Source: Thermoplasmatales archaeon
GTDB lineage: Archaea > Thermoplasmatota > E2 > UBA202 > JdFR-43
NCBI GenBank assembly: GCA_014361195.1
Contig: JACIWA010000009.1
Coordinates: 1-54,436 of the forward strand
Reading direction: 5' to 3'
Length of the DNA: 54,436 nucleotides
Part shown: piece by piece, positions 1 through 54,436 of the stretch
Numbering within the stretch: the stretch's first letter is position 1
Layout of the letters: the number at the start of each line of letters is the position of its first letter
Notes under the pieces: generated by a model
What the model was told of the DNA's origin: nothing
The model's input: the letters and a program-made list of their open reading frames with translations, nothing else
The model's database searches: none
Program-made: the position numbers and the translations under genes

Positions 1-130
1 TATGAATATTTAAAAAATATTTCGGCTTACCTAAATTTTTAATTAGTAAGGGAAAAACAGATTAGCTCTTCTAATATAAAAAGATAACCATTTTTATGCT
101 TTGTTGCATAATTAACCAATTTCTATTCTT

Positions 131-793
131 TCATTTTTTAGATTTTCTTGGATCTGCCCATAGCATTCCATTAGTTATATCATAATCTATCAAGGCATTA
201 TAGGATACTTCATGGAACATGTTTTCTAGCAGGTGCATATTCTCCAAATTTACGTTTGACTCAGAGAAAATGCTCTCAGCATACCATCTCTTACCATAAT
301 CATAACTAGTTTACGGAACTCACATGCGTACTTTTTAGTTTTAAATGTAGCACCTGCATCTCTTCTGATTTTTATTCCTGCCATACAACGCCTTCAATTT
401 TTTGAAAATTATGAACTTTCCATTTATGTCGCATCCACTCACCTCTTCTTTTTCCTCGTATTGGGTTAAGGTGTTTCTTATTTGGAGTTTGCTTCAAATC
501 GTAGAATAGTCTGGCACCTAAACTCACTAACTTAGATAGCCCTCTTAAAAATCCTTCCAGACCCCTATAATCTCTACTTAGGAGGGTATGGAGATATGCC
601 AAAAATATTATTAGAGAGCCCGGATAATGAAGTGCACCAACCTTGTTTTTGTTTAATTTTTCTAACTCTTTGTCCAAGAGTTAATAAAATCTAGAGAAAT
701 ATACGCTTCTCCATGAGCCATAAGTTTTTACTTATATACCCAATCTCTTTTATCGACATATTTTTTACCCATCTTTGTCTTTTCGTAACCCAT
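131..793 (-). pseudogene. Decayed IS transposase (DDE type)
   Basis: Reading the minus strand gives pieces of one transposase in order. An N-terminal piece begins at 793 (MGYEKTKMGKKYVDKRDW), hits a stop after VYK, continues through GEAYISLDF, then shifts frame near 677. A longer piece follows with YPGSLIIFLAYLHTLL, YRGLEGFLRGLSKL and GEWMRHKWKV. After another break the C-terminal piece YGKRWYAESIFSE runs to a stop at 131-133. The motifs resemble those of archaeal IS5-like DDE transposases as I know them. The pieces total about 220 codons, less than the roughly 300 expected, so part of the catalytic core is deleted. At least one frameshift, one stop and one deletion make it non-functional. 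I could not see convincing terminal inverted repeats. Confidence 0.8.
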
Positions 794-901
794 CCCAAGA
801 GTAAATAGGTTTAGGCTATTTTAATATTTATGGACACAGCATCTTAATTGATTCTCAAAATTGATTTGACTTTTGCTTTTTAAGCAGACTTAAAATTTTT
901 T

Positions 902-912
902 TTTATATTTAA
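902..912 (+). promoter_or_regulatory. TATA-like element before the DUF362 gene
   Basis: The run tttatatttaa lies about 40-45 nt before the likely TTG start, so initiation near 933 would leave a short 5' leader. No clear ribosome binding site follows. Inference from archaeal promoter spacing only. Confidence 0.4.
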
Positions 913-948
913 CCCCCAATATAATTAAAAACATGAAAGTCATTCCAA

Positions 949-2109
949 TTGTTGAAAAGCAAAGTTGCAATTGTAAGAAATGAAAACATATATGAAGCAA
1001 CTTTTAGAGCTCTTGACTATTTAGAATATGATTTGAAAGGCAAGGTACTTATAAAGCCAAATCTTACACTTGATGTCCCAATTCAAAGAAGGGCATGCAC
1101 AAATCCACAGGTAATAGATGCTCTTATTGATGCTATAAGGAATTTTAATGGAGAAGCTTTTGTTGGAGAAAGCTCAATGGTTGGATGCGATACATTAAAA
1201 GCTTATGAAAAAAGTGGTTTAAAAGAAGTATGTGAAAGGAAAAAAGTTAAGTTCATTGATTTCAATAGATGCGAGCCAGTAAGGGTTAAAATAAATGGAG
1301 AATTTTTGAAGGAAATTGTTGTTGCCAAGGAAATTTTTGAATTTGATAAGATAATTTCTGCTCCAGTAATGAAAACACATGTCCTTACAGGAGTAACTCT
1401 CGGGATGAAAAATATGAAGGGCTTGCAATATGGAAATGAAAAAATAAGATTGCATAGGAAAGGAATTAAAATGCTCCATATTGGGATAGTGGATATAAAC
1501 ATCGCCTTCAAGCCTTATCTTACGGTAATAGACGCAAGTTATGCGCAAGACGGCGAGGGCCCCGTTGCAGGCAATGTGAAAAAGATGGATTTGGTTGTTG
1601 CAAGCAGGGATGTGGTTTCTGCGGATGCTACCGCGTGCAAAATTATGGAGATAAATCCGTATAGCGTATATCATATAAAGAGAGGAGAAGAAAAGGGGCT
1701 TGGAAAAATTAAAGATGTTGAGCTTAAAGGAGAAAAAATAAAAGATGTAAGAGAGAAGTTTGAAAATCCTGTAAAAAGTAATAGGGTAAAATACTGGGTA
1801 TTTGATTTTGGAATGGTATTTGCTTCTAAGTTAAAAGGAAAGCTCGGGGAAGAGGGTTATAGAGTTATAGCGGAATTGATGAGAACAAAGCCATTTATAA
1901 GCCATGATTGCAGAAAATGCGGAAGGTGCTATGAGATATGCCATCAAAAAGCAATAGAGAATTTTAAGATAAATCATGATAAATGTGTTGCCTGCATGAT
2001 ATGTATGGAAGCATGTCCGTTTAATGCAATAAAACTAGAAAAAATTTCTATTATAGAAGGGGTGAGAGAGATTTCAAAATTTGCCTTAAAATCTTTAAGA
2101 AAGCAATAG
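949..2109 (+). CDS. DUF362 domain protein with C-terminal 2x[4Fe-4S] ferredoxin
   Basis: The first ~290 residues match the DUF362 pattern: VKFIDF, the APVMKTH segment, LGMKNMKGL, and an ASYAQDGEGP stretch near the middle. The last ~80 residues form a bacterial-type ferredoxin, with CRKCGRCYEIC and CVACMICMEACP clusters that would hold two [4Fe-4S] centres. DUF362-ferredoxin proteins are common in anaerobic archaea and bacteria, but their reaction is not settled; a redox role is inferred. No signal peptide is visible. The start is TTG at 949 or the adjacent TTG at 952. An ATG at 933 is in another frame and ends after 16 codons. The gene stands alone, after a transposase relic and convergent with the DUF92 gene. 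Confidence 0.85.
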   Translation: MLKSKVAIVRNENIYEATFRALDYLEYDLKGKVLIKPNLTLDVPIQRRACTNPQVIDALIDAIRNFNGEAFVGESSMVGCDTLKAYEKSGLKEVCERKKVKFIDFNRCEPVRVKINGEFLKEIVVAKEIFEFDKIISAPVMKTHVLTGVTLGMKNMKGLQYGNEKIRLHRKGIKMLHIGIVDINIAFKPYLTVIDASYAQDGEGPVAGNVKKMDLVVASRDVVSADATACKIMEINPYSVYHIKRGEEKGLGKIKDVELKGEKIKDVREKFENPVKSNRVKYWVFDFGMVFASKLKGKLGEEGYRVIAELMRTKPFISHDCRKCGRCYEICHQKAIENFKINHDKCVACMICMEACPFNAIKLEKISIIEGVREISKFALKSLRKQ

Positions 2110-2117
2110 TTCCAAAT

Positions 2118-2828
2118 CTACAAAATAGTTATTACAAATGCAATAAGGGCAACAATGGAGATTGATATCAAATTTACATCGCTGTTATTTAATATTGCAT
2201 CTGATGAATTTATTGCGCCTTTTCCTTTTCCCTGAAATGTTGCCCCAAGGAATGAATCAATATGGCATCCAAGAAATCCTAGTAAAACGCATAGAAAAAC
2301 CTGATATATATTTATTTTAACAAGAAAGTAAGCGGAAATTGAAATAATTAAAGCCCCAATGATACAAGCAATTTCTCCTAAAAAAGAGATAGCTCCATTT
2401 GTTCCAGGTGAAACTTTTTTGAAATTTGTTATCATATATGCTTTATCTGAAAAAACCCCTATTTCTGAAGCCATTGTATCTGAAAGGGCAACTGATATTG
2501 AAGCAACAAAAGGAATTGAAAGATCACTTTTTAAGTAAAAGGAAGATAATGCTATAAATGCGGGTATTATTCCATTCGCAATTACATTTGAAGCTTTTCT
2601 AGATTTTCTCTCAAGCAATCTTCTCTTTTTAAAGTCATGTCCATAGCGAGTTACGAATGCTCCCGCTACAAGAAAAATGAAAAGGAGAAAAAACCAGCCA
2701 AATCCTTGTGTAAGTACTATTGTTAAACCTATTCCGATCGCAGAAATTGCTCCTGTTAAATCAAGAACTCTTAAGTAAAATGAAAGAATGCCAAATATTA
2801 AGCATATTAAGATTTTTAAAAAAATCAT
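2118..2828 (-). CDS. DUF92 (TMEM19/VTE6-like) integral membrane protein
   Basis: A 236-residue, very hydrophobic protein with about six or seven membrane segments. Family signatures include the [15 protein letters not shown] segment, [27 protein letters not shown], and [14 protein letters not shown] near the C-terminus. The plant member VTE6 is a phytyl-phosphate kinase, so polyprenyl or phytyl phosphate phosphorylation is a reasonable guess; the archaeal substrate is unknown. Its start overlaps the stop of rtcB by 4 nt (ATGA), making it the last gene of an archease-rtcB-DUF92 unit. Translational coupling is clear, a functional link with RNA repair is not. It ends 9 bp from the convergent DUF362 gene. 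Confidence 0.8.
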
Positions 2829-4288
2829 CCTTTCACTACGCCCAATGGAACCATTCTTGCAACTTTTAATGATAGCCCTGCTCCATGGGTGGCATTTACA
2901 ACCATGCTTACATCTTTATATGCGTCTGGGCTTTCTTCTGCCATCACAACCATGCTTGCGGGATGAGCATATATTCCCTTTTCTTCCAGCATTTTTGCAA
3001 TTTCAGTGCCACGCCATCTCCTCTTTGCCTCTTCTCTTGACATAACCCTGCCCGCTCCATGGCATGTTGAGCCAAATGCCTCTTCCGCTTTTTTTGTCCC
3101 TTTAAGCAAGTAGCTCTCGCTTCCCATATCTCCTGGAATCAAAACTGGTTGCCCAATGCTTTGATATTTTGTAGGTATATCTGGACTATCTGGCCCAAAT
3201 GAGCGAGTTGCACCTTTCCTATGAACACATACTCTCATTTTCTTTCCATCCACTTCATGCTCTTCAATTTTTGCTATATTATGGCAAACATCATAAACTA
3301 TTTTCATCCCTAAATCTCCCGCATCTTCCTTGAATACTTTTTCAAAAGATTGGCGAACCCAGTGCACAATCATCTGCCTGTTTGCCCATGCAAAATTTGC
3401 AGCGCAGGCCATGGCTTTAAAATATTGCTCTCCTTCCCTGCTTTTTAGAGGGGCGCAGGCGAGCTGGCGGTCTGGCAACTCTATTTTATATTTCCTTACC
3501 GCCTGTTCGAGCACATGAAGGTAATCAGTGCATATCTGATGGCCACAACCTCTTGAGCCAGTATGAATCATTACAACAATTTGATTTTTCTCAATTCCAT
3601 AAATTTTTGCTGCATTTTCATCAAATATATCTTCAACTTTTTGAATTTCTAAGAAATGATTTCCTGCTCCAAGGGAACCAACCTGACTCATCCCTCTTTC
3701 CTTTGCTTTATCTGAAACCGCATCAGAGCTTGCTTCTTCCATGCAGCCATTCTCTTCTAAATATTCCAAATCCTCTTCCCATCCATAACCATTTTCAACC
3801 GCCCATTTTGCCCCCATTTGTAAAACATCATCAAGCTGTGATCTATTAAGCTTTACTTTTGCCTCACTCCCTACTCCAGAAGGAATATTTTTGAATAGCT
3901 CATCTGTCAGCTCTCTTATTATATTTTTGTTTATCCGCTCAACTTTGATATCTGTCCTCACCAACCTTACACCACAATTTATATCAAATCCTACCCCTCC
4001 AGGAGATATCACTCCTTCTTCATATTCTGTAGCTGCCACCCCTCCTATCGGAAAGCCGTAGCCCCAATGTATATCTGGCATTGCAAGAGATTTGCCAACT
4101 ATTCCTGGGAGTGTTGCAACATTTGCGGTTTGCTCCGGGGCATTATCCTTTCTTATAGAAGGAAGCATTTCAGGCAATGCATAAATCATTCCTGGAACTT
4201 TCATATTGAGTTTTCCATCTATTCCCTTATAGCTTTTCGGTATTTCATATCTATAATCGTCTATTTTATTTAATGGTCCGTTCCACAT
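2825..4288 (-). CDS. rtcB: RNA-splicing ligase RtcB
   Basis: Joins 2',3'-cyclic phosphate (3'-phosphate) and 5'-OH RNA ends using GTP and metal. In archaea it seals tRNA exons after intron removal. All hallmark residues are present in a 487-residue protein of normal length: Asp102 and Cys105 in GFDINCGVR, His211 in [10 protein letters not shown], His242 in [10 protein letters not shown], His336 in VCHN, and the guanylylated His410 in [12 protein letters not shown]. There is no intein. ATG at 4288 is preceded by a GGTGA ribosome binding site. The archease gene ends 9 bp upstream on the same strand, matching the known pairing in which archease activates RtcB and helps its guanylylation. It overlaps the DUF92 gene by 4 nt. 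Confidence 0.97.
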
Positions 4289-4297
4289 TTTCTCACC

Positions 4298-4705
4298 CTA
4301 AATATCAAACAATACCCTAATAACAAAACCTTTTTTATTTCTTTTTATCTCCAGCATATGATATGTTACCGCTTTTATCTCTATTCCATAACCATGCTTT
4401 GATCTATCATATTTTTCTCCATATGCAATCGCTTCCAATTTATCATTTATCTTTACCTTGAAATCTCCAAAGACAAGTTTTTCAACATCATGCAAATAAA
4501 TGAGTTCTGAAAGCCAATCAACTAGAAGCATTTCATCGTCTCCTTCGCGATTTATTTCTATTTTTTTCTCTATTTTTCCCTCAATTTTCTCTCCATTTGT
4601 TATTATTGAAAACATTCCCTTTGCGGTATTTTCAAATGCTTCTTCAAGAGTTTTTCCATATGCCTCTATTCCAATGTCTGCGGTATGATCAATTATTTTA
4701 TACAC
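4298..4705 (-). CDS. Archease, activator of RtcB
   Basis: A small acidic protein of 135 residues that matches archease throughout. The N-terminal metal-binding signature DHTADIGIEAYG sits at residues 7-18, followed by LEEAFENTAKGMF, the LVDWLSELIYLHD helix, and the C-terminal KAVTYHMLEI strand. Archease accelerates RtcB guanylylation and broadens its nucleotide use. The gene is first in the unit, directly before rtcB. The start appears to be GTG at 4705; an ATG two bases away is in another frame. A TATA-like element about 22 nt upstream suggests a leaderless transcript. Confidence 0.95.
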   Translation of the reverse strand: MYKIIDHTADIGIEAYGKTLEEAFENTAKGMFSIITNGEKIEGKIEKKIEINREGDDEMLLVDWLSELIYLHDVEKLVFGDFKVKINDKLEAIAYGEKYDRSKHGYGIEIKAVTYHMLEIKRNKKGFVIRVLFDI

Positions 4706-4721
4706 ATTAATAAGATAGAAG

Positions 4722-4732
4722 TATTATAAAAA
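4722..4732 (-). promoter_or_regulatory. TATA-like element for archease-rtcB-DUF92
   Basis: On the minus strand this reads tttttataata, centred about 22 nt before the archease GTG. That spacing fits a leaderless archaeal transcript. Confidence 0.5.
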
Positions 4733-5052
4733 TCTTGGGGGAAGGTAAAAAAGATTTAAAAGGAGTGTGGAGGCTTTAATCTTAACCCTTCCCCTCATAT
4801 CTAATATAGCATTTGTTTTTTAAATTTTTCGGATTTTTTGTGCGATAAATAATTACTGAAAGAAAATATCGTTAAAAGATTGAATTGCAGACGAAATTGA
4901 CACAGAAAGATTGTTTTTATGATAAGATATAGCATAATTAAAACAGCCTGTTTGCTATGCGAAACAATAAAAATTGCCATCTATTGCCCTAACAGATGAA
5001 GTGATAATATTTGATACTGAGAATATATTGAATTCAGCATAAGATTCTTTCA

Positions 5053-5238
5053 GGAGGTATAAGAAATTATGTGGAAAGAATAATTGAAACAATAAAAGAT
5101 AGAACAAGAGTTTTTGATAACTATTTTCCAAGTAAGAGATGAAAAATAAAACATTCAATACTTCAGTTTTTCCTTTATGTTTTCTAATGGATAAGGAGTC
5201 ATGAAAGTTTATCCAGCAATTCCCTTTTTATGAAATAG
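5053..5238 (+). pseudogene. C-terminal relic of a DDE transposase
   Basis: One plus-strand frame reads GGIRNYVERIIETIKDRTR, then VFDNYFPSKR, a stop, KIKHSIL, another stop, and WIRSHESL. This order, an RNYVER helix followed by KDRTRxFDNYFP and a final R-H-ESL, resembles the C-terminal end of archaeal IS6/IS240-like transposases as I remember them. Two in-frame stops and no recoverable N-terminal half show it is dead. Possible earlier fragments, such as IADEI near 4884, are too short to assign. The rest of the 4706-5318 gap holds no gene that I can support. Confidence 0.6.
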
Positions 5239-5289
5239 AGTGGCATCGCATCTTGCAATGCTAAAGTTGGGAGATTTTCCTACCAAAAT

Positions 5290-5299
5290 TTTATATTTA
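5290..5299 (+). promoter_or_regulatory. TATA-like element for the membrane nuclease gene
   Basis: tttatattta is centred about 25 nt before the ATG at 5319. There is no ribosome binding site between them, so a leaderless mRNA is likely. Confidence 0.5.
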
Positions 5300-5318
5300 A
5301 TTTAAATTTTCCTATTGA

Positions 5319-6287
5319 ATGTTTGTATCTGCTGGGGATTTAGAAAAATATGCCTATTGCCCTCTTTCCTGGTGGCTGAGCAGGGAGCATAAGACAACCT
5401 CTGCTGAAGGAGTAAGAAGAGATAAAGAAATAAAGAACGAGATTTTGGAGATAAAGGAAAAAGAGGAAAAAATAAAGTTATATAATCTTATTACAACATT
5501 TTTTTCAGTATCCGCTTCAATAGTTGCAATTCTTGGGATAATATTTTTATATTCAAAACTTGAAATGGTATGGCTGTATCTTTTCCTGATAATTTCCTTG
5601 CTATGGCTTTTTAACTCTTCCTTATTTTTTTATAAATCCCTCAAAACAATAGATGCAATAAGGCCTTATTATGAAAAAATAGTTCTAATATCTTCAATAA
5701 TAGCAATAATTGTTGCATTATTTGCCATATTTTTTTTCTTCCCAAAAAATGAAAATTTTAGCAGATTTTTAGAAATATTAGCTCTTTTCTGGATAATTTC
5801 TGCGAATATATTCTTTTATAGAACATTAGCTTTTTCTGAAAAAATTATTGAAAAGAAAATAAAGTATATGCCATTAAAGGGAGAAATTGTATATGTTGGG
5901 AAAGATAAGCCATCTGAGGAATTAATTTCAAAAAATTATGGAATAAGGGGAACACCTGACTACATAATAAAAATAGATGATGATTATATACCTATTGAAG
6001 AAAAATCCTGCATATTAAATTACCCTCTTCTCCATCATGTAATACAATTGATGGCATACTGCATTATTGTTGAAGAAAATTATGGAAAAACTCCTTATGG
6101 CATTCTTCGCTACACTGGAAAGGAATTTAAAATACCCTATGAAGAAAGATGGAAAAATAGAGTAATCGATTATGTAAATGCAATGAAAAGAGACATTGAA
6201 AGGAATGAAGCTCACAGAAACCATAACAAAAAAATAAAATGCTCAAACTGCTTGCGAAGAGAGTGGTGCCCAGAAAAACTCGATTAA
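5319..6287 (+). CDS. Membrane-embedded Cas4/RecB-like (PD-(D/E)XK) nuclease
   Basis: The two ends look like Cas4/Dna2-type nucleases. Residues 3-20 hold VSAGDLEKYAYCP with Cys14. Residues 186-322 contain GTPD (Asp214), the IEEK motif (Glu227/228, Lys229), QLMAY (Gln243, Tyr247), and a C-terminal CSNCLRREWCP (Cys308, 311, 317). The four cysteines match the Fe-S set that ties the ends together in Cas4 and Dna2. Between them, residues ~57-168 form four hydrophobic segments arranged as two hairpins, which a soluble Cas4 lacks. The usual motif I histidine seems replaced (SAEGVRRDKE). No CRISPR array or other cas gene is in the window. A DNA-processing role at the membrane is inference; substrate and polarity are unknown. 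Confidence 0.75.
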   Translation: MFVSAGDLEKYAYCPLSWWLSREHKTTSAEGVRRDKEIKNEILEIKEKEEKIKLYNLITTFFSVSASIVAILGIIFLYSKLEMVWLYLFLIISLLWLFNSSLFFYKSLKTIDAIRPYYEKIVLISSIIAIIVALFAIFFFFPKNENFSRFLEILALFWIISANIFFYRTLAFSEKIIEKKIKYMPLKGEIVYVGKDKPSEELISKNYGIRGTPDYIIKIDDDYIPIEEKSCILNYPLLHHVIQLMAYCIIVEENYGKTPYGILRYTGKEFKIPYEERWKNRVIDYVNAMKRDIERNEAHRNHNKKIKCSNCLRREWCPEKLD

Positions 6288-6331
6288 CCAAAAACTCGAT
6301 TAAAAATATATACAAAATCCAATTTATAAAT

Positions 6332-6421
6332 GGGCGTGTGGCCTAGCTAGGATAGGGCGGCAGCCTCCTAAGCTGCAAGCCGCGGGTTCAAAAGCGCAAG
6401 CTGAAAATCCCGCCACGCCCG
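6332..6421 (+). tRNA. tRNA-Arg (anticodon CCU) with a 15-nt T-loop insertion
   Basis: The acceptor stem gggcgtg pairs with cacgccc, with discriminator G and no encoded CCA. The D arm is regular. The anticodon stem gcagc/gctgc closes the loop ctcctaa, giving anticodon CCT, which reads AGG. The T stem gcggg/cccgc is intact, but its loop is 22 nt instead of 7. The normal ttcaaat appears split by about 15 nt (roughly 6402-6416) containing agc-gcaa-gct, a potential GNRA-capped hairpin. A non-canonical intron is possible, but I could not draw a standard bulge-helix-bulge. An AT-rich element near 6303-6311 may be its promoter. Confidence 0.85.
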
Positions 6422-6474
6422 CTCCAGTTCTATTTAAATGGCAAAAATTAAATTCTTTATTGTTTTTCAATTGC

Positions 6475-7548
6475 ATGAAATGGATAGCTTTGCTGGTCGC
6501 TTTAACAACACTTATAACATTTTTTTCACATGATTTTAGCGCGAGCCATTATCTTCCAGAAAGATTTAGCTGGAGGGATATAAATGGTGTGGATTTTACG
6601 ACTCCAGTGAAAAATCAAGAGCCATGCCCGAGTTGCGAGGCATATGCAATTGTTGCATCTCTTGAAACAATGGTGCAGTATAAAGTTGGTTACCCTTTTG
6701 GGTGTGATTTATCTGAGGCACATCTATTTTTCTGTAGCGGAGGAACTTGTGAATGGGGTGTAAATGTTACCAATGCAGCGAACTATGTAGTTAATTATGG
6801 AGTGCCAGATGAAGGTTGTTTTCCAGACCCTCATAGAAAAAAGGACTCAACCTGCGATCCTCTTCCAGGATGGGAAAATAGAACAGTTAAGATAGAGGGA
6901 TGGGGATGGGTAAATAATGATATGGAAAGTATAAAAAAAGCACTTATAGAGCATGGTCCATTAGTTGTATGCATATATGTATGGGAAGATTTCATGCATT
7001 ATAAAGGAGGGATATATAAACATAGATGGGGTAGATTAAGAGGAGGGCATCTTATAACATTGGTTGGATATGATGACAGTGAGCGTTACTGGCTATGCAA
7101 AAATAGCTGGGGTAATAAATGGGGAGAGGAAGGATGGGTAAAAATATCCTATGATGCAAATTTGTTTATCAAAAATTGTTATGGAGGCAGTGGAATACTA
7201 TATTTAGAGGAGGTTTATGGAAATTTTATGCCTGATGTACCAAAAATTTATATTGAAAAGCCAAGAAGATATCATACCTATATATTTGGAAGTGAAATTC
7301 CGTCAATTTTCTGGAGGATATTTATTCAGGTTGGTATCCCAAGGATCATTGGGTTTGCAAATGTAGAGACAAATGTAACAAATGCGGAAAAAGTAGAATT
7401 TTACGTTGACGGGGTTTTGAAAGAAGTTGACAATGATCCACCCTTTTCTTTCAAATTGGATGAAAAAATCGGATCGCATACAGTAGAAGCTTTTGCATAT
7501 AAGGGTGAAAATGTATCAAAAAGTGTAATAGATGTTTTTGTGATTTAG
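6475..7548 (+). CDS. Secreted papain-like (C1A) cysteine peptidase
   Basis: Residues 1-23 are a signal peptide. The papain domain covers about 27-240: KNQEPCPSCEAYA carries the oxyanion Gln48 and nucleophile Cys54, RGGHLITLVGY gives His192, and CKNSWGNKWG gives Asn210. The usual Trp after the catalytic Cys is Glu, and Gly-Ser before it is Pro-Ser, an unusual active-site surround. No obvious propeptide lies between signal and domain. The C-terminal ~80 residues look like an immunoglobulin-type module (VEFYVDGVLKEVDNDPPFSF). I chose ATG 6475; a TTG at 6460 is in frame. A TATA-like tatttaaat lies near 6431. The stop abuts the PLD gene start, so the two are coupled. Confidence 0.88.
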   Translation: MKWIALLVALTTLITFFSHDFSASHYLPERFSWRDINGVDFTTPVKNQEPCPSCEAYAIVASLETMVQYKVGYPFGCDLSEAHLFFCSGGTCEWGVNVTNAANYVVNYGVPDEGCFPDPHRKKDSTCDPLPGWENRTVKIEGWGWVNNDMESIKKALIEHGPLVVCIYVWEDFMHYKGGIYKHRWGRLRGGHLITLVGYDDSERYWLCKNSWGNKWGEEGWVKISYDANLFIKNCYGGSGILYLEEVYGNFMPDVPKIYIEKPRRYHTYIFGSEIPSIFWRIFIQVGIPRIIGFANVETNVTNAEKVEFYVDGVLKEVDNDPPFSFKLDEKIGSHTVEAFAYKGENVSKSVIDVFVI

Positions 7549-9288
7549 ATGAAATTCTCCGCTATTTTCATTTTGCTTCTTATTTGCAATATTACTTTTT
7601 TAGCAAATGGTAATATACTGATAAAAGAAGTTTATTATTATGCACGCCCGAACAGGAATAATGAATATATATGCATAATAAACACAGGAGAAGATACATC
7701 TCTTGAAGGATGGTATATAACTATTGATCCGTCAAAAGATTTTAGTGAGCAGAGAAAAATATTACTTCCAGATATAGTTATAGGAAAAGGAGAGAAAATT
7801 TATCTTACTCAGAATGGAACATCTTTTAAAATGGAAACCTGCTTTGAGGCAAATTTTGAATGGAATGATTGTTCTTACTTGCCCGATTTAAAAAAATCGG
7901 GAAACTTTGTTCTTTCAAATAGTGGAGGGGTGATATGTTTAAAGGATAAATTAAATAATACGGTTGATGTAGTTGTTTATGGAAATGCATATTTTGATGA
8001 AGGATGGGAAGGGAAAAGCATAGATGAGGTAAAAGAAGGGGTTGTATTACGGAGAAAAGATAATATTGATACAAATACAAGTTTGGATTGGGAATATAAT
8101 AGGACTTACATAATCGGGCAATCTGATTTTCCCCCATTTGTAGGATCTGCAAATAAAGCAATAATTTTTTGTTCTCCAGATTGCTCCTACAGTGTGATTG
8201 AAAAAGAAATAAGAAATGCAAGTGAAATGAAGATTAACTTATATCTGTTTACAAATCCATTTATTGCAGATTTAATTGAAAAATCTGGAGCAAGTATAAA
8301 GCTACTTTTAGACGGCAATACGGTAGGAGGAATACCGATGGAGGAGAGATATATTGCATATAATTTAAACAATAGCGGGCTTGTAAGATATATGAGAGGA
8401 AATGAAAAAGAGGGAATATATAAAAGGTATAAATATAACCATGCAAAATATGCAATAATAGATGATTCTAAGGTTATAATAACATCCGCGAACTGGGGCA
8501 AGAGTGGCATACCCATCAACTCCTCTTATGGCAATAGAGAATGGGGAATAATAATTTATGATGAAAAAATTGCAAGCTTTCTTTCAATTGTTTTTGAATA
8601 TGACTGGAACCCTTCAATGCAGGACAGCATAGAATTTGATGAAAATAGCTTTACCCATGGTAAGCCTCCCAATGATTATTCAATAAGCTATTTTATACCA
8701 AAAGGAGATTATATTCCAAAATTCAATCCTTTGGTTATTAATTCTTCTTTTAACTATACAGTTATTCTCTGTCCAGATAATGCGGAAGAAGAGATAATTA
8801 AGTTGATAGATTCAGCAAAAAATAGAATTTTTGTTGAGCAGAATTATATATATAAAGATTGGGGAAATGATTTAAATCCTTTATTGAAGAAATTTATTGA
8901 AAAAAATGAAAGTGGTGTTGAAGTAAGGATAATACTTGATCATTATTACTACGAAGAAACAAAAATAAAAAATGAGGAAACAAAAAATTTTTTAAAAAAT
9001 ATTGAAGTAAAACTCTCTGATTTTTTGCCAATTCATAATAAGGGCATGATTGTTGATGATAAAGTGCTAATTTCTTCTATAAATTGGGGTGAAAATTCTT
9101 TTAGGAGTAATAGAGAAGTTGGGATAATAATTGAGAGCGAGGAAATTGCCAAATATTTTGAGGAAATTTTCTGGTATGACTGGAACTTTAAGATAGAGGA
9201 AAAGGAAGAAAAGGATTACAAATTAATAATAATTCCTTCCCTATTCATTGGGACATTTATTTTGTTATACCTTTATTGGAGGAGATAA
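7549..9288 (+). CDS. Surface-anchored phospholipase D-like protein with lamin-tail domain
   Basis: Layout: signal peptide (1-21), lamin-tail-like beta domain (~22-140, with ILIKEVYY and SLEGWYITI), two PLD repeats, and a C-terminal membrane anchor (~558-576) ending in YWRR. Both HKD motifs are complete: HAKYAIID (His298, Lys300, Asp305), followed by SANWG, and HNKGMIVD (His496, Lys498, Asp503), followed by SINWG. This form of PLD is seen in secreted nucleases and phospholipases, so extracellular DNA or lipid cleavage is likely; the sequence cannot tell which. The ATG directly follows the C1A stop codon. The next gene, a rhomboid protease, overlaps its stop by 1 nt. Confidence 0.85.
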   Translation: MKFSAIFILLLICNITFLANGNILIKEVYYYARPNRNNEYICIINTGEDTSLEGWYITIDPSKDFSEQRKILLPDIVIGKGEKIYLTQNGTSFKMETCFEANFEWNDCSYLPDLKKSGNFVLSNSGGVICLKDKLNNTVDVVVYGNAYFDEGWEGKSIDEVKEGVVLRRKDNIDTNTSLDWEYNRTYIIGQSDFPPFVGSANKAIIFCSPDCSYSVIEKEIRNASEMKINLYLFTNPFIADLIEKSGASIKLLLDGNTVGGIPMEERYIAYNLNNSGLVRYMRGNEKEGIYKRYKYNHAKYAIIDDSKVIITSANWGKSGIPINSSYGNREWGIIIYDEKIASFLSIVFEYDWNPSMQDSIEFDENSFTHGKPPNDYSISYFIPKGDYIPKFNPLVINSSFNYTVILCPDNAEEEIIKLIDSAKNRIFVEQNYIYKDWGNDLNPLLKKFIEKNESGVEVRIILDHYYYEETKIKNEETKNFLKNIEVKLSDFLPIHNKGMIVDDKVLISSINWGENSFRSNREVGIIIESEEIAKYFEEIFWYDWNFKIEEKEEKDYKLIIIPSLFIGTFILLYLYWRR

Positions 9289-10130
9289 TGGCAGTTGAAA
9301 TCCTCTTTTTATTGATAATTATCATTCCATTGATTTATGGTTTTATAAAAAGAATTCCAATATCACTTATTTTAATTCTATTAAATATCATAATTTTCAT
9401 AATTACGATATTTTACAGACAATTGGTTGAAGAATTTGCCTTCACTCCCTATTACCTCAGAGATTTTTCAAGAATCTATACAATTTTTACCTCACTTTTT
9501 ATTCATGGCGATTTTTACCATTTGATATCAAATATGATTGGCTTATTCTTTATAGGCTATCCTTTTGAAAATGAAATAGGGCAGAAAAAATTCTTTTTAG
9601 TTTATTTTTTATGCGGATTTTTTTCATCAATTGCTTTCTCTGTTTTTAGCTTTGGAAATCACTATTTAATAGGGGCATCTGGTGCCATATTTGGCCTGCT
9701 GGGGGCTTTTGCCGCCCTTTATCCGATGAAAAGAATTGTTGTGCCGATGCCATTTATTTTTGTTGGGATGCCCGTTCTGCTTTTCGCTATTATTTATGCA
9801 TCAATAGAAACGCTCTATACATTTGCTGGGATTACAGATGGAATTGCCCACTCCGCTCATATAGGAGGATTTGTTGCCGGGGTTTTGTTCGCTCCATTTT
9901 TAAGGAAAAAATTTGTTTTTGAAAGAAGTTTTAATATAGATAAGCTTGAAGGATTGCTTCAAAATGAGAGGCAGAGAAAAATTTTTGAGAGAGCAAAAGA
10001 AGCAAAAGAAAAGGAAATCAGGGAAGCATGGATAAAATATCTCTTAAAGGAAATAAGATGTCCTGAATGCGGTGGAGAAATTGAAATAAATGGAGGTATA
10101 AAGTGTAAGAAATGCGGTTACAGAAAATAA
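9288..10130 (+). CDS. Rhomboid intramembrane serine protease with zinc ribbon
   Basis: About seven membrane segments carry the rhomboid catalytic set. HLISNMIG gives His78 and Asn82, GASGAIFGLLGA gives the nucleophile Ser131, and HSAHIGGFVAGVL gives the His191 of the dyad. A charged linker follows. The C-terminus is a small zinc ribbon (Cys258, 261, 273, 276 in CPEC and CKKC). ATG 9288 is preceded by a strong GGAGGAG ribosome binding site at 9278-9284; a TTG at 9276 is less likely. The gene is third in a C1A-PLD-rhomboid unit. Since the PLD protein ends in a membrane anchor, shedding of that protein is a possible role (inference). Its 3' end overlaps the convergent presenilin-like gene by 13 bp. 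Confidence 0.92.
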   Translation: MAVEILFLLIIIIPLIYGFIKRIPISLILILLNIIIFIITIFYRQLVEEFAFTPYYLRDFSRIYTIFTSLFIHGDFYHLISNMIGLFFIGYPFENEIGQKKFFLVYFLCGFFSSIAFSVFSFGNHYLIGASGAIFGLLGAFAALYPMKRIVVPMPFIFVGMPVLLFAIIYASIETLYTFAGITDGIAHSAHIGGFVAGVLFAPFLRKKFVFERSFNIDKLEGLLQNERQRKIFERAKEAKEKEIREAWIKYLLKEIRCPECGGEIEINGGIKCKKCGYRK

Positions 10131-10918
10131 AAAACAGCATATCCAATGATTGCTCCTGAATTCAGAAACGGCAGGCCGGGCTGGGGGGCGCGAGAAACCA
10201 AAAGAAGGAGCAAGATTAGGCCAGCAACTGCACCGCATAGGGTAAAAATAAGGGCAATGAGGCCATGATTGATATATGAGGCGGTTATTAGCATTCCGGG
10301 AATTACAATATCTCCCAACCCCATATACATTGCATCTCTTTTTCCGTGTTTTCTTCTTAATCTTTTTGGGAATATCAAAAGCAAAGGCAAATTTGTTGAT
10401 AAGGCACTTTTTGCAAGCTTAATCATATGCTTTGTTTTATAAACAGATATGAAATCATATATGGCTAGAGCTATGAGGATAATTATTACATAAGCTATTG
10501 GAAGTGATGAAAATATTGCTATTATGCCGGATGCAAGGAAAATGCCGAATATATTGACGAGATACCATTTTGGATATTTTATTATCAGAATAATCATAAT
10601 GAGCGAAAAAATGATTGCTAAAAGATAGGAATAATTTCTGTTTATAAAATGAAAGAAAGCATCGAATATAGATATGGAAGCGATGAAAAAGAAAAGAAAG
10701 AAAATATATTTTACAATTTTCTCCCTGTATTTTGAAATCAAAAGGATTATGGAAGTAAATATAAGGATGGAAGAAAGCATTATAAAAATATTTGATGGAT
10801 TCTCAGGATTCTCTACTTTATAACCTTCTTCATGAAATGAATTTGCTACAAGGCATGCAAGGAGTTGAGATACTATGAAGGCAAAAACAATGACTACATA
10901 TGGAAAATATCTCTTCAT
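10118..10918 (-). CDS. Presenilin-like intramembrane aspartyl protease (family A22)
   Basis: A 266-residue protein with about nine hydrophobic segments. The diagnostic residues are the AIYD motif (Asp155), GLGD (Asp203), and QPGLP at 246-250, which corresponds to the presenilin PAL region. This is the signature of archaeal presenilin/signal-peptide-peptidase homologues (PSH), which cut substrates within the membrane. It follows the C25 peptidase gene by 1 bp on the same strand, so the two are probably co-transcribed. Signal-peptide or membrane-stub clean-up for exported proteins is a reasonable inference. The 3' end is tail-to-tail with a rhomboid gene. Confidence 0.88.
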   Translation of the reverse strand: MKRYFPYVVIVFAFIVSQLLACLVANSFHEEGYKVENPENPSNIFIMLSSILIFTSIILLISKYREKIVKYIFFLFFFIASISIFDAFFHFINRNYSYLLAIIFSLIMIILIIKYPKWYLVNIFGIFLASGIIAIFSSLPIAYVIIILIALAIYDFISVYKTKHMIKLAKSALSTNLPLLLIFPKRLRRKHGKRDAMYMGLGDIVIPGMLITASYINHGLIALIFTLCGAVAGLILLLLLVSRAPQPGLPFLNSGAIIGYAVFYFL

Positions 10919-10919
10919 C

Positions 10920-13013
10920 TTACTTCATTCTAAAATCCATTAACTTAAAAATTGCTTCTAATATCCTTGAAAATATTGTTTTATTACATGGTATTGCAAT
11001 GCTCGCTTGCTCGCTCCATTCACTTATTCCTCCATATTCATCTTTTGCTAAAACTCTTACATTATAAACCCCTCTTTTCCCCCATGAATGAGTTGCATTT
11101 ATGCTTTCATTCGCTTTAAATGGCCCCATCCAATCGCTTATATTTCCATCTCCCCAATCCCATTTATAGTATATTTCATCTCCTTCCGCATCAATTGCAT
11201 ATGTTGAGAAGGAATATTCATGGCCAACTCTTCCTTTTGGTGAGCCAGCTGGTTTTGCGGGCTTTTCAGGCGGGCTATTTATATGGAAAATAAGGGAAGG
11301 GTCTCCGAAAAGATTAAGCTGATAATAGCACCATCTCATCATCGACCTTTTTATCAGGTATAGATTATCTTCTTTTGAATCTTGATTGGCTTTCCCTATG
11401 CTGAATATCTTTTCTCCGAAAATTGCGTCAACAAACTCGCGATGGTATCTCTGCGAATCTCCATCTGTCCGATATGACCAGAAAAATCCATATCTTGCAT
11501 TCATTATGCATGCAAATGCCCCATTTTTACTTTTTGTGAAATATTCCGCCATGCAGTCACTGTAATCAAATGCTCCCGCATAGCAACCCTGAGAGTAAAT
11601 GAAACAATATTTTTCATTTTCTAGCCCCTCAACATCTTGAGGCATGAGGCGCATATTGTATTCAACACTTGAATGACCCAGATGATGTATCATATGTGGT
11701 CCCTTATTTATAACATTTATTATATCTTCTCTATTCCAATAATAATCTTCGCTATCATACAATTTTGTGATGTTATAATTGGATGGAAATCCATGGGTTG
11801 AGTAACCATCATCTTTACACTCTCCTATTAGTTGATCCAAATAATTTCCTCCATAACTTGCTATTCCATAATCTCCAAGATACTCGCCAGCGAGGCATAT
11901 TTCATTTAAGTATGGATCACTAATTCCTGCTTTATCATATTCTATTGTTTTTTTAACAAAATTTTTTGCTTCCTGCAAGCTATCTACACATGCTCTTCCA
12001 ACATATACCTCAGCAATTAAATCAACATCCTTTCCATTTTCTCCATCTGTGGGCTCACCCCATTTATCATCATTATCATAATTGAATGTTCCATCAAGGC
12101 AGGCATAATATAAATCAGATGGCATAAAAGTTTCATATGGGTCAACCTCTTCATCCAGCCCATAAACCCATAACATCTTCGCTGGAATAATATCTATATC
12201 TCCCCCTAGTAAAACATAATCAATCCCATAGTTAAGATAAACTTCTCTTATGTAATCTCTCAATCTATCCGAATCATTGCCAATATTTTCTATCTCTTCA
12301 ACAATTGTTTTTATTCCCCTGCTTTCCTTATAATCTTTAAGTTCATTAAAAATGCCTTTGAGTTTTTTGTTTGTAATGATTAAAAGCTCATAGGATTGAT
12401 CTAAATTTTTTAATTTATATGTATTGGCTATTTCAGGATTATCAACTTTCTTTATAACTTCTTTCCTATCTTTTCCAATTCCCCTGAAAAGAGGGCTGAC
12501 TTTTCCTTTAGAAAGCTCAATTTCAATTTCTATCTCCTTATAATAGAAAATTTCTCCAGAAGAAGGAACATATTGCACTGGATGAAGGGCAAGCACAAGA
12601 ATGTTATATCCTCTGAAAGAATATATTCCTATCTCAGTGAAAATTTTTCCTGGATATACTGAAAAATTGAAATTTTTTGATGGCAAACCCGCGGGCAATG
12701 AAGAAAATGGAATTGGCTTTTCAATCGGCATCAAATTATAACCTTTTCCAAGAGAAATTTTTTCTCCCACATTTGCCCTTATTTTTTTAACGCTTTTGCC
12801 CTGAGGAAGGAGAATATAGGAAGGATAAGAGGGCAAACCCGGCTCCCCTGCATTTCCATAAATTGATGATTTTTCTAAATAAACCTCATCATATGAATTT
12901 AATTTTTTTATCAAAGGCTCTTTAAAAGAATATTTTACAGAAATTTCATCTTTTGCTGAAATCATAGTTGGCATGAAAAGCAGAAGGGCTATTATTATTG
13001 CTTTTTTCTTCAT
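10920..13013 (-). CDS. Secreted gingipain-like (C25) cysteine peptidase
   Basis: A signal peptide (1-20) leads into a beta-rich N-terminal propeptide-like region (~21-200, with AGEPGLPSYP typical of C25 propeptides). The caspase-fold peptidase domain spans ~205-575. The dyad is His447 in HHLGHSS and Cys477 in YSQGCYAGAF. Substrate-side features include LLGGDIDIIPA and GDPSLIFH. The C-terminal ~110 residues are a PKD/fibronectin-like module (KWDWGDG, ATHSWGKRG). There is no sortase-type tail, so it is probably released or held non-covalently. C25 peptidases cut after Arg or Lys in known cases; specificity here is not evident. ATG at 13013 lies ~28 nt from a TATA-like palindrome shared with hisS. 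Confidence 0.9.
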   Translation of the reverse strand: MKKKAIIIALLLFMPTMISAKDEISVKYSFKEPLIKKLNSYDEVYLEKSSIYGNAGEPGLPSYPSYILLPQGKSVKKIRANVGEKISLGKGYNLMPIEKPIPFSSLPAGLPSKNFNFSVYPGKIFTEIGIYSFRGYNILVLALHPVQYVPSSGEIFYYKEIEIEIELSKGKVSPLFRGIGKDRKEVIKKVDNPEIANTYKLKNLDQSYELLIITNKKLKGIFNELKDYKESRGIKTIVEEIENIGNDSDRLRDYIREVYLNYGIDYVLLGGDIDIIPAKMLWVYGLDEEVDPYETFMPSDLYYACLDGTFNYDNDDKWGEPTDGENGKDVDLIAEVYVGRACVDSLQEAKNFVKKTIEYDKAGISDPYLNEICLAGEYLGDYGIASYGGNYLDQLIGECKDDGYSTHGFPSNYNITKLYDSEDYYWNREDIINVINKGPHMIHHLGHSSVEYNMRLMPQDVEGLENEKYCFIYSQGCYAGAFDYSDCMAEYFTKSKNGAFACIMNARYGFFWSYRTDGDSQRYHREFVDAIFGEKIFSIGKANQDSKEDNLYLIKRSMMRWCYYQLNLFGDPSLIFHINSPPEKPAKPAGSPKGRVGHEYSFSTYAIDAEGDEIYYKWDWGDGNISDWMGPFKANESINATHSWGKRGVYNVRVLAKDEYGGISEWSEQASIAIPCNKTIFSRILEAIFKLMDFRMK

Positions 13014-13035
13014 TATGTTGTAAATAATATCTCAA

Positions 13036-13047
13036 ATTTAAATATAA
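13036..13047. promoter_or_regulatory. Shared TATA-like palindrome between C25 peptidase and hisS
   Basis: atttaaatataa sits in a 51-bp divergent gap, about 24 nt before the hisS ATG and about 28 nt before the C25 peptidase ATG on the other strand. It can be read as a TATA box in both directions. Confidence 0.5.
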
Positions 13048-13064
13048 CTAATTCATTTATTTTC

Positions 13065-14267
13065 ATGATTGAAAGACCCCGTGGCACGAGAGATTTTAAC
13101 CCTGAAGAAATGAAAAAAAGAAGGCTGATTGAGAGAAAGCTCAGGGATATATTCGAAAGATATGGATATGAAGAGGTAATGACCCCAACAATAGAGCACC
13201 TCGAACTTTTCACTTTAAAGTCAGGGGAAGGAATAATAGAGGAAACTTATGCTTTCGAGGACAAGGCGGGCAGGAGGCTTGCGTTGCGCCCCGAGCTGAC
13301 CGCGCCGGTTATGAGAATGTATGTGGAAAAATACCAGATGGAAATGAAGCCGATCAAGTTTCATTATTTTGGAAATTGCTTTAGATATGATAGGCCACAG
13401 CATGGTAGGTATAGAGAATTCTGGCAGTTTGGTTGCGAGCTAATAGGAAGTGACACACCTGAGGCAATTGCGGAGCTTATATCCCTTGCATATAATTCTT
13501 TAAGGGAAGTGGGCCTGAGGAAAATTTTATTGAGGATAGGGAATCTTGATATTTTGAGAAGATTTCTAGATGGGATAGGAGGGAATTTTCCAGATGTAAT
13601 GAGGCTTATAGATAAAAGAGATTTTGAGGCGTTGAAGGGAAAAATAAAGGATTTTGATAAATTCATGGATTTTATAGAAACAAAAGATTTGAATGAATTG
13701 AAGTTTGATGAAGCAAAAAGAATGAAGGAAATATTTGAATGCTTGGATATATATGGCATTCCTTATACTTTAGATTTGTCAATAGCAAGAGGGCTGGAAT
13801 ACTATATAGGGATTGTTTTTGAAATTGACGCCCCAGCACTCGGCGCAGAAAAGCAGATATGTGGAGGAGGAGAATATAATTTAGTTCCAATTCTTGGTGG
13901 TAAGAAGATTTCAACAAGTGGTTTTGCTATTGGTTTTGATAGAGTTTTGATCGCTCTTGAAAGAGAAGGTTTTAAATTTGAGGAAAATGAGAAAAAATTT
14001 TATGTAACATATATAGGAAATATGCTTAAAGAAGCTTTAAAGCTTGCAAATAAATTAAGGAAGGAAGGATTTAAGGTAGAGGCGGAAATAATGAGAAGAA
14101 ATATTTCAAAATCTATGGAATTTGCGGATAAAAAGGGAATAAAAAAGGTAATTATTGTTGCTCCAGATGAATGGAAAAAAGGGGCGGTTTTGATTAAAAA
14201 CCTTGAAAAAAGTGAGCAGGAAGAAGTAAGAATTGATGAAATTGAAAATTATCTTATTTCCTCTTAA
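13065..14267 (+). CDS. hisS: Histidyl-tRNA synthetase
   Basis: Class II aminoacyl-tRNA synthetase that charges tRNA-His. The N-terminus has the HisRS signature RPRGTRDFNPEE. Motif 2 is FGNCFRYDRPQHGRYREFWQ. The histidine-A motif is RGLEYYIGIVFE, with GGGEYN nearby, and motif 3 is GFAIGFDRV. The C-terminal anticodon-binding domain covers about residues 315-395. At 400 residues it is of normal length. ATG 13065 is leaderless by promoter spacing. The 3' end overlaps the convergent NfeD-like gene by 14 bp. Confidence 0.97.
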   Translation: MIERPRGTRDFNPEEMKKRRLIERKLRDIFERYGYEEVMTPTIEHLELFTLKSGEGIIEETYAFEDKAGRRLALRPELTAPVMRMYVEKYQMEMKPIKFHYFGNCFRYDRPQHGRYREFWQFGCELIGSDTPEAIAELISLAYNSLREVGLRKILLRIGNLDILRRFLDGIGGNFPDVMRLIDKRDFEALKGKIKDFDKFMDFIETKDLNELKFDEAKRMKEIFECLDIYGIPYTLDLSIARGLEYYIGIVFEIDAPALGAEKQICGGGEYNLVPILGGKKISTSGFAIGFDRVLIALEREGFKFEENEKKFYVTYIGNMLKEALKLANKLRKEGFKVEAEIMRRNISKSMEFADKKGIKKVIIVAPDEWKKGAVLIKNLEKSEQEEVRIDEIENYLISS

Positions 14268-14601
14268 CTATAAGGCGCCAATAATCTTTTCCAACAATAA
14301 CAAGCTTTTCTCCTTTTTTAATATCTTCCTGCGCGATCGCATTCCATAGCTCTCCTCTGAACAAAATACTTCCTGTTTTACCCGCTTTTATATCTTCATA
14401 TGCCTCACATTCCTCTCCTATAAGTGTTCCTATTTCAGGCTTTTTCTTCCATATTTTTAATATTTTGTAAAGAATAAATAATAGAAAAGAGAAAATAAAG
14501 ATAATTATTGCCAATGATATTGCAATTGAAGCGGTGGAATAAAAACCTGTGAGAATTATTAAAATTATAGCGAGCAAAATTAATACCGCAATTTTATTCA
14601 T
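14254..14601 (-). CDS. Short NfeD-like membrane protein with OB-fold domain
   Basis: A 115-residue protein with two N-terminal membrane segments (~1-45), then an OB-fold of the NfeD C-terminal type (GEECEAYEDIKAGKTGSI, FRGELWNAIAQEDIKKGEKLVIVG). It lacks the serine protease domain of long NfeD proteins such as Pyrococcus 1510. It begins 1 bp after the stomatin gene, the classic stomatin-NfeD pairing, and probably works with it at the membrane as a scaffold partner. The exact function of the short form is unknown. Confidence 0.85.
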   Translation of the reverse strand: MNKIAVLILLAIILIILTGFYSTASIAISLAIIIFIFSFLLFILYKILKIWKKKPEIGTLIGEECEAYEDIKAGKTGSILFRGELWNAIAQEDIKKGEKLVIVGKDYWRLIVKRK

Positions 14602-14602
14602 C

Positions 14603-15370
14603 CTAATCTTTCTTTATCCCTTTTGCAATCCCAACCATTTTCCCAATTTCCGTTGCGCCAGTTACAACTATTAAATTTTTTTCCCTTGCAATTTCAGATA
14701 AAGTTTGCAGTTCTCTTAACCTCATTGCGGAAGGAGATTTATCATATAATTTTGCAGCCTGAGCCATCTTTTCTGAAGCAAGATATTCTCCTTCAGCCAT
14801 TATTATCCTGCTTCTCTTCTCTCTTTCTGCTTCTGCTTGCTTTGCGAGGGCGCGCTGCATTCCTTCAGACAGGACGACATCTTTTATTGTTACCGCGGTG
14901 ACTTTTATTCCCCATGGGTCTGTTGCCTGGTCTATTGTTTCCTGTAGCCTTTTGTTAAGTTCGTCTCTCTTTGAAAGCAATTCGTCGAGCTCTACCTGGC
15001 CAATAACATCCCTTAAAGTTGTTTGAGCAAGCAAGCCGGTAGCGAGCATATAATTCTGAACCTGAGTAACCGCCTTATTTGCATCAAAAACTCTGAAATA
15101 AACGACCGCATCAACATCAACAGAAACATTATCTCTTGTAATTATTCTCTGCTTTGGCACATCCGCAACCCTAACCCTCAAATCTATTTTAACGGGCCTA
15201 TCGATTATTGGAATAATAAAAACAAGCCCCGGCCCCTTCATTCCCAGCAGGCGCCCGAGCCTGAAGACAACAATTCTTTCATATTCAGATAAAACTCTTA
15301 TGGAAGATGCGATAATTGAGATTATTATAACCAAAAGCAGAAACAGCAGAAATATTTCCATTGATCCCAT
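14603..15370 (-). CDS. Stomatin/prohibitin-family (SPFH, Band 7) membrane protein
   Basis: One N-terminal membrane segment is followed by the SPFH domain, with typical stretches ERIVVFRLGRLLGMKGPG, VADVPKQRIITRDNVSVDVD and RDVIGQVELDELLSKRDELN. An Ala/Glu-rich helix (RALAKQAEAEREKRSRIIMAEGE, split across ~170-195) would drive oligomerisation. I chose ATG 15370, which lies about 25 nt from a TATA-like element near 15391-15400. TTG 15385 would add five residues and ATG 15361 would shorten it. SPFH proteins organise membrane domains and bind proteases. This one forms a two-gene unit with the NfeD-like protein. Confidence 0.92.
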   Translation of the reverse strand: MGSMEIFLLFLLLVIIISIIASSIRVLSEYERIVVFRLGRLLGMKGPGLVFIIPIIDRPVKIDLRVRVADVPKQRIITRDNVSVDVDAVVYFRVFDANKAVTQVQNYMLATGLLAQTTLRDVIGQVELDELLSKRDELNKRLQETIDQATDPWGIKVTAVTIKDVVLSEGMQRALAKQAEAEREKRSRIIMAEGEYLASEKMAQAAKLYDKSPSAMRLRELQTLSEIAREKNLIVVTGATEIGKMVGIAKGIKKD

Positions 15371-15415
15371 AGCTGAATAATACAAATTGGAATATAATAT
15401 TATTGGATTTCCACT

Positions 15416-17296
15416 TCATTTATAATTCACTTCTTTTAATTCTGCTTCAATATTTATACCCTCAAAATTAACATTTCCCTTTACAAGGTTCGCTATCTCT
15501 GGAGAATAATAAATTTTTACTATATCATAAATCGAGATTTTATAAGCGCTGAATATCCCTGCTTCTGTTTGCACAGTTTCTTTTCCAGAACAATCTATTT
15601 CCATCGAGCCAAGTGAAATGGTATATTTAATAGGATAGTTTATTATTCCGAATAATGCAGATGCATATGCATCTATATTAAGATTTGTAACATTTAAAAT
15701 CCATTTTTTCTGCTCGATTGGGAAGTCAAATATAGAATAAGGGCTACTAAAATCTATTTTTATCTCTCCTTTAAATGGCAATGGCATAGGAAATGGAAAA
15801 TCTCCTATCTTCGTCAGCGCAACACCTCTTAACATAAAATAAATTTTTTCAATTGAGAAATCCTTCTCCAAATATATCTTTCCATTTATTCTATTAAACA
15901 AAAATCTTCCACTTATTTGTAACTTGGGCTGAGAAGAATAAGAGAAATTTCCATATATCTTACCATCAATTTTTACCATATAATCTTCGCTATCATCAAT
16001 AACTTCCGCTTTTAAGTCATCGATTCTCCCATAAAATTTCAAAGATGAAGTCTCAACTTCAATTTTTTTAACATTAAAAGTCCAACTATCTCCCTTTTTC
16101 CAAACATCAATCAATGCAGATGTTTTATCTATGCCTTCTTTTTCATCCGCCATAACTCTCAAAATTATATCATATATCCCTCTCTCGCTATATGTGTGCC
16201 TTGCAATTTTTTCTTTACTTGTTGAGCCATCTCCAAAATTCCAGTTCCATGAATTTATTTCATCACTGTCATCTCTGCTTTTGCTTCCATCAAAGACAAT
16301 TTCTTCCCCTACCTTCGCTACATACGGCCCGCCCGCATCTGCAACAGGAGGCCAGTCATATGCATTTTTATCATATTCAACCCATACAATGGAGAAATTA
16401 TCGATGAGAAGGCTTCCATATTCTATATTAAAGAAACCCTTATACCCCCAGTAGCTTCCCCAGCTGTTTTTACATATCCAGTATCCTCCTCTGGGTATGT
16501 TTGTATCGTCTTTCCAACCAACTATTGTAACGCAATGATTAATACTCCTTGCTGGACGATATGGGAAATAATCAGTTGAGTTATGATTTTTTAAGCCCCA
16601 TTCCATGAATTCATCTGTTGCCATCATATAAGTAACTACAGGTCCCTTATCCATTATTTGGGATTTTATTCTTTGTCTATCTTGAGAAGAGCCATCTGGT
16701 ATCCAATACCCATAATCTGAAATTGGGACAAGATAATTTTCCCAATCAATACATTTTGATTGACACGGAAATGTATCGCTTGCCATGTATGGCATGCAAT
16801 CTTCTGTTATTATCCCATTGCGATAATTGCCATCTTTTTCAGTAGATCTTATATAATGAAATGCCCAATATGGATCTCCTCCATAGCAACTCCCCGCTTT
16901 TGAAAGACAGGAAAGGATATACTGCTCTGATAAATCCGGCTTGATTTCAGCGATTCCTTCTCTTATATTTATTATTGCTTCTAATCCTCCAACCGCTGCA
17001 AAGGCCCAGCAACTCCCACAATTTCCTTGATAGCGGGCGGGTGTTGTCCAATCTTTTCCTTCATAGTCAAGCCAGCTAAAATATGACGGAGTATCTTTTA
17101 TAGAAGGTTTTGGAGAAGCTAAGGAAGGATATGGAGGATTAAGATTCTGCATTACCGGAAATTTAAAAGATAAATTGCTTGCAACAGGATTGGAATTGCA
17201 ATTGCAATTCTCTTCTCTAAAGGTTATTGAAAATATTAAAGAGAGAGCTATCGCAAACAAAAAGAAAAAATTTCTTCTCCTATCAAACATCCTCAT
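15416..17296 (-). CDS. Secreted papain-like (C1A) peptidase with PKD domain
   Basis: A signal peptide (~9-25) and a short linker lead into a canonical papain domain (~68-310). The oxyanion Gln90 and nucleophile Cys96 lie in YQGNCGSCWAF, with His254 in INHCVTIVG and Asn277 in CKNSWGSYWG. A PKD domain follows (~315-400, with ADAGGPYVAKVGEEIVFDGS and NWNFGDGS). The last ~225 residues are beta-rich and unassigned. The active-site sequence is far more conventional than in the other C1A peptidase at 6.5 kb, so this is probably an active secreted protease. ATG 17296 or 17290; a TATA-like element lies ~25 nt upstream. Confidence 0.93.
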   Translation of the reverse strand: MRMFDRRRNFFFLFAIALSLIFSITFREENCNCNSNPVASNLSFKFPVMQNLNPPYPSLASPKPSIKDTPSYFSWLDYEGKDWTTPARYQGNCGSCWAFAAVGGLEAIINIREGIAEIKPDLSEQYILSCLSKAGSCYGGDPYWAFHYIRSTEKDGNYRNGIITEDCMPYMASDTFPCQSKCIDWENYLVPISDYGYWIPDGSSQDRQRIKSQIMDKGPVVTYMMATDEFMEWGLKNHNSTDYFPYRPARSINHCVTIVGWKDDTNIPRGGYWICKNSWGSYWGYKGFFNIEYGSLLIDNFSIVWVEYDKNAYDWPPVADAGGPYVAKVGEEIVFDGSKSRDDSDEINSWNWNFGDGSTSKEKIARHTYSERGIYDIILRVMADEKEGIDKTSALIDVWKKGDSWTFNVKKIEVETSSLKFYGRIDDLKAEVIDDSEDYMVKIDGKIYGNFSYSSQPKLQISGRFLFNRINGKIYLEKDFSIEKIYFMLRGVALTKIGDFPFPMPLPFKGEIKIDFSSPYSIFDFPIEQKKWILNVTNLNIDAYASALFGIINYPIKYTISLGSMEIDCSGKETVQTEAGIFSAYKISIYDIVKIYYSPEIANLVKGNVNFEGINIEAELKEVNYK

Positions 17297-17312
17297 AACT
17301 CAATAACAATTT

Positions 17313-17360
17313 AATTTATAAAAGTTTTTGCTCTATTCTTTAAAACCAAGAATTTAAATA
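17313..17360. promoter_or_regulatory. Divergent promoter region, C1A-PKD peptidase / prefoldin beta
   Basis: Two TATA-like elements lie in the 84-bp gap. cttttataaatt on the minus strand (17313-17324) is ~25 nt before the C1A start. tttaaata (17353-17360) is ~25 nt before the pfdB ATG. Both imply leaderless transcripts. Confidence 0.45.
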
Positions 17361-17380
17361 ACTAAATTAGATAGCAATTT

Positions 17381-17740
17381 ATGGCAATAAAATTTGAAGA
17401 TTTGCCACCTCAGGTGCAAAATCAATTAAGGCAACTTCAGCAACTTCAACAGCAAATCGAGCTTTTGATACAGCAAAAACTGCAAGTTGAGATAAGATTG
17501 AGAGATACTGAAGATGCTCTTGAAGAGCTAAATAAGCTGGAGGAAAATGCGGATGTATATAAGGGAGTGGGAAATCTAATAATAAAATCTGAAAAAAGCA
17601 AGCTGATTAAGGAATTGCAGGAAGAAAAAGAGAGCCTGGAAATAAGAAAAAAGACAATGGAAGCACAGGAAAACAGGCTGAGGGAAAGGATAAATGACCT
17701 CCAATCAAAAATTCAGGAGGCCCTCAAAACTACTCAATAA
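17381..17740 (+). CDS. pfdB: Prefoldin subunit beta
   Basis: Chaperone subunit that, with alpha subunits, forms the hexameric prefoldin delivering unfolded proteins to the thermosome. The 119 residues are two long coiled-coil helices joined by a beta hairpin (DVYKGVGNLIIKSEK), as in other archaeal beta subunits. The N-terminal LPPQVQNQLRQLQQLQQQ and C-terminal RLRERINDLQSKIQEAL helices are typical. No alpha subunit gene is in the window. It ends 11 bp inside the convergent Memo gene. Confidence 0.95.
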   Translation: MAIKFEDLPPQVQNQLRQLQQLQQQIELLIQQKLQVEIRLRDTEDALEELNKLEENADVYKGVGNLIIKSEKSKLIKELQEEKESLEIRKKTMEAQENRLRERINDLQSKIQEALKTTQ

Positions 17741-18557
17741 CAATCGCAGAATAACCAACACAATATGTGCCCGGCTCCACATCATATGATGTCGCATATT
17801 TTAACAACCTCGCATTTTTCGCCCCTCTCCTTTTCACCGCCTCGAGCATCGCCGCCACCGCCCCATACCCGCACATGGTTATGTCATTTTCCTCAACTTT
17901 CTCAACTAGTCTTTTCGCATCTATCCTGAGAATTTCGTCTATTGCTATCTTATCTATTTTTCTCACTTCATCTATATCCTCTTTGCTTGGAAATTTTGAG
18001 AAACTTACATGAGAGAAATCCGAGCTTGCAATTATTAAAGCATCTTCCTCGCTTATTATTTCCCCAACTTCTCTTGAGGTTTCATAATTCTGCATTCCAA
18101 AGCATATTGGAATGAATTTGAATTCTCCAAGAAATTGAAGAAATGGAATTTGGACTTCTATAGAATGCTCGTATTTATGGGCAATCTCATCTTCAGATAT
18201 TATTCCCTTTGCCAAATTTTTGGCATTTTCATGAATAAAAACTTTTCCTAAAGGTGTGAGCCATGCTCCCTTTGTTGCTATTGCAACAGGTGAGCCATAT
18301 CCATAATGATTTGGACCCATTATTATAAATTTATCTGGAAAACCATCTTTTGCAATTGCATTATAGACATAAGCAGCAACATATCCAGAGTAAATATAGC
18401 CCGCATGGGGAACAACCACACCCTTTATTTTTCCTCTACCCCTTTTAGCTTGAGGAATTTCCCCAGGTCCTTTTAAAAAACAATTCTTTATTTCATTGAT
18501 GAGCAAATCCTTATCTTTTTCATAGAATGAGCCCGCAACAGATGGTTTTCTTTCCAT
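17730..18557 (-). CDS. amrB: Memo-like AmmeMemoRadiSam system protein B
   Basis: A 275-residue Memo/MEMO1-family protein. The fold is related to extradiol dioxygenases. Typical features are RKPSVAGSFYEKD at the N-terminus, VVPHAGYIYSGYVAAYVY, IMGPNHYGYG, the EHSIEVQIPFLQ motif, ASSDFSHV, and CGYGAVAAMLEA. The catalytic role is not established for the archaeal system. Its partner radical SAM enzyme ends 29 bp upstream on the same strand, the conserved AmmeMemoRadiSam association. The third member, AMMECR1, is not in this window. Confidence 0.93.
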   Translation of the reverse strand: MERKPSVAGSFYEKDKDLLINEIKNCFLKGPGEIPQAKRGRGKIKGVVVPHAGYIYSGYVAAYVYNAIAKDGFPDKFIIMGPNHYGYGSPVAIATKGAWLTPLGKVFIHENAKNLAKGIISEDEIAHKYEHSIEVQIPFLQFLGEFKFIPICFGMQNYETSREVGEIISEEDALIIASSDFSHVSFSKFPSKEDIDEVRKIDKIAIDEILRIDAKRLVEKVEENDITMCGYGAVAAMLEAVKRRGAKNARLLKYATSYDVEPGTYCVGYSAIVIE

Positions 18558-18586
18558 AAAAATAATTGAAAACCATTAAAAAAACT

Positions 18587-19633
18587 TTACCATAATAAAT
18601 GTTCATTTCCTATATTCACTCTCTTTAAATGCTTTTTCGCAGAAGCATAGCATTCCATAGCAAGCTTTTTTGTTGTAAATGGCATATCGAGCATTTTGAA
18701 ATCCGGGTGAAAAGCTAAAAGAGAATAGGGAATATTTTCATCAAGGGAAGAGATAAATTTTGCAATTTTTTCAACCTCCTCACTATCTATATAGCCGGGG
18801 ATAAGGAGGGTTGTAGCGTTAAGAAAATTTTCTTTGTCAAATTCGTTTGCTATCATTTCAAAATTCTCAATCACTCTTTTATTTGAAATACCAGTAAGGG
18901 CAATATTTAAATTTTCATCAAATGCTTTTAAATCAAATTTTACTGTTCCTCCTGTTACATATGAATATTCTGCCGCTTTTCTTACTAAATTTTTATTTCC
19001 TGTTCCATTCCACTCCCAGCATATTCTTGCTTTTGTTTCTTCAGCTATTCTTTTATTTACTTTTAAGAAGAATGGTAGCTGTGGCTCAGGGCTTCCTCCA
19101 AAATAACATATACAATTTGCATATCTTGCTTTTTCCAATAAAATTTCTTCATTTACTATTTCACTTGCATCAATGCATTTATGCTCCCAGTTCTGGCAGA
19201 AAATGCAGTTGAAAGAGCAACCAAAAGAGAAAACCGCTAAATTATATCCCTTTTCTTTATTTCCTTCGCAAAACCATCCTGCACAGCAATTTGTTGGAAG
19301 GGGGTCATAGTAAGTATGAGCCAATCCTTCTCCTACAATTTTCCCTTCTAAATTTCTCCTTACCCCGCAATATCCTTTGCTTCCTTTTCCAATCCTGCAT
19401 TCATTTGCACATATTTTGCACAAAATACCTTCTTCATCTCTTGGTGGTAGAGGGGGCAAGCGAAACTCCTCTCTTATTTTTCTATGTGCATCCATTGCTA
19501 TTTTAATTACCTCATCTGGTCTATTTTTTATGCATGATAGGCATATTTTTAAAACTGAAGATACTTCTTCGCTTATCTTATTGCATAAAATACATTTTTC
19601 TTTTCTTCCCCTCCTATCAATTAAATGAAGCAT
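18587..19633 (-). CDS. amrS: AmmeMemoRadiSam system radical SAM enzyme
   Basis: The radical SAM cluster motif is GCSFNCIFCQNWE (CxxxCxxC). The preceding N-terminal ~60 residues carry extra cysteines (CILCNK, CLSC) suited to a metal site, and CKICANECRIG follows, as in pyruvate formate-lyase-activating-enzyme-like members of this family. The GYCGVR motif also fits. The 348-residue length is usual. Its product is unknown in archaea. The N-terminus overlaps the end of the upstream M28 peptidase by 13 bp, and Memo follows, giving a three-gene unit. Confidence 0.93.
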   Translation of the reverse strand: MLHLIDRRGRKEKCILCNKISEEVSSVLKICLSCIKNRPDEVIKIAMDAHRKIREEFRLPPLPPRDEEGILCKICANECRIGKGSKGYCGVRRNLEGKIVGEGLAHTYYDPLPTNCCAGWFCEGNKEKGYNLAVFSFGCSFNCIFCQNWEHKCIDASEIVNEEILLEKARYANCICYFGGSPEPQLPFFLKVNKRIAEETKARICWEWNGTGNKNLVRKAAEYSYVTGGTVKFDLKAFDENLNIALTGISNKRVIENFEMIANEFDKENFLNATTLLIPGYIDSEEVEKIAKFISSLDENIPYSLLAFHPDFKMLDMPFTTKKLAMECYASAKKHLKRVNIGNEHLLW

Positions 19634-20805
19634 ATTATGCTTATCTCATTATCATCGCTTTTTCCTTCAATATATCCTACCGCCCTTAGCTTATGATTTA
19701 AAAAAGCAAAAATTTTATAAGTAAATTCATAAGGTTTTTCATAAACTGTTCCATAAAATCTATTATCAAAATAAAAATCAACTCTCTGAACTTCTTTTGA
19801 AGAGATTATTTCCGCCCTAACTTTTATCTTTCCAATTAAAATAGTTAGATGACCATCAAGCTCAATTATTTTCCTTCCAGAAAAATAAATTCCTCCTATT
19901 TCTGGTTCAACAATCCTTGTCATTATATCTATGCTTTCATCAGCAATTTTTGCAAGTGTTGCACTCGCTAATTTACAAATTTTTGTCAAATAATTTATAT
20001 TTATGTGCTCAATTGTATCTTCAGATGTATGATAATTTGGATTAAACTCATACTCTAGGAAAAATACTCCTTCATAACCGTAATTATAAAAAGATTTATG
20101 GTCACTACCCATATAGTCGTGTCTGCTTATTTCGAGGTCAATCTTGCTTTTGTAATCTAATGCTATTTGCTCCGCCATATCTACAATCCATTTTGATGCG
20201 GAATTTGAGGATATTCTAACTTTTCTATCCTCTTTAACTGCATATCCTACCCCATCAAGCTGTATGTCCCCTATTATTTTCTCCCCTCTTTTATATGAAT
20301 TTCTTGCAAAATATTCACTACCATATAATCCCTGCTCCTCTCCAGAAAAGGCAACAAATTTTATAGTATGCAAAAAGGAATATTTTGATAAAATTTTTGC
20401 AGAAGTTAAAACAACCGCTACACCAGATGAATCATCATCCGCTCCAGGCGAGACTTCAACTGTATCATAATGAGCTGAAATTATTAAAATAAAATCTGTT
20501 TTCCCCTGCAAGGTTGCTATAACATTTTTCCCGCTAATTCCATTTTTCTCCCAATATTGATATTCCACCTTCAAACCCTCTTTTTCGAATTCATTAAATA
20601 TAAAATCCGCCACCATATCGCATGTCTCGCTTCCTGTGGGGTGGGGGCCAAAACTGGCTAAAATATTTTCATAGAACAGAAGTGTTTCTTCGTTTATAGA
20701 ATCTATTATTTCCGATATCTTTTCATCGATCTTTGCATCGCTGTCTGTTGGATAAAAATGAACGGGTAATAATATCAATGCTATTGCAATTGCAAATTTT
20801 TTCAT
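19621..20805 (-). CDS. Secreted M28-family aminopeptidase
   Basis: A signal peptide (1-~20) leads to an M28 zinc peptidase domain. Metal ligands and catalytic residues are visible in SAHYDTVEVSPGADDDSSGV (first His, bridging Asp), FSGEEQGLYGSEYF (general-base Glu-Glu pair), IQLDGVGY and NYHTSEDTIEHI (last His). The C-terminal ~85 residues look like an Ig-type beta module (VQRVDFYFDNRFYG), similar to the tail on the C1A peptidase at 6.5 kb. It would trim peptides made by the secreted endopeptidases. It is first in a unit with the radical SAM and Memo genes, overlapping the former. Confidence 0.92.
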   Translation of the reverse strand: MKKFAIAIALILLPVHFYPTDSDAKIDEKISEIIDSINEETLLFYENILASFGPHPTGSETCDMVADFIFNEFEKEGLKVEYQYWEKNGISGKNVIATLQGKTDFILIISAHYDTVEVSPGADDDSSGVAVVLTSAKILSKYSFLHTIKFVAFSGEEQGLYGSEYFARNSYKRGEKIIGDIQLDGVGYAVKEDRKVRISSNSASKWIVDMAEQIALDYKSKIDLEISRHDYMGSDHKSFYNYGYEGVFFLEYEFNPNYHTSEDTIEHININYLTKICKLASATLAKIADESIDIMTRIVEPEIGGIYFSGRKIIELDGHLTILIGKIKVRAEIISSKEVQRVDFYFDNRFYGTVYEKPYEFTYKIFAFLNHKLRAVGYIEGKSDDNEISIICFI

Positions 20806-20856
20806 GCTCCTTAAATTTTTTATTGTTTATAACTTTTTGGTGAATCATTAAAAATA

Positions 20857-20868
20857 TTTTTATATTTT
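20857..20868 (+). promoter_or_regulatory. TATA-like element for the GT-C gene
   Basis: tttttatatttt is centred about 24 nt before the ATG at 20886, with no ribosome binding site between. This fits a leaderless start. Confidence 0.5.
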
Positions 20869-20885
20869 GAATTAATTAAATAAAA

Positions 20886-22652
20886 ATGAAGAGGACTCAT
20901 TTATTACTGTTGCTTGTATTTGCGGTAGCGATAATAATCAGAGCAATCCCTATAATTTTATATGGAGCATGGGGAAACGATTTTGGAATATATTTTTATC
21001 TTACAAAAAAATTTATTGAAACAAAAGAATTTTTCATGGAATATAATGGATGGGGCTCCTCCTATAATTTTTTCCCTACTTTATATATATCCGCCTCGAT
21101 ACTATGTTTTTTAGGAATGAATGAATTCTTCGCTCTTTCTATTGTTGGACCAATTTTTGGAGGGCTATGCATTCTTGTATTTTATTTCATAGCAAGAGAA
21201 ATTGGTTTTAATAAAAGACTATCTCTTTTATCCTCTATAATACTCGCAGTTTTACCAGTTCATGCATATCAGACATCTCACTCCGCCCCCCTTACATTGG
21301 GACATTTTTTTATGCTTCTCTCTATATTACTTTATTTAAAAACAAAGAAAGATAATAGATGGTATGCTCCTTTATCTATTTCAACTCTTTTGCTAATTTT
21401 TTCCCATCATCTTACAACCTATTTTTATCTCATATCAATAATGTTTGCCATATTCTGGGAGAATTTTAAAAGCAATTACTGGAGCAAAAACATTTTGAAA
21501 GATGTTTCTTATGTAATTTTATCTCTTACATCAACTTTCCTGTACTGGGCTTTTTTTGCAAAACCAGTATATCTCTTTATGGAAGGAAAACATCTTAAAC
21601 CGCTGGAAATAATAATTCTTTCATATTTCCTCTTTCTATCTTCATTTGTTTTAATAAAATTAAGGAGAAAATACATCAATTTTAAAAAATTTGGAGATAT
21701 GAATGATTTTCTGATCTTTTCAATGGTTCCGTTGATAACAATCATATGTATAGCAATGGGACAATTTATCTTGCTGGGATATATTTCAATTAAATTTATA
21801 GCATTCTCTATACCCTTCTCAATTATAGGTAGTTTTGGAGCAATTGGATGGAGAAAAATTGAAAATAACTATATTAAGGGATGGCTTCTTGCGATTTTCT
21901 TTTCAATGATTTTTTCAGTATCTTTGGACATAAAATCCTTGTATATTGAAAGGCATATTGAATATTTGAGTGAGCCACTTGCAATATTTGTGGGATATGG
22001 TATAAGTTTTGTTGCAGAAAATATAAAAAATTATAAAATTTTAATAAAGAAAAGAGTAAATCTGTCCTATAACGGTTTTGCAATATTTATCTCAATTCTT
22101 CTTATAACGAATGTTGTGAGCATATATCCACTTGGAGAATATTCAACAAATATATGCGAAGGAATTCCAGAAAGTACAATTAATTTAATTGAATGGATGA
22201 ACAAGAGTTTGCCAAGGGATGCTCTAATATTATCAGACCATAGAATATCAAATCTTGCATTTGCATACGGTTTTAATACAACATATGACAAAATCGGTAA
22301 TAGCTGGTGCCCATCAAAAATATGGGTTGAGGAGTGGAAAAATTGCATGGATGAGCTATCTTTCGGAGAGGAGAAAATATCTTATATTATAATAGATGAC
22401 ATAATGGTAAAAAAAGGAGTTGTAATAGATGTGGATAAATCATTTACCCTAACAAATGCTTCATATGAAAAATTCCAGAAAATGCCCTTCAAACTAATAT
22501 ACAGAAATTGCACATACAAGATCCCGCTAGAAAAAATAAATTCAACAATTGACTATATGGATTATAAAAATGAAGAAATCATGAAAAATGTGCTCCATTG
22601 GGCAGAAATTTATGAAGTAGATTGGAATTATATCAAAAATGAGCTATCTTGA
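20886..22652 (+). CDS. GT-C-type membrane glycosyltransferase-like protein
   Basis: 588 residues with about 11-13 membrane segments across residues 1-430 and a ~150-residue extracytoplasmic C-terminal domain. The first loop carries WGNDFGIYFY, a position where GT-C enzymes keep an acidic catalytic residue. Further loops contain LPVHAYQTSHSAPL and FSHHLTTYFY, reminiscent of STT3/ArnT-type transferases using polyprenyl-phosphate sugars. The WWDYG motif of STT3 is absent. S-layer or lipid glycosylation is an inference. Its end overlaps the phosphatase gene by 14 nt, implying coupled translation. Confidence 0.7.
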   Translation: MKRTHLLLLLVFAVAIIIRAIPIILYGAWGNDFGIYFYLTKKFIETKEFFMEYNGWGSSYNFFPTLYISASILCFLGMNEFFALSIVGPIFGGLCILVFYFIAREIGFNKRLSLLSSIILAVLPVHAYQTSHSAPLTLGHFFMLLSILLYLKTKKDNRWYAPLSISTLLLIFSHHLTTYFYLISIMFAIFWENFKSNYWSKNILKDVSYVILSLTSTFLYWAFFAKPVYLFMEGKHLKPLEIIILSYFLFLSSFVLIKLRRKYINFKKFGDMNDFLIFSMVPLITIICIAMGQFILLGYISIKFIAFSIPFSIIGSFGAIGWRKIENNYIKGWLLAIFFSMIFSVSLDIKSLYIERHIEYLSEPLAIFVGYGISFVAENIKNYKILIKKRVNLSYNGFAIFISILLITNVVSIYPLGEYSTNICEGIPESTINLIEWMNKSLPRDALILSDHRISNLAFAYGFNTTYDKIGNSWCPSKIWVEEWKNCMDELSFGEEKISYIIIDDIMVKKGVVIDVDKSFTLTNASYEKFQKMPFKLIYRNCTYKIPLEKINSTIDYMDYKNEEIMKNVLHWAEIYEVDWNYIKNELS

Positions 22653-23424
22653 AAAAGCAAGAGAAATAATGGCAGAAGAGCCCGCCCTCCTGCGCCTGCA
22701 TGACAAAATTATGGTGGCGGGGGACACACATGGCGATGTGGTGGTAGCGAGAGAAATTGTAAAGAGATTTTATGAAGAAAAATTTGATTTTCTTGTTTTT
22801 CTTGGTGACTATGTTGATAGACGCCCTCCTGATGTTAGTGCTTCTGAAAATATAGATTTTTTGCTGGGAGAGAAATGCAGAAATCCAGATAAAATTTTTT
22901 TGCTGAAAGGAAACCATGAAGCAAATTATGCAATTCCATGTTATCCAAATGATTTTGAAATTGAAATGGGAGAGAAATATGGGGAGTATGTAAAAGTTTT
23001 TAGAGAAATGCCGATTGCGGGACTGCTTAACAATGTTTTTGTATCACACGGGGGAATAATTAAAGGGAAAGAAATTGAAAGACTAAGTAAAAATGACTTC
23101 GATGATATAGAAGCTCTTACATGGAGCGACCCAGAGATTGCAAATATTTATAGAGGGGCGGGAATAACTTATGATGAAAATGATTTAAATGATTTTCTTG
23201 AAAAGATAAATGCAAGGGCATTTATAAGAGGACATGACTACAATTTGAACGGAACAATTGTATATAACAAATGTCTCACGATATTTTCGTCTCGGTTATA
23301 TAAAAATGAGGGAAATAAAGGAATATTGATTGCAAAAATTTATGGAGATATTGAACACATTGAAGAAATAGAAATTGAAGATTTTTCCACTCAATGGAGA
23401 AAATATAAAGCAAGAAAAATATAA
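22639..23424 (+). CDS. PPP-family serine/threonine protein phosphatase
   Basis: All PPP signature motifs are present in 261 residues: VAGDTHGD, LGDYVDRRPP, LKGNHEANYA, SHGG, LTWSDPE and RGHDYN. These make a two-metal site and distinguish PPP phosphatases from general metallophosphoesterases. Known archaeal PPP enzymes dephosphorylate Ser/Thr (sometimes Tyr) residues on proteins. It has no signal peptide. The start lies inside the end of the GT-C gene. Regulation of surface glycosylation by phosphorylation is conceivable but not shown. Confidence 0.92.
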   Translation: MSYLEKAREIMAEEPALLRLHDKIMVAGDTHGDVVVAREIVKRFYEEKFDFLVFLGDYVDRRPPDVSASENIDFLLGEKCRNPDKIFLLKGNHEANYAIPCYPNDFEIEMGEKYGEYVKVFREMPIAGLLNNVFVSHGGIIKGKEIERLSKNDFDDIEALTWSDPEIANIYRGAGITYDENDLNDFLEKINARAFIRGHDYNLNGTIVYNKCLTIFSSRLYKNEGNKGILIAKIYGDIEHIEEIEIEDFSTQWRKYKARKI

Positions 23425-23428
23425 AAGA

Positions 23429-23438
23429 TTTATATATA
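23429..23438 (+). promoter_or_regulatory. TATA-like element for the DUF4870-like gene
   Basis: tttatatata is centred about 24 nt before the ATG at 23457. The element looks intact although the gene carries an in-frame stop. Confidence 0.5.
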
Positions 23439-23456
23439 GCTATTTTATTTTCCCTT

Positions 23457-23810
23457 ATGGCAAAAACATCTTTTGGAATTGAGGAAAATTTGGAAGGGGC
23501 TCTTTGCTATTTGCTCGGATAGATTACAGGAATAGTTTTTTACATAATAGAAAAAGATAGCAAATTTGTAAGATTTCACGCAAAGCAATCAATATTAACT
23601 TTCCTGCCTTTATGGATTCTCACCATAATTTTCGGTGGATTTTTTGGTTTAGGAATATGGTGGTATAGGGCATGGTATGTATTAGCGATGATTTCATGGA
23701 TTATATGGATTCTAATTCTTATACTGTGGATAATCTTAATTATAAAAGCTTATCAAGGAGAAATGTTTAAACTTCCAATAGTTGGAGAGATTGCAGAAAA
23801 AGGTTTATAG
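23457..23810 (+). pseudogene. DUF4870-like small membrane protein interrupted by in-frame TAG
   Basis: From ATG 23457 the frame reads MAKTSFGIEENLEGALCYLLG, a TAG at 23520-23522, then ITGIVFYIIEKDSKFVRFHA and three more hydrophobic stretches to a stop at 23808-23810 (117 codons). The pattern (ENLEGALCYLLGW-ITGIVF, EKDSKFVRFHAKQSI) is the DUF4870/Tic20-like family, where the interrupted position is, to my knowledge, normally Trp. A single G-to-A change (TGG to TAG) explains it. The rest is free of stops and the promoter is intact, so loss is recent, or the base is a sequencing error, or readthrough occurs. The 3' end overlaps the convergent hydrogenase protease gene by 6 bp. Confidence 0.8.
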
Positions 23811-24218
23811 AACTAATATCTCCTCTACCTTTTTTATAGCTTTTTCAATTATCTCGTCTGTATATGTTATTTTATCAAAGCTTTTTGCTGGTATTCCTAT
23901 TAAATGCAATTCTTTTGGAGAAAAGCCGATTTCGTTTAAAATTTTTAATGCTTCCACAGGTGAGATATAGTGGGCATGCTCGCTCCTTGATTCCAATTTA
24001 AAAATTTCATCATTTTTTAGATGTATAATATCCTCCGCTCCATAAAATGCATCAACAACAATAACCTTTTTTTCATTTTCATATTTTCTAAAAATCTCAA
24101 AAATATCTGTTCCCAGAAAAATTAATCTAGCATTTATTCTTGAAATAGCCTTTTTATAGCATTCATGGCCAGCGGAATCATCTCCTCTATTGCTCCCGAG
24201 AAAAACAACCAGGTTCAT
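23805..24218 (-). CDS. NiFe hydrogenase maturation endopeptidase
   Basis: A 137-residue HycI/HyaD/FrxA-type peptidase that removes the C-terminal tail of the large subunit after Ni insertion. Nickel-sensing residues appear in GSNRGDDSAGH (Asp), VVDAFYGAED (Asp) and SEHAHYISP (His). It overlaps hydA by 4 nt and is last in the hydrogenase operon, so its target is almost certainly that large subunit, which carries only four residues after the processing His. Confidence 0.9.
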   Translation of the reverse strand: MNLVVFLGSNRGDDSAGHECYKKAISRINARLIFLGTDIFEIFRKYENEKKVIVVDAFYGAEDIIHLKNDEIFKLESRSEHAHYISPVEALKILNEIGFSPKELHLIGIPAKSFDKITYTDEIIEKAIKKVEEILVL

Positions 24219-25489
24219 TTTTTAATTGCATGGACACTGCATGAAATGCATGGATCATAGGCCCTTATAGCCATTTCAACTTTTTTTCCTATAAGCTCCA
24301 CATCTCTATATCCATTTTCCCACATACCCCTCGCCATTTTTTCAGCATCTTTTTCCATGATCGGCAAAAACATTGCGGTTGGGGTTATAACATTCATGTA
24401 TTTTACAATTTCATCCTCTATATCTATTTCATATATCAGCAATCCTCTCGGAGCTTCCGTAACCGCAAAACCATGACCGCTTTTCTCTCCTTTTGCTTTT
24501 TCCTCTTTCTTTATCTCAATTTTTTCCGCAATTTCAATGATTTTTTCTATAAAATAGAGCATTTCTATTGCTTGAGCAAAATTGTTAGCAAAACAATTAT
24601 TTGCTTTAATAAAGCTAGAGTACTTATTAATCAAATCTTTTGCGGTTCCATCAATTAAATTTTTATTATTCACCAGCCTTGATAAAGCTCCCACCATAAA
24701 AGGTGAATTTTTATAGTAGCTACCTTTTGAAAATGAATAGCTGATAACCCTTTCTTCTATATTATTCTTGTATTCCTCTACTTTAAATTTATTTCCATCA
24801 GAAGCAATTATTTCATTTCCATAAACTCCATAGCCAGAATATGGGCTTATTGACAAATGATTTCTTTCCATGTTCATAAAAGATGGGTACTCATATTCAG
24901 ATATAAAATCCACTACCTCAATAGATGTTTTTATTGCTTCTTTTCCATCCTGAATTATTTTTTTCATTTCTTCCTCCCTCGGTAATTTTCCAAATCCTCC
25001 AACAACAGGATTTTCTGCATGTATATCTCTTTTTCCAACAATCTCCTGAACCATTGCTCCAAAATTTTTAAGCATAAGCCCTTTTTTCATCAGCTCTGGA
25101 TAGCTTTTAGCCATTGAAAAAGCATCTGGAAAGCCAAGATAATCTGGAAAAACAAAAAGGAATAAATGAAGTGCATGGCTCTCAACAACATTTCCAAAAT
25201 ATAGCATATTTCTCATTTCTTTTATATTTTCGCTTACTTCAATTGAAAGGGCATTTTCTATTGCCTCTATTGGAGTTAGTTTATGAGGTATGGAACAAAA
25301 GCTACATATTCTTGAACAAATTGATGGCACATCTTCATATTTTCTATTTCTTGCAACTATCTCAAAAAATCTGGGCCCTTCTGTAACATTTATCCTCGCT
25401 TTTATTTCATCTCCTATCTCTACAACAACGCCCGCCTTGCCCTCTATTCTTGCGAGATGATCATTTCTTATTTCTCTTTCTATCTTCAT
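24215..25489 (-). CDS. hydA: NiFe (sulf)hydrogenase alpha (large) subunit
   Basis: Catalytic subunit that binds the NiFe(CN)2CO centre. The four ligand cysteines are in RICSFC (Cys62, Cys65) and DPCISC (Cys414, Cys417). Processing is expected after His420, leaving the short tail AIKK, like the four-residue tail of the Pyrococcus enzyme. 424 residues is typical of group 3b cytosolic, bidirectional, NADP-linked enzymes. The ATG overlaps the hydD stop (ATGA). Gene order hydB-G-D-A matches the Pyrococcus sulfhydrogenase I operon. Confidence 0.95.
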   Translation of the reverse strand: MKIEREIRNDHLARIEGKAGVVVEIGDEIKARINVTEGPRFFEIVARNRKYEDVPSICSRICSFCSIPHKLTPIEAIENALSIEVSENIKEMRNMLYFGNVVESHALHLFLFVFPDYLGFPDAFSMAKSYPELMKKGLMLKNFGAMVQEIVGKRDIHAENPVVGGFGKLPREEEMKKIIQDGKEAIKTSIEVVDFISEYEYPSFMNMERNHLSISPYSGYGVYGNEIIASDGNKFKVEEYKNNIEERVISYSFSKGSYYKNSPFMVGALSRLVNNKNLIDGTAKDLINKYSSFIKANNCFANNFAQAIEMLYFIEKIIEIAEKIEIKKEEKAKGEKSGHGFAVTEAPRGLLIYEIDIEDEIVKYMNVITPTAMFLPIMEKDAEKMARGMWENGYRDVELIGKKVEMAIRAYDPCISCSVHAIKK

Positions 25490-26256
25490 CTGAACACCTT
25501 TTCAACTATTTCATCAATTTTCCCGCTTTGCTTTCCGAATATTTCCATTCTCTTTTTTATCGCTTCCTTATCGATTTTTTTATCTTTGAAAGTGAGAGCC
25601 AGGGAATCAAACCATGCAACATTATGTGGCAAAGGACCTCTGCATCCAATGCAGGCAACATTGTGGGCCAAGCATCTTGCATTGCACCCCGCAACAGTCA
25701 AGGAGCCAAGGCAGGACTCGTTTTTTTCTATAAGAACACATGGATAGCCATTTCTTCTGCATTCCGCACACACAGGATAATCCTTTTCTTCAGGATAACT
25801 TCCTATGCCAAAGGTTGCAAGATAATATACTAATTCATTTTCTTCAGGTGGACAACCTGGCAAATTATAATCAACCTTTATATATTTTTTCAGTGGCTCT
25901 CCAATCCTTGCCTTATAATATATTGAATTCTCTCCATAAACTTCTTTAAAAATTTTTTTATAATCTTCTCCAAATAAAGAACCTTGCACTCCTCCATGGA
26001 TTGCACATGAGCCCATTGCGACAACAACTTTTGATTTTTCCCTTATCATTTTAACTTCCTCCTCATCTTTTTCAGTTGTAACGCTTCCTTCAACAAATGC
26101 TATATCGCATGGCTCAATTTCTCCCTTGCTCGACATCATCTTCCAGCAAACTATGTCAAAATTCTTTGAAACCTCTAAAATATCTTTTATGCTTGCCATT
26201 CTCAGCTGGCAACCATAGCAGGAAGTTAGCCCGTATATTCCTATTTTTAATTTCAT
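25486..26256 (-). CDS. hydD: NiFe (sulf)hydrogenase delta (small) subunit
   Basis: Electron-transferring small subunit with three Fe-S clusters. The proximal-cluster signature is LTSCYGCQLR near the N-terminus, with MGSCAIHGG and LPGCPPEENE. The C-terminal half has many cysteines (AECRRNGYPC, GCNARC, CIGCRGPLPHN) for medial and distal clusters. There is no Tat leader, so the enzyme is cytosolic. Two starts are possible: ATG 26268, overlapping the hydG stop, or ATG 26256, preceded by a GAGGGA ribosome binding site. I chose the latter, giving 256 residues. Confidence 0.94.
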   Translation of the reverse strand: MKLKIGIYGLTSCYGCQLRMASIKDILEVSKNFDIVCWKMMSSKGEIEPCDIAFVEGSVTTEKDEEEVKMIREKSKVVVAMGSCAIHGGVQGSLFGEDYKKIFKEVYGENSIYYKARIGEPLKKYIKVDYNLPGCPPEENELVYYLATFGIGSYPEEKDYPVCAECRRNGYPCVLIEKNESCLGSLTVAGCNARCLAHNVACIGCRGPLPHNVAWFDSLALTFKDKKIDKEAIKKRMEIFGKQSGKIDEIVEKVFR

Positions 26257-26264
26257 TTTATCCC

Positions 26265-27110
26265 TCATATAAGTCCTGGTATTGAAATTATATCATAATA
26301 CCCAAATACCGGCCCATCTATACATATGTACTTTAGGAACGTAGAAGAGCCAGCGATGCAATGCCCGCATTTTCCAACACCACATTTCATCCTTCTTTCA
26401 AGGGTGACATAGATGTTGCGAGGATTGTAGCCATTTTCTATCAGTTTTTCAAATATTTCATGATAAACCTGAGGTGGCCCGCACACGCACACATAAGAAT
26501 TTTTCGGATTTGTATTTGCATGCCTTATGTGCTCCTGCGCCCTCCCAACCCATCCAGGCCAATCAGGGTCGCGTGTCACGGTTTGAATTATTCTTATGTT
26601 TTCTGCCTCTGCCATGTCCCTCATTGCCTCAAGCTCCTTTCTGAAAAGGAGTTTATTTCCTGTCCTTGCGCTATTTATAACTGTAATGTTTCCGAATTTC
26701 CATCTATTGTCGACCGCATACATGAAAACAGAGCGAAGGGGAGCCATTCCAATTCCACATCCTATAAGCAATAAATCTTTTTCCTCGAATTTTTGAACAG
26801 GGAAGCCATTGCCATAAGGTCCTCTTACTCCTACAATATCTCCTGGCTTCATCTCATGTATCTTGGTAGTAACTCTTCCAGCGGTTTTTATGCATAGCTC
26901 AAAAAAACCCTTTCTCATTGGTGAAGAGCATATTGAAATTGGCACTTCTCCAATACCTGGAACTGTTAATTGAACAAATTGCCCTGGAAGAAATCCCCAT
27001 TTTTCCGCGGTTGCAGAATCTTCGAAGCGAAAAAGGAATAGTTTTTCTTCGTCCGTCAAATCATATGTTCTTAGCACCCTGCATTTGTAAATAGAGTAAA
27101 CATTATCCAT
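26265..27110 (-). CDS. hydG: NiFe (sulf)hydrogenase gamma subunit, FAD/NAD(P)-binding
   Basis: Ferredoxin-NADP reductase-like diaphorase subunit. The N-terminal FAD domain carries [21 protein letters not shown] and PISICSSP, the NAD(P) domain [11 protein letters not shown] and [12 protein letters not shown]-terminal [2Fe-2S] site is formed by CGVGKCGHC and a later Cys in YICIDGP. It passes electrons between pyridine nucleotide and the Fe-S chain. Cofactor choice (NADP or NAD) cannot be read safely. ATG 27110 has a GAGGTGAT ribosome binding site and overlaps hydB by 8 bp. Confidence 0.94.
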
Positions 27111-28137
27111 GTATCACCTCATAGTTGCTTCTTATTTTATCAAGGTTTTTCTGGAAGTCAATATTTGCTGGACAGAAATATGTGCAGTTACCGCATCCAA
27201 CACAGTAAGAGGTGCCGAGAGGATAAAAATAGGAATTCTTACAAACATATCTATTTAAAAATCTATCTTTCTTTGTTTCCCTGAAATTGTGCCCGCCCGC
27301 AACAAGCCCATGGCTTCTGAACTGGCAAGAATCCCAAAATCTTATTCTTTCACCACTTTTTAAGTCTATTCTGGGTATATCCTGCACATCATAGCATCTA
27401 CATGTTGGACAAGTCATTGTGCAGTTTCCACATCCTAAGCATTTGTTGCTTTCTTCATCCCAGAGTTTATCATTTGATGTTAATTCAAGTATATAGCGTA
27501 TATTATCAAAACTTCCTTGATATTTAAAAGATTTTTGCCTCCTTTCTTCAAACTCTCTAAAAGCATCTATATCTTTCTGCTCAACATTCTTAAATAAGCT
27601 CAAGTTTTCATCAACAATTTCATGCCCCTTTTGGCTACCAACTCTTATTAAATAACCATCTGGCAACTCATGGAAGAATAAATCAAATCCTATATCAACA
27701 AAATCTGTTCTTCTCAAATTGCAAAAGCAATATTCATCTGGCAAACAGCTCAACCCTATTATTATTCCCGCCTTCCTCCTCCTTGCATAGTATATATCAG
27801 GGTAAATATTTAGGTATACTCCATCAAGGATTCTCAGTCCCACGATTTCGCAAGCATGCGCACCAAATATAACAAAAGGCTCAATTTTTTCCAGATTTTC
27901 TCTATATTCACTTTTTTCAATATCTATTTCAAACATTTTTTCAGTTGTAGGAAGGAAATATTTTTTAAGGGGTAAAAGAGTGCGCTGATAATCAAATGCA
28001 ATTTCTTTAACATCCTCTATTTCCTTCCTTACATAAAATTTATCAGATATCTTAACTGGAGCATAAAGCTTTCCGTATTTCTTCAATTTTTCAAGAAATT
28101 CATATGTTTTATCTTTCTCTATCTTTAGATATCTCAT
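27103..28137 (-). CDS. hydB: NiFe (sulf)hydrogenase beta subunit, 2x[4Fe-4S]
   Basis: Fe-S subunit of about 344 residues with two ferredoxin-type clusters in the C-terminal third, [14 protein letters not shown] and [13 protein letters not shown]. Other conserved parts are [15 protein letters not shown] and [19 protein letters not shown]. In the Pyrococcus enzyme, beta and gamma together were linked to sulfur (polysulfide) reduction. The ATG at 28137 is chosen because a TATA-like element is ~28 nt upstream; an in-frame ATG at 28161 lies at the TATA element itself and is unlikely to be transcribed. Confidence 0.92.
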
Positions 28138-28160
28138 TTCAAGTAGGGATAAAAATTGCA

Positions 28161-28170
28161 TATATTAATT
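28161..28170 (-). promoter_or_regulatory. TATA-like element for the hydBGDA operon
   Basis: Minus-strand aattaatata is centred about 28 nt before ATG 28137. This supports that start over the upstream ATG at 28161 and implies a leaderless mRNA. Confidence 0.5.
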
Positions 28171-28249
28171 TTTCTCATAACTGAGGAGATCTTGCGATTT
28201 TTTGGTTAGAATGTATAGTTGAGGGCTGATCATCAAAATTCAAGGAAAA

Positions 28250-28257
28250 ATTTATTA
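28250..28257 (+). promoter_or_regulatory. TATA-like element for the LSm gene
   Basis: atttatta is centred about 24 nt before the LSm ATG at 28278. A second AT stretch at 28264-28270 is too close to act as a TATA box. Confidence 0.4.
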
Positions 28258-28277
28258 ACTCCTATTTATACAATAAC

Positions 28278-28493
28278 ATGAAACCCTTGGAGTTAATTCA
28301 TTCAAGCATTGATAAAAGGGTGGTTGTTGCAATCAAGGGTGAAAAAGAATATCGTGGCATACTTGAAGGATATGATCACCCTCACCTCAACTTAATTCTT
28401 AAAAATGCGGAGGAGATAATAAATGGAGAGAAAAAAAGAGAGCTTTCGAAGGTTATTGTGAGAGGAGATAATATAATATATATAATGGTTTAA
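28278..28493 (+). CDS. Sm-like RNA-binding protein (LSm)
   Basis: A 71-residue Sm-fold protein. Sm1 is visible in KRVVVAIKGEKEYRGILEGYDHPHLNLIL, here in two blocks with the conserved Gly and Asp-x-x-x-Asn positions. Sm2 is the IVRGDNIIYI block. Archaeal LSm proteins form heptameric rings that bind U-rich RNA. It is followed 12 bp later by the L37e gene, the conserved archaeal LSm-L37e pairing, so the two are probably co-transcribed with purF. Confidence 0.96.
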   Translation: MKPLELIHSSIDKRVVVAIKGEKEYRGILEGYDHPHLNLILKNAEEIINGEKKRELSKVIVRGDNIIYIMV

Positions 28494-28505
28494 GAGAGTG
28501 AGAAA

Positions 28506-28664
28506 ATGGGTAAGGGAACGCCGTCAAAGGAAGGAGGAAAAAAGACGCATATTGTATGTAGAAGATGTGGAAGACATTCCTACCATGTAAGAAAAAAACA
28601 ATGTGCCTACTGCGGTTTTGGCCGCTCTAAAAGATGGAGGAAGTATAATTGGAAAAATGAATGA
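28506..28664 (+). CDS. rpl37e: 50S ribosomal protein L37e
   Basis: A 52-residue zinc-ribbon ribosomal protein: [18 protein letters not shown] at the start, then [22 protein letters not shown] supplies the four zinc cysteines in two CxxC pairs, and the tail [13 protein letters not shown] is basic. ATG 28506 follows a short GAGTGAGAAA spacer after the LSm stop. The stop TGA at 28662-28664 lies inside the first codons of purF, which starts 8 nt earlier in another frame. Confidence 0.95.
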
Positions 28665-30039
28665 AAAATGTGGGGTAGTTGCGATTTCTGCCCGCAAAAA
28701 TGTAGCGGAGAAGTTATATTTCGCTCTTGTAGCAATGCAGCACAGGGGGCAGGAGGCGGCGGGCATTGCGCTTTATGACGGGGAAATAAAGGTTTATAAG
28801 GGGACGGGGCTTGTTGAGGAAGCTCTTAATAAATTCAATTTTGAGGAGCTAAAGGGAAGCGAAGGGATAGGGCATGTATATTATTCAATAAAAATTTCTT
28901 CTCCAGAAAATGCCCAGCCATTCAAGTTGCACACATCTGCGGGTGATATTGCTATTGCTCATAATGGTATAATTGTGAATTCACCTGAAATAAAGGAAGA
29001 GATGATGAAGAATGGTTACAACTTTGTTTTTGGGAGTGAGGAGGAGGTAATTGCATATATGCTATCTGATTACCTGAGAGATGTAAGTATTGAAAAAGCT
29101 ATAAAAAGATTGATGAAAAGGATAGATGGCTCATATTCATTTACTCTTATGATAAACAATAGAGTTTTTGGATTAAGAGACCCGCTTGGAATAAAGCCAC
29201 TTTGTATTGGAAAAATAGAAGACGGGTATATTATATGCTCAGAATCCGTTGCAATAGATGCTCTTGGAGGAGAACTCGTAAGGGATGTTGAGCCTGGAGA
29301 GCTTGTTGAAATAAGGCAAGATGGATACAAAAGCTATATTCTTTCAAGAGAGGAATGCAAAGCCCATTGCTTCTTTGAATATGTATATTTTGCAAGAGCG
29401 GATTCATTTATCGATGGAGTAGATATCTATAAAACAAGAGAAAAACTGGGAGAAATTCTCGCTGAAGAAAGTCCAGTAGATGCGGATTATGTCATTCCTA
29501 TCCCAGATTCTGGAAGAACTCATGCATATGGCTATTCAAAAGCAAGCGGAATACCAATGGCGGAGGGGCTAATGAAAAATAGATACATTGCAAGAACATT
29601 TATATTACCATCCCAAGATACAAGAGAAAAAATGGTTTTGCTTAAATTAAATCCTGTAAGAAGTATTATAAAAGATAAAAGAGTAGTTGTTGTAGATGAC
29701 TCCATAGTAAGAGGGACAACAATGAAAAAAATTGTAAAATTGCTACGCAGTTATGGAGCAAGAGAAGTTCATGTCAGAATTGCTTCTCCGCCAATAATTG
29801 CTCCTTGCTATTTCGGCATAGACATGACAACAAGAGAGCAATTGGTTGCATCAAAGAAGAGTATAGAAGAAATAAGAAAGGAGATAGATGCGGATACACT
29901 CGCTTATATTTCAATAGATGGCTTGATTAAAGCAATTGGAAAAGATAAAAAGGATCTTTGCCTCGGTTGCATAACTGGAGAATATCCAGTAAAAGTTAAA
30001 GGGGAAAAGCAAAGATTTCAGGATATCCTAAAAACATGA
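28657..30039 (+). CDS. purF: Amidophosphoribosyltransferase (PurF)
   Basis: First committed step of purine synthesis: PRPP plus glutamine gives phosphoribosylamine. I place the start at ATG 28657, giving [11 protein letters not shown], so the glutaminase nucleophile is Cys5 after a four-residue propeptide. The Ntn-amidotransferase domain has [12 protein letters not shown], and the PRPP loop is [13 protein letters not shown]. Cysteines in the right places for a [4Fe-4S] cluster (CKAHC, PPIIAPC, LCLGC) point to the Bacillus-type enzyme. 460 residues is normal. It is translated from inside the L37e stop region and overlaps the following hydrolase gene by 4 nt. Confidence 0.95.
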
Positions 30040-31598
30040 GAAAAAAGATTTTTGTCATAATTCTAATTTTCTTGATAAGCATCCTTTTAATTCTCATTTT
30101 AAAGAGTCCATCAAAAGAAGAAATAGAAATAAAATTGATCCCGAAAACCCTTTACATTGAGGAAGGAAAAAATGCAACAATAACACTAATTATAGAAGGC
30201 AATGCAACTGGCGCGGAAGTAAGCTGGCGCATTGAGGCAAATGGGAGCACTGGCAAGCTTGAAGAAAAAAATGATTATCGGGGCAATGGCATAAAATTAG
30301 AAATGAATTATTTTGCTCCTGATGATGTTAATGAGGAGGAATATAAAGTTAGAATAGTTGCAATTGTAAGATTTAAAGGATATGTTAAGGAAGATTTTGT
30401 GAATTTGATTATTTATCCAAGGATTTATGAAACTGAAATTGGTTTATTTTGCAACAGAGATGAAATTATTGCGGGAGAAACATGCTTTTTAAAGGCAAGT
30501 TTGATAAGTGTGGAGGAGAAGAAACCAATTGAAAATGCAAGCATAAAATTTAGTTTTTTTATCGAAGAAAAAAAATTCATGGAAAAAATTGTTTATACAG
30601 ATAAGAATGGGCTTGCTGAATTACCATTCTTTTTATCAAATGTTAATGATACAACTGAAATTGAGGTATTTGCTGAATATAAAAGAAATTTTTCGGGATA
30701 TATGGACTATGAAGGAAGTATCGCAAATAAAAAAATAAAAATATTACCAGAAAAGCCTGGAGATTTTCCAGTGGTGCTTATTCATGGATGGATTGGAAGC
30801 ATAAGTTCTTCGCTTTTGAACTATACCTGGTGGACTCTAACGCAGAAACTCCTGGAAAAAGGCTTCAAGGTTCTGGACTTTGATATAAATAAGCTAGGTG
30901 TGCAGTGGCTTACTTATGAGCCAGGATGGGAAGAGCATCATATTTCCTGGATTGCTGGAAAAGTTTCTCAAAAAATAAGAGATGCTCTTGTTTTAAATGG
31001 CTATCCTCCAAATCAAACAATAGATATAGTTGCACATAGCATGGGAGGAATTATTGCAAGATTTATGGCGGAGCATTACATGGCGGATGTAGATTATTGG
31101 AATGATAGCTGGAGTGGAGATGGTTATCCATGGTACGGAGATGGTAATCCAGATGTAGTAGTAGGACCTTACCAAATAGATGATTTAATTGTTGTTGGAA
31201 CACCCTGTCACGGAATACCGCCAAATATAAATGAATATTTTTTGAAGAATATAATAAAATATACCTATTTCCCATGGTGGGTTGCCCAAGTGCCAGATAT
31301 GTTTTATAATTCTCCATTTTTAAAAGCGATGGGTTATAAAACAACTGATTTAATTGATTATTATGCAATTGGTGGGGATATAGGCGTTATATTCGGAGAT
31401 TTTCCAAGGGATTTTGATAATGATGGTATTGCTCACTATTCAGATGGTTTATGTCCAACAGAAAGTCCTTATCTGGAGGGGAAGCCACTTTATATTTTAG
31501 AGGGCTCCGCCTGGCCGATCGGGAAAGAAGATCATATTTCATTAATCGCAATAAATGAAAGGGTTCATGACTACATAATAGAGCACTTAATAAATTGA
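30036..31598 (+). CDS. Surface lipase-like alpha/beta hydrolase with Ig-like N-terminus
   Basis: An N-terminal signal anchor (~4-24) is followed by two Ig-like beta domains (~30-245). A lipase-type alpha/beta hydrolase domain spans ~248-520: the oxyanion strand VVLIHGW, nucleophile elbow AHSMGG, DFDNDGIAHYSDG, and a late His in KEDHISLIAIN. A lipase or esterase acting on lipids outside the cell is likely; the substrate is not evident. The start overlaps the purF stop (ATGA), an odd partner for a surface enzyme. It ends 12 bp inside the convergent tiaS gene. Confidence 0.82.
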   Translation: MRKKIFVIILIFLISILLILILKSPSKEEIEIKLIPKTLYIEEGKNATITLIIEGNATGAEVSWRIEANGSTGKLEEKNDYRGNGIKLEMNYFAPDDVNEEEYKVRIVAIVRFKGYVKEDFVNLIIYPRIYETEIGLFCNRDEIIAGETCFLKASLISVEEKKPIENASIKFSFFIEEKKFMEKIVYTDKNGLAELPFFLSNVNDTTEIEVFAEYKRNFSGYMDYEGSIANKKIKILPEKPGDFPVVLIHGWIGSISSSLLNYTWWTLTQKLLEKGFKVLDFDINKLGVQWLTYEPGWEEHHISWIAGKVSQKIRDALVLNGYPPNQTIDIVAHSMGGIIARFMAEHYMADVDYWNDSWSGDGYPWYGDGNPDVVVGPYQIDDLIVVGTPCHGIPPNINEYFLKNIIKYTYFPWWVAQVPDMFYNSPFLKAMGYKTTDLIDYYAIGGDIGVIFGDFPRDFDNDGIAHYSDGLCPTESPYLEGKPLYILEGSAWPIGKEDHISLIAINERVHDYIIEHLIN

Positions 31599-32888
31599 TA
31601 AATCATCTTTTTTTATATTCATCCTTTTTAATGGCTTGAACAGATGGCGTCTTGCTATTACAGGAACTTCATATAATCCTGGTTTTGGCCTTTCCATTTT
31701 TATGTATTTTGCATCTCTTTCGCTTGCTCTTTTACCACATTTTGGACATCTATATCCTTTATTTTTGCCAATCGATTTCATGTGTTTTTTACAATTTTCG
31801 CAAAATGGATTTTCTATTTTTTCATAAACTTCAACTGTTTTTTTGATTTCTATTTTTTCTATATTTATTGTAAATGGATTTTCCCTTACTCCTCCATAAA
31901 CAACTACTTCATCCCCTCTTTTCAATTTCTCTATTATTTTTCTGAAATTTTTTGTTGGCTCATATGCGGTGCAATCTATTTCCTTCCCATTGGTTATTGA
32001 AAATATTAAATGTCCTCCTTCTATGTAAAATGGCTCTTTTTTAACCACTCCTTTTACAATAACAGATTCATAAGGCCTTATTTCCTCAATTTTCTTTTTT
32101 TGTAAATGCTCATCCGTTGCCTGGTTTGTCTCAAAAATAAGCCATCTTTCAAAAGGAGATGATACTAAAATTTTCATTGCTTCTTTTAGCTCATCCGGAT
32201 TTTCCCCTCTTATTCCATAAAATACCGGGGATTTTGCTCTAGGAAAGATTGCTATATAATCATTTTCATAATCATAATTGTTGAATGTTGACGGAAATAG
32301 CTTGTCCATCCTTATAACACTTTCCTTTTCAAGATATTTTTCCCCGCTTGCATAAGTAAGGAGTTCATATGTTCTGTCATATGGTTTCCATGAAATTGCG
32401 GAGGAAGCTCCAACCAGCCCTATTTCTCCCCTATAGCAATTATATTTTGCTCCATTTTCTATTAAAATCTTTTTAACTTCTTCCAATGAAACAATTTCTC
32501 TAACCGCTTTCCTATACAAAATTCTACTAAACTTTTTTTTGCTTATCACCCATGCGGGATTTCCTTCCTTGCTTGATTTTTCTCTTATAATTTTATCAAC
32601 AACTTCTATTACCTCCTCTTCATCCGCCTCCTCTTTTTTATTTTCATAGGAATATATTTTTTCATCAATTTCTCCTATATGCTTTTTTTTACCACTTCCA
32701 ATTCCTATCTGCAATGCAATTGCAGCATTTCCTCTCGTCTTCCACAAAATATTTGGATTTAGCCTTACAATGCGCGGATAACCAATCAGATTATATCCCA
32801 GGAAAATAATCTCTTTTACAATTTCGGTTGCAACAAAAGTTGTGCATCCTCCATTCAGCGCATCTGTATCATCTATTCCAATCCACAC
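31587..32888 (-). CDS. tiaS: tRNA(Ile2) 2-agmatinylcytidine synthetase TiaS
   Basis: Modifies C34 of tRNA-Ile(CAU) with agmatine so that it reads AUA; essential and archaea-specific. Signatures: N-terminal IGIDDTDALNGGCTT, then PRIVRLNPNILWKTRGNAA, the middle WKPYDRTYELLTYA, an OB-fold near residues 270-340, and a C-terminal zinc ribbon (CENC, CPKC). 433 residues is a normal length. The start is GTG 32888. The 41-bp gap to the divergent HTH regulator holds a single TATA-like palindrome. Confidence 0.95.
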   Translation of the reverse strand: MWIGIDDTDALNGGCTTFVATEIVKEIIFLGYNLIGYPRIVRLNPNILWKTRGNAAIALQIGIGSGKKKHIGEIDEKIYSYENKKEEADEEEVIEVVDKIIREKSSKEGNPAWVISKKKFSRILYRKAVREIVSLEEVKKILIENGAKYNCYRGEIGLVGASSAISWKPYDRTYELLTYASGEKYLEKESVIRMDKLFPSTFNNYDYENDYIAIFPRAKSPVFYGIRGENPDELKEAMKILVSSPFERWLIFETNQATDEHLQKKKIEEIRPYESVIVKGVVKKEPFYIEGGHLIFSITNGKEIDCTAYEPTKNFRKIIEKLKRGDEVVVYGGVRENPFTINIEKIEIKKTVEVYEKIENPFCENCKKHMKSIGKNKGYRCPKCGKRASERDAKYIKMERPKPGLYEVPVIARRHLFKPLKRMNIKKDDLSIY

Positions 32889-32903
32889 AATTTTAATTAA
32901 ATT

Positions 32904-32916
32904 TTTATATATATAA
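32904..32916. promoter_or_regulatory. Shared bidirectional TATA-like palindrome, tiaS / HTH regulator
   Basis: tttatatatataa is nearly self-complementary and is the only TATA candidate in the 41-bp gap. Its centre is about 21 nt from ATG 32930 and about 22 nt from GTG 32888 on the other strand. Confidence 0.5.
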
Positions 32917-32929
32917 GTATATAGTGTTG

Positions 32930-33832
32930 ATGAAAGAAGAAATCATTCGCTCAACTCAGATGCTTTTAACAAGAGCGGGATTTTACTGTAGCCAGATATG
33001 CAAGATAAGGCCAAGTAGCTTTGATTTTATTGCAAGAAGAGATAATCTCCTCTTAATAATAAAGATATTGAACAACATAGATTCAATAAGCGAGGATAGC
33101 GCAAAAGAAATGATTTCTGTAGCAAGATTTCTAGGCGCTCTTCCAATCATAGTCGGCGATAGAACATGCTCCACTTTCTTAGAGGATGATATCGTTTATT
33201 TCAGATACGGAGTTCCCATCCTTACAATAAAAACTCTGGAAAATTATGTAAGGGGGCGTCCCCCTGTTGTGTGCGCGGCGCCTGGTGGGTTTTATGTAAA
33301 TATAGATGGTGAGGTTTTTAGCAGGCTTAAAAGGGAGAAAGGGCTTTCTATTGGGCAGTTAGCAAGGATAGCGGGTGTTTCGAGGAAAACGATACAGATG
33401 TATGAGAAAGGAGAGAGAGCAAGTGTGGATGTTGCGGAAAGATTAGCTAGCTATATTGGATATGATTTTATAAAGCCAATAACATTGTTTGAGGAGGTAG
33501 AGAAGGAAGAGATAGAAACGAAGGAAATAAAGAACGAAATGCTTAAACTCATGGAAGAAATAGGAGCTTTCATATTTCCTACTTATAGAAGCCCATTCCA
33601 TGCGGTTTCTAAGCTTTTGGATGAAATTTTTATAGTTGGAATAAATGATAGAAGAATTTTTGAAAGGGCTAGAATAATTTCAAACATCTCAAAGGTTACT
33701 GAAAGAAGGTCTGTAATACTTGCAGAGAAGTCAAATGTAAAAATTATAGAAGGAGTGCCAATTATTGAAAAAGATGAATTAAGGAGGGTTAGAGAGCCGG
33801 AAGAATTAATTGGGTTATTGGAGATAGATTAA
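32930..33832 (+). CDS. Archaeal HTH-type transcriptional regulator
   Basis: Matches the conserved archaeal family of putative Cro/C1-type regulators. The N-terminal ~115 residues resemble a nuclease-like or ligand domain (SSFDFIARRDNLLLIIKIL, PIIVGDRT). A Cro-type HTH spans ~124-180 (RLKREKGLSIGQLARIAGVS, MYEKGERAS). A ~110-residue C-terminal domain follows. Targets are unknown. ATG 32930 is chosen over GTG 32924 from promoter spacing. thyX begins 1 bp after the stop, so the two are co-transcribed, and tiaS is divergent. Confidence 0.85.
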   Translation: MKEEIIRSTQMLLTRAGFYCSQICKIRPSSFDFIARRDNLLLIIKILNNIDSISEDSAKEMISVARFLGALPIIVGDRTCSTFLEDDIVYFRYGVPILTIKTLENYVRGRPPVVCAAPGGFYVNIDGEVFSRLKREKGLSIGQLARIAGVSRKTIQMYEKGERASVDVAERLASYIGYDFIKPITLFEEVEKEEIETKEIKNEMLKLMEEIGAFIFPTYRSPFHAVSKLLDEIFIVGINDRRIFERARIISNISKVTERRSVILAEKSNVKIIEGVPIIEKDELRRVREPEELIGLLEID

Positions 33833-33833
33833 A

Positions 33834-34478
33834 ATGGAAGTAAAATTAATATCTCATACACCTGAGCCAGATATTATTGCAGGCTTTTCCGCTATTTTTA
33901 CTCATTCAAAAAAAAAATTTGACGAAATAAAAGATGATGAAAAAGTCAAAAAAGTTTTGAGAGCGGTGATAGAAATGGGGCATACAAGTGTTGTTGAGCA
34001 TGCATACTTTACTTTTGAAATATCTGGTATATCAAGGGCTCTTACTCACCAACTTGTAAGACATAGGATAGCATCCTACTCCCAACAAAGTCAGAGATAT
34101 GTGGTTCAGGAAATGAAATATATAAAACCTCCTTCTATAAGAAAAAAATACGGGAAAAAATATGATGAAATGATTAAAAAAATATGGGAATTTTATGATG
34201 AAATGAGGAAAGATATTCCAATTGAAGATGCCCGCTATATTCTGCCAAATGCTGCCTGCACTTCAATAATTGTTTCAATGAATGCTCGCTCGTTACTCAA
34301 TTTTTTTGAATTGAGATGTTGTCTTCATGCCCAGTGGGAAATAAGAATGCTTGCATGGAAAATGCTTAAATTAGTTAAGGAGGTTGCTCCAACAATATTT
34401 GAAAATGCTGGCCCACCTTGCAAGACAAAGAAAGTTTGTCCCATGAAGAAGAGGAGTTGCAGATGGTACCCAAAATAA
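33834..34478 (+). CDS. thyX: Flavin-dependent thymidylate synthase ThyX
   Basis: Makes dTMP from dUMP with methylene-tetrahydrofolate (or an archaeal analogue) and reduced FAD. The ThyX motif RHRIASYSQQSQRY is complete, with GHTSVVEHAYFTFEISG before it and LLNFFELRCCLHAQWEIR after it. 214 residues is within the family range. It is in the same unit as the HTH regulator and cbf5, whose start lies 16 nt before its stop codon. Confidence 0.97.
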   Translation: MEVKLISHTPEPDIIAGFSAIFTHSKKKFDEIKDDEKVKKVLRAVIEMGHTSVVEHAYFTFEISGISRALTHQLVRHRIASYSQQSQRYVVQEMKYIKPPSIRKKYGKKYDEMIKKIWEFYDEMRKDIPIEDARYILPNAACTSIIVSMNARSLLNFFELRCCLHAQWEIRMLAWKMLKLVKEVAPTIFENAGPPCKTKKVCPMKKRSCRWYPK

Positions 34479-35437
34479 AGAGAAAGAGACTTGTAAAAAG
34501 CGAGGAAGAGAAGAGCCCATTTTTTGGAAAAGAGCCGAGCAAAAGAAGCATTGAAGAGTTAATTGAGAATGGTGTTGTTGTTGTAGATAAACCTTGCGGG
34601 CCAACATCCCATCAGGTTGCTTCATGGGTTAAAGAAATTCTGCACGTAAATAAGGCGGGGCATGGAGGAACACTTGATCCAAATGTCAGCGGGGTTCTAC
34701 CAGTAGCTTTAGAAAATGCAACAAAAGCAATAGGACTTATGCATGAAATATCGAAAGAATATGTTTGTGTGATGAGACTTCATGAAAATGTTGATGAGAA
34801 AAGAGTAAGAGAAGTTATTAAAAGTTTTGTTGGTAAAATATGGCAAATTCCCCCGAAAGAAGCTGCTGTAAAAAGGGTTAGAAGACAGAGAACAATATAT
34901 TATATAAACATAATTGAAATGGATGGAAAGGATGTGCTTTTTAAAGTAGGTTGTGAGGGAGGAACATATATAAGGGTTTTATGTGAGGATATAGGAAAAA
35001 AGATTGGAGTCGGGGCTCATATGGAAGAGCTAAGAAGAACAAAAACAGGAATTTTTGAGGAAGAAGATGCGATATATTTGCAGGATTTACTTGATGCCTA
35101 CATCTTCTGGAAGGAGGAGGGAAAAGAATTTATCAAAAAAATTATTTATCCAGTAGAAACACTCGTAGAGCATCTTCCAGATATAATAATAAAAGATTCA
35201 GCTGTTGACGCAATATGTCATGGAGCAAATCTTATGGCTCCAGGAGTTGCAATGGTCGAGACGGGAATAAAAAAGGGCACTAAGGTTGCGATAAAAACTT
35301 TAAAGGAAGAGGTTGTTGCAATTGCGGAAGCACTGATGAGCACCAGAGAAATAATGGAAAAAGAGCATGGCGTAGTTGCTGATACTAAGAGAGTTATAAT
35401 GAAACCAGGCACATACCCAAAAATGTGGAAAAGCTGA
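34463..35437 (+). CDS. cbf5: Cbf5, H/ACA RNP pseudouridine synthase
   Basis: Catalytic subunit of archaeal box H/ACA RNPs, and able to modify tRNA U55 directly. The catalytic Asp lies in GHGGTLDPNVSGVLPV, with VVDKPCGPTSHQV, YECVMRLH-type strand, and GGTYIRVLCEDIG. The C-terminal PUA domain (~230-310) includes HGANLMAPGV. I start at ATG 34463 because a GAGGAG ribosome binding site lies 7 nt upstream; an earlier in-frame start at 34418 would add 15 poorly conserved residues. Its stop codon falls within the 5' end of a tRNA-Ser gene. Confidence 0.94.
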   Translation: MVPKIKRKRLVKSEEEKSPFFGKEPSKRSIEELIENGVVVVDKPCGPTSHQVASWVKEILHVNKAGHGGTLDPNVSGVLPVALENATKAIGLMHEISKEYVCVMRLHENVDEKRVREVIKSFVGKIWQIPPKEAAVKRVRRQRTIYYINIIEMDGKDVLFKVGCEGGTYIRVLCEDIGKKIGVGAHMEELRRTKTGIFEEEDAIYLQDLLDAYIFWKEEGKEFIKKIIYPVETLVEHLPDIIIKDSAVDAICHGANLMAPGVAMVETGIKKGTKVAIKTLKEEVVAIAEALMSTREIMEKEHGVVADTKRVIMKPGTYPKMWKS

Positions 35438-35516
35438 GGTAGCCTAGAGGTAGGGCGCAGGCCTGGAGAGCCTGTGGGGCTTATGCTCCTCGTGGGTTCA
35501 AATCCCACCCTCAGCG
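35433..35516 (+). tRNA. tRNA-Ser (anticodon GGA)
   Basis: Acceptor gctgagg pairs with cctcagc, discriminator G, no encoded CCA. The anticodon stem caggc/gcctg closes the loop ctggaga, anticodon GGA. A long variable arm (ggggc-ttat-gctcc) is typical of serine tRNA. The T arm gtggg-ttcaaat-cccac is regular. The first five bases overlap the end of cbf5, including its stop codon, so the tRNA must be processed from or transcribed through that gene's end. Confidence 0.97.
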
Positions 35517-35520
35517 CTTC

Positions 35521-36193
35521 TTTGCATGCAAACTTTAAGAATATCTCCATGTGTTCCATCATTTACCAAAGCTAAGTTAATATGTGCCCATTCCTCTCCT
35601 AGATAATCAAGTTTGTTTGCCTTGCTAGATCCAAAAACATAACTGTGTCAAAAATTGTTTCTTTGCCAGGCCATGGATTTACTCCTGGGTCAGGGTCGCT
35701 TCCATCTGGATCAGTAGAGTGATCTAACCCTAAATTATGCCACAGTTCGTGCATAAATGTCTTGGTTATTTCAGCCACTCTACTTCTTCCCGATAGTTTA
35801 TCAATCGATTAATTCCCTCATCTGCTATTGCAATATGGTCAACAAAAAGAACATAATGGAAAATATCTTCTATGTAGCTTTCCGCCATTGTCCTCAAATA
35901 TATCCTCGCCCGTTGCCATGCCAGCAGAGCCAGATGCTACTCATCATCGATATGAAGGGAAATGCAATGTTTTTGAGATTATGGTCTTTACTGCATCAAA
36001 TGCTTTTGTGATGTAAATATTCTACCAACCGCCTGTTTTTATTTTGATTATAGTGATATTTCCCGAGATATCAATATTTTCTATTTCTGTGTCTGGATTA
36101 ACATGTTATCTCCAGAGATATTCATGTTTCTTTCTATATCAAGAGTTTTGTCTTCGCTTAATTCATTCCGTAAATACCAATATTTTTTTTCAT
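35521..36193 (-). pseudogene. Wrecked metzincin-like zinc metalloprotease gene
   Basis: On the minus strand a GGAGG ribosome binding site precedes ATG 36193, which is soon lost by a frameshift. Fragments in changing frames then read LSEDKTLDIERNMNISGDN, TEIENIDISGNITIIKIKTGG, ATGEDIFEDNGGKLH, YVLFVDHIAIADEGINRL, and SGRSRVAEITKTFMHELWH. The motif HELWHNLGLDH (35719-35751) is the zinc-binding HExxHxxGxxH of metzincins. PDGSDPDPGVNPW and, after another frameshift, YLGEEWAHINLAL follow. At least four frame changes and several stops rule out a working product. It lies downstream of, and parallel to, the intact calcium-repeat lipoprotein gene. Nothing else is seen between 35517 and 36301. Confidence 0.8.
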
Positions 36194-36301
36194 TCTACCT
36201 CCTTCAAAGCCCATCTATGGTAAGGGATCTTAACTACTTTGCTCTAGCCGTTTTTATTAAAAATTACAAAATAACAATAATCCTATTATTTATTGATTGT
36301 G

Positions 36302-37219
36302 TTAAACTCCTATAGAGGCATCAATTATCTCAAAGCACATTTCTCCATCTGCACCATTTATATAGTATTCTCCACAATCGTCAGGAATCTTTAAATTTTT
36401 ATAAAAAGATGAATTTCCATATATTCTTATTATATCATACTCCCATATGTAATCGTTATAATTTCTCTCCGCTAATTTTGTATCCATATCATATAATATT
36501 ATCCATATTGGGCTTGTTCCATTGCCCGGCTCACCTCTATCGTCTAAATCCAAATGGAATGTTTGGTTTGATGTAAAATTTTCTCCTGGAAGAACAATTA
36601 TTTCATCATTTTGGGTCGAATTTAATCCGCTTGAAATATTTATTACCATTTCTATTGCACTATCTTTATCTCCCATGTCTGAAATAATCTTTATCCATTT
36701 TATCACTATATCTACTCTCAAATCTCTTAACGGATCTATATCTCCTCCATCAAATACTCCATCTCCATCCACATCTGGATTGCGAATAAATTCCCTTATT
36801 TTTTCGTCACTTATTCCAATTTTTCTATAAAAACTAATTTCTTCATAATCACTATTCCACCACACATTATCTCCATCAATGTCATCTTTCCAATTTATTG
36901 GGTTTGTTTCGAAAATTTTTAATTCTTCATAATCCGTCAGCCCATCTCCATCTGTATCTACTTTGCGCGGATCAGTAGGGAAGAGATTTCCTGAATAGGG
37001 GCTTTCCTCGAAATCTGTCAGCCCATCTCCATCTGTATCTACTTTGCGCGGATCGGAAGTAACATTATATCTTGTAGAAGCCCTTTCTCCCGCATATAAA
37101 ACACTGATACTCCATCCTTTTTCTTCTATTTCATCTGGCAAACCATCATTTTCCATATCCTCATTTTTTATGCATCCTAAAAGCAAAAGAATTACTAAAA
37201 CAAGAAAAACTTTTTTCAT
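36302..37219 (-). CDS. Lipoprotein with calcium-binding (TSP3-like) repeats
   Basis: The N-terminus has a lipobox (LLLLGC, Cys16), so a lipid anchor outside the membrane is likely. Several DxDxDGxxD loops follow: two almost identical DPRKVDTDGDGLTD units, DDIDGDN, and PDVDGDGVFDGGD. These are thrombospondin type-3/dockerin-like calcium sites. The last ~140 residues are a beta-rich domain (DLDDRGEPGNG, IWIILYDMD) that I do not recognise. Its stop lies ~110 bp before the decayed metzincin gene. Its start overlaps the upstream membrane protein gene by 4 nt. Confidence 0.75.
   Translation of the reverse strand: MKKVFLVLVILLLLGCIKNEDMENDGLPDEIEEKGWSISVLYAGERASTRYNVTSDPRKVDTDGDGLTDFEESPYSGNLFPTDPRKVDTDGDGLTDYEELKIFETNPINWKDDIDGDNVWWNSDYEEISFYRKIGISDEKIREFIRNPDVDGDGVFDGGDIDPLRDLRVDIVIKWIKIISDMGDKDSAIEMVINISSGLNSTQNDEIIVLPGENFTSNQTFHLDLDDRGEPGNGTSPIWIILYDMDTKLAERNYNDYIWEYDIIRIYGNSSFYKNLKIPDDCGEYYINGADGEMCFEIIDASIGV
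36936..37054 (-). repeat. Two identical 38-bp units inside the lipoprotein gene
   Basis: 36936-36973 and 37017-37054 are identical over 38 bp and start 81 bp apart, exactly 27 codons. They encode the two DPRKVDTDGDGLTD calcium loops. Identity at synonymous positions suggests recent internal duplication or gene conversion. Confidence 0.9.
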
Positions 37220-38634
37220 TTTTCTAATAATTCAAAATCTCTTTTAATCTTTTCCCTTATTTCATTTCCCATCTCCTTAATTTTTAAAATTTCTCTTTCA
37301 ACAGAAATTTTATCTCTATCTATTCTATCAAACAAATCCTTAATTTTTATTTTATTTGGCTCAATTATTTCAAGCCTTTTCTCATCTATTTCATATTTTG
37401 GAATGTCTGGCAAATCAATTTTCTTTGGCTCTTCAGGATAAATTTTTTGTATTTCTCTTTTTATTTTTTTACTCTTCTTTTCACACAATTCATCTATTTT
37501 TTTACATTCTTCTTTCCATGCATTTTTTAGCTCTTCATTCATTTTTTCATAGCTCTTAATTATCTTTTCCTCAAGTTTTCTTTGCTTTTTGTTTGCTACT
37601 TTCTTCAATTTCCTTATTTCTTTATCTTCTTTAGCAAGATTTCTGCAGAAATATACAGCGGATTTCCAAGCTTCTTTTAATTCCTTTTTTACTTTTCTTC
37701 TTTCTTCTTTGCTCATTTTTGACAACTCCTCCTTTTCCTCAATCCACATTTTTGGTACATATGCACATAGATTATTTCTCCTGTAGAAAATAAATCCAAT
37801 AGTAAATAAAATAATTAAAGATGGCATAGAACTTGCCAAAGCAACAATTTGCCCGAGTGTAAGATGCCCTCCTTCAAGCACAACCAGAATACTCATCACC
37901 TTGCTTGACCCTGTAGAAATTGCATCAACCCTGTATCTTATAAAATAAACTGTTCTCTGAAGATAAAACTTTTCATGTGGAACAACAAAACTCAGGTAAG
38001 TCATTTCCTCTCCTTTTGGCGGAATTACAATCGGATTTTGCGCGACCGTTGCCAGCCAGCCGGGCGGGCAATAATCAATTATTATTGAAAATCTTTCTTC
38101 ATAGTTTCCATAATTTTTTATTTTGACTGGGATATTATACCATTGTTCTTGTTTGGCTTCTATGTAATTTTTTTCCATTCTTACATCAAAGGTGTGGTAT
38201 GCGGATGATTTAACTTGAAATGTATAATTTGCGGAATGGACATTTCCCCATATATCATATAATTCACCATGAAGATGAATGTATGCATAATTTGATGGCC
38301 TTTCAGATGAAACAACTCTAACCGTTCCTATTTTAGTTTCATTAGGATAAAGATGACTCCATTGTGGGTCGACAAATGCCTGCCATCCACTTCCTTCTAC
38401 TTCAACACTGAACTTAACATAGAATGCATAATAGTTTTTTTGAAAAGTTCCTCCATTATAATATTTAAATTTAAACCAATAAGAGCTAAGTGGCTCAACT
38501 TCTGAAATTGATTCGTTCACCGCATCAATCCTTAAATTTATAAGAAATGGATATTTCTCCTCTGCGTAAGAAAATGGAATAGAAATTGTTGTAAAAAGGA
38601 GAAAAAAGATTAAAAGGAAGGAAAAAGAGCGCAT
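37216..38634 (-). CDS. Membrane protein: beta ectodomain, one TM helix, cytoplasmic coiled coil
   Basis: Not a family I recognise. Signal peptide (1-24), then a ~240-residue extracellular beta region with two COG1470/NEW3-like repeats (the second around NIPVKIKNYGNYEERFSI and PPGWLATVAQNPIVIPPKGE). One membrane helix lies at ~266-286, followed by a ~180-residue highly charged, mostly helical cytoplasmic tail with coiled-coil character (ERRKVKKELKEAWK, NKKQRKLEEKIIKSYEK). It starts 1 bp after the stop of the next surface protein and overlaps the lipoprotein gene by 4 nt. A bridge between the cell surface and the cytoplasm is inferred from topology. Confidence 0.65.
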   Translation of the reverse strand: MRSFSFLLIFFLLFTTISIPFSYAEEKYPFLINLRIDAVNESISEVEPLSSYWFKFKYYNGGTFQKNYYAFYVKFSVEVEGSGWQAFVDPQWSHLYPNETKIGTVRVVSSERPSNYAYIHLHGELYDIWGNVHSANYTFQVKSSAYHTFDVRMEKNYIEAKQEQWYNIPVKIKNYGNYEERFSIIIDYCPPGWLATVAQNPIVIPPKGEEMTYLSFVVPHEKFYLQRTVYFIRYRVDAISTGSSKVMSILVVLEGGHLTLGQIVALASSMPSLIILFTIGFIFYRRNNLCAYVPKMWIEEKEELSKMSKEERRKVKKELKEAWKSAVYFCRNLAKEDKEIRKLKKVANKKQRKLEEKIIKSYEKMNEELKNAWKEECKKIDELCEKKSKKIKREIQKIYPEEPKKIDLPDIPKYEIDEKRLEIIEPNKIKIKDLFDRIDRDKISVEREILKIKEMGNEIREKIKRDFELLEK

Positions 38635-38635
38635 G

Positions 38636-39565
38636 TTACTTTCTTTTCCTGAGTAAAATGCCAGCTAAGATAACGCCTGCTATGAGTAGAATTGAATCAA
38701 ACCCTGGAATATAAAATCCTCTGTTTTTCGCTAGGAAATATGCGGTAACAGTATGAGTATTAACCAATTCTATTTCTTCTGTTGATCTGCTCCATGTTCC
38801 TCCCTTTTTTACCCAATAAGGAGTTTCTGCTATCGCTTTTGCACTTATAGCAAAATCCTGCCATTTATTATGATACGAAATTGCGGTTCCATGAGGAGAT
38901 GTCAATGTTATTTTAACAGTTTCATATGGAAAGGTTTCATCTCCCGCTTTTTTGGGATCTATCACAATCTGTGGAGGGCTTATAACATAATTCCATCCCT
39001 CCGGCTCTTTCTCCGGGTAGAGATTTACAATAACCCTTGAATTTCCATAATTAACAACTTCCACAATAAATGTTAGCTCTCTATCAGGAGCGGTTCTTTC
39101 AATAGGTGTAACCGCTCTTATGGCAATTTCTGTAAATGGATTATATGATACAACGAGCGTAATCTTAGCCTCATCTATCTGACGGAAGGCTCCACCTCCT
39201 ATTAATTTCCCTCGCAGGGAAATTTCGACAGTTGAGGATGTGCCCGCCACAACATCATGTTTTGATACTTTCAAAAGAACCTTAACTGTATAGTGCTCTC
39301 CAGGTTTTAGAACAAATGTTTGAGGGTTTGAAGCTACTGTAAGCCAATCCGGATAAGTTGCGCTTACATCCACATATATTGGCATGAAGCCAACCACATA
39401 AGGGTTATATACTACATCCAGCGAGATTTCTTCCTGTCCATATCTTTCAACATAAGCTATTGAGGAGCTTGGTGTAGCATCTATTTTACCCCAGGATATT
39501 GCAGAGACATTTCCAACTAAAACAATTGATAAACAGGCCATAACAAACAGCAATTCTTTCTTCAT
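38636..39565 (-). CDS. Exported protein with NEW3-like domains and PGF-CTERM-like tail
   Basis: A signal peptide (1-~22) leads into two NEW3/CARDB-like beta modules (LTVASNPQTFVLKPGEHYTV; GNSRVIVNLYPEKEPEGW and SPPQIVIDPKKAG). The C-terminus reads YIPGFDSILLIAGV, then a hydrophobic stretch and RKRK. This Pro-Gly-Phe, TM, basic layout resembles the PGF-CTERM signal handled by archaeosortase A. No archaeosortase gene is in the window. ATG 39565 has a GAGGGA ribosome binding site; TTG 39577 is an alternative. It is first of three tightly packed surface genes on the minus strand. Confidence 0.7.
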   Translation of the reverse strand: MKKELLFVMACLSIVLVGNVSAISWGKIDATPSSSIAYVERYGQEEISLDVVYNPYVVGFMPIYVDVSATYPDWLTVASNPQTFVLKPGEHYTVKVLLKVSKHDVVAGTSSTVEISLRGKLIGGGAFRQIDEAKITLVVSYNPFTEIAIRAVTPIERTAPDRELTFIVEVVNYGNSRVIVNLYPEKEPEGWNYVISPPQIVIDPKKAGDETFPYETVKITLTSPHGTAISYHNKWQDFAISAKAIAETPYWVKKGGTWSRSTEEIELVNTHTVTAYFLAKNRGFYIPGFDSILLIAGVILAGILLRKRK

Positions 39566-39602
39566 TTTATCCCTCAATCATCTGTTATTGCTTAATTAAT
39601 AT

Positions 39603-39881
39603 TTATTTTTTTTCTTCAGCTTCTTCACTCCTTTCTGCTGGAGCCTCAACTCTTTCTGGCATATAGCTAAGGAGTATTATATCTCCCACCGCAGACACCC
39701 ATCTATATGGTACGCCTATATCCATTCCATTGGGCACGATTTCCCTGTTGGTGTCTGTTATTATCAATTTATCTATTTTGCATCCTTCTGTATCAATAAG
39801 TACTTCCTTTACTTCCCCCACATATTTCCCCTTATTTGTATAAACCGGCATATTAATAAAGTCAGTCACTTCCATTTTCAT
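39603..39881 (-). CDS. PRC-barrel domain protein
   Basis: A 92-residue protein whose first ~75 residues form a PRC barrel (INMPVYTNKGKYVGEVKEVL, KIDKLIIT, VPYRWVSAVGDIILL), with a short acidic Glu/Ala-rich tail. In archaea such small PRC-barrel proteins include CdpB-type cell-division factors that bind SepF and FtsZ-ring components; others have roles in RNA processing. No division gene is nearby, so the assignment stays general. ATG 39881 is within a few bases of GTG 39884. Confidence 0.85.
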   Translation of the reverse strand: MKMEVTDFINMPVYTNKGKYVGEVKEVLIDTEGCKIDKLIITDTNREIVPNGMDIGVPYRWVSAVGDIILLSYMPERVEAPAERSEEAEEKK

Positions 39882-39904
39882 CACAACCCATAATACAAAA
39901 TTAT

Positions 39905-39916
39905 TTTAAATATTTA
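39905..39916. promoter_or_regulatory. Shared TATA-like palindrome, PRC-barrel gene / mre11
   Basis: tttaaatattta is palindromic at its core and is centred ~21 nt before the mre11 GTG and ~28 nt before the PRC-barrel ATG, in a 49-bp divergent gap. Confidence 0.45.
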
Positions 39917-39930
39917 TTCATTTAATTTTT

Positions 39931-41031
39931 GTGAAAATTTTTCATGTATCGGATACACATCTTGGCTACTCAGCTTACCATAAGCTTTCACCAGATGGTT
40001 TAAATCAGAGGGAGGCGGATGTATATAATTCATTTGAGCAATTTATAAATTACTCCTTGGAAAATAAACCGGATATAATAATTCACTCAGGAGACCTTTT
40101 TGATAGTGTGCGCCCTACTAACAGAGCCATAGTTTTTGCCATGAAGCAATTAATTCGTATTTCGGACGCAAAAATTCCTTTCATAATAATATCAGGAAAT
40201 CATGAGACACCAAAACTGAGGGAAACAGGTAGCATATTGAAATTATTCGAGCATTTGCCATATATTTATCCAGTATATAAGGGAAAATTAGAAGAAATAG
40301 AAATAGGAGAAGCCTTGATACATGCAATTCCTCACTGCTTTTCAAACGAGGAATTGAAGAAAAATATAGAGAATTTGAAGATAAGAAAAAATTCCTTGAA
40401 TATTCTTACTATGCATGTTGGAATTATCGGTATAAAAGAATTCAGAAGCGGTGATTTCAATGAACAGGTTATATCTTCTGGCTATCTTTCAGAGGAATTT
40501 GATTATGTTGCTTTGGGGCATTATCATAAGGGTGTGCAGGTAACAAAAAACTCCTATTATGCGGGCTCAACAGAGCATTTTTCATTTAAGGAGGCGGGAG
40601 AAATTAAAGGATTTTATGAAGTTGATTTATCAGATAAATTAAAATTGAATTTCATTCCATTAAAAGTTAGAGGAATGATTGATTTAGGAAAAATAGATTG
40701 CCTAGAGCTCTCAGCGGATGAAATATTGAAAGAATTTTTAAAAAGAATTGAGGAACATGATATAAGGGAAAAAATAGCGAGAATAGAATTAAATAAAATA
40801 AGCAGGGAGAAATATAAAATGCTCGACTGGGAAAAAATAAAAAATGCGTCATCTAGGGCAATGCATTTTGAAATTGTTCATGAATTTCTGGAAATTGAAA
40901 ATATAAAGGGTAAAACAAAGATTGGAAGCATTGAAGAAGAATGGAAAGAATATATAAGCCAGTTGAATATAAAGGAAAAGGAAGATGTTGAAAAATTAGC
41001 CCTTAAATATCTTGAGGAGGCGAAAAGTTGA
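39931..41031 (+). CDS. mre11: DNA double-strand break repair nuclease Mre11
   Basis: Manganese-dependent 3'-5' exonuclease and endonuclease that works with Rad50 in end resection. All phosphoesterase motifs are present: HVSDTHLGY, HSGDLFDS, ISGNHETP, MHVGI and LGHYHKG. A C-terminal ~100-residue helical part should bind Rad50. 366 residues is typical. The start is GTG 39931. rad50 begins within its stop codon (TTGA overlap). The herA and nurA genes often found beside this pair are absent here. Confidence 0.96.
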   Translation: MKIFHVSDTHLGYSAYHKLSPDGLNQREADVYNSFEQFINYSLENKPDIIIHSGDLFDSVRPTNRAIVFAMKQLIRISDAKIPFIIISGNHETPKLRETGSILKLFEHLPYIYPVYKGKLEEIEIGEALIHAIPHCFSNEELKKNIENLKIRKNSLNILTMHVGIIGIKEFRSGDFNEQVISSGYLSEEFDYVALGHYHKGVQVTKNSYYAGSTEHFSFKEAGEIKGFYEVDLSDKLKLNFIPLKVRGMIDLGKIDCLELSADEILKEFLKRIEEHDIREKIARIELNKISREKYKMLDWEKIKNASSRAMHFEIVHEFLEIENIKGKTKIGSIEEEWKEYISQLNIKEKEDVEKLALKYLEEAKS

Positions 41032-43433
41032 AGTTGATAAGCCTGAGATTACACAATTTCAGAAAATTCAGAGATGTAGAGATAAATTTCCCGACAGGTT
41101 TGATAGGGCTTGTAGGAAATAATGGGGTTGGCAAATCAACAATAATAGAAGCAATAGGTTGGGCAATTTATGGGAGTAGGGCTTTGAGAAACAGGGATCA
41201 GAAGCAGATAAAGACGCAGTGGGCGCCCGCGGGCGAAGATTGCTGGGTGAATTTGAAGTTTGAGATGGGGGGGAATGTTTATGAGGTTACGAGAATAATG
41301 AGTGGAAGTGCTACAGATGCGAGGGTGAAGGTAAATGGAAGTATAATGGCCTCTTCTTCTGCGGGTGTTACTGAATTTCTTGAGAGAAAAATAGGTATGG
41401 ACTGCGAATCCTTTTATACATCTATATTTGCGAAACAGCAGGAATTGAATGCTCTTTCAAACAAGTCCTCCTCTGAAAGGAAGAAAAACATGCTCAAAAT
41501 GCTCAGAATTGATTTGCTTGATGACGCAATAAAGAAAGTGAGGGAAGATAGAAGAAATAAGCAGGAAATTTTGGAGTGGATGGAAAAAAATCTGCGGAGT
41601 TTGGATGATTTAAGGAAGAATCTGGAGGCAAATAAAAATAGATTGAATTTCCTTGTTAGCAAAAAAATGGAAGTTGAGAATGAATTAAAAAAGCTGAGTG
41701 AAGAGATTAAATTTTTGGAAGAAGAAAGAAGAAAGGAAAAGGAGAAGGCGGAGAAATTTAAAGAGCTTAACAATTCAAAAAAAATTCTTGAGGAAAGAAT
41801 TAAGAGCAAGTTTGAAATAAAAGAAGCAAAGTTAAAAGAAATAGAAGAAATTTTGAAAAAGAAAAAGGAGCACGAGGAGATTAAAAAATTTGCGGAGGAA
41901 TATGAGAGGATTTATATTATAAAGGAAAGCATGGACAGCATTTTGGAAAAATATATAGAAAAGAAGAAAATTGAGGATGAGTTATTTAGGAAAAATAGAG
42001 AAATTGAGGATTTTGAAAAAGAAATAAAAAAATTGGCAAAACAGCTTGAAGGAGAGGAAAAAATATTTGAGGAAATTGAGGAAATAGAAAAAATAATCAA
42101 TGAAATAAATAAGAAAAGAGAGAAATTGAGCATTGAAAGAAATGAGAAAAATGCGGAAATCAAGGAAAAGGAAAAAAGAAAGAAAAATCTTGAGAAAAAT
42201 TTAAAGGAATTGAAGGAAGCGGGTGAAGATAGCAATTGCCCAACTTGCGGCAGGCCGCTCAAAGAAAAATATAAAGAAATATTGGCAAATATTGAAAATG
42301 AAATAAATGAATATGAAGGAAGGATAAGGGAATTGGCGTTGCAGGTTTTAAAAATAGAGGAAGATTATAAAAAACTTGAAATGGAAAATAAAGAAAATGA
42401 ATTGAAAAAGAAAAAAATGGAAGAAACTTCAAGAAAAATTTCATCTTTAAGAGAAAAGATTAAATTTTTTGATGAGCAGAAAAATAGCAGGATAGAGGAA
42501 AGAAACAGGTTGCTTTTGAAAATAAAAGAATATGAAGGTATTCTGTTTGATGAAGAAGAATATAACAAAATATCAAAAAGGCTTAAGGAACTTCTTCCAA
42601 TAAAAAATAAATCTTCAATTCTTGAAAATGAAATAAAAAAGATACCTCAAATAGAGAAGGAAATAGAAGAGATAGAGAAAGATATTTCCCTCATCTCTTC
42701 CCAGATAAAAAATTTAACTGTAGAGATAGAAAAACTATCTTTTGATGAGAAAAAATATGCAAAAATTGAGGAGGATTATGAAATTGTTAGAAATAAAATG
42801 AAAGAGGCTGAGAAAGAGTTCATAAGGCTTGAAGGAGAGATAGAGAATGTTAAAAAAGAAATTGATAGAAACGAAAAGGATATAAAGGAAGAGGAGGAAA
42901 AAAGGGAAAAAATAAAAGTTTTAAGGAAAGAAATTGCGGGTCTTGAAATGCTTGCTGGAGATAGGGAAACTGGTTTGCTCAATGATTTCAAAAGATATTT
43001 AATTTCAAAAATCGGTCCAACGCTCTCGCTTTTTGCTTCTCAATTCTTCTCAAAATTTACTCAGGGAAAATATAAAGAGATTGAAATAGATGAGGACTAT
43101 AACATAGGAATCTATGATGGGGGAGAAAAATTTGATATAGAAAGATTTTCTGGCGGGGAAAAAGATATAGCCAACCTTTCTTTAAGGCTTGCAATTTCTC
43201 AATTGATTAGCCAGAGAAGCGATGTGTCTTTAAATCTTATTGCACTTGATGAGATATTTGGTTCTCAGGACAGGGAAAGGAGGAAAAGTATTTTAAATGC
43301 ACTCGCGGAGTTAAGAGATCAGTTCTCCCAGATAATCCTTATTACGCATATCGATGATATAAAGGAATCCCTTGAAAATATAATAAAAATATATGAAAAT
43401 GAGGATGGCTCTTCAAGAATAGAGATTGAATAG
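41028..43433 (+). CDS. rad50: DNA double-strand break repair ATPase Rad50
   Basis: SMC-like ATPase partner of Mre11. The N-terminal lobe has Walker A GNNGVGKSTIIEAIGW and the Q-loop region. Two long coiled-coil arms flank a zinc hook (NCPTCGRPL, Cys ~404 and ~407). The C-terminal lobe has the signature FSGGEKDIANLSLRLA and Walker B LIALDEIFGSQD. At 801 residues it is a short-armed archaeal Rad50. The start is TTG at 41028, overlapping the mre11 stop. Confidence 0.96.
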   Translation: MKLISLRLHNFRKFRDVEINFPTGLIGLVGNNGVGKSTIIEAIGWAIYGSRALRNRDQKQIKTQWAPAGEDCWVNLKFEMGGNVYEVTRIMSGSATDARVKVNGSIMASSSAGVTEFLERKIGMDCESFYTSIFAKQQELNALSNKSSSERKKNMLKMLRIDLLDDAIKKVREDRRNKQEILEWMEKNLRSLDDLRKNLEANKNRLNFLVSKKMEVENELKKLSEEIKFLEEERRKEKEKAEKFKELNNSKKILEERIKSKFEIKEAKLKEIEEILKKKKEHEEIKKFAEEYERIYIIKESMDSILEKYIEKKKIEDELFRKNREIEDFEKEIKKLAKQLEGEEKIFEEIEEIEKIINEINKKREKLSIERNEKNAEIKEKEKRKKNLEKNLKELKEAGEDSNCPTCGRPLKEKYKEILANIENEINEYEGRIRELALQVLKIEEDYKKLEMENKENELKKKKMEETSRKISSLREKIKFFDEQKNSRIEERNRLLLKIKEYEGILFDEEEYNKISKRLKELLPIKNKSSILENEIKKIPQIEKEIEEIEKDISLISSQIKNLTVEIEKLSFDEKKYAKIEEDYEIVRNKMKEAEKEFIRLEGEIENVKKEIDRNEKDIKEEEEKREKIKVLRKEIAGLEMLAGDRETGLLNDFKRYLISKIGPTLSLFASQFFSKFTQGKYKEIEIDEDYNIGIYDGGEKFDIERFSGGEKDIANLSLRLAISQLISQRSDVSLNLIALDEIFGSQDRERRKSILNALAELRDQFSQIILITHIDDIKESLENIIKIYENEDGSSRIEIE

Positions 43434-43462
43434 CTAAAGATGAAGTAGGTATGGATGGAAAG

Positions 43463-45550
43463 CTAAAATATTGAAAACTTTATGATAAAAGCAGCAAAAA
43501 CTATCGCCACCATACTCATCAGCTTTATTAAAATGTTCAGCGATGGTCCAGAAGTATCCTTCAATGGATCACCAACAGTATCCCCAATCACCGCCGCTTT
43601 ATGTTGCGAGGAGCCCTTTCCGCCAAAAGCCCCATCTTCTATGTATTTTTTCGCATTATCCCAGGCTCCGCCGGTATTTGCCATGAATATTGCAAGCATA
43701 AAACCACTTAGAAGAGAAGATAAAAGAAGACCAGCGAGCGCTTCCGCTCCAAGGAAGAGGCCAACAACAATTGGTGCAATTATTGCAAGTAAGGCGGGCA
43801 GAATCATTTCTTTCTGTGCCGCTTTTGTTGTTATATCAACGCATTTTCCATAATCAGGCTCCGCATTTTCGCTGAAAATCTTCTTAAATTGCGCCCTTAC
43901 CTCTTCAACTATTTTTCCTGCAGCCCTTCCCACCGCATTTAGGGTTAAAGAGCAGAAAAGGAACGGAAGCATTGTTCCGATGAGCATGCCCGCAATAATT
44001 TTTGGATTGAGCAGATTCAATTCAAAACCTCCTTTTATTTCTGAAACTCTATCGCTATAGGCAGCAATTAATGCCAAAGCGGTTAGTGCTGCTGAACCGA
44101 TTGCAAATCCTTTTCCTGTTGCAGCGGTTGTGTTTCCTAATGCATCAAGTGCATCTGTTCTTTTTCTTACCTCTGGCTTTTGATGGGTGAATTCTGCAAT
44201 ACCTCCCGCATTGTCCGCAATTGGGCCATATGCATCTGATGCCAGAGTTATGCCCAGGGTTGAGAGCATTCCAACCGCAGAAAGCCCCACTCCATATATC
44301 CCTATCGCTGGCTCTCCTTTCCAGGATAAAAAGTAGCTGGAAATTGTTGCTATTGCAACAACAATTGCTGGCAAGAAAGTGCTTAACATTCCTGTTGCCA
44401 TTCCTGAAAGAATTACAGTTGCAGAGCCAGTGTTGGAAGAGGAGGCAATTTCCTTTGTTGGTTTATAGTTTGCGGATGTGAAATATTCCGTATTCAGCCC
44501 GATTATGACGCCCGCAATTAATCCAGATAGCACCGCAAAATATATTCCAATATATTCTTTTCCTAAGATAAAATGAATCGCAAAAAAAGAAAGAATCGCA
44601 ATTAAGATGGCGCTTGTTATTATACCCTTCCTTAAGCTTTTTAGCAAAACCGCATAACTTGCTTCTCCTTTGCTCCTTACCAAAAATATGCCAAAAATAG
44701 AGCAAATCACGCCTAGCACCGCTATAATCATTGGAATTGTAACCGCTTGTAAAGCCAGTCCTTTTCCATAGAAAGCTGCTGTTGCAAGAGCCATTGTTGC
44801 AATAATAGAGCCCGCATAGGATTCGTATAAATCCGCTCCCATGCCAGCAACATCTCCAACATTATCTCCAACCCAATCCGCAATAACCGCTGGATTTCTA
44901 GGATCATCTTCTGGTATGCCCGCTTCAACCTTCCCAACCAAATCCGCTCCAACATCTGCAGCCTTTGTATAAATTCCACCCCCAACTCTTGCAAAGAGAG
45001 CAACCGAGCTCGCTCCCAGACCAAAAGTAATCATTGTACTTGTTATATTTTTTATAGTCTCCTCTGATCCAAGTCCCTGCATGCCATAATACCATTTCAG
45101 GAAGTAAAACCAAACGCTTAAATCCAAGAGGGCAAATCCAACGACCACCAGTCCCATCACCGCCCCGCTCCTGAAGGCAATTTTTAAGCCAGCATCCAAA
45201 CTTTTCTTTGCCCCGTTAGCGGTTCTTGCATTACTTTTTGTTGCTATTGTCATTCCTATATATCCACATAATGCGGAAAAAAAGCCTCCCGTTAGAAAAG
45301 CAAATGGCACAAAAGGAGTTAGCAAACCACTTAAAGAAAGTATTGCAATAATTACCACCATCACTGCAAAAAATAAGGATATTGTTTTATACTGCCTTTT
45401 TAAAAATGCCTTCGCTCCTTTTCTAATAGCCATAGATATTTTCTTCATTTCTTCAGTTCCTTCATCTTCTTTTAAAACTCTTATTGTTAAATAACCCGCA
45501 AATGCAAGAGCCAGCGCACTTCCTATAGGAACAAATAAGGTTGAATCCAT
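43463..45550 (-). CDS. hppA: Membrane-bound ion-pumping pyrophosphatase
   Basis: Couples PPi hydrolysis to H+ or Na+ export. About 16 membrane segments in 695 residues. The PPi-binding signature [18 protein letters not shown] is followed by [15 protein letters not shown] and, near the C-terminus, [15 protein letters not shown]. The segment [10 protein letters not shown] has Ala where K+-independent enzymes have Lys, so this is the K+-dependent type, the group that includes all known Na+ pumps. The ion pumped cannot be fixed by reading alone. It is divergent from the A-ATPase cluster. Confidence 0.96.
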
Positions 45551-45576
45551 ATTAATCGTGCAAGATATTTTAAAAA

Positions 45577-45586
45577 TATATTTAAA
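45577..45586 (-). promoter_or_regulatory. TATA-like element for hppA
   Basis: On the minus strand tttaaatata lies about 31 nt before the hppA ATG at 45550, consistent with a very short 5' leader. Confidence 0.4.
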
Positions 45587-45677
45587 GTTTGGGGAAATAT
45601 AGATGGAAGATTTTTAGAAGGAATTTGAAAAAGCTTTGGCTTTCAATTAAATCTTTGGCCAAAAATTTCTTCAAAAA

Positions 45678-45687
45678 TTTATATATT
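45678..45687 (+). promoter_or_regulatory. TATA-like element for the A-ATPase operon
   Basis: tttatatatt is centred about 28 nt before ATG 45711, consistent with leaderless initiation of the ATPase transcript. Confidence 0.5.
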
Positions 45688-45710
45688 AGTTCATAATAAC
45701 CTTTTTGAGA

Positions 45711-46022
45711 ATGATAGAAGAAATTGAAAAGCTTAAGAAATTGGAAGAAGATGGTATTAAAAGGATAGAAGAAGCAAAGCAAGAAGCGGAGTGGATTTTG
45801 AAAAAAGCAAGGGAAAAGGGGGGAAAGGAAAAAGAAAAAATAATTGAGGAAGCGAAAAATAAAGCGAAAAAAATTATAAAAGAGGCGATAGAGAAATTTG
45901 AAAGGGAGGCAAATGAAATAGATAAAGAAGGGCGGAAGGAGGCGGAGAGAATAAAGGAAAAATATAAGGAAAAGATAGGCTCGGTGGCGGAGGAAATTTT
46001 CGAGGAGTTGATAAGTTGGTAG
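45711..46022 (+). CDS. ahaH: A-type ATP synthase subunit H (peripheral stalk)
   Basis: A 103-residue, almost wholly helical, highly charged protein with coiled-coil pattern (EAKQEAEWILKKAREKGGKE, EKYKEKIGSVAEEIFEEL). It matches the small stalk subunit H/G that pairs with subunit E and is first in many archaeal ATPase operons. ATG 45711 is chosen from TATA spacing; TTG 45705 is an alternative. It overlaps atpI by 7 nt. Confidence 0.88.
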   Translation: MIEEIEKLKKLEEDGIKRIEEAKQEAEWILKKAREKGGKEKEKIIEEAKNKAKKIIKEAIEKFEREANEIDKEGRKEAERIKEKYKEKIGSVAEEIFEELISW

Positions 46023-47968
46023 TACCAGCTAGAATGAGCAAGGTAAATATACTGATTCAGAAAAGCAATAGTAATGATTTAATTAAAAGATTACATGAGG
46101 AAGGATTGTTAGAAATTGAAAGAACAAGTAGCTTGGATATTTCAGAGGAAAGAATGCATCCAGATGTTGAGATTTTTGCAAAATATGATCTTCGCCTCAG
46201 TAGAATAATTGAAATATTAAAAAATTATCATAAGGAAAAAAGGAAAATTTTTTCCTCAGATTTTGAGAAAAAAAAGGTTAGAAAGAAAAGCGAGGAAGAA
46301 AAAATAAGGGAAGCAGAGAAAATTCTTTCAGAAATAGAAAATGAAGTTTTGCTAAAGGAAAATGAGATAAAGGAGCTGGAAGGAGAAATTTTCGAGCTTG
46401 AAGAGAGAATAAAAAAGCTTGAATATTTAGCTTACTTCAATATAGATATCTCTTGGCTAAAAAAGTCAAAATATATTATAGTTAAATGCGGTTTATGCAC
46501 TGATATAAATTCATTAAAAGTAAGCGATGAAATATATTTTGAATATAAAAAAATAGGAAAAAAGAAGGAAAACCTATGGGTTGTGCTTATAGTTGCTCAT
46601 TCCTCTCTTGAAAAGGAAATTTCTCAGATCAAGAATTTTGAAGAAATATATATTGAGGGAGAAGGTAGAGTTTCTGAAGTTATAAAAAATATAAGAAATG
46701 AAATTGAGGAAAAAAAGAGGAAAAGAAAGGAAATTGAGGAATGGTTATCGAATCTTTATAAAGAAAAAAAGTTAGATTTGATGGCAATAAAAGAAGAAAT
46801 AGAGATTGAAAAGGAAAGAAAAGAAATATATGAAAAATTCTGGAAAACAAATTATACATATCTTATAGAAGGATGGTGCTTATCTGAAAATTCAGAAAAA
46901 GTTAAAAAAATTGTTGAAGAAGTTACGGAGGGAAATTCCTATGTGGAAATAGAGGAATTTAGCAGAGATAGCGAGAAGCCACCTGTACATCTTAAAAATC
47001 CAAGATGGGCAAAGACTTTTGAAATGCTCCTTGAATTTTTTGCGGTGCCAAGATATAATGAGATAAATCCAACCATATTTATAGGAATTTCATTTATAAT
47101 ATTCTTTTCCTTAATGCTCGGCGACGCGGGCTATGGACTTGTTATGTTTCTGCTCTCAATTTTTGCTTATATAAAATTCAAGAAAAGTGAGGCCATAAGA
47201 AGTTGGGCGGTTGTTGGAATTTTACTCGGGCTGGGGAATATAATAAATGGCTTAATATTCAATAGCTTTTTTGGAGATTTTATACCCCGCTACATATATA
47301 AAGATGCAACAAAGTTGCTCTACAGCGCAAATATTTTTGGAATAAGCTTGCCAATAGATGCAATCCATAAACCAATTCTCATCTTATCAATAACATTGAT
47401 AATTGGATTAATTCATCTGAACTTAGGGCTGATTTTAGGAATGTATCAAAACATAATAAGGGGTAACAAAAAGAAGATTTTTGAAGAGCAAATATCCTTT
47501 ATTATGCTTGAAATTGGAGCAGGAATGCTTATAGGAGAGAGAATACTTCACCTGTGGCATATAGAAGGGGTTATGTTATATCTTTCCTTTATTTTTGTTT
47601 TAATTGGTTTGATTTTTATATTCAAAAGGAAAGGCCCGATGGGATTTTTTGATATAACAGGATTTATGGGTGATTGGCTTTCATATTCAAGAATACTCGC
47701 ACTCGGATTGGCTACAACTGGAATGGCAATGACAATAAACATATTCGGACAAATTATTCCAACAATATTATCTCTTATAGGAGCTATTTTGGCTCCTGTT
47801 GTTCTTATAATAGCACATTTCGCAAACATTATTTTGCAATCTCTTGGAGCGGGAATACACAGCTTGCGCCTTCAGTATGTTGAATTTTTCAATAGATTTT
47901 ACGAAGGAGGGGGTAAAAAATTTATACCTTTCCGTATTAAGAGGAAATATACGGAGGAAATAACATGA
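46016..47968 (+). CDS. atpI: A-type ATP synthase subunit I (a-subunit)
   Basis: The stator channel subunit. A cytoplasmic N-terminal half (~1-345) with coiled coils is followed by about seven membrane helices. Conserved regions are PVHLKNPRWAKTFEMLLEFF, MLGDAGYGLVMFLLS, FGISLPIDAIHKP, and the key Arg-bearing helix in GDWLSYSRILALGLATTG. The C-terminal HSLRLQYVEFFNRFYEGGG is also typical. The start is TTG 46016. It overlaps atpK by 4 nt. Confidence 0.95.
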   Translation: MVVPARMSKVNILIQKSNSNDLIKRLHEEGLLEIERTSSLDISEERMHPDVEIFAKYDLRLSRIIEILKNYHKEKRKIFSSDFEKKKVRKKSEEEKIREAEKILSEIENEVLLKENEIKELEGEIFELEERIKKLEYLAYFNIDISWLKKSKYIIVKCGLCTDINSLKVSDEIYFEYKKIGKKKENLWVVLIVAHSSLEKEISQIKNFEEIYIEGEGRVSEVIKNIRNEIEEKKRKRKEIEEWLSNLYKEKKLDLMAIKEEIEIEKERKEIYEKFWKTNYTYLIEGWCLSENSEKVKKIVEEVTEGNSYVEIEEFSRDSEKPPVHLKNPRWAKTFEMLLEFFAVPRYNEINPTIFIGISFIIFFSLMLGDAGYGLVMFLLSIFAYIKFKKSEAIRSWAVVGILLGLGNIINGLIFNSFFGDFIPRYIYKDATKLLYSANIFGISLPIDAIHKPILILSITLIIGLIHLNLGLILGMYQNIIRGNKKKIFEEQISFIMLEIGAGMLIGERILHLWHIEGVMLYLSFIFVLIGLIFIFKRKGPMGFFDITGFMGDWLSYSRILALGLATTGMAMTINIFGQIIPTILSLIGAILAPVVLIIAHFANIILQSLGAGIHSLRLQYVEFFNRFYEGGGKKFIPFRIKRKYTEEIT

Positions 47969-48510
47969 AAATGAAATGGAAAATGCTGGCGGTTTGCGGG
48001 ATGTTTTTGTTAGCGACACCTTTTGCAATGGCTGCAAGCGATGATGAAATAAGGAGCGAAATAATAATTGGATGCATGTTAGCTGCATCAATAACAGGGA
48101 TAGCATCCGCAATAGGCCTCGCATTAACAGGCGTGTCTGCGGTTGGGGTGGTTGCGGAGAAGCCTGAGCTATTTGGAAAAACCCTTATACTTCAACTCCT
48201 TCCAATGACTCAATCAATTTATGGTTTGCTCACCGCGATATTGCTTATGATGGGTGGCGGGCTCCTGGGCGGAGGAGGAGCGCTTACTCCATTAATGGGG
48301 AGAGGAGCGATATTTATAGGAATGGTAGTAGGCTTCACAGGGCTATCTGCTATTATGCAGGGAATGATTGCATCCTCAGCTATTGCTGGCACCGCAAGAA
48401 ATCCAGGCATAACCGCTCGCGGTATAATGTATGCTGCAACAGCGGAAACGATGGCGATATTTGGTTTGCTTGTTGCAATTCTGCTCATGACTGGAATAGG
48501 TTTTCTATGA
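47965..48510 (+). CDS. atpK: A-type ATP synthase subunit K (rotor, double hairpin)
   Basis: The c-ring proteolipid: a cleavable or extra N-terminal hydrophobic segment (1-~24) and two helical hairpins. Only the second hairpin has the ion-carrying Glu161 (ATAETMAIFG); the first has LPMTQSIYG. By alignment with Enterococcus hirae NtpK, the Na+ ligands Leu61, Thr64, Gln65, Gln110 and Glu139 correspond to Leu79, Thr82, Gln83, Gln132 and Glu161. All are conserved, as is Tyr86. This points to a Na+-binding ring with one ion site per 181-residue protomer. It is coupled by ATGA overlaps on both sides. Confidence 0.95.
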   Translation: MKMKWKMLAVCGMFLLATPFAMAASDDEIRSEIIIGCMLAASITGIASAIGLALTGVSAVGVVAEKPELFGKTLILQLLPMTQSIYGLLTAILLMMGGGLLGGGGALTPLMGRGAIFIGMVVGFTGLSAIMQGMIASSAIAGTARNPGITARGIMYAATAETMAIFGLLVAILLMTGIGFL

Positions 48511-49070
48511 CGCTCGAAAAACTGATGGAAAGAATAAAGGAGGAAGTAGACAGGGAGATAGAGGAAATAATTTTGCATGCGGAGGAAGAAGCAAAGAGAA
48601 TAATAGAGGAAGAAAGGGAAAAAGGGATGGAGGAGGCAAAGATAATTGAAATAAATGCAAACAAGGAAATAGAAAGAGAAAGGGAGAAAATTTTGGCAAA
48701 TGCAAGAAGAATTGCAAGGACGCATATAACAGATGCAAAAGAAGAAATAATTCAGGAATGCATGAAAGAAATTGTTGAGAAGCTGAAAAATTTAGATGGG
48801 AAAAGGTATAGCAGATTTGTTGAAAAAAATGTTGAAAATGCAATGAAGGAGATAAAGGATGGCTATATGCTTTTTACAAGGGGTGAGGATTTAAAAATTG
48901 CAAAGAAAATGGGAATTGAGGCAAGAGAAAAAATAAACGGGATTGGAGGAGTTATATTGAGGAGCAAGGATGGAAAGAAGGAAATAGATTTGACATTTGA
49001 CTTCTTGATAGAAAAGAATAGGGAAAATATAAGAATAAAGATAGCAAAGAAGTTATTTGGTGAAAAATGA
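48507..49070 (+). CDS. atpE: A-type ATP synthase subunit E (peripheral stalk)
   Basis: A 187-residue protein: a long charged N-terminal helix (~1-95, with ILHAEEEAKRIIEEEREKG) that pairs with subunit H, then a small alpha/beta head (RYSRFVEKNVENAM, GGVILRSKDGKKEIDLTFD) that binds the top of the catalytic head. Length and position between K and C fit. The ATG overlaps the atpK stop (ATGA). Confidence 0.92.
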   Translation: MTLEKLMERIKEEVDREIEEIILHAEEEAKRIIEEEREKGMEEAKIIEINANKEIEREREKILANARRIARTHITDAKEEIIQECMKEIVEKLKNLDGKRYSRFVEKNVENAMKEIKDGYMLFTRGEDLKIAKKMGIEAREKINGIGGVILRSKDGKKEIDLTFDFLIEKNRENIRIKIAKKLFGEK

Positions 49071-50086
49071 TTCTTGAGCTATTTATAGCAATATTGGGCA
49101 TCAGCATCGCTATAAGTTTATTTCCTTCTCTTTTCGTTCTTGCAAAATTTTCATATGCAAATGCAAAATTTAGTGCAATTGAACCAGTTTTTTTAAAGGA
49201 AAGAGAAATTGAAAGATTGCTTGGTTGCAAAAATGTTGAAGAATTTAAAAATAGCATTGTGAGCAAAGATTTTATTTTATATGGAGAAAATGCGAGAGAG
49301 ATTCAAGAAAGCATTGATGAAAGCTACCTTAAAATAATAATTATGGCAATGAATGATTCTCCTAAAAGTGTCAGAAAATTCTACAGGATATGGCTTAAAA
49401 GAGCGGAAATAGAAAAGCTTAAATACGCTATTAGGAAAAAGATGGGTGGAGAGGAATTTGAAGTAAAGGTTTTTGATGAAGAAATAAAGGAAATTATAGA
49501 AGATTTAAAAAAAGGAGAAGGAGAAAAATTAAAAAATGTTTTTAATGTTTCTCTTGAAATGCCTTTTGAGGAGATAGAGAGGGAAATAGATAAAAAAATT
49601 ATAAATGAATTGCTTGAATTGGAACTTCCGAGGCATTCAAGGAAGGCAAAAAATAAATTTGTAAGGATAATGATAGATATAATGAATATAAAGGCCATTT
49701 TAAGGGGAAAATATTACGGGCTCATAGATATAGAAAAAAATATAATTCCACATGGCTGGGAGCTGGCAAAATGGCAAATAGAAAGGCTGATAAAAATAGA
49801 TTCAATATCGGAAATAATCTCTCTCATGGAAGGAACTTCTTATTACCCTCCTCTGAAAGAAGCAATTGTCGATTTTGAAAGAGAAGGTGTAACCGCTTTT
49901 GAAAGAGCCCTTGATAAGCATTTAATAAATATTTCAAATTTGATAGCAAATGAAAATCCCCTTGCAATCGGTCCGGGGATAAGATTTTTAATTGAAAAAG
50001 AATATGAGGTAAGAAACCTTAAGGCAATTGTAAAAGGAATAGAAGAGAAAATGGCGGAGCTCGCCAGGCGGATGGTGATTGCTTGA
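49067..50086 (+). CDS. atpC: A-type ATP synthase subunit C (central socket)
   Basis: A 339-residue, mostly helical subunit of the V-type d/C family that links the rotor ring to the central stalk. Seen: a hydrophobic N-terminus, YANAKFSAIEP, a repeated three-part layout with conserved RIMIDIMNIKAILRGKYYG and the C-terminal EYEVRNLKAIVKGIEEK, the family hallmark. It overlaps atpE (ATGA) and atpF (TTGA) by 4 nt each. Confidence 0.93.
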   Translation: MILELFIAILGISIAISLFPSLFVLAKFSYANAKFSAIEPVFLKEREIERLLGCKNVEEFKNSIVSKDFILYGENAREIQESIDESYLKIIIMAMNDSPKSVRKFYRIWLKRAEIEKLKYAIRKKMGGEEFEVKVFDEEIKEIIEDLKKGEGEKLKNVFNVSLEMPFEEIEREIDKKIINELLELELPRHSRKAKNKFVRIMIDIMNIKAILRGKYYGLIDIEKNIIPHGWELAKWQIERLIKIDSISEIISLMEGTSYYPPLKEAIVDFEREGVTAFERALDKHLINISNLIANENPLAIGPGIRFLIEKEYEVRNLKAIVKGIEEKMAELARRMVIA

Positions 50087-50361
50087 AAATATTTGCAATG
50101 GCGGATGGCGGAATTGCGGAATTGCTCAGGATGGCGGGCGCAAATATTTGTAGCTGTAAAGAGTTTGATGAGGTTGTGAGAAGAAAAGATGCTGGATTGC
50201 TTATCATTTCAGAAAAATTTGTTGATGAACTAAAGGATAAAATATTAATGCATCGCCTGCAGGGTAATGCACCTTTTATTATAGAAATTTCTGGGAAGGA
50301 AAAAGTTGGGGAGGATTCAATAAAAAAGATTATTGTAAGAGCGGTTGGAGTGGAGGTATAA
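50083..50361 (+). CDS. atpF: A-type ATP synthase subunit F (central stalk)
   Basis: A 92-residue Rossmann-like subunit. [17 protein letters not shown] and [10 protein letters not shown] are conserved; the N-terminal strand KIFAMADG is shortened. F binds the central shaft and is thought to modulate activity. The start is TTG 50083 overlapping the atpC stop. Confidence 0.9.
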
Positions 50362-50362
50362 A

Positions 50363-52105
50363 ATGAAAGGAAAGATAATAAGTGTTTCTGGGCCAGTGGT
50401 GAAAGCAAAGGAAATGAAAGGAGCAAAAATGTATGACTTAGTTGAGGTTGGAGAGGAGAAGTTAATAGGGGAAATAATACAGCTAAAAGAAGATAGGGCG
50501 ATAATTCAAGTTTATGAAGATACAACAGGTTTAAAGCCAGGAGAAAAAGTTGAAAGCACTGGAATGCCATTATCTGTTGAGCTTGCTCCAGGTTTGTTGA
50601 CTTCCATATATGATGGAATTCAAAGACCATTGCCTGAGATTGTCAAAAAATGCAATGAATTTATAAAGAGAGGGGTTGAGGCATTCCCTATAGATAGGAA
50701 GAAAAAATGGGGGTTTGTTCCAACTGTAAAGGAAAAGGAAAAAGTGGAGGGTGGGGATATAATAGGGATTGTAAAAGAAACTCCAATCATTGAGCATAGA
50801 ATAATTGTGCCCCTGGATGTTGGAAAAGGAAATGTAGAGAGTATAGAAGAAGGAAAATTCAGGGTGGATGAGCCAATTGCAACTATTGGCGGAAAGGAGA
50901 TAAGCATGCTACATAGGTGGCCTGTAAGAAAGCAGCGTCCTTTCAAAGAAAAGTTGCCTCCTTCCCTTCCTCTTATAACAGGACAGAGGGTTTTTGATAC
51001 ATTTTTCCCAATTGCTAAAGGAGGAACAGGCGCCATACCAGGAGGATTTGGAACAGGAAAGACAGTAAGCCAGCACCAGCTAGCTAGATGGAGCGATGCG
51101 GATATAGTTGTTTATATAGGGTGTGGTGAAAGAGGAAATGAAATGACAGAAGTGTTGCGAGACTTCCCGCGCTTAAAGGATCCAAAAACAGGACATCCTC
51201 TTATGGAAAGAACAGTTTTAATAGCAAATACATCAAACATGCCTGTCGCTGCAAGAGAAGCAAGTGTTTATACAGGAATAACCATCGCAGAATATTATAG
51301 AGATATGGGCTATGATGTCGCGCTTATGGCTGACTCCACCAGCAGGTGGGCAGAAGCACTTAGAGAAATATCTGGCAGGCTTGAAGAAATGCCTGGCGAA
51401 GAGGGCTATCCCGCATATCTTGCTTCTCGCCTTGCGGAATTTTATGAAAGAGCGGGGAGGGTAAAAGTGATGGGTAGCAATAATAGAGAAGGGTCGATAT
51501 CTGTTGTGGGAGCGGTCTCTCCTCCAGGAGGAGATTTTTCTGAGCCGGTTACTCAAAATACATTGAGGATAGTAAAAGTATTCTGGGCTCTGGACGCAGA
51601 GCTTGCGGATAGAAGGCATTTTCCTTCTGTAAACTGGCTTCGCTCCTACTCCCTTTATCTTGAAAGAGTCAGCAATTGGTGGGAGAAAAATATTGGCAAG
51701 GAATGGCTAAGGCTGAGAAATGAGGCAATGGCTTTGCTTCAAAAGGAAGAGGAGCTTAAGGAAATAATAAGATTAGTTGGGCCAGATGCATTGCCACCGG
51801 TTGATAGAGTAATACTTGAAGGAGCAAGGATAATAAGAGAAGATTTTCTTCAGCAGAATGCATATCATGAAGTAGATACATATTGCCCTCCAAATAAACA
51901 ATATGAAATGCTAAGAATAATAATAAAATTTTACAATTTGATGAAGGAGTGTGTTGAAAAAGGAGTCGATTTTGAAAAATTGAGGAATTTGAAGAGCAAG
52001 GAAATGATAGCGAGAATGGCAACAACACCCAATGAGGAATGGCAGGAAAAATTCAGAGAAATAGAAAAATATATGGAAGAGGAAATAAAGGGGATTCAGA
52101 AGTAG
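50363..52105 (+). CDS. atpA: A-type ATP synthase catalytic subunit A
   Basis: The nucleotide-hydrolysing or -synthesising subunit, 580 residues, no intein. The P-loop is GGFGTGKT, followed by [20 protein letters not shown], with [10 protein letters not shown], the Walker B/DELSDR-type [16 protein letters not shown], and [26 protein letters not shown]. The archaeal A-specific non-homologous insert lies around 110-200. ATG 50363 has a GGAGGT ribosome binding site 6 nt upstream. It is the last gene of the cluster: the following gene is on the opposite strand, so the usual downstream B and D genes are missing here. Confidence 0.97.
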
Positions 52106-52124
52106 ATATAGAATACATTATATA

Positions 52125-53519
52125 TTATCCAAATACATCATACCATGTTCCATTTATCATCACTTTGAAAATTAGCTCTTCTAAAATTCTGAAATACCCT
52201 TCTTTATGGAATATAGGCACTTCTTTTTGCCATGTAATCCTGAAATCTTCTGCAACCAATGATTTAATTTCTATCAATATTCCAAAAATTTTTGCTATGC
52301 TGAAATTTAATGAATATTGAGAAAGTGTTTCATTATCTGTATCAATGAATATATAGCCTGGCACAGAAAGATTCCATGCGATTTCAAAATGTTGTGCCTG
52401 ATGAATTGAAAAAGTTTTCAGATAAATATTCTCTGCTTCCATTTTTATTTCGGTTTTTAAACCTTTAAAACCATCTACTTTTATATATCCTTCTGAAGAT
52501 ATTTTCCATTGAATTGTTGACTCACCTGTCAGATTTGTTATTAAGAAATATGAGCTAGGATTTTCTATTGCATTTGCTAAAATGAATGTTGTCTTCTTCT
52601 CATCTATGTATATGTAGAAATAGCCACTTTCATTAAAAATGGAAGTTAATCTTGTTGGGAGATATTCCATCCTCATTATGAAATCAAAATCTTGAAATTC
52701 TATTATAAGAGTTGAATTAAAAGTATCATTTGCCATATAATCAAATCTTTTTTCATCTCTTGAAAAGCTCACTGAAAAGCTCATTTTTTCTGGTATATCC
52801 TCTATTGTCAAATTAACCGCAATTTCATCTAAATATCTCATCCTTATTTTCTGTTTCAATTCCGCATTTCTCTCAATTGAAAAATTAATCATATTTAATG
52901 AAAGATTTGGAGAGATTTTAATCATTGATTCCACCGCTGGGAAATAATCTATAAATAGTTTTTTTTCGTCAAATTCAACTATAGCGGTTAAATTTTTATT
53001 TTCTCCATCAAATAAGGGTTCGATATTTATATAAAATTCCGGGTCTTTCTGGTAAAATACATAGGGAATAATCCAAAAAACTTCCCTTATCTCTTTTGGC
53101 ATTTCCTCATTTTCTGGAGAATAGCAACCTATCTTAAATTTATGAGATGATATAGCTCCGCTGAAAGATATTTCTATTTCGCCATTCTTTATTTCTTCTC
53201 CCATCCTTATAACTTTCATTGCAAAAGCAAGGGTTAAAACCGGACCAATCTCAATGCTCTGAATAAGGGGTAAAAAAATCAGGCTTATTCTGATATCTTT
53301 TCCATTTTCACCAGTGCTAGCATTATTATCAATATCTATCCCAAAAAAAGATTGGAGCAATGGAGTATATTTTTCTATTCCATTATACCTTGTATATATC
53401 AAAAAATATCCATTTGGTTTTATTCCATTCCTCTCAGCAACCCTTTTTTTAATCAAGAAGCTACTTCCCACTGGCGAAAGTAATAGAATAAGAATTAAAA
53501 TCGCAATCATCCTTTTCAT
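52125..53519 (-). CDS. Exported protein of unknown function
   Basis: I do not recognise this 464-residue protein. It has a signal peptide (MKRMIAILILILLLSPVGSS) and is otherwise beta-rich, with no membrane anchor and no cysteine-rich motif. An N-terminal segment FLIYTRYNGIEKYTPL is followed by SFFGIDIDNNASTGENGKDI, which reads as a short calcium-loop-like stretch. ATG 53519 is chosen because a TATA-like element is 25 nt upstream; ATG 53534 would add MPFIS. The gene lies just downstream of a C25 peptidase on the same strand and converges with atpA, 19 bp away. Confidence 0.7.
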   Translation of the reverse strand: MKRMIAILILILLLSPVGSSFLIKKRVAERNGIKPNGYFLIYTRYNGIEKYTPLLQSFFGIDIDNNASTGENGKDIRISLIFLPLIQSIEIGPVLTLAFAMKVIRMGEEIKNGEIEISFSGAISSHKFKIGCYSPENEEMPKEIREVFWIIPYVFYQKDPEFYINIEPLFDGENKNLTAIVEFDEKKLFIDYFPAVESMIKISPNLSLNMINFSIERNAELKQKIRMRYLDEIAVNLTIEDIPEKMSFSVSFSRDEKRFDYMANDTFNSTLIIEFQDFDFIMRMEYLPTRLTSIFNESGYFYIYIDEKKTTFILANAIENPSSYFLITNLTGESTIQWKISSEGYIKVDGFKGLKTEIKMEAENIYLKTFSIHQAQHFEIAWNLSVPGYIFIDTDNETLSQYSLNFSIAKIFGILIEIKSLVAEDFRITWQKEVPIFHKEGYFRILEELIFKVMINGTWYDVFG

Positions 53520-53539
53520 GCTAATAAATGGCATGCCTG

Positions 53540-53547
53540 TATATATT
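53540..53547 (-). promoter_or_regulatory. TATA-like element for the unknown exported protein
   Basis: Minus-strand aatatata is centred ~25 nt before ATG 53519. It lies just past the stop codon of the preceding C25 gene. Confidence 0.4.
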
Positions 53548-53549
53548 TT

Positions 53550-54436
53550 TTAGTATCCTCCTATCATTAAGCTAGGATCTCCAAGCAAAACCCACTGCTG
53601 AACCGTCTTTACATGCCCCGCTTCAAAGTCATTCATGTCAAAAGAGCTTATGTATTCTGTAATTGCTCCCGCATGCGCCTGGCCCAAGATGTGCTTGTCC
53701 TTTTCTCCATATTGCCTGAAGAATTCTATTGTTATCCACCCATCTCCTCCTCCAGTTGTGCAATCTTTGCCAGGCATTCCATAGCCAAGCCCTGTGTTTC
53801 CAATGCTCCCTATTGCTCCTCCTTTTGGTGTGCTTACAAGTCGCCAGCTCAAACATTCTGGAACAGGTTGCCCATATGTCCACATGTAGTTATCTGGAAA
53901 GCCGAATAGATGTAAGGCATTTAAAACCGCTGGAATAATGGAAACATTGAACTGGCTATTGTGGCAACCACCTATTATCGCAACAGGTAATTTTTCACCG
54001 TTTCTCAGGCTATCTATAGGAAATACTGGAAAACTTATATACGGGAACCATGGTCTGAGGTTTGTTACAGTTAAGCCAGTCAAGCTTGCATGCTGTCGGT
54101 TTCCAGGTATGCCTGGCAGATGGTCTCCCCAAGAGTTAGGACTTCCATGACCTGACATAAACAAAAATCCGCACCCCTTATTTAATTCATTTATAACATC
54201 TTTTATGCCCGTGAATTCTCCATTTGAAGCCCATAAAATTTTTCTTACAAAATATCTTGGCATATAATACAATGCTCCTCCTCTCCCGTTTAAAATCTTT
54301 TCTCCAGTTGTCCATTCTCCTTCATAATACATCTCTGTATTATTTCTCCAGTCCTCAAAAACAACGCTTCCATTTTCATTTTCAACCCAGACATGAATGC
54401 TTGTTAAATTTCCATATGGTTTCGGGTCATAAGATT
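53550..54436 (-). CDS. Gingipain-like (C25) cysteine peptidase, N-terminus beyond window
   Basis: The open frame runs past the right edge (it is still open at 54436), so this is the C-terminal ~295 residues of a larger protein. The C25 dyad is visible: His in FMSGHGSPNSW and Cys in IIGGCHNSQFN. Also typical are PRYFVRKILWASNGEF near the start and LLGDPSLMIGG at the very end, which matches the GDPSL motif of the other C25 peptidase at 11-13 kb. It has no PKD or other C-terminal module, unlike that one. Confidence 0.88.
   Translation of the reverse strand, partial: SYDPKPYGNLTSIHVWVENENGSVVFEDWRNNTEMYYEGEWTTGEKILNGRGGALYYMPRYFVRKILWASNGEFTGIKDVINELNKGCGFLFMSGHGSPNSWGDHLPGIPGNRQHASLTGLTVTNLRPWFPYISFPVFPIDSLRNGEKLPVAIIGGCHNSQFNVSIIPAVLNALHLFGFPDNYMWTYGQPVPECLSWRLVSTPKGGAIGSIGNTGLGYGMPGKDCTTGGGDGWITIEFFRQYGEKDKHILGQAHAGAITEYISSFDMNDFEAGHVKTVQQWVLLGDPSLMIGGY

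Follow-up and report, generated by a model that had tools for sequence, protein, structure and literature searches.

Background

Introns with a bulge-helix-bulge (BHB) motif in the T arm of tRNA genes have been reported from Thermoproteales, Aigarchaeota and Asgard archaea (PMC4033280, PMC3293823, PMC11291895). An earlier note on the present DNA had mentioned T-loop introns for some Thermoproteota. According to a 2014 review, Euryarchaeota have mostly alpha4 or alpha2 splicing endonucleases and tRNA introns at the canonical position only, and both enzyme types are strict to a BHB at that position (PMC4090602). The A. fulgidus enzyme is described as confined to canonical BHB substrates (PMC12397907), while homodimeric endonuclease forms are held to be able to cut BHL-like motifs as well (PMC8707768). 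The Micrarchaeota include ARMAN-2, whose epsilon2 endonuclease is broadly specific (PMC6379350). A mobile-element model of tRNA intron gain has been proposed for Caldiarchaeum subterraneum (PMC3293823).

The tRNA-Arg(CCU) gene described here lies in a window of 54,436 nt (the whole stretch of DNA that was analysed) and very probably contains a BHB-type pre-tRNA intron of 15 nt at position 59/60. Like the non-canonical introns reported previously, this putative intron is short, has a BHB motif and is located in the T arm. Unlike the reported T-arm cases, the host belongs to an order of the Thermoplasmata and all seven such introns found in its genome are at 59/60, and the predicted endonuclease is of the alpha'2 type as opposed to the (alpha-beta)2 or epsilon2 enzymes of the reported non-canonical intron systems. 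The kind of intron is already known; the host and the number are unexpected.

Structure of the tRNA-Arg(CCU) gene

All stems of the gene are intact, including the acceptor stem (GGGCGTG/CACGCCC), the D stem (GCCT/GGGC), the anticodon stem (GCAGC/GCTGC, with CCT at 6367-6369) and the T stem (GCGGG/CCCGC), while the T-loop comprises 22 nt (6387-6408, TTCAAAAGCGCAAGCTGAAAAT). The earlier note had described both the stems and the loop correctly, as well as the 15-nt length of the insert. It had placed the insert at 6402-6416, about nine bases away from its actual position of 6393-6407, and the AGC-GCAA-GCT stem and loop that it saw there is real and is located at 6393-6402. The unmodified gene had no match in ARAGORN or in Rfam at the gathering score. 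ARAGORN reported a tRNA-Arg(CCT) after the 15 nt were deleted, and a standard tRNA was restored only by this removal. An intron at the canonical position (37/38), one base 3' of the anticodon, was ruled out as the insert is at 59/60. The features of the locus are as follows.

6332-6421, plus strand: tRNA-Arg(CCU) precursor gene, 90 nt, stems all intact, called by ARAGORN as tRNA-Arg(CCT) once 6393-6407 is removed
6332-6392, plus strand: 5' exon ending TTCAAA (T54-A59), aligned without gaps to intronless orthologues up to its last base
6387-6390, plus strand: 5' strand TTCA (T54-A57) of the predicted BHB central helix, pairs with 6402-6405, position 57 covarying in 161 introns
6391-6393, plus strand: 5' bulge AAA (sequence), predicted cut 6392/6393 by the known BHB rule
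6393-6407, plus strand: putative 15-nt intron at position 59/60, AGCGCAAGCTGAAAA, exactly the bases missing in the G010, G015 and G016 orthologues, its limits subject to the register ambiguity of an A run
6402-6405, plus strand: 3' strand TGAA of the predicted BHB central helix, inside the intron, pairs with 6387-6390, covariation at position 57
6406-6408, plus strand: 3' bulge AAT (sequence), predicted cut 6407/6408 by the known BHB rule
6408-6421, plus strand: 3' exon from T60, from the sequence and the orthologue alignment

A single Arg(CCU) gene was found in the genome of the window, the assembly of which is 96% complete, and a second one could be absent from it. The search for another tRNA reading AGG, which the earlier note had proposed, returned no second Arg(CCU) and only a tRNA-Arg(UCU) (C6:46963-47037), for which wobble reading of AGG is conceivable. 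A gene for a PD-(D/E)XK or Cas4-like protein with apparent membrane segments is located immediately upstream of the tRNA gene (5319-6287, plus strand).

Bulge-helix-bulge motif

The T-loop reads in order TTCA, the bulge AAA, GC GCAA GC, TGAA and the bulge AAT, so that TTCA and TGAA form the helix of an exact motif of 3-nt bulge, 4-bp helix and 3-nt bulge. Cuts between nucleotides 2 and 3 of the bulges would release the 15 nt AGCGCAAGCTGAAAA and leave a 7-nt loop, TTCAAAT. The statement that no standard BHB could be formed was therefore mistaken; the small non-canonical intron that had been offered as one option is strongly supported as an intron, with a canonical motif and only its position non-canonical. 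The inner helix of the intron is only 2 bp, and the minimum-energy structure from unconstrained RNAfold had a different small hairpin in place of the BHB, with an advantage of 2.3 kcal/mol at 37 C. The case for the intron therefore rests on comparison and not on energy.

The intron might be real and yet have its cuts in a different register, or be processed as a relaxed substrate of the bulge-helix-loop type instead of a canonical BHB, and this we consider improbable. The A-rich junction permits registers with an identical product, the short inner helix would suit a relaxed substrate, and the 13-nt introns of Ala(CGC) and Leu(CAG) in the same genome have no clear inner helix. However, one register yields both the exact 3-4-3 motif and the 7-nt loop in Arg(CCU), and the endonuclease of this genome, when aligned with alpha'2 of A. 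fulgidus, lacks the extra residues that the engineered mutant 3P1Y has. These extra residues we take to be an ARMAN-type loop.

Comparison among orthologues

Exactly these 15 bases are missing from the alignment in three Arg(CCU) orthologues of the same family (G010, G015 and G016), and other orthologues have different introns at the same junction, of 30 nt (G001), 32 nt (G004, its alignment row being incomplete at the 3' end), 18 nt (G006) and, in further members of the family, 35-46 nt. Presence of the intron varied even inside genera: in g7 it was found in G011 and G013 and was missing in G015 and G016, and in g3 it was found in G003, G012 and G014 and was missing in G010.

Covariation was analysed, after removal of duplicates, in 59 introns of the order and 102 introns of other archaea, from which four bacterial matches of the genome-wide pattern scan, taken as chance, had been excluded. 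Position 57 and its partner in the intron were A-T in 18, G-C in 22, G-T in 4 and A-C in none of the 59 introns of the order, and A-T in 79, G-C in 12, G-T in 2 and A-C in 2 of the other 102; the Fisher p-values (1.4e-8 and 1.4e-11, respectively) are too small since related sequences are not independent. The rule that A pairs with T and G with C at this position holds for different tRNAs and phyla. An inner helix of at least 3 bp directly after the bulges was present in 21 of the 59 introns (shuffled mean 3.7) and in 49 of the 102 (shuffled mean 6.0). The motif was not always perfect, the fourth pair being G.A in 14 of the 59, and this, together with the hairpin preferred by RNAfold and the 2-bp inner helix in Arg(CCU), speaks against a spliced intron.

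That hairpin, AGC-GCAA-GCT, is the T-arm fold of lowest predicted energy and is what would favour retention of the insert in the mature tRNA as an extension of the T-loop. Such retention is very unlikely, as the hairpin is not conserved in close relatives, where the insert is missing or differs in sequence and length, whereas exon T54-R57 and the end of the intron have conserved their pairing. In addition, a T-loop of 22 nt would be expected to disturb its contact with the D-loop. A spliced intron, and neither damage nor a mature extension, is the most likely explanation of the insert.

Other T-loop introns in the genome

A pattern search with inspection located at least seven introns in the genome of the window, of 13-30 nt, and all that were found there were at 59/60. 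In addition to Arg(CCU), they are predicted in the following tRNA genes.

C2:65027: Lys(UUU), T-loop intron at 59/60
C2:114304: Ala(CGC), T-loop intron at 59/60, 13 nt
C2:114938: Pro(CGG), T-loop intron at 59/60, recognised by eye without an ARAGORN run, one T.G pair in the central helix
C2:165160: Leu(CAG), T-loop intron at 59/60, 13 nt
C6:56001: Ala(GGC), T-loop intron at 59/60
C8:26723: Asp(GUC), T-loop intron at 59/60

That the Arg(CCU) gene, missed as it is by standard tools, is a damaged non-functional copy or that its insert is an assembly error is hardly credible given undamaged stems, no further Arg(CCU) gene found, and the recurrence of inserts at this junction, both in independent genomes and in six further tRNAs of the genome of the window. 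No Ala(UGC), Arg(CCG) or Trp tRNA was found in the genome, and a directed search for Ala(UGC) returned other tRNAs only; these three may lie outside the assembly or be hidden by introns.

Several introns were shared between tRNAs of different identity. The Arg(CCU) and Ala(GGC) introns are identical at 13 of 15 bases, and one 13-nt intron sequence is common to Ala(CGC) and Leu(CAG). Across the order, 5 of 144 intron pairs from different tRNAs within a genome were at least 0.6 similar compared with 8 of 1989 between genomes, and only 2 of 2000 label shuffles reached five same-genome pairs; two entries in this test labelled 'Tyr?' seem to be Thr(CGU) genes that have an additional intron at 37/38, which leaves the counts unaffected. 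Different tRNAs of one genome in the order therefore share near-identical introns more often than tRNAs of separate genomes do, and T-loop introns may be copied between its tRNA genes. Similar introns in different tRNAs of one genome are also a feature of intron transposition in Thermoproteales (PMC4033280), while the introns here differ in being in the T-loop and in a euryarchaeal-type lineage. In G003 and G012 a tRNA read as Thr(CGU) seems to bear a long intron at 37/38 as well as a T-loop intron (L310, L313), the latter nearly identical to the Ala(CGC) intron of the same genome.

Distribution across archaea

Pattern matches were found in 14 of the 17 genomes of the source family and G013 was added separately, its 46-nt intron exceeding the length range of the pattern. 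All four genomes of a second family of the order (f2) had matches, and the one genome of a third (f3) had none. The 58 genomes of other orders in the class gave two matches, neither of which was a tRNA after removal. Cases were scattered in other classes of the phylum, with 7 of 12 tested loci giving a tRNA after removal.

Micrarchaeota were dominant among the matches listed from the genome-wide scan, which also included Bathyarchaeota, Asgard archaea, Woesearchaeota and others. T-loop introns ending GAAAA|T were abundant in Micrarchaeota and scattered in many archaeal phyla among these matches (L088-L204). The Micrarchaeota introns resemble those described here in junction, GAAAA|T 3' end and covariation, and differ from those of this order in sequence.

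Endonuclease and ligase genes

The splicing endonuclease of the genome is encoded by one 318-aa open reading frame with two PF01974 domains, its best match being the A. fulgidus enzyme (1R0V/2GJW, alpha'2), and it is predicted to be of the alpha'2 type, in which one chain has two fused EndA units. A single two-domain endonuclease frame is the rule across the class, so the idea that this order has another type was rejected, and a new type does not explain the T-loop introns. The genes for the ligase and archease are about 2 kb upstream of the tRNA, as had been noted before, and match PF01139 and PF01951.

2825-4288, minus strand: RtcB, tRNA-splicing ligase (PF01139, E 1.5e-183)
4298-4705, minus strand: archease (PF01951, E 1.6e-46)

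Their nearness is no evidence of a special link because the two proteins should serve in the splicing of every tRNA intron.

From the motif, the covariation, the exact absence of the insert in orthologues and the enzyme genes, we infer that splicing would proceed as follows. The T-loop bases T54-A57 of the precursor would pair with the TGAA close to the intron's 3' end, giving a helix of 4 bp between two bulges of 3 nt. The alpha'2-type endonuclease would cut both bulges after their second nucleotide, and RtcB and archease would ligate the exons to a normal tRNA-Arg(CCU) with the loop TTCAAAT. The six other introns at 59/60, the presence of the endonuclease, RtcB and archease genes and the finding of only one Arg(CCU) gene all support a spliced intron.

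A provirus in an orthologous gene

In G001, of the same genus, the Arg(CCU) orthologue is occupied by a head-tailed provirus (C4:16809-38898; L205, L206), which comprises about 22 kb and has genes for integrase, terminase, portal, major head protein and tape measure protein. It is flanked by two exact 75-bp repeats (C4:16809-16883 and C4:38824-38898), which extend from the anticodon loop as far as the first base beyond the tRNA 3' end and include the whole 30-nt intron, and the attachment core predicted from them spans the T-loop. The genome of the window matches both outer flanks and thus represents the empty site. The intron is in both copies, and the provirus may or may not have brought it. 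Relatives of the integrase in other genomes often adjoin the 3' part of a tRNA, there without an intron. Viral contigs gave no match for the intron-bearing attachment sequence and no relatives of the terminase or integrase.

A tRNA gene that is occupied by a mobile element and an attachment sequence that contains an intron recall the Caldiarchaeum model. The case in G001 differs from it in that a head-tailed provirus is the element and both repeat copies have the intron. It is conceivable, if doubtful, that proviruses whose attachment core reaches from the anticodon loop as far as the tRNA 3' end swap the host T-loop and its intron at each integration, with introns altering which elements integrate. 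The integrase frame appears to start inside the antisense tRNA repeat (L206:11320-11392; start putative), so that tRNA and intron would account for about 23 residues. The PD-(D/E)XK or Cas4-like gene is also found in G001, adjoining the provirus.

Conclusions

An order of the Thermoplasmata with many T-loop introns and an ordinary alpha'2 enzyme is unexpected against the view of one review (PMC4090602). The putative Arg(CCU) intron nevertheless fits even a strict view of BHB geometry, and as this geometry is strict and the position alone differs, it suggests that the endonuclease constrains the BHB motif rather than its place. ARAGORN and Rfam miss most of the unmodified intron-bearing genes, so genomes of this group can seem short of tRNAs. 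Introns common to several tRNAs, together with the intron-bearing repeat of a provirus, make the spread of tRNA introns testable.
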